From contig JAHLKI010000011.1 of the NCBI GenBank assembly GCA_025602905.1, forward strand, positions 310,001-374,000: a stretch of 64,000 nt of DNA, read 5' to 3'. A model generated the notes under the pieces. The model searched no databases. It was not told where the DNA came from and saw only the letters and a list, made by a program, of their open reading frames with translations. This document shows positions 1 through 64,000 of the stretch, in pieces. Position 1 is the first letter of the stretch; every line of letters begins with the position of its first letter. A program made the translations under genes and the position numbers. Source of the stretch: Phlyctochytrium arcticum. Its lineage: Eukaryota > Chytridiomycota > Chytridiomycetes > Chytridiales > Chytridiaceae.

Positions 1-2416
1 CCCATGTTGCATTTGAAGGTTGCGCAGGGTTGCCAAATCTGGCAATTGAGGTGCAGGAGGGGGGCCGCCCGCAGCAGGCCCTTGCGCGGTATTTGATGCG
101 GAAGAACATTGTGCATCCTCGCCCAATTGAAGCCAGGCAGGTTTGGATGTGAAGTTGCGGACCGTTAGCTGGTCGTTAATCACAGTATACGGAAGTCCGG
201 CATTTGCCGCCCTGTGAGAAAAAAAATCTGATGAGTATCGGACGCAGTAACGAGTGATTGATCGCATGCTTACCTGGAACCCGGAGATGCAGGTATAATC
301 ATGAAGGTACGATCAAAACTCCGATTGGTGCGTGCGTCTAGGGGGATATCCAGTGAGTACACTTGCTATAGGAGATACAATATGTAACTAGATTTACCTT
401 CTTTGAATTCACCATGCACCATGATAAATAAAGTCGCATCTGCTCCAGCACCCGTTTGATATCCTTCAATCAACATTTTGTTCTTCGGTTCCAAAGCATG
501 TGATGTCCGTGGGATCTTGCTAAACACTTCCATGATCTTGCTGGCCCCACGTTGTAACAGATTTATGCGCTTTTCTAATGCCGAGTTTTAACCAGGGTAA
601 GTTGACTTCAGAACATCCAAAATTTACCGTTATCCTTGGTTGTGTCCAAATTTCGATTGAAGTTGCGCCACCGATCCTGGTATTGACTTGACGAAGTCCT
701 TATCGCGACCAGGGAGAAGGCAGCAGCATCATGATACAAATCGGAAAGCGCTTGTCGGTTATGGTCGAAAGAAGTAAAAAACCTACGATGCAAAGTTAGC
801 TTGGCTTCTTCTAGTGCAGGCGAGCTTTCGTGCTTACTTTTGAACAAAATCAACGGCTGTCGCTTCGGTAGCTGGGGAGTCAAAGAATCCGGGTTGTGGC
901 TTAAGAGGCAGGCTGGCTGCAGCTGGATCAATGGCAAAAGTGATGTCACCAATGATGGGTTCCAGATCCAGAATCTCTATCGAAGGAAACATTTTTTTGA
1001 CATCGCTATCGTAGAGTTAGGGCGTGCTCAAACGCAAGTTCACGCATGCAATAGTATACCTTCGATAGACGATTGCGCCGCCGGCTTTTGCCATTTCTTT
1101 GGCGCATAGAGGATTTCCGGCCAAGAGAAGCTCCCTCAACGAGTGAAACTCACTGCCCTTTATTGGCTCTAAATCACGGAATGACCGTAGACTGTTGTTT
1201 TGAAATGACAATGCCGTGACTTTGGGAACCCATTGTGACAGAGAGGCGAAATGAGACAGGCTCGATATTCGGTTTGAGGCAAATGATATAGTTTGCACCT
1301 ATACAAGTACCATTGGTAAACATGAAAAGTCGCCGCAACTTGGTGAAAACATACATCTGGGCAAAGTTCGCCAATCATTTTGCAGATCACTCCCCCCATC
1401 TTTGACTCAGGCTCAAATGAGCGAATTCCCGCGCTGTGCAATATGGGATCGGATATGATGTTCTCCATGTCCAGAAATATCATTTGCGGATTGTAGCGCG
1501 CTTGTATCAGCGCTCGAAAGGCCTCAATTACACTGGTCCGCGGACGAGAACCGGAATCCTGAAAGTTGACTCTTGAGCTGCTGCTTTGACCTCCTGCGCC
1601 CCCTCCTTGAACAATCAGAATCTGAAATTCAAAGTTACTACACGGTATGACCTGTGGGGGAAAGGAATTTGTTGCCGTACTTTGAACTTTAAGAAATTAA
1701 TCCCGCTAAGTTTGACCAGTGTTTGTGCTTGCAAAGCATTTGAAGTGGTCATCACTATTGTATTATTCTGGATTTCGCTTGTCTGTAATTTGGGCAAATG
1801 AGCAAAATAATTCAAGCGTATATGCGCTTGACGAACCTGCAGAATGTCAACAGGATTGGAAACTTTTCGCAGCAACCATGCTATCAGACCCGGGGCACCA
1901 GTATCGGGCGGAAGATTTGAAATCTAATTCAAAATGTCAATGAACTTGTAGCATGACACTTGTATGCTTGAAACGTACCTGAACCTGCTCGATTGAACCG
2001 TTAAATGGAGGCAACTCGCTTGGTGGGGGAGCACGGCTGTATGGACCCCTATAGCACTTTCGATAAGCTTCAGACACAACACAAACGACATCTTAAACAT
2101 CCTACCCTCGGCCCCTTCCATTGCTATCGTCATCGGTCATGAAGTTTTCACCTCTTCCTCGGTCGGTTCCTCGGTCGTTTCCGCGGTATCCGCCTCGGCT
2201 TCCACCCCTTGGACGAAATGAAACGGAATCATTACGACTTCCACCTCTGCCACCGAAAGACCCATTCCCTCCTATTCCTCCGTCCCGCGCACTGTTGAAG
2301 CCGTCCCCGCCGTCACCTCTTGACGGTCCACTGTAGTGATCTCCTTGACCTCGGAAAGACCGATCACCGGTAAAAGATCCACGGCCACTACCACCACGTC
2401 CCCCGAAAAAGCTCAT
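1..2416 (-). CDS. mex67: Mex67/NXF1-type mRNA export receptor (partial, C-terminus beyond the left edge)
   Basis: Mex67 is the main mRNA nuclear export receptor; with Mtr2 it carries mRNPs through nuclear pores. The protein starts at 2416 with an RGG-rich, disordered N-terminus (MSFFGGRGGSGRGSF...). Downstream exons encode leucine-rich repeats at about 1298-1017 (FASNRISSLSHF, ELLLAGNPLC) and an NTF2-like domain at about 1010-600 (motifs LDLEPIIGDITF and FDHNRQALSDLYHD). The first 60 bases of the window encode the beginning of a TAP-C/UBA-like FG-nucleoporin-binding domain (ATLRNLQMQHG), so the stop lies outside. Domain order matches the family. Several introns interrupt the gene and I did not resolve each junction. 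Identity is secure; the exact exon edges between 1300 and 2100, where an RNA-binding domain is expected, are not. Confidence 0.88.
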
Positions 2417-3268
2417 AGCAAAGAAAAGTAGACGAGGGTGAACAGAAGGACTTTGTTGAAGGCGAAACCTGAAGGCTTCCGCTCGGAATCAAAATGTGTA
2501 TTGGTCCACGTTTTGGTGAAATGGGCGGTGAACGACATTATGGAGGTCATTTAGTGGCATTAGGATAGATTGCACGATCATGTGACGGACTTTTTGCATC
2601 GGTACTTTAGAGCTTTTCAGCATGTATTAGATGGTTACCGAGAAATAATAACCTTTTGCTTTACATTGCCTAGTTGTCCTATATAGACAGCTTCCGGGCG
2701 CCATAAAGCACCCAGAAGGTCATTTCTCAAATCGGTACTTGTGTACAAGTCGTCAACCAAGACCCTTAGGTACAAAAGCACTAAATAAATAGATCCCGGA
2801 GTCAGTCGCACTTTTAGTCCCAAAATCGTCAAACCCCGTTGCAATCTGACTCAACAACGTTTCCAAATTGCCAACATGCCTGGCAAGCTACAGTGGCTTA
2901 GCATATGAACAACCCATCACTTGAATCACTTCGCCTTCGCCGGGATCGATCAACGGCGGTTCTCACATTTTTCTACCGTACTGCCAGATCTATGGCTCTT
3001 CCGGCCCCGCATGAACTGTTTGTTGGATGCAGCCGGAGCAAATTTTTGAGTGGAAACGATGATACATGTAGCGGGTCACTATAGGACCTGAACAGTAGGC
3101 AGAAGTGATGAGAAAATCACGCAAGTGGATTGATGAGCTGTTTTGTGCTTGTACGCAATGGATGTAATTACAAAATGAAAAGTGGGGAACCTCGAAGGTA
3201 TATGAATGGTGGGATGCTCCGAAATTCCGCACGAGAAGGAAGCGCTCTCGTTGTGAGCGTTTGATGGA
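2417..3268. other. Intergenic region, mex67 upstream and SSADH 3' flank
   Basis: The open frames here are short, in several frames and without recognisable motifs. The left part is presumably the mex67 promoter and the right part the SSADH 3' untranslated region. Confidence 0.5.
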
Positions 3269-5303
3269 TCACAAATGGCTTTCACCGACTCCGCCAATGC
3301 AGATGTATTTGATCTCTTGGTACTCCTCCAATCCATATTTGGACCCTTCCCGACCAAGACCGGACTCCTTGATACCTCCAAATGGAGCTACCTCAGTTGA
3401 AATCAATCCTAGAAGCATCAGATATTAGTTTGAGAAGGACCAGGCAGAGAAGTATCTAGTTCATTACCTTCATTCACACCAACCATGCCCGCCTCAAGGG
3501 CTTCAGATACTCGGAAGATGCGCCCCACGTCCCGGGAGAAGAAGTAGCTTGCCAATCCAAATGGCGTGTCGTTCGCTCTTGCAATGACTGAGAATCCAGT
3601 GTTTCAGTTACATCATCAAGTAGACGTAGGCTAACTCATGTGCGCACCTTCTTCTTCAGTCTCAAATTTGAATAGACCCGCCACAGGCCCAAACGTCTCC
3701 TCTGTGCTCAAATCCATATTTGAGTTCATGCCAGTAAGAATGGTCGGTTCGAAGAACTGTCGGCCAAGACCATGAGGTTTGCCTCCTGTAATGGCAACAG
3801 CTCCTTTCTCAATAGCATCGTTGACATGAGCTAAAACCTTCTCCCAGCCGGCCTTGGTGATCAATGGCCCAATTTGAACTCCTTTATCCAAACCATGCCC
3901 AACTGGCATACTCTGGAGTCTCTTGGCGAGCTTTTCGGCAAAGAGATCGTAAACGCCAGCTTGAACAAAGATTCTGTTTGCGCTGACGCATGTCTGACCC
4001 GTGTTCCGATACTTTGAGCCGATGCAACCCTCCACCGCAGCGTCAATATCCGCATCATCTATGTTACAAGTAAGTACAACAGCAGTGTACACTCGATCGT
4101 GGTGACCTACCGAAGACAATGAATGCTGCATTTCCACCGAGTTCCAGCGACATTTTCTTGATATGCTTGGCACACTGCTCCGCTAGAATGCGGCCGACTT
4201 GCGTCTTCCAAAACTATCAGTTTACGAAATGTACTCAATCGCACATATAGCAACTCACAGATCCGGTAAAGGTAATTTTCCGAACGACGGGATTGCCAGT
4301 CAACTCCTTGCCCACAAGCAAGGAATTGTCCTTTGAAGCCGTAACAACGTTTAAAATGCCGGGTGGAACACCGGCCTCTTCACCCAGACGAGCTAGCGCT
4401 AATGCCGACAATGGCGTCTCGGGACTGGGTTTGAGAACCACACTGCACCCGGCTGCTATGGCGGGGGCGATCTTTCGAGTGAGCATTGCATTTGGAAAGT
4501 TCCAAGGGGTGATTGCCCCGACAACTCCGATTGGCTGTTTGATGGCCAACAGACGTCGTCCTTGTGCATGGGTTGGGATAACATCACCATATGCCCTAGT
4601 TCAGTGTCAGTACAGGACATGGGCAGGTAAAAGTACACGAGTTCGCAAACCTTGGTGCCTCTTCAGCGAACCATTGTACAAAAGAAGCACCATATGAGAC
4701 TTCTCCAATCGCCTGAGTGCAGCGTCAGCGATGCCGCAGTGTTGTGGATATAAAGCTCACTTACCTCCTCCAGAGGTTTGCCACTCTCCATTGTTATTAT
4801 TTGCGCTTCCAAATGCCATGGTGTGAGATCCAAAGCTGAAAAAACATGTTCTAGGCCATACCTAGATCTTGTTTATGCTCGTGAATCAGGTCGTACCACT
4901 TTCGTAGAACATTGGCCCGTTGCTGTTCGGGATAAGATAAATAGGACATTCAATCAAGTGGCCAAGATGTGCTTACTCTGGCTGTCGTTTGTGCCCATTT
5001 CTTTTGGGCAGATTCGGCTGCAGATATAGCGTCTGCTGTATCTTCGGCAACCATATTCGGAACGGAGGCAAACGGCACCACATTGGCGGGGTCAATCACA
5101 TCATATACAGCCCCCGACCTCGCCGGCACCCATTGTCCGCCGATGAAACCTTTTTGTTGCAGCAGATCCGGCTTTACATGAAGAATTCGAAGGTATTAGT
5201 GCTAGTCCATACTTGAAGTCTTCTATATTTCAGACATACCCTCTTTAATGACAGTGAATGGCTCAACCGCGCACCACTTGTTTTCTGAAGTTGCGCTACA
5301 CAT
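3269..5303 (-). CDS. Succinate-semialdehyde dehydrogenase (NAD(P)+), GABA shunt
   Basis: An aldehyde dehydrogenase of the SSADH branch, oxidising succinate semialdehyde to succinate in GABA catabolism. Readable in order are the N-terminal [13 protein letters not shown] motif, the cofactor-binding stretch [16 protein letters not shown], the [11 protein letters not shown] loop, the LELGGNAAF segment with the general-base Glu, and the catalytic Cys in [11 protein letters not shown]. The C-terminal signature is [15 protein letters not shown], followed by [17 protein letters not shown]. These features place it nearer GabD/Uga2 than other ALDHs. The start is the ATG at 5301-5303 ([10 protein letters not shown]) and the stop is at 3269-3271. 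At least six short introns are present. No convincing mitochondrial presequence precedes the chosen start, so a cytosolic location is plausible. Confidence 0.9.
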
Positions 5304-6889
5304 TTTCGAGAACGAACTCTAGCAGCACACCATAAAGATCCTGAGTACATGCCGGAAATCTCTTTTGTTTATCAAAGGTTCCAAGTTCAATACCTGTCAG
5401 AATTGGCTTCCGTCCCGCTCATGTTGTCAGACCCCCCTTCCTTCCGTGCCTCCCGAAGCTAAGCGCATATTTCAAACGGGGCGATGTCAAAAAAGGTTTC
5501 CATACAACTATCACAGGCTGCCGACGAAACTTGGAATTCCCCGGGGCATCCCATCCTCGAGGAGCAGAAGAATAAGGATGCCGAGGTCCAACACTGGCCC
5601 AAGCGGAACTCCCCGACACTTGTCGTAACGAACTGACGAACCAACAAAGAGATCTGTGTATCGGTCTCTCTCTTACAAGTGCGAATTCGCAGCAGCTTCC
5701 TTCTTGGTTCTAATTACAGTACTGTAATGAATATCCGGGACTCAGCATGCATGCAGCAGAGGCAAGTTCTGGTGGATATTGTTCGCGCATCTGAAGGGGG
5801 ACGCGCCGACAATAACGTGGACATCAAAAGATCTCTATATAGTTACGGACATTCTCGCCTTACTTGTGAGTTGATCGATTGGCTGAGATGGTCCAACAAA
5901 CTCCTCACGCGGCTTAAACACCAGGATCTCTAATTACAGGGAAGGTCTTGATGGGATTGAGTTACCTCTGAAAGAGCAATGCCTGAGGATTCAGTGAGGA
6001 ACCATTGCCAGTATCGAAAGTCACATCGAATAAAGACGCCGACGATCTACAGGGACAAGCGTTACGGCGTTCGTTACTGGTCTTCGACGCGTATCACACC
6101 ACAAGGCGCAACGAAGGGTAGATGCCGTGCAACATGAAGCGTCGTTGGGGCGACAACGTTGGACGAAGATCGGCGATTGGCTGGGACTGGGGCGATGTCG
6201 TGAGGACGGTCAAGCTCCAGACTTCGATCCATACCAAAGCTTTTGTACCAGAATCTGTCGAATCAGGCTTGCATGCCTTCTCTTCGACTACTTTCGAACA
6301 TCATTTCACTGGCGGGTTACGAAATGAAGGTTGAAGGGAGCAGACCTTCGAAGGGTGAAAAGGGCACCAGAAGGACGTTCTTGGATTGCTGGGCGCGTCA
6401 ATGCATTCCAATAATCCGGGGGATTCTGAGTTAAGGCTCCTCTCTCATTCTTCCTGATGACCTTAAGCTGAATATGACGAAGGGCGCAAATGTTAGAATG
6501 GAACTTCTACGCAGAGTAGGCAGTACCAGCCGTCAGGCTTGTAATAGTAGAACGCTCTGTAGCGTAATATGTTAAATGGTATGAATTTGCGAGGCAATCC
6601 CATATAGCGACATGATGAACGCGGAAATGACTTTCTTCGCTCGCTCCGGAGTGAGCCAACTCCCATACTTCTTGCCCCAATCAAAAGTATGCTAAATTCA
6701 CGTTCTGGGCAGTAAACTCGAGGCCGGCAAGGCGACGGTATCGTTGGGGCAGCGAGACGCTGTCAAAACCTGCCGCGCGTCGGATGTTGGGCGCGTAAAC
6801 AAACAAGATACTTTTGCACGATCAATTTATTTCTACCAAGACAGACTCCTTACGAATATATCATAGCTGAGAGGGCGAATACAGCAGTC
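5304..6889. other. 1.6 kb without a recognisable gene
   Basis: Overlapping open frames of 60-90 codons occur on both strands, but none has a recognisable domain, a consistent exon chain or a good start. The left end must contain the SSADH promoter and the right end the Rtt106-like promoter. A decayed mobile element is possible, but I see no terminal repeats or transposase motif. Confidence 0.45.
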
Positions 6890-8444
6890 ATGAAGGGGTA
6901 AGTGTCGGGGTCCTGTTTCCATCTTCCTAAACTAATTGGTGGAAAATTGGATAGGCCAGTCCCTCAAATATCTCCCGAGCTCTTGAAAGATCTTCCACCA
7001 GTATTACAGACTAAATGCACAAAACTTATAGCTGCATACCCTCCAAGCTTGTCCACAATACAAGAATTACTTGGGTTCATTACAAAGAATATTTCAAAGA
7101 CCGAGGCCGCGAATGATGCATCAAAGAAGCGAAAGTTGGACACGTTGATCGAGTCGGACAGTTCGGATTATGTTTGTACCATCGATGGATTGTCGTTCAC
7201 ATCGCCTGCGCGCAAAAAGTTTTCATTGCGGATACATGAAAACTCCTTGCATCTCGTGTCCATTAAGGAAGCAGATCTCATTGAACACTCGTACGAGTCG
7301 GAGGATCTTGCTTATGCCTTTTGCTTGCCTACACCGGAGAAGCCCAAACCACATTGGACCATCTGTCTACTCGCTAAGAACGGCAAAGACTCTATTGTTT
7401 TCGGTTTTGATGATCAGAGTGCCAATCTGGTGATTACGAATGGAGAAACGGGAGAGAGCAATCCCGTCTCCAAGAAGCTTAGCTGTAAGGCCATCATTCT
7501 GGATTGGATACGGAAAGCTCTCCGTTTCGATGTCATTGAGCCTATGAACAAAGTGTTTCGCGCCAGACGCCGCGCGGGGGACTTTCATGTCAACTGCTAT
7601 ATGAAGGCCAAGGACGGGTAAGTGGAAATTGCTCACATTGATCAAATTCCTTTTTTTAATGAAGAAATCTAGCCATCTGTATCCGCTATCTACCGGTATA
7701 TTCTTTGGGCTAAAAAAGCCCATTGTTTTTCTGCCATTCTCCAAAATTGCACGAATGCACATGTTTGCGCCCACAGGACGTCATTTCAACTTGTCGATAC
7801 AAACCTTCCCGGACGCAGACGACGGAGCAGATGCGGAGGAAATTGATTTCTCCATGATTGACCCCGAGGAGACAGACGGGCTAACAAATTACATCGAGAA
7901 ACACAGCAGACGGTTTGGGGAGGGGCAGAATGTACCTCTTGATGCTGCAGGGGATAAGAGTAAGCGTGAAAATGACGTGTCCCAAGCTATGGCAGAGATC
8001 GATGAGGAAGAGGATGAAGATTTTGTCCCATCAGACCGGGAGGAGGTATGCTGCGACGGCTGTGTATTTTCATTTGGATATCGACTAATAACGGCATTTA
8101 AATAGGTTGGAGAAGAATGGGATAGCGACCATGACTCTGATGCCAGTGATCATGTTCCCAACTCCCGGCCGTCCAGACACGATGATGCTTCTGATGAGGG
8201 GAGCGTGGAAGAGGCAGATTTGGAAAGTGAGGAGGAAGAGAGCCAGGAGGGAGATACGACATCGGCCTCAAAAAAGCCTGCTGTAGTAGAAAGTGATTCC
8301 GAATCCGAAGATGAAGGTGAAAATGAACAGGACGATTCGGGCGAGAGTTCACCGACGGCGGAGGCACCGCCACCAAGGGGAATGGCCGCAATCGCGGCAA
8401 GAATAGCGCTTGAAACGGCAGAGAAAAAGCGAGCGAGGAAGTAA
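6890..8444 (+). CDS. Rtt106-like histone chaperone with tandem PH-type domains
   Basis: The four-exon model (6890-6897, 6955-7617, 7673-8045, 8106-8444) gives 460 residues and keeps frame at every junction. The first exon is only 8 bases (ATG AAG GG). Two PH-like domains are visible. One surrounds CTIDGLSFTSPARKKFSLRI. The second surrounds GHLYPLSTGIFFGLKKPIVF and FNLSIQTFPD, which is typical of the Rtt106/Pob3 middle domain. The last 130 residues are strongly acidic (DEEEDEDF, SDSESEDEGE), as in histone chaperones. The family binds H3-H4 and acts in replication-coupled nucleosome assembly and heterochromatin. A Pob3/SSRP1 assignment is less likely because the protein is short and lacks the Pob3 N-terminal dimerisation region. 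It converges with fcf1, leaving 77 bases between stops. Confidence 0.8.
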
Positions 8445-8521
8445 AAACATACCGCTTAGGCGGCGATAGAAGTCATAAATTAAAGAATGCAAAATATATA
8501 TACAATGCCCAATGGCTCAAG

Positions 8522-9277
8522 TTAGACTGGCGTTTCTGGTAACCGCTCGATGGTGTACTTTCTTGCTGCGATGTACATGATTGGAATACCCGGGATTTTT
8601 CGAATTCGTCGCTTCAGTTCCCGATCACACGTAGCGACGATATAGCACTTATGTTGCATGACTCGATTCACAATGCAGTCATCGGCATAGATTCCCTTGT
8701 GTGTACAGGGCAAGCGCTCAAATCGAGGATCACGGGCAATCTTGAGGGCTATCCGGTACTTGACACCAAGCTTTTCCAACTCTGCCATGACACAATCTGT
8801 AATGCACGGAACGCATTTGGCATACAGGCAGTCCATCATGGCCTTCATAAGCTCTAGCTTGTTTTGGATGGAGAAATTGATAAAATTTGTGTCGACCAAG
8901 ACATGGTATGGTGGTCCCAGGGCTTCGTTATATTTGAAAAAGAGGGATGATGCCACCTGTGGACTGTGAGAACAAAAGTGCATCAGAACTTGGCCTTTGG
9001 TAATAATTGTTGTAATTGAGCTTACATATGGCGCACAAGTTCCTTTTCCTTGACTTTCTCTTCTTTCTGGGCCTTTTCCTTGTTTGCCTTTCTGCAAACG
9101 AATAGTCGTCAGTAGCTGTTTCAGACAACAGGGTTCACAGGTACGTACAAGCGTTGATCCTGCAAGGAAATAGTCCGCTTTACTTCAGCAAACTTCCTAG
9201 TTTTCTTTGCTTTTCCCTAGCGTATGTAGTGTTAGAGCCTGGGCCGTTGCTCAAGAAGGATCTCCGGTTCTTACCAT
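8522..9277 (-). CDS. fcf1: Fcf1/Utp24 PIN-domain endonuclease of the SSU processome
   Basis: Fcf1 (Utp24) is the PIN nuclease acting at early cleavage sites A1/A2 of pre-18S rRNA in the nucleolus. The N-terminus [18 protein letters not shown] is characteristic and basic. The PIN core shows the acidic residues in [24 protein letters not shown] and the GIYADDCIV and [13 protein letters not shown] segments, and ends with the typical [11 protein letters not shown] and ERLPE. The start codon at 9275-9277 is an exon by itself: an intron (9217-9274) begins directly after ATG, and GGA AAA GCA follows. Two more introns are present. It is divergent from the GYF gene across a 310-base promoter region. 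Confidence 0.92.
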
Positions 9278-9587
9278 ATTGCGAGTTTTCTAAATTGTTT
9301 CTATTCCAAAATGCAAATTTACACTTTGAAATTTGTGAAGGCGACCAAAACTTTGGGCAAGCCACGTCCCGATGTTCCATGGCTGTGCCGCCAGCCTTTT
9401 GACAGTCAGCAGCTGCTGGCTCCCTTTCGCCTTCTCGACCTCCGAGAACTTTTTCTGCAAGATCTCTGCGAACGCCGCCACTCAAACGACCCGTACTTCC
9501 AACCTATCCGCAAAAGCACTTTTGCATCACTACCGCACTCCGCCCGTACCAACTATCACCAAGTAACAGCAGTCGTTCCCTTTCGAA
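9278..9587. promoter_or_regulatory. Divergent promoter region of fcf1 and the GYF gene
   Basis: This 310-base gap lies between the fcf1 start on the minus strand and the GYF-protein start on the plus strand. The minus-strand open frames across it have no recognisable content. It contains one copy of the motif CATGGCTGTGCCGCC at 9378-9392, about 100 bases upstream of the fcf1 ATG. Confidence 0.5.
9378..9392 (+). promoter_or_regulatory. CATGGCTGTGCCGCC motif, copy 1
   Basis: Exact 15-base word in the fcf1/GYF divergent promoter. Near-identical copies occur at 44208, 58249 and (inverted) 61862. Function is unknown; the promoter-type setting suggests a transcription-factor site. Confidence 0.45.
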
Positions 9588-12500
9588 ATGGCAATGAACT
9601 TTGGACCCCAATGGTATGTATACACGCTTGGTCACGATTTAGTTTATTTTGTTGGGCATTTGGCACTATCACGTCCGGCCTTTATTTGCCCCGATGTGGC
9701 TAGATATTGAACTCAAACTTGCGCTTCCTCTATTTAGGATGCGAAAGATTCCGGCCAACGAAACCGCAGCCGGCCGCTCGTCTCCCACGCTTGCTGGACC
9801 CACTACTCCCGGAACAAAAGTCAGTTCTTTCTGGGGTAGCGGAAGCTCTGCGTCGAACAACCGTCAGTCGTCCTCCAACTCCGAACAGGGCGGACGGGAC
9901 AATAATGCCGGGCTAGGATGGGGTGGAACGCCGACCACGCCCTCTGGTACATTGGACAACAGCCCATACCGCTACTCTCGGGAATTCATTCTTAGTTTAT
10001 ACGATGCGGCATTACCGCCTCCTGGCGATTTTCTGCCCGGCGCAGCGGTTATCTCTGAGGAGCCTCTACCGCCCATGGCCAACATCCCTTTGAATGACAA
10101 AGAAAAGACGGTTGGTGGCTCTTATTCTCACGAGCCATTACGCGCGAATTTTTCGTTAAATTGTGATTCCGTCTAGTTGTTCACGTCTCAGTCTGTCAAC
10201 AGTGAGATTTCGGCCCGGCGAACTCCTTATCGCGCTGATTCCAAGGATGGCATCCGTCCTCCTCGTCCCCCTGCCAACGTTCAGCGAAGTATGTTTATCA
10301 AGGTTATCTTCTGCCTCATTTTCTGACTCCTTCCTTCTTTAAAGCTTACTCGGGCCGTACTGACAGAAGTAAGTTCTTTACTGAGATTTTGCTCAAAAAC
10401 GTCGAAACTCATTGAATTTCAGCCCCCGGCCAGGAAGGGTACCGCCCCCGTCGTGCCGATGCTTATGGTAACGATGAAGATCCATGGGACACGCCTGCAG
10501 GCGTAGGAAGTTTCGGCGGAAATGGGTTTTTCAGTCAGACTGATGAAGAGCTTCGTTCCGTTGGCAGAACCCCCGCTGACACGAACAGAGAGGTGTGCAC
10601 ATTGGCCCAACGCTGTTCGGTTTGACAGTGCCTAACAAACGGGGATCTTTTTATCAGAATTCCATGCTGCTCAACACCCGCGGACGAGAATCTCCTGAGC
10701 GCTCTGGCTCTCCTTCACCTAGAGCTGACTATTCGGACCCTTCATCCGTTAGGGGTAACCGCTCTGCTTCTCCCGGGAAGCAGCACCAGGCGCACCCGGA
10801 CCACAGTGCCAATCCACTTGCAAACTCAATTTTGGGTAGAGTTGGGATTCATGGAAATGCGGATGAAGATCTCGGCAGACCCATCACCTCTCGCAGCTCG
10901 TCCTATGTGGATATGTTTGGTTCTCTGGGCCCATCGGTCAGTGCCGCCAACAGAAGTTTGGGCCGTAATACCCCGGAACTAGCACCTGGAATGACCCGCA
11001 GCATGTCCAAAGGTGACATGCAGCAGAACAACTCTAGTGCTCTACCGCCCCCCGGAATTCCTGCAGCTATGTCGTTTGTACCTCAACAGTGGCAGTATCG
11101 AGACCCCAGTGGCAATGTTCAAGGTGGGCACCTATTTTATTTGTTTCTTACATTCCAAGCTCTAAGTATTTTCGAATTACAGGGCCGTTTACTGCTCAAC
11201 AAATGCAAGAATGGTTTCGTTCTGGCTATTTCAGTGATGACTTGCCAATTAAGCGCCTTGATGACTACAATTACGAGCCTCTTGCCCGTCTAATTCATGC
11301 TTTTGGACGAGATCACCCGTTCCTGGCTGATCTTGAAGATTCGGAGCAAAGGTTCCAGCAGATGGAGCAGCAGAGGCGGTTCACCGGGCGTTTGGGATTG
11401 AGCAGTGGCTATAAGGACATTTTTCCTCCAGATGTTACTACTCCTTCCAGCCTCGGTTACAATGCCTTTGGAGGAGCTTTCGGTAGCGGCACTGGGACAC
11501 CCGCTTTGTTCACCCCCACCAATGTTTTGAGCAACGATCCATTCTCTGCTTTGCCTCGAGATCGGTTTGGTAGCAATGGGTACGATCCTGTTGGATCCAG
11601 CTCTTTCAACCGAACCTCTTGGAATGAAACCCAGAGCACCGGACGTGCAGGATGGAATGGACTAAATACAGACTTGGCATCTCCATTTTCTCGACCAATG
11701 GCTCCAATGTCTCCCATTATTAGCAAGCAAACGCCGGGCCCTGGGGCGTACTTTGACTCTCGCCATGGCCAAGATAGTCTTGAGTCCCCAGTACATCAAC
11801 GGCCCACCTCGTCCTTTCCGTCATTTGCAGCCCAAACTCAATCGTTGAACCAAGCTCCCCAGTCTCCCGTTGCCAATCTATTTTCGTCCCAACCCGTACT
11901 TGACTTCGGCGGTCCAAGCTCACACAGGAACCATTCCGGCTGGAGCAACTTTGATAATTTGGGTAATTCGAATGAGGCATCTCGTCCGTTTGATGACGGT
12001 GATAAAGCTGCAGATGCTGTATCGCGACTCATCGGTGAAGTGTCCCTCGAGCCCGAACGGAAGCATATTGAGGAACCAAAAGCTGCGCCCATTGATCAAC
12101 ATCTTGCTTCATCGCGATCGGAGGCAAAGAATGTTGCAAAGGATCCTGTTTCTCCAACCAAGGTGACACCTACTGAGCCTTCCGTACCAACCAATGAATC
12201 CAGCAAAGCAACAACCAAAGCAGCCAGCAAGGCTCGCAAAGCCCGCCAAGAACAATCCGAGCGCAAGGCCGACGTCGAACAGGCCAGTGAACCGGTAAAG
12301 CCATCCACGCCCGCAGCAGACTTGCGAAAGATCATGTCGGAGCAAGAGACTCGCAGCAAACGGGAGCGTGAGCAAATGTCGCTTGAGAAGAGTAGGCTCC
12401 TTGAATTGGAGTTGCAGCAAGAGCGGCAACGGTTGGAAGAGGAGGAGGAGCAGCAAAAGCCCAAAGGCAGCGCTTGGGCGAGCGGAGCCACAGACCAACC

Positions 12501-13609
12501 GAAGCTAAGCTTGAAGGAGATCCAAGACATGGAGCAAGCGCGACATGAGAAAGCAGAGCGCGAGCGTCAGCGACGAGCTCATGAACTGCTCATGCAGGAA
12601 GCTCAGCATTTACAAGAGCAGGGAGCGTTGTCTCAAAACACACCTTGGGCCAAGGACAATGCTGGTGGCCAGGTTTGGGCAGCGACTACCCGTCCTCAAC
12701 CCACTCGACAGAAGTCCCTTGCGGAAATCATGCAGGAGGAGGAAGTTCGTAAGCGAAAGGAAGAAATCCGCATGCAGAACGCTGAAGCTGCGGTTCCTGT
12801 TGCACCAACCGGAAAGAGATATGCAGACTCCGCTGCAGGTCAGCCAACGAGCATGTCTTGGGGTTTGGCCAGCGCCGCCGCTCGTCCAGCAAGCTCGACG
12901 CGGCCTGCAGCTGTCGTTGCCTCGAATAACGTTGTCAAAGCCGCTACCCCGCAGTCAAGCACGTCGCGTCCGGACGAAACAGCCACAGGCGCCTGGAACG
13001 TTGTGGGAAAACAAGGACAGGTTGTACGTCCACCTGCTCCAGTTGTGCGACCCGTTGCCCCACCACCCGCCATCCGCTCAGTTCCTCGCGTAGTCCCCGC
13101 ACCTGCAGCCCCGGTCAGCATGAACCACTCCAACCACTCCCCGCAACCCGAGAGTAATAAGCATTCTCCGTCTACGGCCTTTATGCAATGGTGTCGCTCG
13201 GCTTTGAACCCGCTGGAACGAAGCACTTCAGCTGGCGTTAAAGGTAGGTTTTTTGCCCTCCGTTCAGCGTTTAACCAGGTCTGTATGCTAACTTTAAAGC
13301 CTCCCTTTAGTCGATGATTTTGTCGGAATTCTGTTATCGATTTCGATCAGCGATCAAGCAACCCTTCAAATGATTTGTGACGATACTCTTGGTGGTTTGA
13401 CCGCCATTGACCCCCATAAGTTTGCAGACGAGTTTTCCCGTCGTCGAAAGGCAGATGCTAGTGGTATATCATTGGCTTCGGAGGGCTGGACATCGGTCGG
13501 TTCCGGTGCAGCCCCCGGCCTGCCCACTGCTACTCTAGAGACCTTTGACTCGGGCAACAAGTTTGTGATGGTTGGAAAGGGCAGCAAGAAGAAGAAGGGA
13601 AAGAAGTAG
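9588..13609 (+). CDS. GYF-domain protein (Smy2/GIGYF family)
   Basis: A long, largely disordered protein of roughly 1,170 residues in about eight exons. The N-terminus MAMNFGPQWMRKIP and the YSREFILSLYDAA segment are conserved in the family. The GYF domain, which binds proline-rich PPG-phi peptides, spans about 11080-11290: QQWQYRDPSGNVQ is interrupted by an intron before GPFTAQQMQEWFRSGYFSDDL. A charged coiled-coil region (EEEEEQQKPKG and flanking Glu/Gln/Arg runs) follows at about 12330-12800, and the tail ends in a Lys-rich KGSKKKKGKK. Family members act in translational repression, mRNA decay and vesicle traffic. The first exon is 26 bases. The junction near 10110 has an atypical donor and is the least certain. 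The last exon starts near 13312 and ends at the stop at 13607-13609. Confidence 0.85.
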
Positions 13610-13897
13610 TAGCTCAATAGACTATATAAATTCATATTATTGCGAGAAGTGATCTATGGATCTCTGTTTTTAAGATCATTGTTTCTTTTTCTTATTTGAG
13701 CTTTCCCTTCCGTTTCTTACCATTTTCTGTTTGCCACCAGCTTTGTCGCGTCCGAGCCAGAACCCTCACGGTTACGAATTTGAACTTGGCTTTGAAGTTT
13801 GAAACACCGACTGCCGCAAGTCTAATAAAACTGCTGCCGCCTTCAAGCAGCTTCTCTACTCTCGCTTCTACTTACTTCAGAAAGGAATCATACAAAT

Positions 13898-14691
13898 ATG
13901 CGTCGAAACTCCATAAGCCAGGCAACGGTGATTTTGGTTCTGTCCTTGATCTTTGCATCGTTTTTGGTCTTCGCGTCGACGCAAGTTGCCGAAACGAAAC
14001 CACAAGTCGTGTCGAAATGTCCTATTGCTGACAAGGTGAGGCCACTCCCTTCTTCTTGAATGTGAGCCGGAACTAAATGCTCCCCTTCTTCTTCCCATTA
14101 GTGCCCATACTACCAGGTTAGAGTCGTAAAAGTCGTGCCACACTGTGTATCATGATGTTCATGTTTGCTTATAGCACGCTGTTGGCGCTGGCCTCGTTCA
14201 GGGACAAGGCAAAGGCTGCCCGTTGAAGGACAAGGGTTGCCCGTATTACTCACAGCATAAGGGGGACAGTAGCGTTGTTGATGCGCTGGTGACGGAGAAC
14301 GATGATTGCCCGTTGGCAAAGAAATGCAAATTTTATGAGGTACGAACATGTATAGAATGAAAGGCATTGACTGGACGATCATGGTCTGATTGAATTGCAG
14401 GACATCAAGGCCGGAAAGGCGGTGAAGGCTGACTTTAGCAAGTCAGCATGTCCCTTGGCCGACAAGTGCCCTTACTACGAGGAGCTCAAGAAGAATGGCA
14501 CCAACATTAACGATTGCCCGGTTCTCCACGCCTGCCCGCACTTTAGCAAAAAGGATCTCGAGTCGCAACCACACCCTGAGGGCCATGCTCATGGTCACGC
14601 TCATAAGGGCCAGGAATGCCCTTTTATTGCTAAACAGAAAGCTGCCGCGGCCGCCAAGAAGGAAGCGGCTGTGGGACACGAAGAACTGTAA
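13898..14691 (+). CDS. Secreted repeat protein with CPxxxxCPYY units and His-rich tail
   Basis: I do not recognise this family. Four exons (13898-14035, 14102-14116, 14175-14339, 14401-14691) join in frame to 202 residues. A signal peptide or signal anchor covers residues 7-28 (ATVILVLSLIFASFLVFAS). The mature part holds six imperfect Cys-Pro units: CPIADKCPYYQ, CPLKDKGCPYYS, CPLAKKCKFYE, CPLADKCPYYEE, CPVLHACPHFS and a final CPFIAK. Between the last two is HPEGHAHGHAHKG. The second exon is a 15-base microexon encoding exactly CPYYQ. Introns fall at equivalent places in the units, suggesting growth by exon duplication. Paired Cys and clustered His suggest metal binding or a disulfide-rich cell-surface or secreted protein; this is inference. 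Confidence 0.75.
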
Positions 14692-14839
14692 AGCAGTCAG
14701 TCATCGAAACGGCCATCATATTTAGGCCAGCACGTTGTATAAGCTCATTCCAAAGTTTTCATTTTTTGCAAGATATTCAGACCGAACAATGATCAATTGT
14801 ACTGTTTGTACACATACACGTCCTGATGCGTCCTCCTAC

Positions 14840-16085
<1,246 letters not shown>

Positions 16086-16300
16086 GCTTGGTTCTTGGGT
16101 GGGTGTGATTGAATGTGATCTTCGGAATCTCCTGTCAATTTCAACGGCTTTGCTTGTCATCACAACTCATCACACCATCACAAGGCCCAGTCCACGTGAC
16201 TCGGAGGTTACCAGTTTCCAAGCGTCCGGAGAGAATAGTCTAGCGTGCTCAAATACATTTCGCACACGATCCGATCAGCAGATTGTACTAAATAGCAGCA

Positions 16301-17614
16301 ATGGCAACCGACCGCGAAACCTCAAACAAGCCTCTGGCCACGCTGCTGGATACGCTTACATGTAGCGACATTATCAAGGGCAGCGATGGTGCTGGTGCGG
16401 GCAAGACGGGCTCGCGTCCCCAACACCCATTGTGCCTAGACAGTGAGCTGAATGTCACCGAAGGTTCGTTATGGCCTACGTTGCGGATCCCGCGCAATTT
16501 ATACTAACAAATGGCTTTTCTTGCGATGGATAGGATGCGAGGCTTTGGCAAATAACAAGATTAGCTCTGCACCCGTTTACGATGCCACAAAGGGTGGTTT
16601 CATTGGAATGTTGGACTATCGCGATCTTGTGGCTTTTGTTTTGTCGGTGCTTCACAAGGTCCCGCGCGACAAGACGCCCGTGGACTCTAGCATGGTTTGT
16701 ACCGCCATGTATATTGCTTGTGTTTTCCCCCAAACTGAATCGGAACTTGCCAGGATGTCAAAGACATTGTGAGACGCGCTCTATCCAACAAGACTGATGT
16801 CCCTATCAAGTTGGTTAGCAACCTTTCCCACGCCAACCCGCTCATCCCGGTTCAGTCGGGCGACAAGTTGCGGACAGCCGTGGAAGAATTTGTTCGTCAC
16901 CGCGTTCATCGCGTGGTCGTTCTTGAACAACAGGATGGCATGGCTCACTTTGCCGGAATCCTGTCCCAGTCTAGCGTCATTGGATTGGTAGCTGCCCGTG
17001 TGGGCAAGTTGGCTGGTGTCACGGACCCATCCGAGAAATGCACGTGGGAAACTGGCAACAAAACCATTGCGGAACTCGGACTCGTCGGCCGTGATGTCAT
17101 TTCCATTATTCCGGATGACACAGTACGTATATTCGATGGCTTCTGACCGCTCATAGCTGATCCCTTTGCTCCAAAAAGGTTTTGGAAGCTCTCTATGTTA
17201 TGCACGAACATAAAATCTCATCCGTTGCCATCGTGGAGAAGACGCCGTCTGCTGATAATGTGGGTAGTGTTCTCTTTTCATGTTTGCGAACTCCCGTTCA
17301 CCAAATCTCTTTCCTTTTAGCTTATTGGATCAATAAGTATGACTGACATCAAAGCTATATTGGCTGACAGAAAGGCATGGCGCCGACTCTACGAACGCTC
17401 TTTTGACTTCTTCACCACGATGCGATTCAACCAGGGCCTGGAAGCCGGCGGAGATGACCGAATCCCAACCTTCACCATCCACCCAACCACTACTTTAATC
17501 TCTGCTATTGAAAAGTTGGCCGCGACTCGCGGACATCGCGTGTGGGTAGTCGAGGGAAACAGCCCTGTTGGCGTTGTCAGCATTTCCGACATCATGCCTT
17601 TCCTTTTGCAGTAG
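16301..17614 (+). CDS. Protein with four CBS domains (two Bateman modules)
   Basis: The protein consists almost entirely of CBS repeats. Readable strand/turn signatures are NKISSAPVYDATKGGFIGMLDYRDLVAFVL (first), HRVHRVVVLEQQDGMAHFAGILSQSSVIGLV (second), MHEHKISSVAIVEKTP with LIGSISMTDIKAIL (third) and TRGHRVWVVEGNSPVGVVSISDIMPFLL (fourth). Two Bateman modules resemble the AMPK gamma/Snf4 layout and the plant PV42 and fungal Sds23 groups. CBS modules bind adenine nucleotides, so an energy sensor is plausible, but no kinase-interaction motif is evident. Introns are at about 16463-16533, 16695-16755, 17122-17178 and 17262-17320. The stop is at 17612-17614. Confidence 0.8.
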
Positions 17615-18431
17615 CGCTTCTCATTGTAAGCGGTGTTTAAATTTCGTTTCGTGCGGCAATTGTACTTTTATTCATAATGTCAAATCCTCCCTATAAGGTC
17701 GTTAGCAACATCAATATTATATCGTCACGAACGGGAACTTACTGTATTATAACACGATGGTCGTACTTGGACGTGGGAACCTAGATCTGCGTGAGCAAGT
17801 ACTGGCCAGAAAATATTACCAGAGATCATACCTCCGCTGGAGTCTTCAGTTTTGCAACTTGCCCAGGAGAATACGGAGAGTAGAACCTGCTTGCCGTTTG
17901 CGGACTTGCATAGACTTCAGGGGCATAAAATCGCTGTGGAGTTTTGGGGGCCTATCCTGTTGGTGAGAACAAAGATCGTTCTGGTAATGAAAGTGATAAA
18001 TAAAGAAATTACCTCTTGACGTCGTCTAAACAACTGATATTTGGTTTCGAGCTGTGATCCTACCGAAAATCCTGCTGAACGTCAATACAATTTAAAGTGC
18101 GAACTCCTTCATGTCGTACCCTGAGAGGTGTCGGATAGTTCATCAATGCCATTTGAACTGGCGTAAGGAAACGGTCGGTGGAAGGGTGTATGAACCGTTT
18201 CAGGAGCTTGGGAAAATAGCTCAGGCAAAACCGCAGGAGAGTTGTTCGTAGCGGCCAACAAGTCGTATGGCCCACTACTTCTACTTTCTGTCGGTGCAGC
18301 GGGTGATCTTGATAGAAACATTCTGTTGAATAATTTGGATCAGAATTTGGATGCGAAAATGTTTCCGCTACGCGATCTTGAGTTGTGTGGACTAAAAAAA
18401 AATCAAGACGGTACTTGCAAGTACAATTAGT
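17615..18431. other. Gap between the CBS and KAS genes; possible small minus-strand gene
   Basis: On the minus strand, an open frame starting at 18321 (MFLSRSPAAPTES..., Pro/Ser-rich) and a second at about 17840-17960 reading TPQRFYAPEVYASPQ look protein-like. They could be exons of one small gene of unknown function. A neighbouring frame at 18160-18400 is equally open, and I could not build a convincing splice chain, so this is not called as a CDS. Confidence 0.25.
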
Positions 18432-20154
18432 ATGGCGCTGTCAAGGAGAGTAGTAGTTACGGGACTGGGACTAGTTACTCCACTTGGAACGGGAGTCCAA
18501 CACGTTTGGTCTCGACTGACTTCCGGAGAGTCGGGAATTGTATCACTGCAAGGTCGCAAGCATGAGGGCACGAATAAAACGTATGAAGGCATTCCATCAC
18601 AAGTGGCCGGAATAGTGCCCAGAGGAGAGCTGCCCGGAGAGTTTAATGCAGAACATTGTCTGTCTAAAGGAGTAAGATTGTTGATTTGCACTTGCCGCAC
18701 ATCAGAAATCAGACTGATTGTTATTTAGGATGTTCGGAATATGTCGCCCTTCATGCATTTCGCATGTTCTGTTGCTCAACATGCATTAGAGGATGCACAA
18801 TGGTTCCCACAGCTGGAGGCAGACCGGCACCGAACCGTGAGCAGGTTTTTAAAGTGCCAGTGATCATTTTGTTTACAAATCGGCAGGGTGTGTGCTTTGG
18901 ATCAGGGATCGGCTGTTTGGAAGAGATTGAAAAGACGTCTTCAGTTTTTGAAAGCTCGGTAATGTGACTACCTACCGAGGGAAGAGTGGTCTGGTCCTGA
19001 CTGTGATAGCAGGGTCTCAGAAAGGTGTCACCTTATTTCGTTCCAAAAATCTTGGTCAACATGGCCGCTGGACATATCGGCCTGAGACACGGTCTTCAGG
19101 TGCAACATGGTATCCTTGTCTTTCTGGCAGCATTTCAGAACTGAACATATTTAAAGGGACCTAATCACGCCGTTTCAACCGCGTGTACAACGGGTGCCCA
19201 TGCTATTGGAGATGCTATGCGGTTCATTCAATATGGAGATGCGGATGTGATGGTAGCAGGCGGTTCAGAATCAAGCTTATCGCCATTGTCATTAGCGGGT
19301 TTTGCCAAGTAAGAACCAAAATTGGGCATTTGTCTGCTGAATTCGATTGTGAGATACGTCTGATTGCAGAGCTCGGGCCTTGTCCACGAAATATAACGAC
19401 GACCCAACAGCCGCCTCAAGACCTTTTGACCGCGATCGAGATGGGTTTGTAATTGGTGAGGGTGCGGGATGTATGATTCTCGAGGAGCTGGAACATGCCA
19501 AAAAACGAGGCGCCCGAATCTACGCGGAGATTAAAGGCTACGGGCTCTCTTGCGATGCACACCATATAACAGCACCTCCGGATGATGGTAATGGTGCCAG
19601 TCGATCAATGCGACGCGCTTTGGAAGTTGCCTCGATGGATCCCATCGACATAGATTACATCAATGCACATGCGACCAGCACAGGTCTAGGTATCTACCAT
19701 ATGGACTGATGTGAGGTGCGAAGCTGGGAGAATACTAATCAACGAAAAAGGAGATCTTTCCGAGACTCGCGCTATCAAGACCGTTTTCGGCGAGAATCCT
19801 TCAATTGCAGTATCTGCAACAAAAGGTGCGACGGGACATTTATTGGGCGCCGCCGGTGCCGTGGAATCCATCTTCACGGCTCTCGCTGTTTACACGGTAA
19901 GCGACCTTCCCCGTCTCTCGACGACATTACGCAGGCACTCAATAGCGTCCATCTTACAGAATACATTGCCCCCAACCCTTAATTTACAAAATGTCGACCC
20001 AAAGGAGGAATTTTCTCTCGACTATATACCTCTTAAAGCTCGGGATATGAGTGGGGCAAACGGTGGGATCGGAGTCCGTGCTGCAATGACGAATAGCTTT
20101 GGATTTGGAGGAACAAATGCAAGCCTGCTGTTTGCAAAATATCGCGAGATTTGA
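18432..20154 (+). CDS. Mitochondrial-type 3-oxoacyl-[ACP] synthase (KAS II / Cem1-like)
   Basis: A condensing enzyme that elongates acyl-ACP with malonyl-ACP in type II fatty acid synthesis, which in fungi feeds lipoate formation in mitochondria. The start is [19 protein letters not shown], very like yeast Cem1. The catalytic Cys is in [14 protein letters not shown]. The two catalytic His are in INAHATST and [13 protein letters not shown]. The C-terminal [14 protein letters not shown] glycine-rich motif is present. Length and domain order fit the family. About eight short introns interrupt the gene, for example before [13 protein letters not shown] and before [12 protein letters not shown]. 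There is no obvious cleavable presequence; Cem1 also begins this way. The stop is at 20152-20154, about 220 bases before the transporter start. Confidence 0.92.
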
Positions 20155-20373
20155 TCGACTCGTGCTTGGTGATGAGCAAGGCCACAGTTGCTAATGAAAT
20201 CAGGATAGTAATCTCAATTACATGATTAGAATTATAACTTGGCCATCAGACTGGGCGAATGTGATACTCGAGTAGATCGAATAATGTTGTGGCGACAGGC
20301 GGCAGCGGAGTTTTTGCGATGGTATCGAGCAATCATCGCGTTTGTAAACAAACAAGTCTTGTGAAATTCAGAA

Positions 20374-22943
20374 ATGTCCTATACTGATCCAAGATCAGAT
20401 ACGCCTTCGAGCTTTCAAAGTGACTCGTCCCGATGGAAGGGGCCCAGTTCACTCGAGACGTCTCCGCTATTGGCAGGTAGACACGGCTGCCAACGAGATG
20501 GGTCAGAGGAAGTTGACTCAAGAAGGAACACTGGTGAGCTACCCGTTGTTTTTCTAATACACCGTACTTCAATGCTAAAGTCTTGTCGAAGAATGGTATG
20601 CACTTTTCCGAATCCGTCTCCGATACTACGTCCCAGTTGTTGGCTGGCTCCCAAAGTATGATTGGAAACACAACCTCCAGTCTGATATTTTGGCCGGTAT
20701 CACCGTTGCCTCCCTTGTGGTTCGTGCGCGCTATCCCAGAGCTTCTGGTGGACAATTCTGATGCAATGATATAGGTCCCTCAAGGATTATCATATGCGCA
20801 AGCACTGTTAAAGATTCCTCCTATCTATGGCCTATACACCGCCTCAATACCCTTGCTCGTTTATGGCCTACTCGGCACCTCACGGCAAATCGGATTGGGC
20901 CCTGAAGCCCTCATATCGATTCTGGTCGCAGCTACTATTAAGGACATAACGGGAAAGCCGGATCTAGCGCTCGGCGAAAATGACGATCGACAGCAAGAGG
21001 CCATCGCGATATCCATCGTTCTAGCATTCCTGGTCGGCATATTCACCTTTTTATTGGGGTTCTTCCGACTGGGGTTTTTGGATTCTGTGCTATCACGAGC
21101 ACTCTTGCGCGGCTTTATCCTGGCTGTAGCAATGGTAGTGATGATTGACATGTCTGACATACTATTGGGGATACCAGCTTCACCTCCAAATGGCAACGGA
21201 GATGAATCACCTATCGAGAAGCTCATTGACACCTTGGCCAACTTGGGGCTCACCAACGTACTCACAGCATCATTATCAGCTTGTAGTATTGCGTTCCTTG
21301 CGGGAATGAAGATGTTGAAGGCAAGGTATTCCACTGTCCGCTGGCTGCAAGTGATGCCCGAAATTTTGGTGCTTGTAGTGGTCACTACAGTTCTTTGTCA
21401 AACATTCCGATGGGATTTGCGAGGTGTAGCGATCTTGAATGTGAAAAACGCTACCGGCTCGGGGGAATCGTATCCAAGATTCCCAGAGCTGTCGCTTTCG
21501 AGAGTTCGCCAGCTACTAACTTCAGCCAGCTTGATATCGGTTATTGGATTTGTGGAATCAATCGTCGTGGCGAAAACCTACGCAACTAAACATAGCTACA
21601 GTGTGTCACCGAATCGCGAACTTGTTGCCATCGGTGTTTCGAACATTGTAGGCTCGCTTTTCGGTGCGTATCCGGCGTTTGGATCGTTGGGAAGATCAGC
21701 GGTGAACAACGCTGCTGGTGCTGTCACGCAAGTTGCCGGATTTTCCACCGGTATCGTTGTTTTATGCACTCGGATCTGGCTTCTGGACTATTTTCAGTTC
21801 TTGCCCCGAGCGGTATGCTCCTCCATCATTACTGTTGCCGCTATGAAGTTGGTCGAGCTGGAAGACGTTCAGTTCATGCTACGACTCAGGGCCTGGAAGG
21901 ACGTCGGCCTCTTGCTCCTAACTTTCCTGACTACGCTATTCATCTCTATTCAGTCCGGGACTCTGCTTTCCGTTGGAATATCTCTTCTGTTGGTAATCAA
22001 GCACACTACAAAGGTATATATTTTACAGCGACAATCTGCAATTCGTACTAACTACATGGTTCGTAGACGCGTCTTGCCATTCTCGGCCACATTGCTGTCG
22101 TTGATCCACATACAGGCGACCTAAAAACTAAATACAAGAGCATACATGACTCTGATAAGGTTCAGAGTGTTGACGATATTCTAATCATTCGGATTGAGGA
22201 AGGTCTGTTCTTCGGCAATTGCGGTCAATTAAAAGACAGACTTAAGCGAGTTGAGGTATATGGTGATCTCGGCGTTCACCCGGGGGAGGAACCTCGACGC
22301 GCTCCTACCCGCGTTCCATCGCGACTGCAACTTTCCAATGAGATAGCCGAAAACACCGAAAACGCTCATGTCGGAACTGAACGAATGGCTGAAAGGTGGA
22401 TTCATGCGGTTGTCTTTGATTTTGGCGCCGTGACCGATATTGATGCAAGGTAAGATTGTCGTATTTGAATTTGCTTGATTCATTATTAAATGGTCCACAA
22501 GTGCTACGTTGACTCTTTTGGAGATTGTGGACGAGTATCTCCACCGGGGCATTGAAGTGTGCTTTGTAAAACTGAGACGATCTTGTCGCGACGCATTCCT
22601 GAGATCTGGGCTGTATGACCGGGTTGGCCCGGCAAGATTTTTCAAGAAAATTCGGCATGCCATCGCATACCTGGAAGCAAATAGCCACTCACCAAATACC
22701 GCGCCCTCTGACGACCTGCTCACATTTACTGCCGCTACGGGATCATCTAATATTCAGGTTTTATCGCATCCTTCCTCGTCCACTCCAGGGGAAACTGACT
22801 GGACCGTTCCTGATAAACAACCCTCGTTGCTGTCGTCCCCACCTGGTAGCTATTTCCCTTCATATCTCCCTGACGCGCTGGATACCTATCAAGGTGAAGG
22901 GGCGAAAGCTCGACAGAAGGCTCATCATTTGCATCACGTTTGA
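20374..22943 (+). CDS. SulP/SLC26 anion transporter with STAS domain
   Basis: A membrane transporter for sulfate or related anions. After a disordered cytosolic N-terminus (MSYTDPRSDTPSSFQ), the SulP signature VPQGLSYAQALLKIPPIYGLY appears across an intron boundary. About ten hydrophobic helices follow, with the conserved NRELVAIGVSNIVGSLFGAYPAFGSLGRSA region. Spliced to this is a STAS domain (about 22080-22640): DDILIIRIEEGLFFGN, then VVFDFGAVTDIDASA with the conserved DxS loop, then LLEIVDEYLHRGIEVCFV. Introns lie near 20535-20575, 20696-20773, 22015-22067 and 22450-22502. The C-terminal tail is Ser/Pro-rich and His-rich at the end. The sequence does not decide whether sulfate is the substrate; SulP members also carry molybdate, bicarbonate or oxalate. 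Confidence 0.88.
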
Positions 22944-23036
22944 GGCCGTGGAATCTTTGCGCTAACAACTCATTCATATACCCGTGGCTCACTACATATA
23001 TTCATGTAAATATGTACCTAGTCTAAAATGCTGCCG

Positions 23037-23074
<38 letters not shown>

Positions 23075-23204
23075 GCTATGATAAGCTTGTGGCCTCTTCT
23101 TGCTTAACGTTTAGTGTCCGTCACTGTCCTGTTCATTTTCCTAGCTACCGTAAATAAACGCGAAATTATTTTCCCAGGTTTCGGCCACGACGATCCATCC
23201 GGAA
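22944..23204. other. Short gap with a 34-base poly-G run
   Basis: This gap between the SulP stop and the coiled-coil gene is dominated by an uninterrupted G run at 23038-23071. Confidence 0.6.
23038..23071 (+). repeat. Homopolymer: 34 consecutive G
   Basis: Uninterrupted G run, the longest homopolymer in the window. Two 19-base runs occur at 47479 (G) and 53379 (C). It may be genuine (G-quadruplex prone) or an assembly or sequencing artefact. Confidence 0.9.
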
Positions 23205-24052
23205 ATGGATGCTTTAACCTCAGCACTTCATGATGATCGTGGTATGAATGCATAGTCACCTCTCCTACTGATCCCTGTCCTCACTCGGCTGTCCCTCTTC
23301 AACACAGCGAATGAGCACGATCGCGCTGTCAAGCAGCTTCGACAATTCTCACAAGGAGCGCCTCCAGGTAGGCGGCTGCTGTTGGGATTTGTGGTGCAGG
23401 TTGTGAATAATATGTATCCTAGACGATGATTCGGACGAGCTATTTAGGCATTTGGACAGGATCCGACGCATGCAAATTGACTTGGCTCTTGAACACCTCG
23501 CCATGGAGGGTGTCCAGGCCGATCATTTGTGAGTTTTACCCTCTTGAGGACACGAAAACAAGCGGCCCGGATACATAGAAACTTGCGCTTACTATCACAC
23601 TACGCAGAGAATTGCCAGATTTAAAAGACGATCCAGCCGGGGTGCATAAACCGCACATCAATGAGGAGGTTTTTGCCAAGCGAGAGAATGATGTGAATGG
23701 ACTTATGATGCGGGTACGTCACAATTTGGAATCAAGTAATATCAGCCTTGACTAAGTGTGATACATTTCTTTCTTCCCAGCTCGAAGAGCTCAGTCAGGC
23801 TATGTAAGGTTTTCAGAGGCATGCATGGTAACTCCCCTTGCTTACATTGGTTTCAGGCAATCTTTCCGTGGGTCCATGGATGAGCTACGAACGCACTCCG
23901 CAGAGCTTAAGCCAGGCCCAGCCGTCGTTCCTGCCAGTAGGAGCGCTTCCGAACGTCGAACGCACCCTCGCCGACCAGCCAACATCAGTGAGAAATCGAC
24001 AGAAAGCAAGTTTCTGTCAGACAAGAAAGGAAGCGCTCAAAGTCGATCCTAA
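23205..24052 (+). CDS. Small coiled-coil protein of unknown function
   Basis: Not recognised. Starting at 23205 (MDALTSALHDDR), a chain of short exons with good GT..AG introns joins in frame. They encode ANEHDRAVKQLRQFSQGAPP, DDDSDELFRHLDRIRRMQID with LALEHLAMEGVQADH, ELPDLKDDPAGVHKPHINEE, VFAKRENDVNGLMMRLEELS, and QAMQSFRGSMDELRTHSAE. A Ser/Arg/Lys-rich tail ending SAQSRS closes the protein at 24052, giving about 175 residues. The central heptad-like Leu/Met/Ile spacing suggests a coiled coil. The last acceptor, just before GCAATCTTTCC at about 23857, is what extends the protein beyond LEELSQAM; without it a stop follows at once. It converges with the CWF19-like gene, 38 bases between stops. 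Confidence 0.65.
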
Positions 24053-24090
24053 AGAGGATTTTGGACAACCGCGCCGAAATGTCAAGGCCG

Positions 24091-26592
24091 CTATGAAGCT
24101 TTCTCAGCACTATAGTTCCCACCATCTAGGGCAGCAGTCCAATCAAAGTCCTTCCATTTGGCGACAAAGTATTTCATGCGTACAGCATTCAACTGTGCGG
24201 TCGCCCGTTTGGGCCTGCGCCATCGGTCCGGCGGTAGATTCAAGGGACTGGCAATAACTTCCTGAGTGCAGGATGAGTGGCCATCATCTACAGGATAAAC
24301 AAAACAACATACAACATACCCGTCCGAAATATTCTGGCCACGCATCTGGGTCTTCAATTAAATGCCCCAACCCGTTGTTTGGATCAGTCCAAACGTGAAA
24401 GTATGGCATGTTCTTCACGAAAGATCGACGGAAGCCGTGTTTGCTGGTATCAATAACTTTTCGATGTTGTGACCATTCTGATTCGGATGAAAGCATGGCT
24501 TCCTATAAAAATAATTGTCAATAATGATTTTCCGCTGCTATCGAACAACTCACCTTGAAATAGGCAAGAGCATCCTCATGTAGATCCTTTGGCACAGGTA
24601 TGCACTCCAGAACTGTGTGCTTATGCCATTTCAGGTTAATAACCTGCTCCATGAATAGAACACTCTGTCCCATGGCGTCGAACATCCGAATCAGTGATTT
24701 CTGAAAATTCTAGCACAAAAGAGATCAGCACCGTAAGACTTATAGTGAAACAATCCGAATGTACCCGAATCTCAGTCCATGTATCTTCGTTACACTCTAA
24801 ACTTGTAGAATGATGCTCGATTGGGACGATTATGCAATGTCCTTGGACCATGTCAACATTTTCCGGCAAAGCGAGGTACGCCTCTGTTCCCAGTGCAATA
24901 ATCGGGACAGCAGGCTTGCGCCCATCGTGAAAGCAATATGGGCATTTAGAAACTGCCTTCTCGTGTCGTTTGTAATCTGGCGCGCATGTCAGTTCCAAGA
25001 GTCGAAACAAACAGTCAGAAGTTCGACCGACCATTTACCGCAATGTTGCGCTTTTGCTCCGAACTTTTTTCTTTCTGCCGAGAAAGACGGTCCACATTGT
25101 CATCAATATAGTCCAAATCACTTTTGAAAGTATTGTCGCTCGATATTTGATGTGCCATACTAGCATCAAAATCATTCGAGGTGCCCATCTTTTCTTGGAG
25201 GATGAGCTCCTGAATGCTAAGATCATCCCCTTTGGCCGCATAGCATATGCGATTCCCTTCCTTGTCGTGAGTGTCGGCTTCTGGCTATAAACCGACTGCA
25301 GTTAGATATATTCAACGTTTTGCAATTCTTTGCGGCCGGACCTGAGTTGGCTTCCTACGTTTTGGACCATCGTGTCGAGGTGAGTCAGAAGCGGTCCCGA
25401 TATCCTGTAAGCGACCTTGACTGTCAATTTTCGTCAGCACCACATTGTCCGCTCCTCCAGTCGTCTGAAATTGTGCCTCCATGAGCGCATAGTCCTTTTC
25501 AAGTTGAGAAACGGTGGGCAATCCGAGAAGCTTGGCCTTAAGAAGACGCGCATTCAGCTTGTTCAGATCGTCTTGCGTAACAGATGACTTGGCGCTGCCT
25601 TCCCCCATCCCAATTGCTAGAGATTTCGCAATGTCAGACGTCCGGCTCATAGAGGGAGATTCGGGGATCCGTGGGGGGATAGGAGGTTTCTGCCATGTTT
25701 CAGAGTCCCTGCTCTCTGGGCTTTTGAAGTGAGCCGTGCGGCGAACAGTTGGTGTATATCTATTATTATCATTTCCTGGCCGTGAGTTCCGACTGGTGCG
25801 GGAATCTCGTCGCTGATCAAGAAAGTCCTTTTCTTCACACGCCCTATCGAATGCCTGCGAAGACTTGACCTGGCGTAAGCGGCAAAGCCGGAGACCACTT
25901 GCAGGTGACAATCCGTACCCCAAAGCGTTCTTGTGCAACTTCGTGGATCGGGCGACCCTCCTCGTCCGCAACCTCAAAGACCCTACGCAGCTTCATCATC
26001 CGCCATCTACTGCCATTGTCCCCAAATTCGTAATCCTTCTCCTTTTCAGCTAAGCAGGAGTAAGTCTACAATCCAATAGATGCAATTTGCGTGCAACATA
26101 CCAGGAGCATCGGAAGCTGCTTCTCTGATGTCGTGCTCCCCCCGAAGATCTGGGTTCAACTCCCGTTGCGCCCGAATCGCCTATAGACATATAAATTTTG
26201 TGATCTTCACTATTGAAGTCTCGTTTTACCAGCCGCCTTTGCTCTTCTGCTTTTTTCTCTGCTTCCTTAACTTTGACCTTGACGGACGTTGCTCCCGCAA
26301 TAAGCGAGAAGTCGTCCTTTCCACTGGGACCAGTCATCCAATCATCCCGCTTTTGGCTTTCAGCTTCCGGAAGCTGTTATGGTTAGTTGCTGATGTTTCT
26401 ATCGAGACTTGTATATTCCCATACTTTCTGAATGCCATAGTCTGCCGGCGCTGTCGGTTTCTCCACCCACTCGTCCTCGGAAGATTCGTGAGATGAGTCA
26501 CGTTCTCCGGAGTTGGTTGCTGACTCCTCCCTCTTCGACCTCTTCTTGCTCTTGCTGGACTTCTTTTCCCTACGATCTTTTCGTTTCCCCAT
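24091..26592 (-). CDS. CWF19-like splicing factor (CwfJ domains)
   Basis: A homologue of CWF19/CWF19L2, a late spliceosome factor related to the debranching-enzyme regulator Drn1. The basic, Ser-rich N-terminus (MGKRKDRREKKSSKSKK) starts at 26592; a Met at 26619 is an alternative. Middle exons read DDFSLIAGATSVKVKVKEAE and RAQRELNPDLRGEHDIREAA. The C-terminal CwfJ_C_1 domain holds CPYCFHDGRKPAVPIIALGT, EAYLALPENVDMVQGHCIIV and PIEHHSTSLECNEDTWTEIR, the HIT-like core. CwfJ_C_2 follows with RRSFVKNMPYFHVWTDPNNG, GHLIEDPDAWPEYFGR and SPLNLPPDRWRRPKR. The stop is at 24091-24093. Seven or more introns are present. The promoter side abuts the transposon repeats at 26682. Confidence 0.9.
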
Positions 26593-26681
26593 ATGTCTTA
26601 TCGAAGCGTTGTGTGTCAAAATTTGGGTCTGAATCGTTGAAATCGGGGTGATAATGGGCAGTTGCGCGACTGGCGGACCAG

Positions 26682-26783
26682 CTTAAGTCTAATTGTTAGG
26701 TCTGACTCATTTTTCCTTAAGTCTAATTGATAGGTTTTGCGCAGCAGGCCTTAAGTCTAATTGGTAGGTCTGAGTCAGGTTTC
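26682..26783. repeat. Three tandem 34-base repeats upstream of the transposase
   Basis: CTTAAGTCTAATT begins at 26682, 26716 and 26750, giving an exact 34-base period. The first 21 or so bases of each unit agree except at position 15 (T/A/G), and the remainder diverges. They lie between the CWF19-like start and the transposase start. They could be transposase-binding subterminal repeats of the element or a regulatory array of the CWF19-like promoter. Confidence 0.75.
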
Positions 26784-26958
26784 GGACTTTTCGGACAAAC
26801 AAACAGCTGAACAAACAGTGCCCAAATACAAATAAAAAATAAAAATAAATCAGGCTGTACTGCTATGTACTGAACTGAACACCTTCTCCTTCCTGAGTTC
26901 ATAGCCTATATCTGATTGCATAACCTAGTGTCCAAATCTTGTCCGCGTAACTATAATC
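26784..26958. other. AT-rich leader before the transposase start
   Basis: A purine/A-rich stretch (around 26832-26850) and no open frame. It is probably the untranslated or promoter part of the element. Confidence 0.4.
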
Positions 26959-29900
26959 ATGACTGCCAAACGAGGCCGTCCCAAGGGCTCCAAGAACAAG
27001 TCCAATCATCGCGCAGGAAGACCTTGGACAATCAGAAACCGAGGGGGTAGACGTGCCCAAACTTCCGAGCCTGAAACGAACGCTATTCTTCATGCCAGTG
27101 CTAGTAATCTAAACAATGAAATGCAAGGGGGGAGCATGTCCGTCTCCAAAAGTGCGAATACATCATTATTTCCGATCTTTACAGCGCGTGGGAACGCGGC
27201 TGCTAAGCCTGCTGTACAAGAAGGAGCTGATGATACTAATCAAGGAGCTCATAATAGCAATGGTACAATATTGGAAAAAGACATCATCCAGACTGTCTCA
27301 AGCCAATGCACGGGTTCTCATGTTTCCTTTCCATTCATAGAGCCTGCATCGCCAAGTAGCCCCTCACACAGAGCGCCTACTAGCCCCTCCCGCAGCGCCG
27401 AGCAAGAACCCGCAGCTCAGCCCTTCACGCAGTCGACTGATGAACAACCACAAGACCCAGAACAAATGCAACCGGCTACGGAAAGCTCTGCGGAGACTAT
27501 CAAGCCTGCAGAATTGACTACTGATGTTGTGGGGGAAATGTTGGACGGGGGTGCGCGGACGATTCAGCCGGATATGATAGGTGAGCTCTCAAACTGATGG
27601 ATTGTACCAGGCAGTGCTTAACGCCTTCCCATCCATCTAGTAGATAGCCCTGAAGAGCCGGAGATACAAGAAGAAGAACTGGGGGATGATGAGACTACAG
27701 TGCCAGATAAGCGTGAGAATTGCCACTTGGCTTTTCTCACGTCTGTGAAAAAGAACTTGAATGACGAAATGGAGAAGCTGAACAAAAACGGAGGATCCTA
27801 TCCTGACTTCATCACGCAACGCGATTGTTGGATCCGCCGTCCAGCAGTTCAAAACATCTTCCGGGGCCAGCATCATTTGGACCCTATGGAGCTGGCTTAT
27901 CCAGATGTCTACATACATGTGCCGCACCTGTACGCCAACTTAAGATGTCATTGCGGCCACGAACTGACTACGAAGGGATGGAATGACGACTTTCGGAGAG
28001 TAGTGGATCTAGATCGAACGTGGTACCTGCTTTCGCGACGCTACCGCTGCGACAAGCGCGGGAAAAAGTCTGGATGTGGGAAAAGTTTCGTCGGGCATGC
28101 TCCATTCATTCTTGACCAATTGCCCGAAAGCTCGCGCATGTCCTTTCCAGCCGTCCTCACCCAACGAATGGGTATCTCGTCGCTGTTGATGAATCAGATG
28201 CGGCCCCTTTTCCACCACAGAACAGGGCCGTCGCCTACAGCCAACCTCCTCCGAGAACTCCATACTAAGCAGTACGATATTCGACGGTTGGCCTATTTGG
28301 AAGAAGTTCGTCATCGAGTTACCTACCCGCCGCCCTTTGACGCTCAGACAATCTTCCCCCCTTTCCCGGAGTTTGTTAATGAGTATGAAGAGAAGCTTCC
28401 TCTTTCGAACTACCTGTTAGCTGTCTACAATACGGCGCAAAGGCGGTTCCAGAAACGACGTGATCAACAGATTGCTATGCTCCCAGCGGACATTCTTTCC
28501 AGCGATTTCAGTCACAAACTTCCGAAACGTGTTGCACGCGTTGACGGGTGCCCTGTGTATACGGCCGTCCACTCTTTTGGTAATCAATTTGGAGAGATCC
28601 GCGGGCACACGCTCACATTCACGAAAAGCCTGAGGGAAATAGATCAGCCGATCAAAGGGATGTTGAATTCGTTGAAGCAGTTCGGTCATAAGCAACCACA
28701 ACTCTTATTTGTTGACGACGTGCCGGGTAAAGTTCTTTGTGCTTCTCTTTCTGCCCATCATGCATTTTCTAATCGCTGGATTGATCAATAGGAGAACGAG
28801 GGTATTTCGAAAAGGCCATTCCATCCTTAACTCAAGATGTCAGGGCGACTATTATCGATGAATTTGCCAATCTTCCTGAGTTTTCACGTCCTCCAAACGT
28901 GGAGCAATTTCTGATCACTACCTCGACTGCCTGCGATTTTATGCTCAATGTATGGGTCTTGCGAAACCTGAACGCCGGGGGTGAAGAGACAGGTGAAGAG
29001 ACAGGTGAAGAGACAGGTGAAGAGACAGGTGAAGAGACAGGTGAAGAGACAGGTGAAGAGACAGGTGAAGAGACAGGTGAAGAGACAGGGGACGAGACAG
29101 GTGCAGAAACAGGTGCAGAAACAGGTGCAGAGACGATCGCGGTTGATTCGACTGCGAGTGGTCATATGATCCCCGTACAGGTGTACAGGGTAAAGTCGCC
29201 ACCATACAAATTGCGACCAGTGAAGTTGTCTTGATTGTTCACCTCTCTCGTATCGGAACGATCCCCTCAAGCATGAAGCGATTGATTGCGGAAGCGCGTG
29301 TCATCAAAGTAGGCAAAAATCTCGGTACTGACTTGGCAAAACTGGAAAGGGACTATGGCTTGCCTGTAAACCGTGGAACGTTGGAACTTGGTGCCTCTTG
29401 TAAACGTTTGAATGTAGTTTCGGATGGAAGGGTCGGCCTAGACGTACTTTGCGCAACGGTTCTGCGTCAAAGACTCCCCAAGCCAGATTCCATTCGAATA
29501 AGTGAGGATTGGGACAATGAGCAACTGTCCGAACAGCAACTAACGTACGCCGCGAACGACGCGTATGCCAGTCTAATGATCTATACCAACGTGGTGAATT
29601 TGCCCAACTTAAATGCGCAGCAGCTTCGTCCGGGCCTAGCTGTTGATATTGTGGCCAAGGACAACAAGAAGATGGTCGTCGCAACTGGAATCGTGGGACC
29701 TGCCGATGTCACAAGATTACATGGAGTAAACCTAACCAAGACCCGCCAGGCTGTCGAGATCCATCAAATTTTCGTTCCAGCTGCCTTCATACCCCAAAGT
29801 AAAGGTAAGCATGAGCCGTCTGCAATTAATGTTAGCGCGCGACATTGAAGTACGTCTCGTCCTTTTAGAAATTGCCTATGGTGACCTTGACCTGCCATCA

Positions 29901-32078
29901 CGTATTGTTGTACCGACTACACAACTACGAGTCGCTGCGTCCCGCCCCATTGAGATCGTCCCTCCAACAAACATCCCGGACCCGAGCGCTACCATAACCG
30001 TGAATGCCGACAGCCAGCCGTCTTCTTTCGTTGAAGATAGCCTTGAAGATGCGTCAGCGGAAAATGTTTCGGAGATGACGAAGTTGTCCGACCTACTTAT
30101 GGGGGACGAGCAGTCGGAAACAGATGAGCACCACGATGAAGGCAATCCGTTGTAAGACGCCGTTCTTGACGCAACTATTCTAGAAGCTGCCACCCAGATG
30201 CTGAGCGGGATGGAGACTGCTTCTGAACAATCCACACTCCCAACAAGAGTGCTCATGGATCCCTTCCATTTGATGAAAAGGATAGTCATTCCCAGACGGC
30301 ACGGAATTTGAACGAGATTCGTTCGAGCTTTGAGGGATGCAATGTTTGTGGTTGACGAAGATGACAAGCGTCATATGATAAGAGTTTATCTCGAACCACG
30401 GAATCAAACGTGGGAACAGGTTCTGATCCAAAAACCTGCCTGGGTCTGGAAACGCGTCCGGCGGTACATTCCAAAGCCGGAAGTACTACTCCCACTAGTT
30501 AGGAAGGTTTTCTTGGCCTACGGTCCCATTCTCTGCGAAAAGCTGAAAAAGCCATTGTTCAACATGGAGGCATGGAAGAAGGCGAAGCTTGTCATCCGTG
30601 AAATCTTCCTTGGTCATGTCTCCGACCCCGTTGACGTACCACTATATTACAAAATGAAAATTGACAAGTTTCGTCTGACAAAGTATAGGTGCATCCGAGG
30701 GACGAACCTTTTGGAAGGCGGGGTTCATCAGAAAATGATTGCACGGTTCTCCGCATATCGGGCAAGTGTGCCATTTACGCATAGCCTAATGGCAGAATAC
30801 GTTTGTAGACACAATCAGAATGTAAGTCTCTCATTGGGGGGTCCACCTCTACCAATCTCTTTACCACACTAAACGCGACGCTTTCAGGTGGGAACTTTGA
30901 ACAGATCGGGCAAGCCATGGAAGTGGCACTACGACCTGTGGCTGATTGATTCGATACATTCTCTTTACCTGGAGTTGGAACATGTTCTGAAATCGCCGTT
31001 GCCACCACTTCTTGACAATTGGTGTAATCCAAACTACTACAAGCCAAGTCAAGAAACCTTCCTCATTTGTCCGCTAGGAACAGAGATGGCTGAAGTTCAC
31101 CAGATAGAACCTTTCCGTGAGCCAGAGTCAAACTCTTTCCGTCGATCTGAAGTGGCCCGCCTGCAAAACTCTCGTTTCGCAATTATTCCCATTAGCACTA
31201 GAGAGGAAAAGAGGCGGTTCCTTGAATTCCTCAAGGAACGGGAGTGGGCAGAAATTCTCTCCCGACGTGCGTTGGCTAAAACTGGATTCTCGACCGCTCA
31301 GTGGACGAAAATGAGCCACCAATGGAACCGAGAGGCAAATGGAGTAACAATCTTTTATAAGATCGGTGTGCATTTGGAAGCCCACTTCAAAAACTGGGTG
31401 CAGTACCGGATTGAAGCGGCCACTGCATTGTCCAGCGCGGAGCAGCGGGAAGAAGTGGATCGGCTTTTGCGAGACCCCAACCGAACCATCCGCAACTTAC
31501 CCACCGCAAACGTTTCTGACCTACCGCTCATTAACATTCCCGCAGATCCGACGCGTCTCCCCCTACCAATCCCCGCTCCCCAACTAATGCCCGACCCCGA
31601 ACCAACTCACGATCCCGAACCAACTCCTGATCCCGATCCAACTCCCGACCCCGAACCAACTCCCGACCTTCCCGACACTCAATCAACAGCTCCAACTGCT
31701 ATCACCTCTTCCCAAGCAATCTCCGCTCCACAATCGACGGATAGTCTCCATTTGATGATCGCTCCGCAAATAACGCCCGCTACTCAGACGCCCAGACCTA
31801 TCAATGCTATTCCTCCCATCTTACCGACCAATGCCCCCTTGGATGCGACAATGGACGAGTCATCAAAGCCCCGAGCAAAAAGGCAGAGGAGATTATGTCG
31901 TATCTGCAACGGAATATGTCCAGGTAGTGGCAATCGTGCTTTGTGTACAGGGGTTGGACCGGACACTGTTACTGTGGGTGCTTCGGGGCGATTGACGAAA
32001 TCAAAGATCCGCAACTGTCGTAGCTGCCAGTCCACAACATGTCCTGGGCGGTGGAAAGTGGAAAAGTGTGAAGGATGA
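26959..32078 (+). pseudogene. Degenerate DDE-type transposase with an inserted 3'-5' exonuclease domain
   Basis: About 1,600 residues over five exons (introns about 27589-27640, 28727-28791, 29805-29868, 30823-30887). Domains in order: AT-hook KRGRPKGSKNK; a Cys-rich domain (LRCHCGHELTTKGWNDDFR, CDKRGKKSGCGKSF) like fungal DUF6729; a transposase core with the first Asp in SSDFSHKLPKRV (codon 28504) and the second in LLFVDDVPGERGYF (28714 or 28717). Then a GEET repeat and a 3'-5' exonuclease with VDST (weak exo I), GKNLGTDLAKLERDYG (exo II) and TYAANDAYASLMIY (exo III). Then WVWKRVRRYIPKPE and RGTNLLEGGVH with the probable catalytic Glu (30714), a DPEPTP repeat, and a C-terminal knuckle (CRICNGICPG, CRSCQSTTCPGRW). 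Lesions: a frameshift at about 29160-29215, TAA at 30153 and TGA at 30309, both in frame. The function is inferred from motif order and my memory of related fungal proteins, not from a search. Confidence 0.8.
28980..29135 (+). repeat. 12-base minisatellite encoding GEET repeats
   Basis: Thirteen in-frame units of GGTGAAGAGACA or close variants: nine GEET, one GDET and three GAET. The array lies inside the transposase pseudogene exactly at the join between the transposase core and the exonuclease domain. Unit identity is near perfect over the first nine copies, so expansion is recent. Confidence 0.95.
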
Positions 32079-32208
32079 CGACTCGTGGATAACGGATTTA
32101 TACATTACTATTAGCAACCATCAAGTCGTCATATAAAGACGCATTTTTTCCTTCAAATATCATTTATTACATTATAGATTTCTTGACTTGATACACTCAT
32201 GCATATTT

Positions 32209-32256
32209 ATTGGCGCATTGACGCTCAGATTGACGCTCGCTTGCGCTCGCGCCAAT
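32209..32256. repeat. Inverted repeat with ATTGGCGC arms
   Basis: Arms at 32209-32216 and 32249-32256 are perfect complements. The 32-base interior has repeated GACGCTC words. It is a candidate hairpin near the right end of the transposon. Confidence 0.55.
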
Positions 32257-32272
32257 ATATCCTGTTCGAATT

Positions 32273-32300
32273 AATTAATTCCGCTGACGCGGAATTAATT
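32273..32300. repeat. Perfect 12-base-arm hairpin, AATTAATTCCGC
   Basis: Arms 32273-32284 and 32289-32300 are exact complements around the four-base loop TGAC. It is the strongest hairpin I noticed in the window. It may be a transposon end or a transcript 3' signal. Confidence 0.8.
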
Positions 32301-32330
32301 GTTTCTTGGTCCGGGAGTGAAATATAAGCC

Positions 32331-32353
32331 CCTGTTCATTATCAGTGAACAGG
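32331..32353. repeat. Inverted repeat CCTGTTCA / TGAACAGG
   Basis: Eight-base perfect arms with a seven-base loop, about 150 bases before the UPF1 start. The word CCTGTTC also occurs at 32261. Confidence 0.6.
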
Positions 32354-32501
32354 ATGTTGAAACTCAGGTCAGGTGGCTGTGAACTGCATGATGGGACCCA
32401 GAGTAGTGGCAAAGCCATAGAGGGCATCGAGGCCAACTTCACAGTGCAAAATCGACGACACTCGACATTTGCGAAACCACCGAAGCATTCTCTCAATAGA
32501 G

Positions 32502-35500
32502 ATGTCTGAAGACTTCGGGTACCTCGAGGTAAGGCTTTCGCTCCACATGCTTTCCTAAATCTAGCTTAACAGTGCGGTTCAGTTTCAAGACACTCAAGGA
32601 TCGCAGTATGATTATGAGGGCTTTGCGGTTCCCACGCAGTCCCAAGGCGACAAGTATAACGTTGACGACCTGTCGCTAGAAAGCTTGACACTCAACTCGC
32701 AACTGAGTCAACTAACGCAACCGGAAGGCTTAAGATCCCGTCCCAGTACTGATCACCGGAGGAGTTCAGTGGATTTTTCTGACCTCGGCTTCGTGGAGGA
32801 TAATCAGTACGATTTGGAGGCCCATGACGATATTCTCGATGAGCAACCTCGAGACTTGCCTACACACGCTTGCAAGTATTGTGGTATTCACAACCCCTGT
32901 ACAGTTGTGGAATGTCTTGGCTGCAGTAAATGGTTCTGCAATGCCCGATTGTCTTCTACTCGTGGCTCCCACATCATTCAACATCTAGTGCGTGCTCGCC
33001 ACCGAGACGTTCGTTTACATCCGGATTCGCCCTTGGGAGATACCATTCTGGAATGTTATAATTGCGGCGCGCGGAACGTTTTCAATCTGGGCTTTATTCC
33101 TGCAAAGTCAGACACTGTTGTCGTTCTCCTCTGCAGGTACTTCATCATAATATTGTACACCAATCATGTTCCTTTCTCATTGCTTTCGTGCTTTGTAGGA
33201 CATGCTCGAACCCTCTTGGTCAGAAAGACATGAGCTGGGATCTTTCACAGTGGCTACCCCTGATTGAGGATCGTAGTTTCCTTTCCTGGTTGGTAAAGAT
33301 TCCGACTGAGCAGGAGCAATTTCGAGCTCGACATATCACCCCTTCTCAGATCGCCGCTCTTGAGGATCGCTGGACAGAAGATGCAGATGCGACTCTGGAT
33401 GACCTGAACAAGCCGGGAATAGATGACGAACCTGAAATGGTCCGGCTTCACTATGATGATGCTTACCAGTACCAGAACATCCTTGGCCCTCTCATCAAGA
33501 TGGAAGCTGATTACGACAAGAAGATGAAAGAATCGCAGACACAGAGCGAGATCGTCATTCGTTGGGATGTAGGGCTCAATCAAAAGCGCCTTGCCTGTTT
33601 CATTTTGCCCAAATTGGAGCAGGGCGATATTCGATTAGCTGTTGGAGACGAGTTGCTACTACGCTATACTGGAGAGTTGATCAAGGGCCCGTGGGAAGGA
33701 GTCGGTCATGTTATCAAGATTCCGAATAACTTGTCGGACGAAGTGGTCCTGGAATTGAAGAAGGATGACAAAACTCCCGTAAAATGCACGCACAATTTTA
33801 CTGTCGATTTTGTGTGGAAAGCCACTTCTTTTGAGCGTATGCAGGCCGCAATGAAAACTTTTGCGGTGGATGAGAATTCAGTCAGCCAGTATATTTACCA
33901 TCGTTTACTTGGCCATGAAGTGGAACCACAAATGCTCAAAACAACGATGCCGAGGAGATTCACTGCGCCGAATTTGCCTGATTTGAACCACTCGCAAGTA
34001 TTTGCTGTGAAAAGCGTTCTTCAGCGACCATTCAGTTTGATCCAAGGGCCCCCGGGAACCGGCAAAACTGTAACATCTGCTACCATTGTCTATCATCTTG
34101 CGCGAATGAATCCAGGCCAGGTCCTTGTCTGTGCCCCTAGTAACGTCGCAGTGGATCAGTTGACTGAAAAGATTCATCAGACCGGCTTAAAGGTCGTACG
34201 CGTGACTGCGAAGAGTAGAGAAGCGCTTGATTCGCCTGTTTCCTTTTTGACCCTGCACGAACAAGTCATCAACAATGATACAGATCCTGAATTACAGAAG
34301 TATATTAAGCTGAAACGCGAGCTCGGAGAACTTAGCTCGAACGATGAGAAGCGCTACAGATCACTCAAGCGTCAAGCGGAACGCGAAATTATCCAGAATG
34401 CCGATGTCGTCTGCTGTACATGCGTGGGCGCGGGGGATCCTCGCTTGCAAAAGTATGAATTTCGAACTGTTCTAATCGACGAAGCGACACAAGCCGCTGA
34501 ACCAGAGTGCCTGATTCCTCTTGTACTGGGCGCGAAGCAAACCGTACTTGTGGGTGATCACAAGCAATTGGGTCCAGTCATTTTGAATAAGAAAGCCGCT
34601 AAAGCTGGATTATCTCAATCTCTTTTCGAAAGACTTGTACTCCTGAACATTCGGCCAATTCGGCTGCAAGTACAGTACCGAATGCACCCGTGTCTGTCAG
34701 AGTTTCCCTCCAACATGTTCTATGAAGGATCGCTTCAAAACGGAGTCACTGTGCAGGAGCGTTTGCGAAAGCATGTAGAGTTCCCGTGGCCGGTGCCGGA
34801 AAACCCTATGTTTTTCCATTGTTCCTACGGTCAGGAGGAATTATCTTCGTCAGGGACGTCGTATCTGAATCGTACCGAAGCTACAAACTGCGAGAAGGTT
34901 GTTACACGCTTCCTCAAGACTGGCGTGAAGCCCTCGCAGATTGGAATTATCACACCATATGAGGGACAACGCTCATATGTTGTCAGCCACATGCAATTTG
35001 CAGGGTCTTTGAAAAAAGATCTGTACAAGGAAATCGAGGTTGCCAGTGTGGACGCCTTCCAAGGTCGTGAGAAAGATTACATTATATTGACCTGTGTGCG
35101 ATCAAACGATCATTCTGGAATCGGATTTTTAAGCGACCCACGCCGACTGAATGTTGCTCTGACGAGAGCGAAGTATGGGATCGTCATTCTCGGAAACCCG
35201 AAAGTATTATCAAAGAATCCCCTCTGGTATCAGCTGTTGATGCAATTCAAAGAGAAGGACTGCCTGGTAGAAGGGGCTTTGAACAATCTCAAAAAATCTA
35301 TGATTCAATTTACTCGACCTCGCCAGAAGCTCAGAGACGACAAGTTTGGTGGTAAATTTCAAGTAGATGCCCAGCAGCATTTTGCGAAACTACCGCGTCC
35401 CAATGATACTCGAGGCACTGCCAGACCGAATAACGCGTATGGGGATTCGCTTGCCGCTGTGGATGCAAGTCGCATTTTTTCGCAAGGTCCCTACGCAATG

Positions 35501-35746
35501 CCTTTGTTATCCGGCCCATTCTCTCAGGATTTGCAAATGTCTCTCTCTCAGCACTCTGCATCAAATGAAAACCGAATGTTCTCGCAAGGCGATTCTAATG
35601 GACTTTATGGATACAATAGCTACAGGCCTTCCTCTAGCTCCTCTTTTTCTCAAAACGATCGACACTCCATCGCCATGAGCCAGGAGTCGTACTTGGAAGA
35701 CTACAAGAGTCAAGTAGACTCATACTTTAGTCAAGACCTTCACTAG
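32502..35746 (+). CDS. upf1: UPF1, RNA helicase of nonsense-mediated decay
   Basis: UPF1 is the ATP-dependent SF1 helicase at the centre of nonsense-mediated mRNA decay. Three exons (32502-32528, 32583-33136, 33199-35746) give 1,042 residues in frame. The N-terminal Cys/His domain reads [20 protein letters not shown], then [10 protein letters not shown], with [11 protein letters not shown] across the second intron. Helicase motifs: Walker [21 protein letters not shown], motif [63 protein letters not shown] and [13 protein letters not shown]. The C-terminus has repeated SQ dipeptides (SLSQHS, MSQESY, YFSQDLH), the usual phosphorylation sites for SMG1/PIKK kinases. The stop is 12 bases from that of the converging Dpy-30 gene. 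Confidence 0.96.
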
Positions 35747-35758
35747 TTGATTCTATCT

Positions 35759-36355
35759 TCAAGCTGTCTTTCGACTTCCGCCATTCTTCAACAAGAACAC
35801 AGCGAGATATTCACAAGGGTTTGGCGGCCTGACATCAATGCGGTGAGGAGCTATGTAGAGATCATGAAAGGCTGTACCCGAAGTTACCTTTCTCTTGCCA
35901 AGGCCTTCAATCCTTCAACCAGCACCGGAACTACTGTGTGATCAAGATAGGACCGAAGAGGCAATGCTTGCACTTGATCCTTCGTCATTATGGATTGTCG
36001 GCCAGATTCTATGATTTCCTTGAAGAATTTCGCAAAGCAAATCCTGGACTGGAGCAAAGCTTAAATTCTTACCAGCAGCTCCTTGCTCAATCCGAACGCT
36101 TCATGTGGCGACTCTTTGGAGACCGTGTCTGTTTCATGTGTAGGGGCCTCAGAAGCTGGGGCTAAAAGCACGGCTGATTCACTTGAATGCAGCTTGCCAG
36201 TATCTGGATAAAAGTTAGCGCTCTCCGCATAATATGTTTTCTTCATTAAGCCATACCTGCTCTTTCCGCCATTATGGGTGTAATTCTTGTTTAAAAAGAT
36301 CGAAAGTTCTAACCATGCTATCATCGGGAACTTTTGAAACGCGCTTCTCAGACAT
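35759..36355 (-). CDS. Dpy-30/Sdc1-like subunit of COMPASS methyltransferase
   Basis: Dpy-30 dimers hold the Set1/COMPASS H3K4 methyltransferase through Ash2. The minus-strand exons read MSEKRVSKVPDDSM (start 36355), APASEAPTHETDTVSKESPH with EAFGLSKELL, then ESGRQSIMTKDQVQALPLRS, followed by YLDHTVVPVLVEGLKALARE. The last exon, after an intron ending near 35815, reads PPNPCEYLAVFLLKNGGSRK and TA before the stop at 35759. The YLDHTVVPVL...NPCEYLAVFLLKN pattern is the Dpy-30 dimerisation motif. The exons are short, so no single long open frame marks this gene. The N-terminal joints are less certain than the Dpy-30 motif. Confidence 0.8.
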
Positions 36356-36450
36356 TACATAACGTGGCTATGCAATTGATTTACACATAGCCATTCGCGA
36401 TTCGCGAAATCAACTTTTGTCAAATCCGTTTCCCTTTGACAACATTGGTC

Positions 36451-39059
<2,609 letters not shown>

Positions 39060-39306
39060 TGGGCTCGTACCCAAATTATATGTTTTTGGTAGTGTATCTA
39101 GCATTTCCGTAGTATGTACAGTAGTCGTTTACAGTAGACAGAGCTCTGCAAGCTGTCTGAGTCTGACAAGTCTGACAGCTGTCACATCTCAGGGATACAA
39201 TGGGCACATCTGAGGTTTTTGCCACGTGGACATGAGTCATCAGCGTAATAATCTGGAAATTTTCCCCGGAGTTTTTGCAGCCAAACGGAAACCTTCAAGA
39301 CTGGAC

Positions 39307-42281
39307 ATGGTGCAGCGCCTGTACGTTTTGAGCCAGATCAGTCGTCCGAACCGCCGACCTTCTTTCAGTCCAGCGTTCACCTCACGGAAACCTTTTGCCC
39401 CACACTCAACCCTATCTGAGCGGCCTTGTCAAGTTTGGTCAAGGAGCTACAATTCAATTTTGCAGAAGAGGCCTTTAGGATCGAGTTCTTTGGCACACTC
39501 GACACTAGATCGCTCGGTAAGCATTTATTGTTCTCCCGTCGTCTCAAGGCGTCGTCGCTAACTTCGAGCATTGTCGTAGATCATTGCGCACAGTATGTTG
39601 CTATGGCTACAGATTGGGTTTTGTCGTCTCTGCTCACTTTCGCAATAGGACCTGTAGAAATGGCTGACAGCGATCGACCCACCGGTATTCCAAACGGTCA
39701 ACCAGACCTTGCCGCCGTCAAGGATGCTATCAGCAAACAGGGCGACGTTGTCAAGGCTTTGAAGGCCGAGAAAGCCACGAAGGAAAAGATTCAGCCAGAG
39801 TTGGACCGTCTATTGTCGCTGAAGAAGGACCTGGAGGCTTTGACACTTAACGAAAGCCAGAAGCCCAAGTCAAAGTTTGACAGAACTGGATTGGATGGTT
39901 TACTGATCAAAAGGTTCTTCTACTCCCCATCCTTTGAAATTTATGGAGGTTAGTTCGGTAAAGCTCTAGGTATCGTCCCTGTGAGAAGGCTCAATCCATT
40001 CGTACAGGAATCGCTGGCCTTTACGACTACGGCCCACCTGGATGTGCGTTACAAAACAACATCCTGTCGTTATGGCGCCAGCACTTTGTTTTGGAGGAAG
40101 ATATGCTGGAGCTGGAGTGCACAAACCTGACCCCCGAAAGTGTCTTGAAAACGTCCGGTCATGTCGAGCGTTTTGCGGATTACATGGTGAAGGATCTGAA
40201 GACTGGGGATATTTTCCGAGCGGATCACTTGGTCAAGCAGGTTCTGAAACAGCGACTCGATGATGGCGAGAAGGCTCTTTCAGGCGCAAAGCCGGCGAAG
40301 GGACAGAAGCTTGAGCCACTATCTTCCGACAAGCGTGAGGAATATGAGCTGATTCTTGAAACACTGGACAACTATCAGGGCGATGACCTCACTGCGTTGA
40401 TTCGTCGCTTGGAAATTCGAGCCCCGGAAACCGGAAACGAGGTCTCGGAACCTGTCCTCTTCAATCTGATGTTCTCCACACCAATCGGTCCTACTGGGTA
40501 CATCAAAGGCTTCCTGCGACCAGAGACAGCCCAAGGTCATTTCCTCAACTTCAAACGCCTGTACGAATTCAACACTGGACAAATGCCTTTTGCTTCAGCC
40601 TCCATTGGAAAATCATTCCGAAATGAGATCTCACCTCGTCAAGGCTTGTTGCGAGTTCGAGAATTTACAATGGCTGAAATTGAGCATTACGTGGATCCGG
40701 CCAAGAAGGATCACCCCAGATTTGACGAAATTAAAGATTTAGAGGTTTCCCTTTACTCCGCGAAAGCTCAAGAAGCGGCTGAAGGTCCCACCCGAATGAC
40801 TATTGGACAAGCGGTTGCTTCCAAAATCATCAACAATCAAACCCTTGGCTACTTCGTCGCTCGAATTCACCTGTTCCTTGTTCGGATCGGCATCAATCCC
40901 GATCATCTTCGCCTCCGTCAGCACATGGCTAATGAGATGGCGCATTATGCTTGTGACTGCTGGGATGCCGAAATTGAGAGCAGCTTTGTAAGTCAAATTC
41001 TGAATTTGGTGTGCCCCAACATCTGACACTATCTTAGGGCTGGATTGAATGTGTTGGTTGTGCCGACCGATCGGCTTTCGATTTGGAAGCTCACATGAAA
41101 GCTACCGGTGAAAAACTCGTTGTGCGAGAGGCCCACCCAGTTCCCATAGTTCGCGAAGCATGGATGCTCGAAGTAAACAAAAAGACATTTGGTTCGACAT
41201 TCAAGAAGAATGCAAAGGCGGTCAGTGGATACTTGGATACGTTTAAGGTTCAGGATGTGTGGGATGAAGACAAGCTGCAAGCCATGAGTAAAGAACTCGC
41301 TAAAGGGTACGCCGAACATTCATGAAGTGGGAAGGTTTTCCTTACAATTTTATTCGTGCTAGACCAATTGAAGTTGTTGGAACGGACGGCAACACATATT
41401 CTCTTACCAAGGACCTGGTTCAAATTGAGAAGCGAACTTTCAAGGAACACGGTATGTATGCGTATGCTTTGTCGTTTGACGCACATTCCTTAGATCCTTC
41501 ATCATGGAGTATGCCGGGACGTAACAACCCCATAAAGCTGCTCCCCCAGTCTTTGCTGGGTATTGGTGAAGCATGAGTCATAAGTGTGCTATATTATTAT
41601 ACCTCCCATCACTGCTGGCTTTGACGGTTAGAGGCTTGCGTCGTGCAGTTAGAGACCTCTCGTCGTCGGCAGTACGGGGGACACATGGCCCCTTGTCATT
41701 GTTTCCTCATTCAGTTGCTAATATAAACATCTTTTAGTGCGCGAATATGTCCCTAACGTGATCGAGCCATCTTTCGGTATTGGACGGATATTATACTCTC
41801 TACTGGAACATTCGTACTACGTCCGTGACGGCGACGAGCAGCGTGGTGTTCTCAAGTTCCCAACCTGCGTCGCACCCACCAAAGCACTTGTTCTTCCTAT
41901 CAGTCATAACGCCTCTTTTACCCCCTTTGTCCAGGAGATTGTCAAATCTCTCCGAAAGCGGAACATTTCCAACCGCGTTGATGACTCTGGCTCGACCATC
42001 GGCAAACGCTATGCTCGTAATGATGAGCTCGGTACCCCCTTGGCAATCACGGTTGATTTCCAGACGGTACAAGATCAGACCGTTACTCTGCGAGAACGCG
42101 ACTCCACCAAGCAAATCCGTGAAAAGGTCGGTACACGTCTGACCCCGTTCGTTGCCTGGTATTGACTATTTTCCTATAGATATCGACTGTGATCGACATC
42201 GTACAAGACCTGGTTGAAGAAAAGACTACCTGGGAAGCCATCCAGAGCAAATATCCTGCATTTACTCAGCAAGACGTGTAA
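39307..42281 (+). CDS. Glycyl-tRNA synthetase, eukaryotic class II, with possible mitochondrial presequence
   Basis: GlyRS charges tRNA-Gly. The cytosolic form would start at 39660 (MADSDRPTGIPNGQ) with a WHEP-like helical segment (KQGDVVKALKAEKATKEKIQ). The catalytic core follows: DYGPPGCALQNNILSLWRQH, GFLRPETAQGHFLNF, motif 2 ASIGKSFRNEISPRQGLLRV, CVGCADRSAFDLEAH, motif 3 PNVIEPSFGIGRILYSLLEH, then the anticodon-binding domain KALVLPISHNASF and the stop at 42279-42281. Upstream, an ATG at 39307 opens 70 codons rich in Arg/Ser and almost free of acidic residues. Splicing from the donor at 39517 to the acceptor before 39594 joins it in frame (22 further codons) to 39660. An acceptor ending at 39648 would instead break the frame. 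An internal intron of about 285 bases before VREYVPN is unusually long. Confidence 0.9.
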
Positions 42282-42416
42282 ATTACTATAGAGAACATTT
42301 TCGTCATTAATCAAACTCATGCATGTGTCATTCAACCCCAACTTTTGTCCGCAGTCAACCTAACCTAAACTATGAACTCTATGTCAATAGACACTATATC
42401 ACGTAGGAAGGACCCT

Positions 42417-44262
42417 TCAATCCAGGCGCCGCCGATTACGGCTTCTTCGAAGCGAATGGTACAGTAAAATAACCCCGCCTGCGCCAGCCTGAAATTGGTT
42501 GAGATGTCTGTCAATAAGTGTGCCTAGTTGATATACATTTCAGAGCGCACCTTTTTCCTTGTCTCTGAGACGGACAGTTCGAGATCCAGCGGATTCGAAT
42601 GTAGCGGCCGGGTGAGGGAAAATGAAAAGTCATCATTGCTGAGTTCCGAAAATTCATCGCCCTGCCTTGCATAGTATTCCCGTAACACAACTGTCAAATG
42701 TGCCACTGTCACCATTGTTAGAAAGAGTGAGCCAGGCACGATGCGAGATTCCTTACATGTGCACTCATTTGTTGTTCGCATTCGGATAACTTCTCCCATT
42801 GGCAATCGGGTTTCAGAGGGATGGACAATTGCAGTGATTTCCACGCTCTGGACAACATGTTAGAATCCGTTGACAAGGATCAGCTTCTTTCTAAACATAC
42901 CCAGGCTGGTTGTTCACGGCCAACTATCTCCTCAATCAAGACTTCGTCTTCCAGATGTGGTGGGTCGCCGTCGGATATGTCACCGAGTTCGTCGACATCT
43001 GGGGCGGTATCATCTATATCGATGTCATCTGCAATGTCTTGAGGAACATCATCCAGATCTGAAGACAAGCCCATGTCTTCATCATAGTCTGATTCCAATT
43101 CTGGAGATCCATGCTTGGCTGCTCGCGGCAAGAGGTTAGGATAGAGTATGCTGAAATGCATTTACGGGTACTTACAGGTGGATCGGCGACTAGACATAGG
43201 TCTAGCCCGCTGTAATTTAAAGAATGTGATAAGTTTTCCGCGACTCGAATCGTTACTGAAAGACTTACAGCTAGTCGATTGCGGCGAATCTTCATCTGCC
43301 GTTTCATGCCCTCCTCGTACATTTTGCGAAGTTGACTCGTATTTGCCTCAATAATTGAGTCCAGACTTTGAATTTCCTCTTTTTCCACGGCTGCAGGGTA
43401 TAATACTTTGATAAGTTCATCAAAGCGGATATCGGGGCGCAGGTTTCGCATGGAATGGCACTCTCGACGACAAGCCGGGCATTGTTTGTTTCTAACCGTG
43501 GGATGTTAGTCGACAGGTGACACCCTGGCAATAAGTGGGGTAGAGGTATACCCTTTGAACAAAGCTTCTCGTATACAGGTGTAGCAGAAGCGGTGCATGC
43601 ACTGTGTACGTGATTAACAAAAGCAATCCGATCAAGATTGTAATAGATGGCCCCACATACCTCGACGGTGACCATGGTCTGTTGCAGAAGATTCCGACAT
43701 ACTGGACAAGTGAAATCTTCTTGAAGTTCCTTCACAGGGCTAATCATCCCAATATTAGCCTCAAACTCTCCTCGTCCTTACTTATGATCAAAGTACATGT
43801 TGAGGTTGATCTCTTCCAAAACAATTGGTATTGGTTCCCGATTTCGTTCGTAATCAGAAAGTCCTGTAAAGCGAGGTGTAAGCGTATTTATGCACATTTT
43901 GTTCGAGGCCAATGGACGCTACATACGTAGGCGGTAGTCGTCCTCCGATTCTCTCGGATCTTCACCAGTCTTCCGCCGCTTGGGTGGCCCCGGCTATCTT
44001 TGATGGTTAGGAGAAAGACTCGGCAAGAGCTTGGATGTAACGTACGTTGAGGGAAGATCGACGTGTTGTGGTCATCCCCAAAGTTTTGTCCTTGGACGCT
44101 CGTAAATCCCACTTTGCTTTCGTGTCTTTGCGGTCCGACTTTCGAATCCGTGTTCTCACAGTTGACGAGCGAGCGCGTCCCTGATGAGGTCAGCTGACCT
44201 GGCCTGGGATGGCTGTGCCGCCGAGTCTGGGCAGCCTGGCGAAAAGCATCCGCGGCGCGCAT
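42417..44262 (-). CDS. RING-finger protein resembling RING1/RNF2
   Basis: A probable E3 ubiquitin ligase. The RING, spread over three exons, reads LQEDFTCPVCRNLLQQTMVT, CMHRFCYTCIREALFKG and CPACRRECHS. It is followed at once by RNLRPDIRFDELIKVLYP, the helix that follows the RING in RING1/RNF2. A long acidic middle region follows (ESDYDEDMGLSSDLDD and more). The C-terminal part (VEITAIVHPSETRLP, VTVAHLTVVLREYYA, then after an intron AGAGGVILLYHSLRR) could be a RAWUL ubiquitin-like domain, which would fit a PRC1-like protein. The RAWUL call is tentative. I chose the start at 44262 (MRAADAFRQAAQTRRHS); an in-frame Met at 44469 would overlap the eS6 gene. The stop is at 42417-42419, 135 bases from the GlyRS stop. 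Confidence 0.72.
44208..44222 (+). promoter_or_regulatory. GATGGCTGTGCCGCC motif, copy 2
   Basis: Fourteen of 15 bases match CATGGCTGTGCCGCC. It lies 95 bases upstream of the eS6 start. On the other strand it falls in the first codons of the RING1-like gene (RRHS), if that start is right. Confidence 0.4.
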
Positions 44263-44316
44263 TGTCGATCGGTCTTTCCCTTTTGCGACGGCTACCGTAG
44301 ACCAGCCAAGCGAACC

Positions 44317-45501
44317 ATGAAGGTACGGATCGAGGCAGCCAGGAAGAGTCGACGACGAATAGCAGTGGAACGAATGAACGACAAGACTAGCGGACGGGGA
44401 ATGAAGAGGATGGATGGATGGATGAATGATTCTTTGAGGGATGGTTGTGGAATGCGGAATGTCGACCAATCTCGTTATATCGTCTGAGGACGTGCGACCC
44501 GAGACATATTCAAATTTGAAGGACTACTGGGACGGAAGGAGGGCCGAAAGCGCTGAACTTCGAAGCTGAAGACGGGCGTTGCCATTTCGAAGATCTTTCA
44601 CTAATTTTGATTTTCGAAATTCACAGCTGAACATTGCTTACCCCGCTCTGGGCACCCAGAAGGCCATCGAAATCGAAGATGAGCGCAAATAGTAAGTCTG
44701 GTACCGCGCAGGAGCATCCGCTGTGAAGGGACTTTGTTTCTGACAGCCTTCGTCTTTTGTTCATTTCAGCCGTATCTTCTACGAGAAGCGTATGTCTTCC
44801 GAGGTCAAGGGCGATGCTTTGGGCGAAGAGTTCAAAGGATACGTCTTCAAGATCACCGGAGGAAACGACAAGCAGGGTTTCCCCATGAAGCAGGGTATCC
44901 TCGAGGCCCGTCGTGTCCGCCTCCTTCTCTCCGAAGGTCACTCTTGCTACCGTCCTCGCCGTGCTGGTGAGCGCAAGCGCAAGTCAGTTCGTGGTTGCAT
45001 CGTCGGCAGCGACATCTCTGCCCTTTCCCTTGTCATTGTCAAGCAAGGAGAGGCTGACATTCCCGGCTTGACCGACACCCAGATCCCCAAGCGATTGGGT
45101 CCTAAGCGTGCCAGCAAGATCCGTAAGATGTTCAACCTTACAAAGGATGATGATGTTCGCAAGTACGTCATCCGTCGTGAAATCCCTGGAAAGGGTGACA
45201 AGAAGAGCTACACCAAGGCACCAAAGATCCAGCGATTGGTGACTCCCCGTACTCTCCAGCGCAAGCGTCACCTCCGCGCCGTCAAGCGTCGCCAGTCTGA
45301 GAAGGTTAAGGAGGTAAATATCACGAGTTTGCCCCCCATTACGTTACCGGATACTTATCAGGTATTTTACCTTCATTTCAGGATGCCGCTGAATACGCCA
45401 AGATCCTTGCTGTCCGTATCAAGGAGCGCAACACCAAGCGCCAGGAAATCCACCTCAAGCGTCGTTTGTCTTCTACCCGCAAGTCCACCGTCCAGGCTTA
45501 G
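44317..45501 (+). CDS. RPS6: Ribosomal protein eS6 (40S)
   Basis: eS6 is a structural 40S protein whose C-terminal serines are phosphorylated by S6-type kinases. Four exons (44317-44322, 44627-44691, 44770-45313, 45382-45501) give 244 residues in frame. The first exon is only ATG AAG and is followed by a 304-base intron, the typical place for the [13 protein letters not shown] start. Family motifs: [75 protein letters not shown] and [19 protein letters not shown]. The C-terminus [13 protein letters not shown] keeps the RRLSS kinase site. The start is 54 bases from the divergent RING1-like start. Confidence 0.96.
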
Positions 45502-45730
45502 AAAGCTGTCTGCAAAAACACAATCTTGGGAAAGAGTTGGGGGAACCAATGAGACGTGGGCAGTCATTATCCCCAGCATGTATTTTGTTTGTACGGTCAT
45601 ATGTCGATCTGGAACCTAATGCATGCACTCTGGCACTAAAAGTAGCAAAAGTTTCATTTTCTCAATTGAGACTTTCTGTTTCATTCCTGTCATTTGTTAT
45701 ATAATTTCGCAACAAAGGGTTCATCTCGCT

Positions 45731-47304
45731 TTAGACCTGTTCTATCGAAGTGACAGCGCCGTGGATCATTTGGGCGGTCCAAGGCAGTGGCACGTCCCAG
45801 CGAACACAGCATGCCATGAGTGATTGTAGAACAACTCTCTTGCTAACCTTTCTACCTCGGAACAGCTCATTTATCAGACTGTCTCGTGTGGCCTCGTCTC
45901 CGGATTTCCCATCTGATGAGGACCACACAAGTGTCGTCTCGAATGTGCCGCGGGCAATCAATTCTATTCGCAATTGCAGGTTAGAATATCCACCATCAGT
46001 CTAAGGTAAAAAGTCAATGCGATCCAAGTGTTGATCATACTTGCTTTTGGGCAACTGACCTGAACTCGACACCGTCCCTCCAAAAGATCCCGACACGATC
46101 CATACTTTGCGATCCACAAATCACCACCCGGAACCTGACTCCACGTCCCCGAGATCCATTCCATCGAAGTCACAGTCTGCAAGAATGCCGTTGATGACTT
46201 GCATGCCTCCTCCATAGCTACAGGGTCAGAGTTGGCCACCATCATGCGATTGAGCGTGTGAATTTTGTGGCTCATGACCTGCCTGGACCCCAGACGCGTC
46301 AAAGAGGCTTCTTTGACAAAGGAGAGGAGGGCCAAGCGACGGGGTTGGCTGGTTAGGTAGGGAAGGTAGTCGGCGAGCATGTGGCTGACTGCTGGGCAGG
46401 GTGAGGAGCTGCTGCTTCCCTCAACCTTTTTTTTTGTTACCAGGAAGATAGGATGTCAATACGAATGAACGTCATGGTATTGGTCACTTACTGAAGTTTC
46501 AAGTGGAGATCTTGGAGGTCCTTCGGAATCCCCACGAACGAGTTGGGGGATATACAACGTGCCGGCAAAAGCGGGGACGGGGCCCAGACACACGTAAAGC
46601 AACTCTGACCAGAATGCGTCCAGTGCGTCTTGGTGCGTGGGGTCGACATACAGGCCGGCCAGAGCCCGCATCAGCGTCCAGTCAAAATCCGCCCGGTACG
46701 CGGCAAAATGCATCATTGGGGCGTCGTTGGATGCACCAGCAAGAAGGAAAGTAAAACCCAGTAGATGGACGAGTCCTGGGTCGACGTACGAGAGGGAAAA
46801 GGAGACTGAGTAGACTGCTCCTGCTGCTGCGTCCGTGCCCGGGTCTTCTTGGGGGAGTCGGACAATGGATCGGGTGAAATAGATGGACCGTTGGTGGTTC
46901 GAGGATGGGGGTAACTTGGCTTCAAACACCACTTTTTCAGCCCCATCCTCATACCCGGCCCACACTGCCCTCGTCAACGGTAAAAACGACAAATCTGTAT
47001 GCGGTTTCCGGCCCCGAAATAGCGCAGTCGTAAAACTCGGTTCTAGCTTTCCGAGCGATGTAGCAGCCAAAGTCCCCATCACCCATTTCGCGCTCTGGAG
47101 TTGATCCTGCGTCGATATCCCCCTCATGCCTTGTAACTGACGCTTGATTCGTCCACATAGCCCTTGTTGGGCGTAAGAAAGGATATAGGTGTTGAGACAT
47201 TTGCTGACTCTTTGGAGACGAAAGAGGTCCGGTGGGGGCAGGTAGAGGGTTATGAGGTGGAGGAGATCGAGAGGGAGGGATTGAAGATCCGTTATATTTT
47301 GCAT
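45731..47304 (-). CDS. F-box protein of unknown substrate
   Basis: The N-terminus has an F-box: LQSLPLDLLHLITLYLPPPD followed by LFRLQRVSKCLNTYILSYAQ. F-box proteins bring substrates to SCF ubiquitin ligases through Skp1. The rest has no recognised repeat class; it contains RSIYFTRSIVRLPQEDPGTD, SVSFSLSYVDPGLVHLLGFT and, after an intron at about 46390-46492, HMLADYLPYLTSQPRRLALL. A third part, ending in LQSLMACCVRWDVPLPWTAQ and MIHGAVTSIEQV before the stop at 45731, follows another intron near 45980-46060. The pattern suggests a fungal F-box family with a beta-rich C-terminal domain, but I cannot name it. Confidence 0.72.
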
Positions 47305-47570
47305 TTATTCTTTTGAAACTTTTTTGTCCAGTAGAAGCAATTCTTGTTTTCAACGGACGCGTCTCAGAGCGCGTTAAGAAGTTTACGCAATCAAAAAACC
47401 TGTTGTTTTGGGAGAGTTTGTACGTACAAAAAAAATAAAAAAGGGCGAATTCTATAAGACGGAGAGAATGTACAAACCGGGGGGGGGGGGGGGGGGGTTT
47501 CCCCAGACGCGTTGGGATGAGGTGTGAGCATACTATGTACAAGTTGTGTGGAGCGGGGAAGGGGTATGTT
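47305..47570. other. Short gap with a 19-base poly-G run
   Basis: Promoter side of the F-box gene. The G run is at 47479-47497. Confidence 0.6.
47479..47497 (+). repeat. Homopolymer: 19 consecutive G
   Basis: Uninterrupted G run between the F-box start and the stop of the LysM gene. It has the same length as the C run at 53379. Confidence 0.9.
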
Positions 47571-49143
47571 TCAAATCAACGAGTCCGCAAGGTTGGTGAA
47601 TGAGCTGAACGCGTGTTTGGGATTCGAGAAGGAGGGTGGCTCGACTTCCTCGAAACTGAGGAGAGAGGGTGCCGCCGGATCATTGCGATCGTCTATTCCG
47701 GATGAGGTGCGTCGACGTATATCGGTTGGGAGTTGGAGACGGTTCGTAGCGATGGAAGTGGCTCGGGATGAAGATGAGGTGGGGCTGCTGGATCGGAGGA
47801 TGGAGAGCGAGTCTCGTTGGCGGTGGTTTTGTCTGTTGGTATTTAGGGGTGGAGGAGATGCTTGGCGAGAAGAGAGGAAACCCCAATCGTTGCTTCTTCG
47901 TCCGCGAGTTGGGGAATCAAATGTATTCGAGAGAAGGGATTTGGTGGTACCCAGACTGTGGGATACGCCCAAGACACTTTCAAGACTTCCGACCGTACCC
48001 CGGCGAACGGACGCGGTTGCTACTGGTCTCGTAGAAGGAAGAGTGCGCGAGCGGTGACCCATGGTGCTGCGGTTCATCAAAGTAACAGCCGACGGGGTGC
48101 TACGCCAGGCCGGGTTACCGCCCAGATTGGCGATGGCCGATTCGAGATCGGCATCCAGTTTGAGTAAAAAGCCTTCAGTTGTTTCGGGTACAGGCGAGAG
48201 GGTACTACTAGTCGTCGCTTTTGATGACGCTTGGCGCGGCGGACCGCTGTTTGTTCCTGCAGGTTGCATACGATCTAAGAATAATATATGAGCAACCAGG
48301 AGGTAGGAGCGACAGGAAACACCCATAAACTAACCATATGGTCGTTGATGTGAACGGGGGATGGCCAATTCTTGCAAAAGTTGCATATCCTCATCCTTCC
48401 ATAATCGATTGGCCTGTCTCAGATCCGACAACTGATAATCAACGAAAATCATCAGCATGCATGACACTTTTTAACCCACAACATATATTTGTACTCACCG
48501 ACACGCCATACTGAATTGCAATGCCCGCCAGGGTATCATTCTTTGTCACATAATGTGTGCAGCAGCCAGATGCCATATTCTCTGACGAGAGTTGCCGTAA
48601 TGGGACATGATCGTTTCGGGTAAATGTACTTGGAACTTCGACCTCGACGGGGGGAGATAGAGGTTTTGATGCGTCCAGAGTGCCTATTGCCTGGATAGCG
48701 GCCGATCGGACTTGCTCGTCGGCTTCTATTGAATCACCAATCATGGGATTGGAGAGATCAAAGCTGGTTCGGCCAGATGGTACGTCGGCAGGTTGTGGTT
48801 GTGGTATTATGGAAGCAGCTGCAGTAGATGCGGAAGCATGGGCGTATTCGGTCCATTCATCGTCTTCGGCACTGACGCCGAGCCTTGTCGTTATGGGTTC
48901 AGGTTTGGTTCTCCGCTGGAGAGCGGCCGACACCAAACTGGCGCTCCACGAGAATGGATCGCCCTGACTCGGCGGACTTGTCGTCTTGGAGAATGATACA
49001 GAAGCGCCAGGCGAGCCCCAAACGTCCTGAAAGTCTGCCGCTGGGGCAATTCGACGACGTTCTTCGGATCCTTGACCGCCGTGATTATTAGCGGGCCGAA
49101 AGTCCAGCCACGGATCTACGAACGAGTTGGCCATATCGGTCAA
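47571..49143 (-). CDS. Intracellular LysM-domain protein
   Basis: There is no signal peptide. A disordered N-terminus (MTDMANSFVDPWLDFRPANN) leads to a LysM domain split by an intron: HYVTKNDTLAGIAIQYGVS then LSDLRQANRLWKDEDMQLLQ followed by ELAIP. The long Ser/Thr/Arg-rich tail carries short motifs such as RSRTLPSTRP and SLSILRSSSPTSSSS and ends PKHAFSSFTNLADSLI. The build resembles the LYSMD1/2 type found in eukaryotic cytoplasm rather than secreted chitin-binding effectors. The internal Met at 49134 is an alternative start. Exons: roughly 49143-48500, 48430-48340 and 48275-47571. Confidence 0.75.
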
Positions 49144-49605
49144 GCAGAGTCAGATAGAGAGAGTCCAGAGCGACAGAAGGAAAACAGTTTGTCGTATAAA
49201 AGTGGTTGGCCAACGATAAATTAATTCCTGTGCATTAAAAGTTGAAACGACGGCCTTGGCTTTCCGCAAAGGTTTCCCTGTCAAGACGGTCATGTCACGT
49301 GAGCGCGGATGTCATCAGCTTCGTTGTGTAGGTTTCCTTTCTTTCCCACTGGTCGCTATTATACTTCGTGTAAACGTAGTGACCTTGTATATATACATTG
49401 GCATTCGAATTAAGACCCAGAACAAAGATGTATAGACCAAAAAACCAACGACAGAAGAAATATTTTCAAGAAAAGAAAAAACATTTTACATCATAGAAGA
49501 GAAAGGGCAAACAGAACAGAAACATTTACTACGTTAGGGGAAGAAGAATGCTATGAAACTTGCCGAGGTATAACTTGAAGGGGGAGGAAAGAACACTTAA
49601 AAAAA
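49144..49605. other. Intergenic gap upstream of the LysM gene
   Basis: No coding pattern. The right part is an A-rich segment at about 49430-49560 in the 3' flank of the RING/membrane gene. Confidence 0.5.
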
Positions 49606-51030
49606 CTATGGGATAAAGGGTGGGGCTGGAGGAGGAGGTGTGGGAAATGCCGCCGCGGCCAGACGACCGGCCATGTACCTTGTCGCTGATGTACCGGTGG
49701 TCGGGATATTTGCAGCGTTATTAGTGCCGAGTTGCGGGGGAAGGGGCCCCACTTCTGCCGAGCGCGTTGTTCCAAAGACCATGTAGACGATGAATCCAAC
49801 CAGCAGGCACATGAGGAACATGGCCCAGAATGCCCCAGAGCAGGAGCGGGTTTGCCACCAGTAGCGGGGAGGGTCGGGTTCGATGAGTTGGAGAGAGTAA
49901 GGGGAGGGTTCTTGGGCGGCACGGAGAATGGAGATGGGTAATCCGTCCACGTCAATGTGGAGAATGGTGTGGTGGAGGGGCTGGTCGTCCTCATCAGAGT
50001 CCGAGTCGTCGGGGATAAATTTGTCGTCGGTCGTGTCCCATCCGATGAATTCGATGCGGTCTAGCTTTCGGCTACGTTTTCCCGTAGAGGGATCTACCGC
50101 ACCGGGACAGTCATCTACAATGTGACGGCGAACCTGCGCCCGTGGACCAACCCACGTACAGCCGCCGACCCATTCGTTGCTTTCGTGAGCTGTGCGTAAA
50201 GGACACAAGACTTCAATGTCGTCCAGCATGGCACATGCCTCTACATCGTCGGGTAACTCGACGCGATGGCGTTTCCGCCGACGAGGCACGGGTTGTTCTG
50301 ATTCTTGGTGTTCTTGTTCTGGCTGTGGATGAGATGCGATGCTGTGTCCTGATGGGTGTTGACCACTTGGAACGACGGAGGGGACTGCTAAAGCGTTGTT
50401 GGTCGCTTGATTTGAGATGATGTTGTTCTCTGTAGGATGTTCATGATGAGAATTGTGCTCCTGAGCCGCGTCGTTCAGGACTTGCTCTACATCCGCCCGG
50501 CAGAAGGGACATGTTCCGTGTTCATTGATCCACTCTGCAGAGCATTCGGCACAGACCCGTTTCAAGCAGCAGGGCAGACGTTTGATGCGTTGGGGGAGGG
50601 TAAAGCAGAGTGGGCAGACCAAATGTTCATAGACTTGGCCGGGCGAGCCGACTGCTGCTGCGGCTGCGGCTGTTGCGGATGGATTCAATGGGGTACCTGA
50701 CCGACGGTGAACGGGGCCATACGAGTTTGCTCGAAGGGGTGCGGGAACAGCAGGAGTAGCAGGAGCGGGAGTGATGGGGAATGGGTAGCTGGAGCCTTCA
50801 TCGTCGTAGCTGTTTTTGCGAGGACCGGGAGGCAGATCATTGATGGTCGAGGAAGAGTCGCAGCGGAGGGTTGTAGTCGTGGTAGTTAAAGGTTCGGAGT
50901 GGGGTTGAATGGGTTGCGGACAAGCTTCAATGCGGTAGATGAGTTGAAAGCGCTGAGGCGGAGGATCTGAGTGTTCCTCGCCATGCAGCGTGGCAGCCGA
51001 CTTTTGCTGCTGGGCGTCCTTGTTGGGCAT
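49606..51030 (-). CDS. RING-finger protein with a single transmembrane helix
   Basis: A single-exon gene of 474 residues. The N-terminal third is disordered with Thr and Ala runs. A RING follows at residues 137-178: CPLCFTLPQRIKRLPCCLKR, then VCAECSAEWINEHGTCPFCR. A second Cys/His region, VLCPLRTAHESNEWVGGCTW with HIVDDCPGA, resembles a TRAF-type zinc finger. Acidic residues (DDSDSDEDD) precede one hydrophobic helix near residues 402-424 (GAFWAMFLMCLLVGFIVYMV). The Pro-rich tail ends FPTPPPPAPPFIP. A membrane-bound E3 ligase is the simplest reading; the substrate and membrane are unknown. Confidence 0.82.
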   Translation of the reverse strand: MPNKDAQQQKSAATLHGEEHSDPPPQRFQLIYRIEACPQPIQPHSEPLTTTTTTLRCDSSSTINDLPPGPRKNSYDDEGSSYPFPITPAPATPAVPAPLRANSYGPVHRRSGTPLNPSATAAAAAAVGSPGQVYEHLVCPLCFTLPQRIKRLPCCLKRVCAECSAEWINEHGTCPFCRADVEQVLNDAAQEHNSHHEHPTENNIISNQATNNALAVPSVVPSGQHPSGHSIASHPQPEQEHQESEQPVPRRRKRHRVELPDDVEACAMLDDIEVLCPLRTAHESNEWVGGCTWVGPRAQVRRHIVDDCPGAVDPSTGKRSRKLDRIEFIGWDTTDDKFIPDDSDSDEDDQPLHHTILHIDVDGLPISILRAAQEPSPYSLQLIEPDPPRYWWQTRSCSGAFWAMFLMCLLVGFIVYMVFGTTRSAEVGPLPPQLGTNNAANIPTTGTSATRYMAGRLAAAAFPTPPPPAPPFIP

Positions 51031-51641
51031 ATTGCAGTTTCCTTTATGGATCTATCGCCTTGTCCTTAGTATGAATGTGTATAGCTGCAACTAGTAGGAC
51101 ACCTTGGGGTCTAGACTATAAAGTCCAGCGCATGAGGAAGACACTGTGATATCCGACACCGTACACACACGTCCCCGCCCGACGAAAGAAGGTTCTCCAA
51201 CCCGCAAAAGCTGCAGCGCCCCCGTTTTCTTGAGTCTTTCCAGTCATTACTTTACTTTTACTTTTAACACACACATTTTTCATATCATACTCGAATGTAT
51301 GGCCATATCCGCCACCCTACGCCCAGCCGCCCAGCTGCCCATTGCCCAGATATAAATTTATTTTAACAATGCTCTGAGGCCGTGAAAGTGAAATGTGCCA
51401 ACATTTCGTTTCGGTCGAGTTGAAGGATCGACGTCACGATCGGGAGTGACAAGACAAAAGATTCCGCGAGAATTCCAAAACTCCGACGCGGCATGATTCA
51501 CAGAGTAGACGCAGAAAGATATATGAAATGTGATATTGTATTGTAGAGAGATTATATGGGTCTAGCTAGATATACAGAACAGGTCTAATGCAAACACACT
51601 GGTCCAGCCAGCGAGCGACAGGCATATAGAGAAAGAAAGAC
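51031..51641. other. Intergenic gap
   Basis: Promoter side of the RING/membrane gene and 3' flank of the lipase gene. No feature recognised. Confidence 0.5.
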
Positions 51642-52926
51642 TTAACACCAAGGACCAAAGGGAATGTCAAAGTAGCCGGTAATGTGGTCCAGGATGGACG
51701 GGATAATGGCACTCGCCGCACAGGCCGCAGCTTCACCCAGAGAATCGTCGCACTGCGTCGTCTTGCCGCCCTTGATCCAGTACTCGGCCCGGTGGTGGCG
51801 GAAATCCATCCACGTCGGCGGAATCAAAGTCACAATGTCAGACTTGCCCGTAACCCGGTACATGCGCTCGTAGAACGGAAGCGTGTACACCCAGTCGGCC
51901 CACGCCTTGTTGCCCACTCGCGGCTCGCCGTACGCGTAGACTCGGATGCGGTTCTTGTACGCGTCGCCCAGGAAGTCAAACATGTCAATCCCTCCGAGAA
52001 TCGCCAGCGCACCGCCCAGACTGTGGCCCGTCACATGCACTTCAAACCCTTTGCCAGGTCCATCCAGAATCTGCTTGACTGTCTGCCGGATCTGCTTGCG
52101 TGCTGCATTGTATCCCTCGGCAAACCCTCCGTGAATCTTGGCCCCGGACGGAACCTTGAGTCGGTCCAGCTTGTACTGCGCATCAACTTTGTACAGCTTG
52201 AGGTCGGTGATAAAGTTGCGAATCGATGCCGAGCCCTTGAACGAGACAATAATGTGCTTGCGACGCGTATTGTACCCAATGAACCCGGCCGTGTTGTAGA
52301 GAAGATCGTCAAACCGCTTGACAATCACGGTCCCCGCCGTACTGCCCGTGCAGCGCTCCTTGCACGTCCACTTGTCAATCCCGGCCAGGCAGTCTGTGTA
52401 TTCAATATGTGAGTATTTCTGGTTGTTTGCATTCAAGTGCCTATAGAAACTTACAAGCGGCAGCAGCATAGGCCTGGTGCGTCTTCAGATCCTCGAGAAC
52501 TTCGCCGTCAACGTAGCCCGCGGCGCCAAACAAGGAATTGCTGACGGTAAAGTTGCTGTTGCCCTGAGGCTGGGTCAACGGCTTGCCTTGCAACCCGACG
52601 GCACTCTGGGTGTCCTTGTTGTTCTTGCGGGATTCCTCGACCAGGACTTCCGTAATGGCGTCCCGACTGAGATCGGCAATCATGTCGGGAGTAGCCGGTC
52701 CGCCAATGGCCTAAAACATTCAAAAGTCAGCTTGACACATCAAATAAACAAAAGATGCCCGAAAGAGGATACTTACATCAGACATGTACTGAAGACGAAT
52801 GGCTTCAGCAGTATTGGCCTGCTGTTGAAGTTCGGCTCGCGAAACGAGTCCTTCCTCGGAAACAGGGGTCGCACGTCCCAAGGACACCAAAGACAAGAGC
52901 AAAACGGCCGGTGAGAGTAGAAACAT
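51642..52926 (-). CDS. Secreted class 3 lipase (alpha/beta hydrolase)
   Basis: A secreted triacylglycerol lipase or feruloyl-esterase-like enzyme. The signal peptide is MFLLSPAVLLLSLVSLGRAT. A propeptide-like region follows (AELQQQANTAEAIRLQYMSD, then after an intron AIGGPATPDMIADLSRDAI). The catalytic domain has the oxyanion region IIVSFKGSASIRNFITDL, the nucleophile elbow VTGHSLGGALAILGGIDMF (Ser), the Asp in VTGKSDIVTLIPP and the His in DHITGYFDIP near the C-terminus. Extra cysteines (CLAGIDKWTCKERC, AACAAS, GPWC) suggest disulfides, as expected for a secreted enzyme. It resembles the Rhizomucor/Rhizopus lipase class. Two introns, near 52400-52455 and 52712-52775. Confidence 0.9.
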
Positions 52927-54639
52927 GGTGTTTGGTTGATATATGAGGTAGGTTTTTGTTGTTGAAACGCGTCAAAACAAAAGATGAGGTGCTGGTGGGA
53001 TCTCAGAAGATGGGTGTGATGGGAATCGGTGAACCGATAGAAGCTATCGTTTTTTTCTGAGTAGAAAGAGGTGTTGACGCCAAGCAGTAGGAGGAAGAGG
53101 ACTGGCCAAAGGGAACTGGAGTGGGTGGAGGAAAAACCGAGGGGATGCGGAAACCGAGGTCATTTTTATACTCGTTTCCCTTCCCTGCCCGCTCTCTCCA
53201 TCAAGCGTCAGGTTCCACTTCCTCCGAGGGCCTTCTACTGCGAGTACTCGAGTAGCCCTCCCTGTCCGACTGAATAAACCCTTTCATTTCTATCTTTATG
53301 AAACGAAAAAAAACATGGCCCAATTAAGTTGTCGTGGGTGCAAAGCTGTCTTGATCAAATGTCTTTTTGGGCCCTCCTCCCCCCCCCCCCCCCCCCCGGC
53401 TTATTACTCTGAGGTAGGCATTAGAAATGCATCGGCGACTGTCCGTTGATGTACGGAGACGTTCTACTCCGCCGGGACAGCCCATTCATAAAAGTCATGG
53501 ACGAGGCGCCCACCCAGGTGAGGTCGCCTGAGCGATAAACCAAAGCCCAAGCATTCTCGCAAGGTGCATCTCATCTCACGATTCTCCTCCCTCACGATTG
53601 ACGCGTCTCTTGTCAGGAGACGGCGGGGTTAACTCGACTATACGTTTCCCCACCTCTCCCACCTCGCGTTTCGGGGCCGTTGGCCATCTATCCTCCAATA
53701 GCACTTCCAACGCTTGACCATATGCGGTACTCGAATATGTAGCAACCCGCTCAAAGTCTGCTCAAGCAAAAGCATAAATGTTTATATTGCCCGCTCTGGG
53801 GGGAAGATTTAATTTCGCAGCATCCCAAAAATGCTTTCAGGGCAAAGAATTTCTAATAAAATTCCCCCGACGCGCGGAGTTGCTTGCCTGTCGCGTGAGG
53901 AGGTTTATGTACGTACGTGATCGTTCCACGAAATACTCGGAAAACAGAACTTCCTTGAAAGCTCAGCCAGCCACGTGGTGTGTGGGATTTCTATTCTCCA
54001 GATAGTCATTATCATCCATCGTTGGATTCAGTGGTTTGGACCATGAAGAAGGTCGAGATGTGGGGAGGTAACCTATTTGGGACTTGTGGAAAGGGCTCAG
54101 AGTAGTTTTCCGGATCTACCACATCTGGAGACCAAACACGACTGGGCGAAAAAGACATCTGGCCCAGAGAAAAACCCTCCCTCCCCGACCGACATCGGCA
54201 CCTATAACAGACCAAAAAGAAAAGGGAAAAAATCCCTTGGGGTTTTCCTCTCGAGTATCATAGAAAGCAAGGCTCATGCTTAATTGCCCTATAATTAAAA
54301 AACACATTTTAGTAACTCGAGCGTCTCCGCTTCCAGGGTCCGCTCTGGTCATGGTTGATTCTCTACATATCATATAATATGGGTGATGACCTTTTGGACC
54401 GTTGCTGTCTGTAATATGTGTACACTCTTGTTCCCTGGCGGCGAAAAGAATAACCGGAAGGGATTGGGGGGAAGCAACAGGGGAGCAACAAGGGAAAAAA
54501 AAAACTATGACTAAAACTTTTGTATTTTGTTTTGTTCAATGTGTCGTCCCGTTTTAGTTTTCCCCCTCTACTTGGGATACCAATAGTCCCCAAGATCTCC
54601 CGAGTAGTCAAGTTTCATCTCCGGGGGGAAAGTGAGATA
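52927..54639. other. 1.7 kb gap upstream of the lipase gene
   Basis: No coding pattern with recognisable motifs. It contains a 19-base C run (53379-53397) and, at the right, the A-rich 3' flank of the kinase gene. The lipase promoter must be on the left. Confidence 0.5.
53379..53397 (+). repeat. Homopolymer: 19 consecutive C
   Basis: Uninterrupted C run in the lipase upstream region; equals a G run on the minus strand. Confidence 0.9.
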
Positions 54640-57122
<2,483 letters not shown>

Positions 57123-58884
57123 GATGGGCTAACGCAATTCTTGGGTAACAACTAATGGATGGGACCCAACACCACCACCAATCGACTCTGTTGAATCCCA
57201 AGAAATCTCAAGTGAGAATCGGGAATAACTATAGGCACCCGGAAAAAAAATAGGAATTGCACTAGAGGAGATTAAAAAGTTAGCATATGAAAATCATGGA
57301 CAAGGTAAAAACGATCCGGAGAAAATAAAGGTTGGCGGGTAAGCCAAATCTCATCTTCCTGAATACTCCTGACAATGTATCGCACCTTTCTTTTTCTGGA
57401 ATTTACACACACACACAGGTATGCGTTGAGGTATATATTTGGTCGTTCTGGGCCGGATTGCAAAAGCCGACAGAGATCAAGCTTGAAGTATGGCAAAACA
57501 AGTAGTAAACGTCGGTCCCTTTCTCAATCGTCCGAACGAGAAGCAAGATGCAGTGCCGTTCAAGTACGTAACCATAAAGGCGTTGAGCAGCCCGATTTGT
57601 CAATTCATTTTTAGAGTTCCCAATATAGAATGTGTGCCCTGAATCTTGCTTCCGAGCCCAGAATAGCCAATGTTCTGTTATGAGAAGACCGGTGGGAGTG
57701 CGGGTTTTTTTTCTGTGGTAGATTTGCATCTATGTAAGATGGCCACACCTCTGGGGCCTGGGCGATTCCTTCTTGTACATCTCTTGTAACTTTCTCCCGA
57801 ACTGATAGTTCGTTTTTGACACGGCTGAACGGCGGACATTTGGGAAATGTATACGTAAGCGATTCTATGATATGATACTTGGGGGGTTGGGACTCGGGAG
57901 CTTGGGAGAGCGAACGAATAATGGGAAGCTTTCCGAGGATTCTATCCACCGCAGTATGTCTTGATCATAGACAGGCTCCAATCTGGGTCCCACTTATACG
58001 ACATCCCATATATGATTCATACAGTCAGGAACCCCCGGATGCCTGTTCCTCACTTACCCCCATAGACATTCCCCTACGGTAGACATACCGGCACTAGACA
58101 GGGACAATAGACCTAGGCATCTAAGTACACAGAGTAAGTAAAAATTAAGAAGGAAGTAAACGGGAGATATCACGCTGTTTGTTTCGACTTTCGCGGCGAA
58201 AAGGCCGGTTTCAATGGACCAGGGGTGAGCCCCTGCTGACACCCCCGGCATGGCTGTGCCGCCGTGTACAGCCAATCAGCGGCGGCCGTCCGGATGCCTG
58301 CCGTCGTCGCAGGCGTGGTGCAACGGCCAGCGGGCCAAGCCTTGCCTTGAAAGCTGCCCCTTGTCTTTGCCGCATGGACTAAATCAACCCGGCTGCCGAT
58401 GCATCTAACCTGCCTTTCCTGCCGTCGCTAACCGCTAAACGACTTTCCGCTAGAGACCCTGCAGGACCCAGTCAGTTCCGAACAGCCCGTGCGAGCAGCA
58501 CTGATTGTTTACCTCCCCCACCACCCCCTCTGCGAGAGAGAGCGTGTGTGTCTATGAAGAAGCCCTCAGACGTATTTATTGTCGTAACACTCCACAGCAC
58601 CACTTTTAGCATCACTTGAAGCATCACACTATTCCTGCTTGCCTACTACTTTCCGGGTGAACAATTCATTCACCTTGTATCGAACCCCTGCGCCAAAATC
58701 CGATTTGACAGCAGCCATTATAACATTCTCCTGGTATGCTGCAAACGTGTCTTTTGTTTTTAGTGAGTACAGTACTGACTGTTTTTGTTCTGTCGCATAG
58801 CTTTTAGCGGGAATTTGGATGGGATTTTGTACTCCAATTTGAACAACAACGATTTACTCTTTACTCTGAACAACAAAAGCAGAA
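57123..58884. promoter_or_regulatory. 1.76 kb divergent upstream region of the kinase and CCCH genes
   Basis: This region lies between two genes transcribed outward. It holds a copy of the CATGGCTGTGCCGCC motif at 58249 and a CCAAT word at 58272. Open frames are short and without motifs. It may contain long 5' untranslated sequence of the CCCH gene. Confidence 0.5.
58249..58263 (+). promoter_or_regulatory. CATGGCTGTGCCGCC motif, copy 3
   Basis: Exact 15-base match to the word at 9378, with a CCAAT box 10 bases further right. It lies 622 bases upstream of the CCCH start. Confidence 0.45.
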
Positions 58885-61485
58885 ATGGAAGACGGAACTT
58901 TTGATATGGAGCCTTTCTTTGAGATAGATGCGCAACCGACATCGATCATGAGCACTGCTCGGCGACACAGTTTCAAGGCCAGCACCAACGCCTTTGCAAA
59001 AAACCAGAGTCAAGACTTGTTTGGTACCAGTCACACAAGTAGCTCGCATTCCTCCTTTGGTCCAATTTCTGCCAGTCTGCCTTCAAACAATTATCTGTCT
59101 GGCCGCTCTCGACGGGCATCCATGGATCCACGGATTTTTGAAGCACGATCCAGTAAACCGGGCACCGATTCCATCCTATCACCCCAGAGTTTGAGTGCCA
59201 ACCCCAATTCTGTTCCAGGGTATCTGCCGCTCTCTGCCGGACTGCCAACTTCTCCTTCCAGTGCTTATCCTAATGAGCCCTTTTCTCTGAACGAGGCAAC
59301 GAGTCCCAGAGAGAATATGTACATGAACAATTATCGTCCTCAGCAACCGCACGAGGAGGGAAATTACATGATGCATCCGCAACACCACCCGGGTTACCCT
59401 CCGCTGCCACCCCCTTCGCAGGAAATGATGATGCAGCACCAACTTTCTCACCATCCGCAACATATGCCCTTCCAGCATCACTTTCACCCTCATCAACAGC
59501 ACCATTTACAGCAACAGCATTATCAAGTTGATCCGCATCAAGGCCCTCCCCACCCTCACCTTCCCCCTCCCCACGGGTCTCACCCCCTTCATCCCAATCA
59601 CATGGAGCCCCACCACCAGCAGCAATTTCTCGGACACCAAATGGGTCAACCTCCTCGTCCTGTCGGTGGAACTCGTGCTCCTATTGACGAAAATCAGCCA
59701 ATGCCTTCTCACCCTGCCCAACGGCCAAGTTTTGAAAGAAAACGCTCTGTCACTTCGGATCCCATCACGCACGAACCCCTCTCTCCCCAACCCGGCGGAG
59801 AAAGACGCTCGTCCACCACCGAAATATATCTCCAACAGCCGACCGGCAAGATTGATCGTGAAATGAAAAAGATGAGTCTGTACAAGACCGAGTTGTGCCG
59901 GTCATGGGAAGAAACGGGTACTTGCCGTTACGGCACCAAGTGTCAATTCGCTCATTCCATGCAGGAATTGCGCCACGTGGATCGCCATCCTAAATACAAG
60001 ACAGAAATGTGCAAGACTTTCTGGGACAAGGGAACCTGTCCTTATGGCAAACGTTGTTGCTTTATTCACACTGAACGTGATGTTGATAAGCAAATGACGG
60101 ACTCTCAGCAAATGGCACTGATTAGAAGCGGTAGTGAAGACCAACAGCAGGAGAATGCGCCACCGCTCAAGATTCAGACGTCCAACAATCGCGCGCGAGC
60201 CATGTCGGTTGGAAATGACGCTACTCTTGCCGCCTCGGATGCTTTGCCTAGCAGTTCGATTCCCTCTGCCCATGCCGTCTCTGCTTCTGCCTATTCACGA
60301 GCGTCAAAGTCAGCATCGAGCCCCCAGTCTGCTAGCCTCTATGATCACCATCGGGCGTTGGCAGAAGCGTATTTCTCTGGGCTTCAGGAGGCAGATACTC
60401 CACCGATGGCGGATGGATATTTGTCATCTGCTGATGCCGTCCAGGATGATTCCGAGGTCGAGCAGATCAACCAGATGCTGCGTAATGTGGGTTTATCTGG
60501 CAACGTCAGTGATGAGTTTGAGTCAGAGAACTTTCCGGCGTTGATTGAACCGCAGCGAGTCGTCAAGAGAAGTGCAGCAACACGGCGATTCAGCTTGGTC
60601 ACCGAGTCTTATAGTGACCAGAATCACCGCCCCTTTGGTGATTTTTTATCCCCTACGCATCCGTACCAGCCCAACGCAAGTGAGTCATTGGTTTACCCGC
60701 ATTCCGCTCCATCTGTCGCACCGAATTTCTTGCATACCTATGGTATGAGGGCGGCCAATCTCCAGGATCGCGGCGACGGGCGACAGCACAAACCTGCCAC
60801 TGATTCCCAAATAGTCGGGCCAGCCCCTGGACGGGAAGGACCTTCTGCCGAAGCATCCATGGCCACTCCGCCCCGAGAACGAACGCGTCGTGCGCGATCC
60901 GTGACTCAGCCGTCCACCATACTTCTTCCTGGCCAAATCTCATGGGGCAAGGGTCGCTCAGAGAGTTTTAGTGGGCACTTGCCTGGAAATGATGGCGACT
61001 TGCAGTCTGCCGACTCTGCCAATGGAGCGGTGGATGCCGATGACAGCACCAACCACTATATCAACAGCCGTGGTATGCCCTCTGCGAATGGCCTTTCCAA
61101 CCGATCTGGGAGCAAGAGCATCAATGTTCCGTACAATGGACAACGACCAGGATATCCGCGCGGCCACAGTTATGGATCCCAGCAGTCGCACAATCACCCG
61201 CAACTGCTATCGCCCCCGCCCTCGCGGCACCCTTCCCCTGTGCGTGAGGCCATTTTCGAGGAGGATGACGAGCTATTTGCCATGGGCGATGCCGTAGATA
61301 TTCAAGAATCTCACTCTTTGCGGTCGCGGCGGGAGAGTATGAGCGATTGGCCGAATGCAGTTGCTCCCGAATCCAAGCGAAGGTTGTCCTTGTCGGTCAA
61401 GGGTTCTCCTACGGCCAACGGTGGCGGCGGCGACGCAGCTCACCGTCTTCCCTTTTTCAAAAACATCAAGGATGTGGTGCTCTGA
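58885..61485 (+). CDS. Tandem CCCH zinc-finger RNA-binding protein (TTP/Zfs1/Cth2 type)
   Basis: Single-exon gene of 866 residues. Two C-x8-C-x5-C-x3-H fingers, with the YKTE lead-in of the TTP family, sit near residues 333-400: [20 protein letters not shown] then CQFAH, and [20 protein letters not shown] then CCFIH, 18 residues apart as in TTP. Such proteins bind AU-rich elements in 3' UTRs and recruit decay factors. A region rich in His/Gln/Pro lies at residues 160-260, and several RRxS sites (RRHS, RRAS, RRSS, RRFS) could be kinase targets. The C-terminus [14 protein letters not shown] resembles the CNOT1-binding tail of TTP (basic-LP-F-hydrophobic). Start [18 protein letters not shown]. 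Confidence 0.92.
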
Positions 61486-62180
61486 ATGATTCTTGATTCT
61501 TTGTCACAGTCTTTTCCCTTGTCGTCATGCTGTCAATCCCCTTACTCTTCCACAGGGTGGTTTCTTAACTTACTTTGGTTTTTATATAGATGAGACGCAT
61601 ATATTTGTATTGCATTTTGTTTCTGTCCGCCCGCAGCCCGCTGCCGTTTTCCCCCCACTCCCCTCTTGTCTTTCCTCTCCCACCTTCTATAGTTTTTTAT
61701 TAGCGATGTGTATTTGTATAGTGTTGTTCCCGCATATTTGACTTGATTCTTCCGCGTGTCAACTGTCAAAATCAGAATGGCGCCGTATCTGGCCTGTCAA
61801 AACCCCGCCCCAGCGATTGCGCAGCACGATATGACGCTGTGGGGCGGCACAGAGGGACAGCGCGGCACAGCCATGGGCGTCTGAGCGCGCTTTCCACGCA
61901 AAAGCCAGTTCTACTTTTCCTTCTTGAAATCCTCCACCTCCAGTTCCCTCCACATTTCACCTTTCCAGCGTTTCCTACAGGCCCGGCAGAAACAGGTAAG
62001 GGCTGCTACCGCTGTCGGCTCAACAACAATACATGAACCTAACGATCGATCTAGACAGAACTACAGGATCCCTAGGACCAGATAGCGAATTTGACACACC
62101 CCCACAACTTTCTTTTCTGTCCCAGTTTGCACTGTGGCTGCCCCCGTCTCTCTTTTTGTCTCTAGTCTAGTCTGAGCACC
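61486..62180. other. Gap between the CCCH and membrane-protein genes
   Basis: The left part is a T-rich 3' flank. The right part has two GCGGCACAG words (61844-61852 and 61862-61870), the second within an inverted copy of the CATGGCTGTGCCGC motif. Confidence 0.5.
61862..61875 (-). promoter_or_regulatory. CATGGCTGTGCCGC motif, copy 4 (inverted)
   Basis: Fourteen bases identical to copies 1 and 3, on the minus strand, 306 bases upstream of the membrane-protein start. A partial second copy (GGCGGCACAG) lies just to the left at 61843. Confidence 0.45.
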
Positions 62181-63079
62181 ATGGTCCGACTGTCAAAACT
62201 ATCAGCAACGTCCTGGATGTTGTTTTCCACCGTGTGGGTGGCTCTTTTTGCTGGACTGGTTTGCGCTCAAGGGCTGGTCCCTGACGCTGCCAACCCCATT
62301 GGAGATTATTCGTCAACTTTTGCTGCCGACTCGCGGGCTTGGACGGGAAATGTAGTGGTAAGTCTCTTCTTGAACCTATTTAGATCCACAAACACAGACT
62401 GATTGTGAATGAATAGACCGCCGCAGATGTTGCAACACTTAATGCTGTGCCTGTCGTTGACGGCGTGGTAAGAAATGATTTGGCGGTTCCTGCTGCACAG
62501 ACAGCTGCCACTGCCACGACTCCCGCCGGTGCATTGGCGTGGACCTTTATCGGCCAAGCGGATCCCACCTACAATGGTTATATCCTTTCGTACACGCAGA
62601 CTGGCGCCGCTGCCCCTGTCGAGTTCCCCGCGACCGGCATCATCAACCTAAACACTCCCGTTGGTAGTATTGCAAACCCCAACAACCCCGCTGCTGACCC
62701 TAAGGTCGCACGACCTGTCAACTCTGGCTGGCTGGTGACGGGAAAGCCCATTCTTTACTTGATTATCGCGGTACTCATTGCTACGCTGATCCTCATGGCC
62801 GGGCTTTTGTCGATTGCTCGCCGAAACCACACATCCATTCCACCACTGCCAACCTCTTCAGACACTTTGAGGAGCAAGTCGGGCAGCATCCGATCCCGGC
62901 CCAGTATCTCGCACCGACCCGAGATTGAGGAGATTGTGGTGGAGCGTCCACCGCCTGTCCCGCAAGTCTCGAACCGCCCCGCTGGTGCTCGAGCTCTCCC
63001 CAACATCCCCCATGACGCGGTTGCCGAACCCCAGGCGTCTACACCTGTCACTCAGACGCAGATGGGTCCTCCTGTCTAA
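62181..63079 (+). CDS. Predicted type I membrane protein, Ala/Pro-rich
   Basis: Family not recognised. The first exon encodes a signal peptide (WMLFSTVWVALFAGLVCAQG). An intron at about 62358-62415 follows TGNVV. The second exon continues with an extracytoplasmic domain of about 120 residues (TLNAVPVVDGVVRNDLAVPA, WTFIGQADPTYNGYILSYTQ). It has few Cys and no clear N-glycosylation cluster. A transmembrane helix (PILYLIIAVLIATLILMAGLL) and a basic cytoplasmic stop-transfer (SIARRNHTS) follow. The tail is Ser/Pro-rich with the proline motif VERPPPVPQV, ending TQMGPPV. This layout fits a surface sensor or adhesion protein; the role is not known. The stop is at 63077-63079. Confidence 0.75.
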
Positions 63080-63707
63080 GAGATTTGTTTCCCATCATTC
63101 GACCTTTTATCAATTTGGGATCATGGTAACTGTTTTGACACTTCTTACCGTCGTGTCTTTGGGTAAACCATGTTCCTCAAGCTTATTCCTATCCGTAATT
63201 GATATCTGTGCATAGTATATAGTACATTTTTTTTTCCGTATTCCTTATTCCTAATTGATATCTTCTGTACGTATTAGATCATACCTTTTGCCTTGTACCT
63301 GACATATAGACTTTTTATTTTATTTTCTACCTACTCATTCATTTCCGTTGTTGCCTTTGAGTTTCTCGGTGGCCCTTTTGTGGAATAAATCCGCGGGCAC
63401 TCGACCTCTTTGTTCCGTGACTTCCGTCACGGTAACGGAACTTTATTATCATACTGCCCATACTGCAGTACAGTAGATCTATAGAACAGCAGAGTGATGG
63501 CTTGTGCTGTTTTGTGAGAACTCATGTCACAAGTATCTCTGATACCAACAAAGAAGCTGTGCCGAACAACATCCAAATCTAATCTGATGGCCGGGTCCTC
63601 GGGTAAACACTGGTAAACGTGCTACAACTGTAAATGTTGCTGAACTTGCTGTAGCTTTGGGACATGGGTCTGGTACGATGAGGATGCGTCGTAAGGAAGA
63701 TAAATTA
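63080..63707. other. 3' flank of the membrane-protein gene
   Basis: T-rich and without recognised coding sequence. An inverted segment, CCGTGACTTCCGTCACGG, lies at 63415-63432. Confidence 0.5.
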
Positions 63708-64000
63708 TCATACTTTTTGCATCAGGTCTTTTACGAGCTCAACTTTTACATTCGTCCACCCGGCCATTTGTGCAAGACTACGAGGTAAACGGACGATGCT
63801 GCTTGTGCGCATTTGTCGATTGTCATAGTAGACCACCGAACCTTTTTCTCAACATGTGTCTGGAAAAAAAAGAAGCATTCAACTCCATGAATCGTACGGA
63901 TCCCCATCTGCTCGTTTCTGCTACGATATTTGCCGGACTGCCGAGATCGCCGGCCGAGCCAGTCTGGTGCAGCTGGAGCAGATGCACGATGTACGATGGG
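63708..64000 (-). CDS. Possible 3' end of a minus-strand gene crossing the right edge
   Basis: On the minus strand the last exon would read VVYYDNRQMRTSSIVRLPRS then LAQMAGWTNVKVELVKDLMQ, KV and a stop at 63708. The composition is protein-like and hydrophobic-patterned. A polypyrimidine tract with an AG (the minus-strand equivalent of 63861-63880) suggests an intron before it, and another frame at 63890-64000 (YIVHLLQLHQTGSAGDLGSP) could be the preceding exon. I could not join them consistently and do not recognise the family. Confidence 0.3.

What the first reader, a model, noticed from the sequence alone, without database searches (positions are those of the whole stretch)
26959..32078. Transposase core split by an inserted 3'-5' exonuclease domain
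In one spliced reading frame the sequence shows an AT-hook, a Cys-rich domain, a first Asp (SSDFSHKLPK) and a second Asp (LLFVDDVPG). Then comes an RNase-D/WRN-like exonuclease with exo II and exo III motifs, then RGTNLLEGGVH with a Glu where the third DDE residue is expected, then a Cys knuckle. So the exonuclease sits between D2 and E of the RNase H-fold transposase. Helical or zinc insertions are known at this site in other transposases (for example hAT). A second nuclease nested there would imply a coupled cut-and-resect mechanism, or trimming of transposon or flanking ends during excision. I recall fungal proteins annotated as DUF6729 plus 3'-5' exonuclease, but not a described mechanism.
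Basis: partly seen in the sequence, partly recalled or inferred. Interest (0 to 1): 0.88.

Follow-up and report, generated by a model that had tools for sequence, protein, structure and literature searches.

The report
Fungal transposon with built-in exonuclease
This is a damaged copy of a fungal "jumping gene" whose cutting enzyme carries a second, DNA-trimming enzyme inside it; that layout was reported in 2013 for Dada transposons, but the copies here leave a longer target-site mark and were not found in the small-RNA genes that Dada is known for.

Summary
Window 26657-32330 is one copy of a 5.67-kb DNA transposon with four near-identical copies in its genome, plus older and deleted ones. 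Its single five-exon gene encodes AT-hook, Cys-zinc domain (DUF6729), D1, D2, a complete WRN-like DEDDy 3'-5' exonuclease, a DxxH motif, E and a C-terminal Cys cluster. The window copy is dead (one frameshift, two stops); another copy is open over 1643 aa. Of 44 aligned relatives (Basidiomycota, Mucoromycota), 30 keep D, D and E, and 24 of those keep all five exonuclease residues. A model of one relative places the exonuclease between helix alpha-B and strand beta-5, before DxxH, not at the hAT insertion site. The layout is not new: Kojima & Jurka (2013) described it in Dada transposons of Laccaria and Ectocarpus and proposed that the exonuclease processes cleaved 3' ends. New here, as far as the searched library shows: defined ends, an 8-bp target-site duplication (clear in two copies; Dada 6-7 bp), no RNA gene detected at six insertion sites, and sharp right junctions with 0-20 nt of padding on the left. 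I file it as a Dada-like variant. Cut-and-resect is plausible, not shown.

The parts
26657..32330 (+). whole transposon, 5674 bp
   Evidence: sharp alignment borders against copies on C29, C8 and C44
26657..26680 (+). left end, imperfect terminal inverted repeat (GGC...GGACCA)
   Evidence: 14 of 24 match the right end; 1 of 5000 shuffles reaches that
32307..32330 (+). right end, imperfect terminal inverted repeat (TGGTCC...GCC)
26682..26783 (+). three 34-nt direct repeats next to the left end; possible transposase-binding sites (inference)
   Evidence: one copy lost in C29
26959..27580 (+). exon 1, AT-hook from about 26968
   Evidence: splice sites from sequence and frame, no transcript
27641..28726 (+). 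exon 2: Cys-zinc domain (DUF6729), then transposase core beta-1 to beta-4 with D1 (28504) and D2 (28714)
28792..29804 (+). exon 3: alpha-B, repeat-coded linker, exonuclease and start of the beta-rich domain; frameshifted in this copy
28980..29135 (+). 12-nt (GEET) repeat tract, linker between alpha-B and exonuclease, length differs between copies
29147..29600 (+). DEDDy 3'-5' exonuclease: D 29150, E 29156, D 29330, Y 29546, D 29558 (3' limit approximate)
29869..30821 (+). exon 4: DxxH (30258), helical region, E (30714); two stops in this copy
30888..32078 (+). exon 5: C-terminal region with Cys cluster from about 31896
32273..32300 (.). perfect 12-bp palindrome with 4-nt loop, 30 nt inside the right end; role unknown

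Best explanation
A dead copy of a recently active cut-and-paste DNA transposon of a Dada-like lineage. Its one protein is a DDE transposase: AT-hook and zinc domain for DNA binding, an RNase H core that cuts the element ends and joins them to target DNA with a stagger of about 8 bp, and a WRN-like DEDDy exonuclease tethered inside the core between alpha-B and beta-5. Shown: element ends, copies, duplications, gene anatomy, conservation of both active sites, order of the parts. Inferred: (1) D1, D2 and E cut and join, as in other DDE enzymes; (2) the exonuclease trims the exposed 3' strand at the ends, as Kojima & Jurka proposed for Dada; (3) padded left junctions are events in which trimming or repair was incomplete, while the right end was joined directly.
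For: Four copies with 17-30 substitutions over about 5.5 kb against the window copy; sharp borders and inverted ends; duplications of 8-10 nt in 5 of 6 two-ended copies, two of them directly abutting both ends; one open 1643-aa frame; D1, D2, E and exonuclease residues conserved in 44 relatives; model with beta1-beta2-beta3-alphaA-beta4-alphaB-[exonuclease]-beta5-alphaE order; core and exonuclease distances correlate, Mantel r 0.889, n 31, 0 of 2000 permutations reach it, as expected if they travelled together; same nesting published for Dada.
Against: No catalytic assay. The 3D match of the core was not tested: exonuclease or polymerase matches dominate the fold-search lists; profile comparison with one MULE gave no signal; the second model was weak in the core's first strands. 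Six of 30 proteins with D, D, E lack one or more exonuclease residues, two of them (Boletus) by several substitutions, so the activity may be dispensable. Junction sample is six; the window copy itself shows no duplication.
Confidence: 0.8

Rival explanations
1. The nested exonuclease has no part in end chemistry; it is a tolerated or repurposed domain (for example nucleic-acid binding, RNA processing or counter-defence), and padded left junctions are ordinary end-joining or polymerase-slippage scars.
For: Exonuclease residues replaced in P0048 and P0053 with D, D, E intact; padding looks like partial copies of the neighbouring flank, inverted in C44 and direct in C31 and C29 (by eye); fish Dada papers describe families without mention of an exonuclease (PMC8869645, 0 occurrences).
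Against: 24 of 30 members with D, D, E keep all five exonuclease residues across two fungal phyla.
Confidence: 0.3
2. A new superfamily that is only convergent with Dada: it shares DxxH and the nested exonuclease but differs in duplication length and target.
For: 8-bp duplications in C8 and C27 and no RNA gene found at six sites.
Against: Same order D1-D2-exonuclease-DxxH-E, D1-D2 70 against 68 aa, N-terminal four-Cys and C-terminal Cys regions. Published Laccaria elements bear no target in their names, so their ends may not have been known (inference).
Confidence: 0.12
3. A host gene family (not a transposon) that duplicated.
For: No Pfam transposase domain; source names are 'hypothetical protein' or '3'-5' exonuclease'.
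Against: Sharp copy borders, inverted ends, duplications at unrelated sites, short derivatives that keep the ends (C27 1.8 kb, C31 1.3 kb).
Confidence: 0.02

Closest known systems
Dada transposons with exonuclease: Dada-1_LB and Dada-2_LB (Laccaria bicolor), Dada-1_ES (Ectocarpus), Kojima & Jurka 2013, PMC3706591
   Same: DDE plus DxxH; DEDDy exonuclease between the second D and DxxH; N-terminal Cys and C-terminal Cys/His zinc regions; introns; length within 4.7-11 kb
   Different: Here 8-bp duplications, terminal as well as subterminal inverted repeats, no small-RNA-gene target found. The paper names no target for the Laccaria elements; their sequences could not be compared here
MULE (PF10551), many copies in this genome
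   Same: Motif order D1-D2-C/DxxH-E, EG.H around the Glu; long duplications (recalled)
   Different: D2-CxxH is 21 aa in the MULE read here against 496 aa in the C8 copy; no Pfam MULE match
hAT transposases
   Same: RNase H core with a helical insertion before the Glu; 8-bp duplication (recalled)
   Different: Exonuclease sits before beta-5; no PF05699 match
ISL2EU transposons (PMC4482050, one passage)
   Same: Element codes for a transposase and an exonuclease
   Different: There a YqaJ exonuclease in a separate ORF, here DEDDy and nested
WRN exonuclease (PDB 2e6l, 2fbt)
   Different: 28% identity; WRN has it next to a helicase, here it is inside a transposase

Membership tests
Dada superfamily | DDE triad with a DxxH motif after the second D | tested here: met
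   D1, D2, E as above; DxxH: D in 37 and H in 38 of 44, 4 gaps
Dada superfamily | Exonuclease between second D and DxxH (reported for Laccaria and Ectocarpus members) | tested here: met
Dada superfamily | N-terminal CCCC zinc finger | tested here: met
   Four Cys columns, 28/30, 28/30, 33/33, 33/33, 142-185 aa before D1; spacing CxxC...CxxxxC is the reverse of that given for Dada-U6_DR
Dada superfamily | C-terminal CCHC zinc finger | tested here: inconclusive
   Cys columns 16/18, 18/20, 14/17, 15/18 near the C terminus, no conserved His column among them
Dada superfamily | 6-7 bp target-site duplication | tested here: not met
   8 bp abutting both ends in C8 and C27; C44 9 nt with padding; C29 and C31 also allow a 6-nt reading; window copy none
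Dada superfamily | Insertion in tRNA, snRNA or 5S genes (the 2022 paper says many families) | tested here: not met
   No Rfam or ARAGORN match around six insertion sites; U6 model finds two genes elsewhere in the genome; no positive control for tRNA was run
Dada superfamily | No terminal but subterminal inverted repeats | tested here: inconclusive
   Terminal GGC/GCC plus GGACCA at positions 19-24 of both ends
Dada superfamily | Transposase sequence groups with known Dada proteins | not testable with these tools
MULE | Pfam MULE domain PF10551 | tested here: not met
   No match for window pieces at E <= 10 or for P0003 and P0044 at E <= 1
hAT | PF05699 dimerisation domain; extra domain only between beta-5 and E | tested here: not met
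   No PF05699 match; exonuclease before beta-5
DEDDy exonuclease (RNase D/WRN) | Exo I D-x-E, exo II D, exo III Y-x(3)-D on the WRN-type fold | tested here: met

The most novel reading that the evidence does not exclude
A distinct exonuclease-bearing lineage, widespread in Basidiomycota and Mucoromycota, with 8-bp duplications and general targets, in which transposition is asymmetric: the right end is joined precisely, while the left end comes from a cut in flanking DNA followed by 3'-5' trimming by the nested exonuclease. Copies with 6, 15 and 20 nt of left padding would be incompletely trimmed intermediates: a one-protein cut-and-resect transposase.
Probability: 0.15. Interest if true: 0.75.

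Novelty: new variant of a known kind. Interest (0 to 1): 0.45.

Why it matters
One RNase H-like nuclease nested in another is unusual, and in the literature I could reach its function has a one-sentence proposal. This locus gives defined ends, duplications and a junction pattern for an exonuclease-bearing element, so the end-processing idea can be tested by counting junctions in other genomes. It also ties Pfam DUF6729 (named in no paper of the library) to a transposon family, so many fungal genes now called hypothetical protein or 3'-5' exonuclease are probably transposases.

Tried and rejected
hAT-type insertion: rejected, the exonuclease precedes beta-5. The break at 30.15-30.33 kb as a fifth intron: rejected, C8 and C44 read through it. 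KDZ/Plavaka: considered from memory and from passages of PMC12730594 ('exonuclease' 0 times); not tested by sequence. Small-RNA target: nothing found at six sites. Empty site: the window's 5' flank has no second match and the C29 flank only a 93-bp repeat, so no empty allele was seen. Core profile (44 relatives, exonuclease columns left out) against one MULE: no signal, no better than the shuffles. Fold searches: lists dominated by exonucleases and polymerases, nothing learned about the core. Second model: beta-1 to beta-3 region below pLDDT 50. N/S counts by domain between young and old copies: few changes, the old copies carry stops; uninformative. Junction test: the right-anchored search could build in a sharp right end, so I repeated it unanchored: in 5 of 6 copies the longest shared stretch still starts right at the right end, but one of 30 mismatched pairs reaches 9 nt.

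Biases: each protein search scored only about 8000 candidates, picked by words from the first 500 residues or a chosen region, so relatives without exonuclease may have been missed. In one search five of seven hits were dropped: P0004-P0007 match by GEET-like repeats (sequences seen), P0008 by its 7% coverage and name (sequence not read). I aligned 44 of the 99 other homologues (P0002, P0003, P0009-P0105), leaving out mostly fragments.
Full report
WHAT IS THERE. The window lies in a 31.5-Mb genome of unnamed species (G000, contig C11); that it is fungal is inferred from short introns and fungal relatives. Exon 2 finds four copies at 99-100% protein identity, C11 (the window), C8, C29 and C44, among 28 matches in all. 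Comparing copies gives element borders at 26657 and 32330. Outside indels the window copy differs from C29, C8 and C44 at 30 of 5565, 25 of 5496 and 17 of 5620 sites. With four introns (27581-27640, 28727-28791, 29805-29868, 30822-30887) the C8 copy gives one open protein of 1643 aa. The window copy has a frameshift and two stops; C44 is frameshifted after the E residue; C29 has lost the end of intron 3 and the first bases of exon 4. Splice sites are read from sequence and from the frame of relatives, not from transcripts.

RELATIVES. Three protein searches list 99 homologues after five hits were dropped. Source names, where given, include Mucor, Parasitella, Choanephora, and Cytidiella, Trametes, Ganoderma, Grifola, Boletus, Suillus, Amanita, Gloeophyllum (phyla recalled: Mucoromycota, Basidiomycota). 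In the 44 aligned, D1-D2 is exactly 70 aa in 34; in the 31 with all six landmark columns filled, D2-DxxH is 382-502 aa (median 432) and DxxH-E 104-159 (median 151). Thirty of 44 have D, D and E; 24 of these keep all five exonuclease residues; of the six that do not, P0035 and P0052 have gaps, P0063 and P0069 one replacement, and P0048 and P0053 (Boletus) several. Distances in core and exonuclease correlate (Mantel r 0.889, n 31). A divergent relative in the same genome (C2, L019) has the same order of parts.

ENDS AND DUPLICATIONS. Left end GGCAGTTGCGCGACTGGCGGACCA, right end TGGTCCGGGAGTGAAATATAAGCC: imperfect inverted repeats (12 to 16 of 24 in four end pairs, reached by 0 to 16 of 5000 shuffles), GGACCA at the same distance from both tips (one substitution in C8's right end). 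Two short derivatives (C27 about 1.8 kb, C31 about 1.3 kb) keep related ends. In 5 of 6 two-ended copies the bases after the right end recur in the left flank: C8 AGGAATTT and C27 GAAAAAAA abutting both ends; C31 9 nt, C44 9 nt and C29 10 nt with 6, 15 and 20 nt between repeat and left end; the window copy shows none. Mismatched flank pairs (30) reach at most 6 nt, and 8 nt or more occurs in 0.085% of 20,000 random draws. Searched without anchoring, the longest shared stretch in these five still starts at the right end, though one of 30 mismatched pairs reaches 9 nt. C29 and C31 also allow 6-nt readings (abutting in C29, 2 nt off on the right in C31), so the 8-bp length rests on C8 and C27, with C44 in support. 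A junction on C5 (right-end-like tail, 9 nt, left end) fits a similar spacing. No tRNA or Rfam match was found around the six sites; the U6 model finds two genes elsewhere; there was no tRNA positive control.

WHAT IS KNOWN. Kojima & Jurka 2013 (PMC3706591; parts 1-3 of 4 of the text read; [quoted passage not shown] That is this architecture. Dada-U6_DR has D567, D635, E811: D1-D2 68, D2-E 176. If DxxH-E is about 151, about 25 remain for D2-DxxH, and a MULE of this genome has 21, so the exonuclease and its linkers account for the enlarged interval. The 2022 fish survey (PMC8869645, passages) has 0 occurrences of 'exonuclease'. PMC8955403 (one passage) lists Dada among Ganoderma transposons; PMC8290104 and PMC12477816 only mention or count Dada; PMC3985635 (passages) shows nothing on this nesting in the passages seen. 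DUF6729 and PF20499 occur in no paper of the library. Searches turned up no further account of an exonuclease nested in a DDE transposase; subscription papers and Repbase reports lie outside the library.

MECHANISM. The DDE core most likely cuts both ends and inserts with a stagger of about 8 bp. Strand transfer uses the 3' ends of the element (established for DDE enzymes), so a 3'-5' exonuclease in the same protein acts on the right strand to remove flanking bases left by an imprecise cut. A sharp right end and a padded left end are what incomplete trimming or repair at one end would leave; one-ended events are also proposed for Dada-tL. The sample is small, and end joining without any role of the exonuclease would leave similar scars; the padding resembles copies of the neighbouring flank (by eye). 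Members with a mutated exonuclease but intact D, D, E suggest it may be dispensable in some lineages.

VERDICT. Real, multi-copy, recently active (inferred from near-identity of copies); architecture published; ends, duplication length and lack of a detected RNA-gene target are new for exonuclease-bearing elements as far as the searched library shows. Filed as a Dada-like variant, not as a confirmed Dada member, because duplication length and target were tested and not met and sequences could not be compared.

Noticed in passing
L037 1452-6050 minus (contig C8): The C8 copy is split after its stop codon by a 5-kb insertion with one 1532-aa ORF that reads as a Copia retrotransposon (by eye).
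   Followed up: partly
window 33062-35746: UPF1-like RNA helicase gene directly downstream of the element (UPF1 domains in Pfam).
   Followed up: partly
L009 1838-1930 (contig C29): A 93-bp sequence about 320 bp upstream of the C29 insertion recurs at seven other listed places at 91-92% identity; no tRNA or Rfam match in L009.
   Followed up: partly
contigs C3, C80 and C61 of G000: Some older copies occur twice with identical scores and stops (C3/C80 and C3/C61): allelic contigs or segmental duplications.
   Followed up: no
whole genome G000: At least 151 MULE (PF10551) matches, many with long open frames and identical scores: a large MULE load.
   Followed up: no
L050 around 1462-1524 (contig C5): Right-end-like tail, 9 nt, then a left end: looks like a tandem insertion or end-to-end junction.
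   Followed up: no
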